In this document: in pieces, positions 1 through 10,137 of the stretch
How the letters are laid out: each line of letters opens with the position of its first letter
Position numbering within the stretch: the stretch's first letter is position 1
Assembly: GCA_012274175.1 (NCBI GenBank)
Contig: JAAOZZ010000419.1
Span: forward strand, 1-10,137
Source of the DNA: Betaproteobacteria bacterium
Lineage (GTDB): Bacteria > Pseudomonadota > Gammaproteobacteria > Burkholderiales > Usitatibacteraceae
Length of the DNA: 10,137 nucleotides
Direction of reading: 5' to 3'
Made by a program: the position numbers and the translations under genes
Notes under the pieces: model-generated
The model's database searches: none
What the model saw: the letters and a program-made list of their open reading frames with translations, nothing else
Told to the model about the DNA's origin: nothing

Positions 1-96
1 CAAGCGCCTGACGATTCCCGGATCCAGCGGCCTCGATGCGGATGAGGGCGCGATCGGCGTCCCAAGTCGTCTTCGCCGCATTGACGACCTCCGTCA
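1..96. other. left edge, no gene assignable
   Basis: The first 96 bases hold no ORF with a start codon that I can support. One plus-strand frame (from base 2) and one minus-strand frame both stay open to the edge with fairly high GC at third positions, so this may be the end of a neighbouring gene on either strand. I do not recognise either translation. The toxin gene begins right after it. Confidence 0.3.
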
Positions 97-108
97 GTGC
101 CGTATATC
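81..108 (+). promoter_or_regulatory. candidate promoter of the higB2-higA2 row
   Basis: TTGACG at 81..86 and TATATC at 103..108 are separated by 16 bp, a good sigma-70 fit. The predicted transcription start would be about base 115, which is the A of an in-frame ATG. No Shine-Dalgarno sequence precedes any of the candidate toxin starts, so a leaderless or nearly leaderless toxin mRNA is possible. This is inference from hexamers only. Confidence 0.4.
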
Positions 109-426
109 ATGGAAATGCTCTCATTCATCGAGACTCGTCTCTTCACACGCATCGTCGGCGATTACTTTTCGGACGATGAGTATGCGGACCTTCAAGGGAA
201 GCTGAGTGGCGATCCGGAGCTTGGCACGGTCATTCCGCGATCTGGTGGGGTGCGCAAGCTTCGGTGGGGTCAGCCTGGGCGCGGAAAACGGGGCGGTGTT
301 CGGATCATCTACTACGTCAAGCGCGAACACGGCATCATCTGGATGCTGACGATCTATGCGAAAAGCGAAGCCGAAGACATCGCGCCGCATCTCCTACGCA
401 GCATCAAGGAGGAAATCGATGGATAA
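109..426 (+). CDS. higB2: HigB2-like type II toxin (RelE-fold mRNA interferase)
   Basis: This is a RelE/ParE-superfamily toxin of the HigB2 type. In that family the protein enters the ribosomal A site and cuts mRNA during translation; its antitoxin blocks it by direct binding. Counting from ATG 109 (105 aa), I see the FIET and SDDEYADLQ segments near the N-terminus, the GGVRKLRW stretch (about 46-53), the basic GRGKRGGVRIIYY core strand (57-69) and the LTIYAKSE strand (80-87). These match the pattern I know for Vibrio cholerae HigB2, and the length is normal. GTG 97, ATG 109 and ATG 115 are all possible starts; homologues begin close to the FIE segment, which favours 109 or 115. The 3' end overlaps the antitoxin by 8 bp. 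It appears intact and is the only complete toxin-antitoxin pair in the window with no visible defect. Confidence 0.85.
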   Translation: MEMLSFIETRLFTRIVGDYFSDDEYADLQGKLSGDPELGTVIPRSGGVRKLRWGQPGRGKRGGVRIIYYVKREHGIIWMLTIYAKSEAEDIAPHLLRSIKEEIDG

Positions 427-691
427 GGCGAAACGTGATATTGGCCGCGAAATCCTCGAGGGCATCATCGAGCTCAAGCGCGGCGAGACTGGTCGGGTCA
501 CCCATCTGCCCTCGGTGACGCAGATACGGGAAGGGACGGGGCTTTCGCAGGCGCGGTTCGCCCAGCTGCTCGGCGTGTCTGTGCGCACGCTCCAGGAATG
601 GGAACAGGGACGTCGGTCTCCGTCGGGAGCGGCGCGTACGTTGCTGCAGATAGCCTCGCGCAATCCGAAGGCCCTGCTGGAGGTCGCCTGA
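419..691 (+). CDS. higA2: HigA2/NadS-like antitoxin, XRE helix-turn-helix
   Basis: Antitoxin and probable autorepressor of the preceding toxin. The 90-aa protein has an N-terminal helical segment (1-30), which in this family wraps the toxin, followed by an XRE-type helix-turn-helix at about 36-70 containing GLSQARFAQLLGVSVRTLQ and WEQGRRSPSG, the signature of the NadS/HigA2 group. ATG 419 is chosen because AAGGAGG lies at 406..412, six bases upstream, inside the end of the toxin gene. Toxin and antitoxin overlap by 8 bp, which suggests translational coupling. The order toxin-then-antitoxin is typical of HigBA and the reverse of RelBE. In the family, toxin-antitoxin complexes bind the operon promoter; no clear dyad operator is visible upstream here. 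Confidence 0.88.
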   Translation: MDKAKRDIGREILEGIIELKRGETGRVTHLPSVTQIREGTGLSQARFAQLLGVSVRTLQEWEQGRRSPSGAARTLLQIASRNPKALLEVA

Positions 692-693
692 GA

Positions 694-852
694 GTGAAAA
701 CCGAGGGAAAAGCTCGAAGACGAGTTCCGGACCCGATCGTGAAGCGGAAGCTTTTCGACGGAATCGCCGAGGGGATCGTCGCACTTGCCGAGCAGCGGCA
801 AGGCAAGCGTACGCTGCGAACACACAAAGTCGAGCTCAAGGAGCGCGCGTAA
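694..852 (+). pseudogene. truncated antitoxin: N-terminal part only, helix-turn-helix missing
   Basis: A 52-aa ORF starting at GTG 694, two bases after the higA2 stop, with GGAGG at 679..683. The segment KRKLFDGIAEGIVALAEQRQ followed by GKRTLRTHKVELK matches my memory of the N-terminus of a separate group of XRE antitoxins/regulators of about 100 aa. In that group the THKVELK stretch leads through a short linker into a helix-turn-helix ending near ENWEQG. Here the frame stops at TAA 850..852, exactly where the DNA-binding domain should begin, and none of the three frames downstream restores it. It is probably the remains of a second toxin-antitoxin or regulator gene. It could still be translated, because its start and spacing are well placed within the operon. 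Confidence 0.6.
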
Positions 853-1064
853 TGGACATGCTCACGCAAGGCCTCCCTCCGCTCATTACTCTCCTCGTCC
901 TGATCGGCCTCGTCAGGGCAATCGTTCTCAACGTTCGCTTCGATTCCGAGGACGTTCTGCAAGTCAGGGATCCGAGTGGAACAGAGCGCGAATTGAGGTT
1001 GAGCGCATGGCGAAGAGCCCGCGCACAAGGTAGATCGAGACCTCGACGGCGCGCTTCGAGCTGA
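852..1064 (+). CDS. small predicted single-span membrane protein, unknown
   Basis: A 70-aa ORF that I do not recognise. Its ATG shares a base with the stop of the preceding ORF (TAATG at 850..854) and follows AAGGAG at 838..843 by eight bases, the strongest ribosome binding site in this row. Residues about 8-29 (from LPPLITLLVLIGLV) form a convincing transmembrane helix, followed by NVRFDSEDVLQV and a polar tail. The first 50 codons have coding-like third-position bias. From about residue 52 the protein becomes Arg-rich and is antisense to the end of the ORF6N gene on the other strand, so the C-terminus is probably not original and the gene looks fused at a junction near 1010. Alternatives are an intact small gene of a toxin-antitoxin-associated row or the clipped start of a longer membrane protein. 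Confidence 0.45.
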   Translation: MDMLTQGLPPLITLLVLIGLVRAIVLNVRFDSEDVLQVRDPSGTERELRLSAWRRARAQGRSRPRRRASS

Positions 1065-1344
1065 GTCTCCCGGCGGCCATAAGGGCGCCCGCTTCGGTGA
1101 AGACATACGGCAGGAACTTGCGGCGCGGGTACTGTCCGTCTTTTGAAGCCGCGACTTGCGACCTCAAGGAATCCCACTCCACCGCCGAGAGCATGAAGAC
1201 GAAGTCGCGTGGGAAGCGCTGCGGATTGCGACGAACCTTCTCGTTGAGCCGTTTCGTCGCCACCCCGTAGAGCTCGGCAAGGTCGGAATCCAGGATGACG
1301 CGCTTGCCGCGCACGATGAAGATTCGAGTGTTGCCGTTTTCCAT
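964..1344 (-). CDS. ORF6N-domain (KilA-N-like) protein, C-terminally truncated
   Basis: The 126-aa product carries an ORF6N domain, the phage-type DNA-binding domain of the KilA-N/Bro group. From residue 8 it reads IFIVRGKRVILDSDLAELYG, then NPQRFPRDFVFMLSAVE (40-56), the LRSQ segment (60-63) and KFLPYVFTEAGALMAAGRL (76-94). ATG 1344 is chosen because GAGGAG stands seven bases upstream. Compared with the intact relative at 7063..7590, homology stops at about residue 113 (near base 1010), after the segment matching [11 protein letters not shown]; the coiled-coil tail is gone and an unrelated 13-residue end follows. It lies 34 bp downstream of the AAA ATPase on the same strand and may be co-transcribed with it. 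The domain may still fold, but the gene is broken at the 3' end. Confidence 0.75.
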   Translation of the reverse strand: MENGNTRIFIVRGKRVILDSDLAELYGVATKRLNEKVRRNPQRFPRDFVFMLSAVEWDSLRSQVAASKDGQYPRRKFLPYVFTEAGALMAAGRLSSKRAVEVSIYLVRGLFAMRSTSIRALFHSDP

Positions 1345-1378
1345 TGTCGAACTCCTCGAGTGCAGCCCCGTCGATGCC

Positions 1379-2710
1379 TCACGGCGTAACGAATCCGAGG
1401 CCCTCGGCCCCGAGAAGCCGCGCGGTGATCTTCGAGCTTGCGCCCGACATGTCCTCGAACGCGCGCGCAAAATCCGCATCCTCCAGCCGCTCGCCCGCGC
1501 GCTCCATCATCGCCTGGGCGGCGCGCCGCACGAGCTCCTTGATGAATGCGGGGCTCACCTTCCCGATGCGCTGGCTCACCTGCGCCACCGTTTCCTCGCC
1601 GATCGCCAACCCGCATGCATGTCGCCGCAGGAGCACGCGCCGTTCCCGGTCCTCGGGAAGTCCGATCTCGATTGCCTGATCCACGCGCCCGGGGCGTGCG
1701 GCAAGGGCCGGCTCGAGAACCTCGGGACGATTCGTGGTGAATATGAAGATCAGTTGCGCATCCGCGCCTACGCCATCCATCTCGTTGAGGAGTCGATCGA
1801 GCGCCGTGGGCGTGTGCTGCCAGGGTCCGTCGCGATGGGCGGCGATGAGATCGACATCCTCGATCACGACCATCGCGGGGGCGAGCAGCCTCGCGGCCTC
1901 GATCGTGTCGGCGAGCCAGGCGAGCTTGTCGCCCGAAAGCAGGAGCTTCGTATGCCCGACGAGCGCGCCAGTAAGGTAGCGAACGAGCAGCGTCTTGCCC
2001 GTTCCGGGCGGACCATGGAGCAGCACGCCCTTCTGTGACGCCATGCCCAGGCGCGCGAGCTGCTCGCAACGCGCCGCGAACCCCAACGTGTTCCGTTCGA
2101 TGAGCTCGAGAATGCCGGGCGCGAGCACGATCTCTTCGCGCTCGACGGGCTTGCACCGAACCACGCGCAAGGTGATCGGCCCTTCATCGAAGGCATATTC
2201 CTCCTCCGAGGGCGCGAGTACCTTGCCCCGGTACGTCGCCGCGTGCTCTGCGGTCGCACGCACGCACGCCAGCATCGCCTCGGCCGCTTTCTTCCCGTTC
2301 GCGTCCGCCGCGATCTCAACCCTCACACCGGATCGACGCATCGAGTCGTTGACGTCGAGCAACAGGGCGAAGCGGCCCTCCCCGCGCGTAAACAACCACA
2401 GGCCGCGTTGCAGGCAACGCAGAGGTTGCGCCTCTCCGATCTCGAGCTCATCGTGCACTGGCGGGCCCACCACGACGCCGCGCTTGCCCTCTTCGAGCAG
2501 ATCGGAGAAGCGGAAGGAATACCGATCACTTTGATGCCGGGCCCCGTAAGAGCGGACCTCGCCGGCGTCCGCGAGCGCACGCTCGACTCCGCGCTCGACG
2601 TCCGGCCGCATCCAGTGCGGGAAACGCGCACGCAGGACCTGGAGCTCGTCGAGCGCAGCGTCTCCGAAGTGCTCGGCAAGAAGTTTCTGTACCAGTCTGC
2701 GTTTCTTCAT
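1379..2710 (-). CDS. AAA family ATPase (cytosolic, FtsH/CDC48-like ATPase module)
   Basis: A 443-aa ATPase when started at ATG 2710. Residues 1-200 form an uncharacterised N-terminal region, including a probable beta-rich part (75-185). The AAA module follows: Walker A GPPGTGKT at 233-240, Walker B MVVIEDVD at 280-287, the LLNEMDG stretch (307-313), sensor 1 TTNRPE at 325-330, and the second region of homology with the arginine-finger segment ARPGRVD (338-344). There is no transmembrane helix and no HExxH zinc site, so it is not FtsH. The layout matches a family annotated only as ATP-binding protein or AAA family ATPase; its substrate is unknown. An in-frame ATG at 2758 and an upstream start at 2782 would add residues resembling the repeat upstream, so I prefer 2710, although no clear ribosome binding site precedes it. 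The ORF6N gene follows on the same strand. Confidence 0.85.
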   Translation of the reverse strand: MKKRRLVQKLLAEHFGDAALDELQVLRARFPHWMRPDVERGVERALADAGEVRSYGARHQSDRYSFRFSDLLEEGKRGVVVGPPVHDELEIGEAQPLRCLQRGLWLFTRGEGRFALLLDVNDSMRRSGVRVEIAADANGKKAAEAMLACVRATAEHAATYRGKVLAPSEEEYAFDEGPITLRVVRCKPVEREEIVLAPGILELIERNTLGFAARCEQLARLGMASQKGVLLHGPPGTGKTLLVRYLTGALVGHTKLLLSGDKLAWLADTIEAARLLAPAMVVIEDVDLIAAHRDGPWQHTPTALDRLLNEMDGVGADAQLIFIFTTNRPEVLEPALAARPGRVDQAIEIGLPEDRERRVLLRRHACGLAIGEETVAQVSQRIGKVSPAFIKELVRRAAQAMMERAGERLEDADFARAFEDMSGASSKITARLLGAEGLGFVTP

Positions 2711-2743
2711 CGATTCGCCGGAAGGAAAAACGGGGAGGCGGAC

Positions 2744-2792
2744 GCAACCTTCAACCATCAACCGAGGTGGCGCCACCGGCAACCTTCAACCA
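2744..2792. repeat. direct repeat flanking a 12-bp perfect palindrome
   Basis: GCAACCTTCAACCA occurs at 2744..2757 and again at 2779..2792, 35 bp apart, both exact. Between the copies lies GGTGGCGCCACC at 2766..2777, a perfect 12-bp palindrome. The unit sits 34 to 82 bp upstream of the AAA ATPase start, where a promoter and operator would be expected. It could be an operator cluster or a short genomic repeat; no protein can be named. Confidence 0.6.
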
Positions 2793-2907
2793 CCCGCCCG
2801 GTCAAGCAACCTGGTTCCGTGTCCAGGCGGGCCGCCGGATATGGAGACCGGTGCAGGTTCCCTGCAGAGGGTTTCCGTATGTTCCGTCTCCCCGGCCGCG
2901 CGCGGCT

Positions 2908-2950
2908 TCCGACGACATGTCGGACGCGTCCGGGCGCGGCACCCGGACGC
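2908..2950 (-). terminator. tandem hairpins after the 2963..3556 gene; terminator-like without a U-run
   Basis: GCGTCCGGG at 2926..2934 pairs with CCCGGACGC at 2942..2950: nine GC-rich base pairs with a 7-base loop, starting 12 bp past the stop codon of the minus-strand gene. A second dyad, TCCGAC at 2908..2913 with GTCGGA at 2919..2924, lies next to it and contains the palindrome CGACATGTCG. No T-tract follows on either strand, so it is not a classical intrinsic terminator; it may stabilise the mRNA end or cause pausing. The rest of the 250-bp gap up to the AAA gene holds only a small TGCAGG/CCTGCA stem (2852..2866) and the repeat described separately. Confidence 0.45.
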
Positions 2951-2962
2951 TGCACGCCCCGT

Positions 2963-3556
2963 TCAGGCGGCGAGCCCCGCGATCTCGAGAAGCTCGTCCG
3001 CCAGATCGAGCTCCAGCTTTTCCCGATTCGCATCCGCGATCGCATCGAGCAGCACATGGGAGCGCGCTTGCTCGCGCGCCAGCTTCCCCCGCAACTCGTC
3101 GATCAAGGCCTTGTCGGCGATCGCCAGCGTGATCCCGGAGCCGGAGCGCCGCGGCCACAACGGCTCATCGGTCCCGGCCATCGCCGGCACGTGCCGCACG
3201 TCCTCCGGCCTCACCATATCGGCCCGCTGTTTGTCGATCAGCTCGCGATAAAGCCTTGCCCTGCGATTGGCAGCCTCCACCTCGGCAAGACGCGCCGAGA
3301 TGCCGAGATCCGCGTTGCGGTGAGCCAATGCGGCCCGAATCCCCGCAACCGCCGCGGTAGCCGCCTCGATCAGCGTGAGATCGGACCTGGCCTGGCCGGC
3401 GATGTGCCGCGCCTTCTCCTCGATACCTTCCTTGTTCCATGGCGAGATGGTCGTGGCAGTGAGCGCGGCGAGGCTGCGCTCTTCGCACACCTTGAGCGCG
3501 GCATTGATCCGTTCCGCAACCTTGTGCCATCGGGTGAGAGTCAACGTGAGCTTCAC
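2963..3556 (-). CDS. hypothetical helical protein
   Basis: A 197-aa protein I do not recognise. GTG 3556 is preferred over the upstream start at 3604, because AAAGGA (3565..3570) lies eight bases before it and the extra residues look unstructured. The sequence is strongly helical and Ala/Arg/Glu-rich. The first 110 residues (starting VKLTLTLTRWHKVAERINAA) and the last 50 (KALIDELRGKLAREQARS onward) look like long amphipathic or coiled-coil helices, separated by a loop rich in Pro, Gly and Arg (about 121-140). There is no signal peptide, transmembrane segment or enzymatic motif. It is transcribed divergently from the XRE/AbiEii pair with only 56 bp between the starts, so the two units probably share a control region. 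A phage-like structural or toxin-antitoxin accessory role is possible but unsupported. Confidence 0.6.
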   Translation of the reverse strand: MKLTLTLTRWHKVAERINAALKVCEERSLAALTATTISPWNKEGIEEKARHIAGQARSDLTLIEAATAAVAGIRAALAHRNADLGISARLAEVEAANRRARLYRELIDKQRADMVRPEDVRHVPAMAGTDEPLWPRRSGSGITLAIADKALIDELRGKLAREQARSHVLLDAIADANREKLELDLADELLEIAGLAA

Positions 3557-3584
3557 GAGTCCAGTCCTTTCGGCAATGGGACCA

Positions 3585-3623
3585 TGGCCAAACGATGTGC
3601 GCAAGGCATATAATGTTCAACAT
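3585..3623 (+). promoter_or_regulatory. promoter and overlapping dyad before the XRE/AbiEii operon
   Basis: A perfect TATAAT at 3609..3614 has a weak TGGCCA at 3585..3590, 18 bp upstream. ATGTT-C-AACAT at 3613..3623 is a dyad overlapping the end of the -10 box, well placed for autorepression by the XRE protein encoded just downstream. With this promoter, transcription would begin near 3621, inside the ATG-started version of the ORF, so translation may really start at TTG 3652. Confidence 0.5.
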
Positions 3624-4146
3624 ATTTAACCTGCTCCGGAGATGCGCGGCTTTGCGGCTGCAGGAATTGGGTCATGCGATCAGGAGGGCAAGGCTCGCGC
3701 ACGGGCGGACGCAGGCCGACGTCGCACGCGCGGCGGGAATCTCGCGAACGACGATGAACCAGCTCGAAAATGGCCTCTTCCCCGACATCGGCGTAAGAAA
3801 GGCCCAGGCGATACTGGACCAGCTCGGTCTCGAATTGCACGTGCGCCCGGTGTACAGGCGCCGCGCGGACTATGTGCTGATGGCGCGTACGGTGGCGAAC
3901 GGCAGCTTCCGGGGAAAATTGTCCGAGGCGGAGCTCATGCGCATGCTGCTGACCGGCAAGATCGCCCCGCGGCACCGCCCTCACCTGCGCGCGCTGCTCG
4001 CGGAGGCGCCCGTCGCCGTGCTGAAGGGACTCGTGCACGAGGTCGGCAGGTGGGCGCAGCCGGGCCGGGTCGTGGAAAACGTGCGCAGGGTATCGGAGGC
4101 GCTGGGAACCGAGAGGAGGACCCGCACGTGGCTGAAGGACACATGA
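3613..4146 (+). CDS. XRE-family antitoxin/regulator paired with an AbiEii-type toxin
   Basis: The N-terminal half is an XRE helix-turn-helix: RTQADVARAAGISRTTMNQLENG at roughly residues 35-57, the recognition pattern of HipB-like antitoxins. The C-terminal half (from about 85, YVLMARTVANGSF) is a helical domain I know only from regulators sitting beside AbiEii-family nucleotidyltransferases. ATG 3613 is annotated, but TTG 3652 is a serious alternative: it follows GGAGA by about ten bases, lies downstream of the TATAAT promoter's predicted start, and would give an N-terminus (LRLQELGHAIRRARL) close to the usual antitoxin start. Its stop overlaps the toxin start in ATGA (4143..4146), indicating translational coupling. 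By analogy with AbiEi/AbiEii-type systems it should repress its own operon and counter the partner, though it is not an AbiEi homologue by its visible domains. Confidence 0.75.
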   Translation: MFNIFNLLRRCAALRLQELGHAIRRARLAHGRTQADVARAAGISRTTMNQLENGLFPDIGVRKAQAILDQLGLELHVRPVYRRRADYVLMARTVANGSFRGKLSEAELMRMLLTGKIAPRHRPHLRALLAEAPVAVLKGLVHEVGRWAQPGRVVENVRRVSEALGTERRTRTWLKDT

Positions 4147-4970
4147 GGGATTGGGAGCGCCTCTTCGCGCGCGCCTTGCGCGTCGTCGATTCGGCGCAGA
4201 GCCCCGGACAGCCAGGCATCGTGTGGAGCCTCGGTGGAGGCTCCGCGCTCATGCGCCGGCATCGCCACAGGCGCAGCGCCGGTGTGGACATTTTCGTGCG
4301 CGACCCGCAAATGCTCCAACGCCTCGCGCCCCGGCTGAAAGACGCCGTCGGAGCCCTCTGCGTCGACTACGTGGAGGAATCGACAGCCCTGAGGATCTAT
4401 TTCCCCGAAGGCGAAGCCGCCTTCATTGCCTGCGGCCCCCTCACTTCGGATCCCCTGCGCCGGGAATCGATACTCGGCAGGTCCGTGCTCGTTGAAACGT
4501 CCGCCGAGATATTGGCCAAGAAGCTTTGGCATCGCGCCGCGACGTTCCCAGCGCGTGATCTGTTCGATTTCGCCACAGTTGCAGCGTTCGAGCCGCACGA
4601 CCTCCGCGACGTCGCCGGCGTCCTGAGAGTCCGCCGGGCCGCCCTTCTGCAACGCCTTCAGGATCACGGCATGGCGCTGCGCGAAGACTTTGCCGCGCTC
4701 GACGCGTGGGAGTTCCAACCGGGCTTCGAAGAATGTGTCGCTGCGCTGCACCTGGCGCTTTCCCGCGGCTCGCCACCGCCTCTCCTCGAGGAGCAACGCT
4801 GCCCATACGAGATCGCTCGCTTGTCGCCCGCGGGGAAGCGCTCAGTCTGGCGCGGAGGGCGGAGGACGCTTCGAACTCGTCGATTGGCACTAGCCTCGGC
4901 TCGTTCGCGCCGGAGTCCTATGCTTCCTGCGGGTCCGGATCCTCGAGCTTCTTGCCTTCAACCGACGTAG
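4143..4970 (+). CDS. AbiEii/AbiGii-family nucleotidyltransferase toxin, probably inactive
   Basis: A 275-aa protein of the AbiEii/AbiGii toxin group, nucleotidyltransferases that in type IV toxin-antitoxin and phage-abortive systems modify RNA or proteins. Visible family features are LGGGSAL (30-36), the HRRS segment (42-45), VDIFVRDPQ (48-56), YFPEGEAAF (86-94), [12 protein letters not shown] (121-132) and ARDLFDFA (137-144). The expected acidic triad is incomplete. Relatives have D-x-D where this has G47-V48-D49, and EIDF where this has E91-A92-A93-F94. Codon 47 (GGT) is one transition away from Asp GAT. GGGS, Lys and RDLFD remain. The last 65 residues or so are Arg/Ser/Pro-rich, unlike the family, and run 53 bp into the opposite-strand 3' end of aroC, suggesting a lost stop or frameshift near 4770. 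It starts inside the stop of the XRE gene. Confidence 0.72.
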
Positions 4971-6078
4971 CTTTCGCCGCCTGCGCCGGGACCGCCTTCA
5001 CCGACGGCTCCACATCCCCGTTCTGCGCCCTGTGCCTCAGCGCATGATCGATCAGCACCAGCGCCAGGAATGCCTCGGCAATGGGTGTCGCGCGAATCCC
5101 CACACAAGGATCATGCCGCCCGTGCGTCTCGATCGTCGTCGGATTCCCCTCGATGTCGATCGTGCGCCGCGGCAAGCGAATTGACGAAGTCGGCTTGATC
5201 GCTATCGACACCACAACGTCTTGACCGGTGGATATCCCGCCGAGAATCCCACCGGCGTTGTTGGAGAGGAACCCATCGGGCGTCATCTCGTCGGAGTGCT
5301 CGGTCCCGAGCTGCTCGACCGAACGAAACCCCGCCCCGATCTCCACGCCCTTCACCGCATTGATGCCCATCATCACCTGGGCGATGTCCGCGTCGAGCCG
5401 TCCATAGATAGGCTCGCCCCAGCCTGAGGGGACACCCGTAGCAACGACCGTCAACCGAGCACCCACGCTCTCGCCCGATTTGCGCAGCTTGTCCATGTAC
5501 GCCTCGAGCTCGGCCACGCGCGAGGCGTCGGCCACGAAGAACGGGTTGCCCTCCGCGCCCACGTCGTCCCACGACTTGAAGTCCACGCGGTTGGGCCCGA
5601 GCTGCGAGAGATAGCCGCGCACCTCCACGCCGTACTTCTCGCGCAGCCACTTCTTCGCGACCGCGCCGGCCGCCACCGCGGGCGCCGTGAGCCGCGCCGA
5701 CGATCGCCCGCCGCCCCGTGGATCGCGGATGCCGTACTTGCGCAGGTACGTGTAGTCGGCGTGCCCCGGCCGGAACGAGTTGGCGATCTTCGCGTAGTCC
5801 TTCGAGCGCTGGTCCTCGTTGCGGATCATGAGCGCGATGGGCGTGCCGGTGGTCTTGCCCTCGTACACGCCCGAGAGAATCTCGACGCGGTCCTCCTCGC
5901 GGCGCTGCGTCACGTGGCGCGAGGTGCCGGGCTTGCGCCGGTCGAGGTCGGGCTGGATGTCGGCCTCCGTGAGCGCCATGCCGGGCGGGCAGCCGTCGAT
6001 CACGCAGCCGATCGCGGGCCCGTGGGATTCCCCGAAGGTCGTGACGGTGAAGAGAGTGCCGAGGGTGTTGCCGGACAT
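4918..6078 (-). CDS. aroC: chorismate synthase
   Basis: Chorismate synthase converts 5-enolpyruvylshikimate-3-phosphate to chorismate, the last step of the shikimate pathway, with a reduced flavin cofactor; it acts as a cytosolic homotetramer. The 386-aa product is complete and shows the family signatures: [17 protein letters not shown] near the start (13-29), [11 protein letters not shown] (about 122-132, flavin/substrate loop), the [13 protein letters not shown] segment (about 273-285) and [10 protein letters not shown] (about 322-331). Length is a little above the common 360, owing to a polar C-terminal tail. ATG 6078 matches the conserved [10 protein letters not shown] start; no strong ribosome binding site is seen. 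It is a core gene lying between two accessory strips, converging on the AbiEii gene and divergent from the higA strip. A large palindrome lies 62 bp upstream of its start. Confidence 0.98.
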
Positions 6079-6139
6079 GGTGGTGCGAGTTTACTGCATC
6101 CCGGCTTAACGCTATAGATCAAGGGCTTGCGGACTCGTC

Positions 6140-6189
6140 TAAGGTCACAAATTGTGACCTTAAAGCCGAGGGCGGCTCACGTGGTGAGC
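6140..6189. promoter_or_regulatory. palindrome site A with trailing hairpin
   Basis: Arms TAAGGTCACAA (6140..6150) and TTGTGACCTTA (6152..6162) are exact complements around one central base. Twelve bases later GCTCAC-GTG-GTGAGC (6175..6189) forms a second dyad. The pair repeats the architecture of the leader of the ORF6N gene at 7063. It lies between the divergent aroC and higA units and could act on either. Read from 6139 it would spell L-R-S-Q-I-V-T-L-K, an ORF6N-like peptide, although no ORF6N gene is present here. The remaining part of the 6079..6263 gap holds only the higA promoter. Confidence 0.75.
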
Positions 6190-6229
6190 TTTCCGACGAG
6201 CACCATGGTTCGCATTCTCGCGTGGCTCC

Positions 6230-6256
6230 TTGCTAGCTGTATCGCTATGCTATACA
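6230..6256 (+). promoter_or_regulatory. candidate promoter of the higBA remnant
   Basis: TTGCTA at 6230..6235 and TATACA at 6251..6256 with a short 15-bp spacer; an overlapping TATGCT at 6246..6251 is an alternative. It stands immediately before the vestigial higB start at 6264, where a higBA promoter is expected. This is hexamer matching only. Confidence 0.35.
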
Positions 6257-6263
6257 CTCGCCC

Positions 6264-6298
6264 ATGATCCGAAGCTTCAGGCACAAGGGGCCCACTGA
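6264..6298 (+). pseudogene. higB: vestigial higB toxin: first nine codons plus stop
   Basis: From ATG 6264 the frame encodes M-I-R-S-F-R-H-K-G, the near-invariant N-terminus of HigB toxins of the classical (HigB-1/GraT) type, which are about 92 aa long. Immediately after it comes CAC TGA (6293..6298), the His-stop that ends many of these toxins, directly abutting the higA start. The two pieces are out of phase by two bases. I infer an internal deletion of roughly 240 bp that removed the toxin body but kept both gene ends and the antitoxin. The original start frame now runs on only to TGA 6318..6320. Confidence 0.7.
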
Positions 6299-6610
6299 AT
6301 GCACAGGCAAGAACCCATGATCAAGCGAATGCACAATCCAGCCCATCCCGGTGAAGTGCTCCGTGATACGGTCCTGGGAGCCGGGGGGCTGACTGTGAGC
6401 GAGTTCGCCCGAAGGCTTCGCGTCTCGCGCGTGGCACTTTCGCGGGTGGTGAACGGCCGCGCCGCCGTGAGTGCGGACATGGCGCTCAGGCTTGCGGCTG
6501 CGCTAGGCGGCAGCGCGGAGTCCTGGCTTCAGATGCAGGCCTCGCACGACCTTTGGAAGGCCTCCCGCAAGCCGCGGCCGAAGGTCGAACCGATCAAGTT
6601 GTCGGCGTAG
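6299..6610 (+). CDS. higA: orphan HigA antitoxin, XRE family
   Basis: A 103-aa HigA-type antitoxin. HNPAHPGEVLRDTVL (12-26) is the family hallmark; the helix-turn-helix follows at about 32-66 (VSEFARRLRVSRVALSRVVNGRAAVSADMALRLA), then SAESWLQMQASHDLW (72-86), all in the normal order. Length and domains are complete. In family members it binds and neutralises HigB and represses the operon. Here HigB is deleted, so it can act only as a DNA-binding protein or neutralise a related toxin elsewhere. ATG 6299 is preferred because AAGGGG (6285..6290) lies eight bases upstream; that sequence is part of the vestigial toxin's His-Lys-Gly codons, brought close by the deletion. ATG 6317 and ATG 6329 (at HNPAHPGE) are alternatives nearer to the usual family start. 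Confidence 0.9.
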   Translation: MHRQEPMIKRMHNPAHPGEVLRDTVLGAGGLTVSEFARRLRVSRVALSRVVNGRAAVSADMALRLAAALGGSAESWLQMQASHDLWKASRKPRPKVEPIKLSA

Positions 6611-6687
6611 CTGGTGAAAGGGGCATCGGCGATGTCCGTCCGCGGAACCGTTCGTGAGCGCGTTGGAAGGAGAATCCATCCCGCCAG

Positions 6688-6716
6688 TTGAGCGCCCCAA
6701 ATTGGCCATATTTACT
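6688..6716 (+). promoter_or_regulatory. candidate promoter of the Phd-like antitoxin
   Basis: TTGAGC at 6688..6693 and TTTACT at 6711..6716 are separated by 17 bp. The predicted start is base 6723, the A of the antitoxin ATG, and no ribosome binding site precedes that ATG, so a leaderless message is possible. The stretch from 6611 to 6687 shows nothing else that I can name. Confidence 0.35.
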
Positions 6717-6722
6717 TTCGAA

Positions 6723-6917
6723 ATGGACATTTCGGTCACCCAGTTCAAGCAACGCTGCCTGGAGCTCATCCGGCGCGTCGAAGCGACCGGCAAGCCCGTG
6801 ACGATCACGCGGCGCGGGAAAGCCGTCGCGCAGCTCGAGCCCTCGCCCACCGCAACCGCGCAGGGCCTGAAGCCCTGGGAGAGGTTGCGCGGGCGTGCGC
6901 GCTGGCTCGGATGGTGA
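6723..6917 (+). CDS. Phd/YefM-family antitoxin, C-terminally shortened and without toxin
   Basis: A 64-aa antitoxin of the Phd/YefM fold. MDISVTQFKQRCLELIRRVE (1-20) is the N-terminal beta-helix unit that dimerises and binds operator DNA; KPVTITRRGKAVAQLEP (24-40) is the following beta hairpin. The toxin-binding tail begins as PWERLRGRARWLGW and stops. Relatives that I recall continue another 15-25 residues, so the part that grips the toxin is probably clipped. The frame is open upstream to 6654, but ATG 6723 matches the family start. A toxin of the PIN/VapC or Doc type normally follows at once; none is present in the 145 bp before the next gene, in any frame. DNA binding may survive while neutralisation would not. 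Confidence 0.78.
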   Translation: MDISVTQFKQRCLELIRRVEATGKPVTITRRGKAVAQLEPSPTATAQGLKPWERLRGRARWLGW

Positions 6918-6934
6918 TTACCGGCGGACGAGCG

Positions 6935-6951
6935 TCGAAGCGGCGCTTCGA
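6935..6951. repeat. short inverted repeat after the Phd-like gene
   Basis: TCGAAGC at 6935..6941 and GCTTCGA at 6945..6951 form a 7-bp stem with a 3-base loop, 17 bp beyond the antitoxin stop. No T-run follows, so terminator function is uncertain. Confidence 0.4.
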
Positions 6952-6988
6952 AAGTTCGTGCCGCTCGATACGGTCCAATAGCTTGCTG

Positions 6989-7052
6989 ACTTGAGGTCAC
7001 AATCTGTGACCTCAAGTTGGCCGGGCTCATCCAGTGAGCCTGGCGTACGCCA
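6989..7052 (+). promoter_or_regulatory. palindrome site B and two further dyads in the ORF6N leader
   Basis: Three dyads stand in a row before the ORF6N start at 7063. The first has 13-bp perfect arms, ACTTGAGGTCACA (6989..7001) and TGTGACCTCAAGT (7005..7017), around a 3-base centre. The second is GGCTCA-TCCAG-TGAGCC (7024..7040). The third is the perfect palindrome TGGCGTACGCCA (7041..7052), ending ten bases before ATG. They could be operators, RNA hairpins limiting translation, or both; no ribosome binding site is visible between them and the start codon. Confidence 0.75.
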
Positions 7053-7062
7053 CGATGCCGGC

Positions 7063-7590
7063 ATGACCCGATCCGCCTTGGTTCCCCGTCCCATCGAGGA
7101 GAGAATCGTCTTCGTGCGAGGCGAAAAGGTGCTGCTCGACAGGGACCTAGCCGAGTTGTATGGCGTGGAAACGAAGGTGTTCAACCAGGCCGTGAAGCGC
7201 AACTCCGATCGCTTTCCGGAGGACTTCATGTTCCAACTCACCGCCGACGAGGTCGACAACTTGAGGTTCCAAATTGGCACCTCAAGTTCCGGCGCTGCTC
7301 CCGCCTCCAGCCACGGCGGGCGCCGCTACTTGCCCTACGTCTTCACCGAGGAGGGCGTGGCGATGCTGTCGAGCGTCCTCAACAGCAAGCGCGCGATCAT
7401 GGTGAACATCGAGATCATGCGAGCCTTCGTGCGGCTGCGACTGCTGCTCTCGGCGAATGCCGACCTCGCTCGACAGCTCGACGCCCTGGAGCGAAAGTAC
7501 GACGCCCAGTTCAAGGCGGTCTTCGATGCGATTCGCGAGCTGATGGCGCCGCCCGCCAAGCCGAAGCGGCCGATCGGGTTTGTGCCCTAA
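7063..7590 (+). CDS. ORF6N-domain (KilA-N-like) DNA-binding protein, intact
   Basis: A 175-aa protein with an N-terminal ORF6N domain: [20 protein letters not shown] (15-34), [18 protein letters not shown] (47-64), LRFQIGTSS (67-75), a variable Ser/Ala/Gly loop (76-84), then [20 protein letters not shown] (85-104). A helical part follows (107-126, AFVRLR), and a coiled coil at about 130-163 ([20 protein letters not shown]), ending in a basic tail. In phages this domain occurs in anti-repressor and DNA-binding proteins; in bacterial chromosomes such solitary genes have no assigned role. ATG 7063 gives the normal family start, but an in-frame TTG at 6991 inside site B would add 24 residues. It is the full-length counterpart of the clipped gene at 964..1344 and converges on the DUF3999 gene with six bases between the stops. 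Confidence 0.88.
7258..7288. repeat. site C: near-perfect 31-bp palindrome inside the ORF6N gene
   Basis: Around central base 7273, 14 of 15 base pairs match: AACTTGAGGT (7258..7267) against ACCTCAAGTT (7279..7288), one mismatch (7268/7278), then CCAA against TTGG. It encodes residues 66-76 ([11 protein letters not shown]), just before the variable loop, and its half-site is the one seen in sites A and B. Confidence 0.85.
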
Positions 7591-7596
7591 TGGCGC

Positions 7597-8946
7597 CTAC
7601 TTCCCTCGCTCCCGCGGCGGCGCACTCGTCTGCTTCGTGAGCCGCCACGCCATGAAGCCCAGGACGGCGACCGCGCCCAGCAGCACCGCCCAGAGCGCCA
7701 GCTTGCGCGGACCCAGATTGGCCGCCCACTCGGGCCACCCAGACGTGCGCACCTTGCCCGACTGCACCGCACCCACTCCGGCCTCGGCGAGCTTCGCTTC
7801 GTCGCCGCGCTTGTATCCCGGCACGAGGCTCGCGACAGAAACCCACGCAGGTTTCGCGTCGGGATCGCCGAATACGAGGCGGAACGGGGCCTCGCCGCGC
7901 GCGACGAAGACCACGGGATCCCGGCGCCAGCGCGCTTCGAGTGCAGGTGGTGCGGCCCCGATGCCGCCCGACTGCGGATCCACGCGCACCATCCATTCCC
8001 GAGCCAGCGTGCGACCGGTCACCACGGGGGCGCTCTCCACCTCCACGCCGTCGCGCGTCAGGCGATAGAACACCGCGGTGCGCACGGCGCGCCAATCGCC
8101 GCCGGGTGTGTCGCGCGCGAGCAGCGTAAAGGTCGCGACCGAGTTGGGCTCCGCGGGCACCACGCGCACCGCCTCCACCGGCAGGCGCGCTCCCAGGTCG
8201 TAGGTGAACTCGCCCGCCTTGGTACCCGCGACCCCTTGCACGCGCGCCACGGCCCGCTCGGGTGCCTGCACCGCGCGCACGATCTCGCCTTGCGCACCGC
8301 GCAGCGCGAACGCAGCGCCGCCCCACGTCACGCGGTAGTAACGGGCCTTCGAGGAGAGGATCGCGACCCGCGGCTGCTCGAGCTGGTGCCCGCCCTCCGC
8401 CAAGCGCACGAGCGATGCCGTGCCCGCGTGCCGCCACGCCTGCAGGTCGTCGCTCGCTTCCACCGTCACCCGCACGACTTCCGAGCCGGGCCGCGCATCC
8501 CAGTCGAGGACGAGCGCGCCGAGCGGATCCCTCACCTGGCTCGCGTCGAGCAGCCACGCGACGGGGGCCGCCTGCCGCACCGCCCTCTTCCCGTGCACCG
8601 CGATGAGCGTTCCATCGTCCGTGCGTACGGTCACCTGCGCGCCCGATGCGATTTCAGCACCGCGCCCTGTGACCGCGAATCGGGGAAGCTCCACCATGTG
8701 TGGCGCCTCGCGCGTGATCTCGGGCTCCGCCGCCCGTGCGATCGGAACCGCCTCGCCGCGGCCGTTGAACACGCGCACGTCGGCGAGGTCGCGCCGCGCG
8801 TCGCGGTACGCTTCGAACGGAAGGGCGAAGCGCTGCAGGGCGTCGCCTCCGGAGACGGTGAGCGGCGCGCCGGAAGCGAAATCGGCCGGGCTCTCGGCCA
8901 TCGCGTGCAGGGCGAGGCACGTCGCGAGCGCCGCGAAGCGCTTCAT
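7597..8946 (-). CDS. DUF3999-type exported, C-terminally anchored protein
   Basis: A 449-aa protein resembling the DUF3999 family, whose function is unknown. Residues 1-18 (MKRFAALATCLALHAMAES) form a signal peptide with a likely AxA-like cleavage region. A long beta-rich periplasmic region follows (PADFASGAPL, ALPFEAYRD, LADVRVFNGRGE, then YYRVTWGG and FTYDLGARLPVEAVRVV), with segments suggestive of galactose-binding-like sandwich domains. Near the C-terminus a single membrane span (KLALWAVLLGAVAVLGFMAW) is followed by a basic cytoplasmic tail (RLTKQTSAPPRERGK). The topology is thus a periplasmic domain on an inner-membrane anchor. ATG 8946 overlaps the stop of the DUF2339-type gene (8943..8946, ATGA), so the two are translationally coupled; this pairing is the normal context of DUF3999 genes and supports joint action in the envelope. 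Confidence 0.85.
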   Translation of the reverse strand: MKRFAALATCLALHAMAESPADFASGAPLTVSGGDALQRFALPFEAYRDARRDLADVRVFNGRGEAVPIARAAEPEITREAPHMVELPRFAVTGRGAEIASGAQVTVRTDDGTLIAVHGKRAVRQAAPVAWLLDASQVRDPLGALVLDWDARPGSEVVRVTVEASDDLQAWRHAGTASLVRLAEGGHQLEQPRVAILSSKARYYRVTWGGAAFALRGAQGEIVRAVQAPERAVARVQGVAGTKAGEFTYDLGARLPVEAVRVVPAEPNSVATFTLLARDTPGGDWRAVRTAVFYRLTRDGVEVESAPVVTGRTLAREWMVRVDPQSGGIGAAPPALEARWRRDPVVFVARGEAPFRLVFGDPDAKPAWVSVASLVPGYKRGDEAKLAEAGVGAVQSGKVRTSGWPEWAANLGPRKLALWAVLLGAVAVLGFMAWRLTKQTSAPPRERGK

Positions 8947-10137
8947 GGCGCTTCCCGCCCGGAACGCGGCGGCACCGGCGCGAAATAGCCGACTACGAGC
9001 ATGAGCAGTCCCACCGCGATGAACGAGACGATGCGCTCGATCCCTCCCACGTGGGACAGGTCCACCACGAAGAGCTTCACGACCACCACTGCCATGAGCG
9101 CGGCTCCCAGGAGCCACGTCGCTCGCCACGCCTTGCGCGTTGCGGCGACCATGAGGGAGAGCGCGATGAGCGACCAGAAGATCGAAAGCGCGGCTTGCGC
9201 GAGCACCGAGCGCTTCATGTGATCGACATCGTAGGGAATGTCGGCCCAATGGTGCAGTGTCCGCAGGAGCACGCCGTTGAGCCAGAGGAAGACCGCCGCG
9301 GTTGCGATGCCCGCGGGAAGGCGGCCGCGAAGATATCCCGGCAGCTCGTATGTCGCGCGGCCCCACGCGAGCCACGCGGCGAAAAGCGCCAACCCCACGA
9401 GGATATGCCCCAGGTCCAGGGCATTGAGCAGCGGCATGTAGGGCAGCGGATAGCTCGCGCCGTCGTGGGTGAGGTTCGCGTACAGCACCCACACGAGCAA
9501 GGCGAACGCGATCGGGACCACGGCGCCCACGCGATAGGCCCGCGGCTGCGCGACCACCGGCCAGAGCGTGTCGGCACGCGCGCTCGAGATCGCGATCACG
9601 AGGAGCGCGGGAACCACCACGACCGAGGCGACCGACCACGCCGTCCCGTACGCCGTGAAATGCCCGGTGATCCAATGCAGCTCGAGCGCACCCACGAGAG
9701 CCGCGAGCAGGACCGTTCCGCCATGGAGGAACCGGAAGTAACCGGGCCGCGCATGGCGCTCGTTGGACCGCAGCACGCGCAGCAGCACGCCGAAGGCGAA
9801 GATCCACGCGACCGCGCCGAAATTCGAGAAGAGATGCGGCTGGTCCTGGAATCCGAGGAGCGGGCACGGCAGGAGCACCGGCAGCAGTGCGAGCGCCGGC
9901 CACGCCGCCTCGCGCCAATCCAGGCGTTCCGCGAGGAAGGAGAAGAGGAGTGCTGTGCCCGCGAAGAACGCGATGTACGTGTTGAGCTGCAGGGATGTGG
10001 GCACGAACGCCTCGATCTCGTGGCGTGCCGCGAAGACCCACCATGCGATCGCCCATACGAAGACGAACGGCGCCCACGAACTGCCCGGGCCCGCAGCACC
10101 GTCCCGTGGGCGATGCAGGAGGCGATTCGTCCAGATC
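8943..10137 (-). CDS. DUF2339-type polytopic membrane protein, C-terminal part (cut by edge)
   Basis: About 397 residues of a multi-spanning inner-membrane protein; the frame is open without a stop to the right edge of the window, so the beginning lies outside. A GTG at 10004 is in frame but is internal, because the upstream residues (APFVFVWAIAWWVFAARHE) continue a coherent transmembrane pattern. Roughly ten hydrophobic helices are visible, with GAVAWIFAFGVLLRVL, AGIATAAVFLWLNGVLLRTL and AALMAVVVVKLFVVDLSHVG among them. The VKLFVVDLS segment near the end and the adjacency to a DUF3999 gene are typical of DUF2339 proteins, which normally approach 900 residues or more. No enzymatic role is known to me. 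It overlaps the following gene by 4 bp. Confidence 0.85.
   Translation of the reverse strand, partial: IWTNRLLHRPRDGAAGPGSSWAPFVFVWAIAWWVFAARHEIEAFVPTSLQLNTYIAFFAGTALLFSFLAERLDWREAAWPALALLPVLLPCPLLGFQDQPHLFSNFGAVAWIFAFGVLLRVLRSNERHARPGYFRFLHGGTVLLAALVGALELHWITGHFTAYGTAWSVASVVVVPALLVIAISSARADTLWPVVAQPRAYRVGAVVPIAFALLVWVLYANLTHDGASYPLPYMPLLNALDLGHILVGLALFAAWLAWGRATYELPGYLRGRLPAGIATAAVFLWLNGVLLRTLHHWADIPYDVDHMKRSVLAQAALSIFWSLIALSLMVAATRKAWRATWLLGAALMAVVVVKLFVVDLSHVGGIERIVSFIAVGLLMLVVGYFAPVPPRSGREAP

Follow-up and report, generated by a model that had tools for sequence, protein, structure and literature searches.

A palindrome embedded in the coding sequence of an ORF6N-domain gene, at positions 7258-7288 of the 10,137-nucleotide stretch of Betaproteobacteria bacterium DNA analysed here (contig JAAOZZ010000419.1; hereafter the window), is a trait of the ORF6N family and recurs at one codon position in members from many phyla. 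The bases of its half-sites covary with residues of the predicted recognition helix and wing of the encoded protein, and it is therefore very probable that the ORF6N protein binds its own gene. The palindrome would then probably be a cognate site which serves as an autoregulatory operator and travels with the gene. A literature search for an ORF6N palindrome of this kind found no description of one. The relevant features of the window are as follows.

7063-7590, + strand: ORF6N-domain gene, 175 aa (Pfam PF10543, E 9.8e-36, 122.4 bits against a curated cut-off of 27.8)
7171-7200, + strand: code of the putative recognition helix (residues 37-46), of which residues 38, 39 and 42 covary with pairs 7, 5 and 4, counted from the palindrome centre
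7258-7288, + strand: in-gene palindrome centred on base 7273, with 14 of 15 pairs, coding for residues 66-75
7312-7329, + strand: wing-like stretch HGGRRY (residues 84-89), of which residues 86, 88 and 89 covary with the outer pairs 8 and 10
6989-7018, + strand: leader palindrome, its centre 60 bp ahead of the ATG at 7063
6137-6166, + strand: third copy of this palindrome class, located upstream of a HigA-type antitoxin gene (6299-6610)
964-1479, - strand: second ORF6N gene, a profile match
1143-1167, - strand: degenerate palindrome inside the second ORF6N gene, with 8 of 12 pairs

ORF6N is the sole Pfam match of the protein encoded at 7063-7590 and passes the profile cut-off; by profile the protein also falls in PADLOC PDC-S05 and in PHROG 4792 ('anti-repressor'). 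The in-gene palindrome begins 195 bp past the ATG and reads AACTTGAGGTTCCAA A TTGGCACCTCAAGTT, and the original prediction of a 31-bp dyad proved accurate: beyond the central three bases there are 14 arm positions with one mismatch, and the central A:T pairs as well. The peptide encoded is N66-L-R-F-Q-I-G-T-S-S75, so that the LRFQIGTSS segment is coding as described, but the common peptide of the family is LRSQxVTSS, of which LRFQIGTSS is a variant. A search with TNAGGTNNCAANNTGNNACCTNAA, allowing up to two mismatches, of the whole assembly (3.14 Mb, 80.56% complete) returned only the in-gene, leader and 6137-6166 palindromes, and the backwards control returned no match in the same 3.14 Mb. 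The copy at 6137-6166, which was absent from the original prediction, stands alone about 850 bp before the leader copy. Both ORF6N profile matches in the assembly lie within the window, and the inner G:C of the degenerate palindrome of the second gene agrees with Glu42 and Arg39 of its protein, the residues being assigned by eye. Toxin-antitoxin-like genes surround both ORF6N genes (97-691, 3595-4146 and 6299-6917) and include RelE-like (below its cut-off), HTH antitoxin-like, HigA family and Phd family types.

The dyad was followed across the family in two samples. The first consisted of the best 80 of at least 575 confirmed loci, from named genomes and many phyla, and was found by six peptide patterns (one of which, DEVDNLRF, overlaps the first codons of the palindrome) and no genome patterns. 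In these best 80 loci, 89 sites including that of the window map to the same codon position, 83 of them at an identical offset of 0; L075 has no mapped site, though a separate palindrome listing shows a 13-pair arm there, and the second copy in L044, which has an internal stop codon, was left unscored, giving 88 scored sites. Pairing was scored over the 12 pairs outside the three-base centre and compared with synonymous recoding at the gene's own codon usage, the observed score being the best of eight in-frame centres and the shuffles being scored at one centre. On this measure the 88 sites from the best 80 of at least 575 loci average 11.16 of 12 pairs, against 4.46 for the shuffles, and 86 of them differ from the codon shuffle at p < 0.01. 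This comparison had been set beforehand as the one on which the predicted dyad would stand or fall, and the homologues lie well above background. The second sample was drawn with the Pfam profile alone from 200 genomes, 45 of which have an ORF6N match, and 49 of the 68 matches outside the genome of the window were taken as loci. At least 10 of the 12 pairs are present in 46 of the 48 ORF6N frames among these 49 loci, the two exceptions being an N-terminal fragment, left by a broken gene, that ends short of the site, and one phage-type member.

Twelve further loci, taken from viral contigs, plasmids and one phage record and matching the window protein at 30 to 53% identity, have best gene palindromes of 9-12 pairs, with at least 10 in 11 of the 12. 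The phage-type members L146-L149 differ in that the usual form of the in-gene palindrome was not seen in them. In L147-L149, where the family profile is without reach, the best nearby palindromes have 9, 12 and 8 pairs, and the 12-pair palindrome of L148 lies outside the domain match and lacks the usual centre. A variant core, TCGAA-N3-TTCGA rather than TCRCA-N3-TGYGA, is found in L120, L125, L129 and L145, a more distant ORF6N group. Two palindromes of the class, with different outer arms, occur per ORF6N gene or its broken pieces in L016, L026, L095 and L195.

The pairing persists through amino acid changes and frame changes, which strongly supports selection on the DNA itself. Among the best 80 of at least 575 loci, a TCA codon for Ser69 goes with Val at residue 72 in 40 cases and with Gly and Leu in one each, and a TCG codon goes with Ala at residue 72 in 11; the combinations TCA69 with Ala72 and TCG69 with Val72 do not occur in this set. 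In the same best 80 loci the Ser74 codon is TCA in 63 of 67 cases, and at residue 71, which varies freely, 82 of 83 codons have T as their third base. The palindrome is maintained in another reading frame in L135, L140, L143 and L144, where the peptide is EVVTNCDHL or similar. The choice of serine codon further tracks a residue of the DNA-binding domain: among genes with TCN at position 69, the codon is TCA in 65 of the 66 with Gln42 and TCG in 29 of the 31 with Glu42.

This relation was extended by aligning 134 ORF6N proteins with their half-sites. Selection required a minimum of 10 pairs and 390 bases, and the pair counts of these genes are consequently not an estimate of frequency. The site picks of L065 and L098 are corrected in the residue-pair and column-ranking counts and misplaced in the z, tree, out-of-sample and extra-copy fits. 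An AlphaFold2 model of the window protein comprises an HTH and a long helix at its C-terminal side, with residues 37-46 forming the second HTH helix (mean pLDDT 81.1). With the palindrome's own codons set aside, residue 42 is the top covariate of pair 4 (z 43.6) and of pair 5, residue 38 covaries with pair 7 (z 22.1) and residues 84-89 covary with pairs 8 to 13. Residue 42 tracks pair 4 in 123 of the 134 genes: pair 4 is A:T with Gln42 (68/72), G:C with Glu42 (30/32), C:G with Arg42 (14/18) or Lys42 (9/10) and T:A with Leu42 (2/2). Pair 7 is G:C with Lys38 in all 71 cases, while pair 10 is G:C with Arg88 (94/98) and A:T with Lys88 (24/25). Glutamine side chains prefer A and those of arginine or lysine prefer G, and the residue-42 and related rules agree with these preferences.

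To check for linkage and shared ancestry, mutual information was used to rank 468 nucleotide columns. Outside the helix, residue 42 is most closely partnered by codon positions 72.2 and 69.3, which together make up pair 4. Both bases of pair 7 (68.3 and 73.2) rank highest in the same way for residue 38, and for residue 88 both bases of pair 10 (67.3 and 74.2) come next after codon 86. For the control residues 45, 41, 58 and 107, codons 66-75 are absent from the top eight of the 468 columns. On a tree that excluded the tested columns, same-branch changes number 26 for residue 42 and pair 4 (6.6 expected), 21 for residue 88 and pair 10 (2.8 expected) and 14 for residue 38 and pair 7 (6.4 expected); seven control pairs show 4 to 13 such changes against 3.6 to 7.6 expected. 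Rules trained on the first set (84) were also applied out of sample, with the commonest pair as the guess. The residue-42 rule is correct in 36 of 39 cases in the second set (guess 20) and in 9 of 10 (guess 8) among the viral, plasmid and phage loci; that for residues 86 and 88 is correct in 32 of 32 once seven unseen combinations are set aside (guess 25), and in 6 of 7 with three unseen ones set aside (guess 6), respectively. The residue-38 rule fails out of sample (22/38 in the second set, guess 28; 6 of 10 among the viral, plasmid and phage loci, guess 4). This covariation of helix and wing residues with the half-site lends strong support to the earlier suggestion that the palindrome is the site which the protein itself recognises.

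Palindromes of the same class also accompany some ORF6N genes as extra copies. In the first 81 sequences 89 lie in genes; outside them, 13 lie within 400 bp upstream, four downstream and five in the remaining 343 kb. The extra copies are closer to the site of their own gene than to those of others (27 pairs, permutation p 2.5e-4); an unusual half-site is common to the gene and the extra copy of L100 and, by eye, to those of L080, which lies outside the 27-pair test. The residue-42 rule is obeyed in 35 of 52 extra-copy halves against 23.7 when shuffled (p 0.008), and on both halves in only 17 of 26 extra sites. In the window, the leader and in-gene half-sites are alike, not equal as had been claimed: the outer part CTTGAGGT is common to both, but the inner bases are TTCCA and TGCCA in the gene and TCACA in the leader. 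The in-gene copy thus breaks the residue-42 rule for Q42, while the leader bases TCACA/TGTGA are those predicted by the recognition-helix residues V39 and Q42. The same holds wherever an in-gene rule-breaker has a leader copy, the leader obeying the rule at five of five sites in four genes (that of the window, L077 twice, L100 and L128). When the copy at 6137-6166 is compared by eye with the covariation rules, Q42 and K38 of the window protein fit and R88 does not, as A:T is present where R88 usually accompanies G:C. Upstream copies are present in a minority of genes (14/134), with 4 of the 11 rule-breakers and 10 of the 123 others possessing one (Fisher p 0.016); when downstream copies are included the counts are 4 of 11 and 18 of 123 (p 0.08). 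The more frequent upstream copies of the rule-breakers fit two sites sharing one role. The leader palindrome of the window is open in the frame of the gene (6991-7590) and its translation is the commonest ORF6N loop peptide; no ORF6N homology was found in its flanks (score -3.5), and no sigma-70-like promoter was found in 6880-7100.

We infer from these data a mechanism in which a symmetric dimer of the ORF6N protein would read each half-site with its second HTH helix, residue 38 contacting pair 7 and residues 39 and 42 contacting pairs 5 and 4, while the wing residues 86, 88 and 89 would read pairs 8 and 10. Protein bound about 200 bp inside the gene could act as a roadblock to the elongating RNA polymerase and hold down ORF6N synthesis wherever the gene lands. 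Some loci, that of the window included, may use the leader copy also or mainly, through leader repression. Looping between the two sites is unsupported, since no helical periodicity is seen in the distance between leader and in-gene copies (14 pairs; Rayleigh test, p 0.13 to 0.64). The internal autoregulatory operator originally proposed is the most likely, though inferred, use of the site; the window's in-gene copy has drifted from what the recognition helix predicts, and its leader copy fits the protein. An operator that moves with its gene suits the patchy distribution of the family among the 200 genomes.

Binding of a regulator inside its own gene has precedents. The controller protein C.Kpn2I, a restriction-modification regulator and likewise a small HTH protein, binds inside its own ORF and blocks the elongating RNA polymerase in the available part of the published account (PMC6237814), whereas the corresponding ORF6N site is predicted from the conserved dyad and covariation. 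C.Kpn2I is an XRE-type C-protein and the window protein belongs to ORF6N rather than to the XRE type. A further difference is that the ORF6N site is placed some 200 bp into its gene, within the region encoding the DNA-binding domain, and changes in step with the recognition helix across many phyla. LacI at the O3 operator is similarly reported to limit its own transcription by a roadblock (PMC3711431), but O3 also serves the lac operon and is not maintained within the code of a DNA-binding domain. The breadth of the ORF6N arrangement and its readable recognition code are unusual.

Autoregulation does not explain the sites that stand apart from ORF6N genes. A search of the 200 genomes with TTGARGTCRCANNNTGYGACYTCAA, allowing up to two mismatches, returned 51 places against three for the backwards control, of which 37 lie in ORF6N matches, four within 600 bp of one and 10 elsewhere; one of these 10 lies in a degenerate ORF6N fragment (L180), and five of the 36 site-bearing genomes are without an ORF6N match. 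On viral contigs there are 34 exact TTGARGTCRCANNNTGYGACYTCAA matches against none for the backwards control, nine in ORF6N genes, two near them and 23 elsewhere (more than 600 bp away within the stretch examined), although two of the 23 have an ORF6N gene about 0.7 kb away on the same stretch. Among the viral loci (L198-L231) the bare palindromes are mostly intergenic, with those in L205, L218 and L223 inside long frames that appear helicase-like by eye, and L214 has three in a row spanning about 110 bp. Several of the distant sites in L180-L189 lie beside genes that are toxin-antitoxin-like by eye (MazF-, PIN- and RelE-like), and L183 and L189 each carry a pair of sites separated by about 50 to 60 bp. 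Near-identical palindromes of another kind, GGGGACAGATT-N3-AATCTGTCCCC, occur at 2813 and 4063 of L025 and are possibly a REP-like repeat.

The main rival to autoregulation is self-immunity, since the window protein matches the candidate defence family PDC-S05 (E 7e-58, model PDLC04869). The ORF6N protein would in that case act against invading DNA, while the palindrome that its gene contains would switch it off or mark the element as self; bare palindromes would be decoys, or the phages carrying them targets of the protein. The bare viral sites favour this account, as does the apparent match of each ORF6N protein to its own site, but it is the less likely one, and the defence role of PDC-S05 is that of a candidate, with validation pending for most such candidates in the passages available. 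The BstA/aba system provides a precedent: the available portion of its description (PMC8585504) reports a prophage protein with a KilA-N-like domain, a short cognate DNA element in its own locus that confers self-immunity, and variants with matched elements, and the ORF6N gene likewise appears to hold a short cognate element. The aba element is, however, a 63-bp stretch over the start codon with terminal direct CCCGCC repeats and a role in immunity, rather than a palindrome 200 bp inside the gene, and the term 'palindrom' has no occurrence in the passages on aba in that source (PMC8585504). BstA also has 307 residues and a second domain, against the 175 residues of the window protein. Cis-regulation accounts at least equally well for the leader copies near the gene start and for the relaxation of in-gene copies where a leader copy exists. 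Both features speak more for autoregulation, and the bare viral copies more for self-immunity.

It is improbable that the palindrome is instead a mobile element or recombination signal that enters or exchanges ORF6N loops, with exchange of blocks producing the covariation. The tandem loop palindromes of L016 and L026 and the bare copies elsewhere are in keeping with such an origin, as is the downstream copy L191 (the same place as L117), which retains ORF6N-like flanking code. Of 86 flank translations, 18 exceed the 95th percentile of the control, against about four expected, and some extra copies may therefore be gene remnants, but in most extra copies the ORF6N flank score is not above the control maximum. 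The site moreover holds one codon position in nearly all sampled members rather than in a scattered subset, and residue 42, which is encoded more than 70 bases away, covaries only with specific base pairs. The recombination or gene-conversion role originally suggested gained no positive support. Dispersed palindromic elements are selfish repeats found in many unrelated genes. This class was rejected for the ORF6N palindrome, whose places in the 200 genomes are concentrated in ORF6N matches or within 600 bp of them (37 and 4 of 51) rather than spread over many unrelated genes.

An mRNA hairpin, acting for example in translational control, is very improbable. Folding into a stem that closes on a three-base loop is possible for any perfect palindrome, and the central three bases are indeed free, position 1 being paired in 51 of 87 sites in the best 80 of at least 575 loci; such a free centre is equally as expected for the spacer of a dimer site. 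Of 508 cells at silent positions, 484 are Watson-Crick, 14 A.C, five G.T and five other, and the mismatches in the best 80 of at least 575 loci comprise 27 A.C and nine G.T. A hairpin in the sense RNA would be expected to accept G.U pairs at such positions; their rarity there favours a site in double-stranded DNA, and an RNA stem does not predict covariation between HTH residues and base pairs. The proposal that the segment is under selection both as protein code and as a palindrome is strongly supported by these silent-position results together with the codon shuffle and the profile sample. Coincidence of the LRSQxVTSS peptide with codon usage, for which nothing speaks beyond the conservation of the peptide itself, is refuted by the codon-shuffled controls and has a negligible probability given the tracking of residue 42 by the Ser69 codon, the other reading frames and the non-coding leader copies.

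Regulators that bind their own gene have been known singly, as in C.Kpn2I and LacI O3; in ORF6N the arrangement encompasses a whole family, in many phyla and at one codon position. The site sits in the code of the family's own DNA-binding domain, the site and the residues that would read it change together, and the recognition code can be read from sequence alone (Gln42 A:T, Glu42 G:C, Arg42 or Lys42 C:G, Lys38 G:C, Arg88 G:C and Lys88 A:T), which makes ORF6N a clean case in which to study how a protein and its DNA site co-evolve within a single gene. It is conceivable, albeit unlikely, that the ORF6N (PDC-S05) genes are self-labelling defence genes, in which a DNA word written in the gene spares or silences the gene itself and incoming copies with the same word, the bare words of phages being decoys or targets. 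If so, the reading residues would drift along as the word drifts, and cognate pairs would stay private. PDC-S05 is reported to be abundant, with 3275 loci in rumen genomes in the available part of the source (PMC13356809), and the palindrome offers a first concrete molecular handle on this candidate defence family. The same arrangement occurs in distant bacteria and some phages, and may contribute to an understanding of this widespread candidate family of phage defence.
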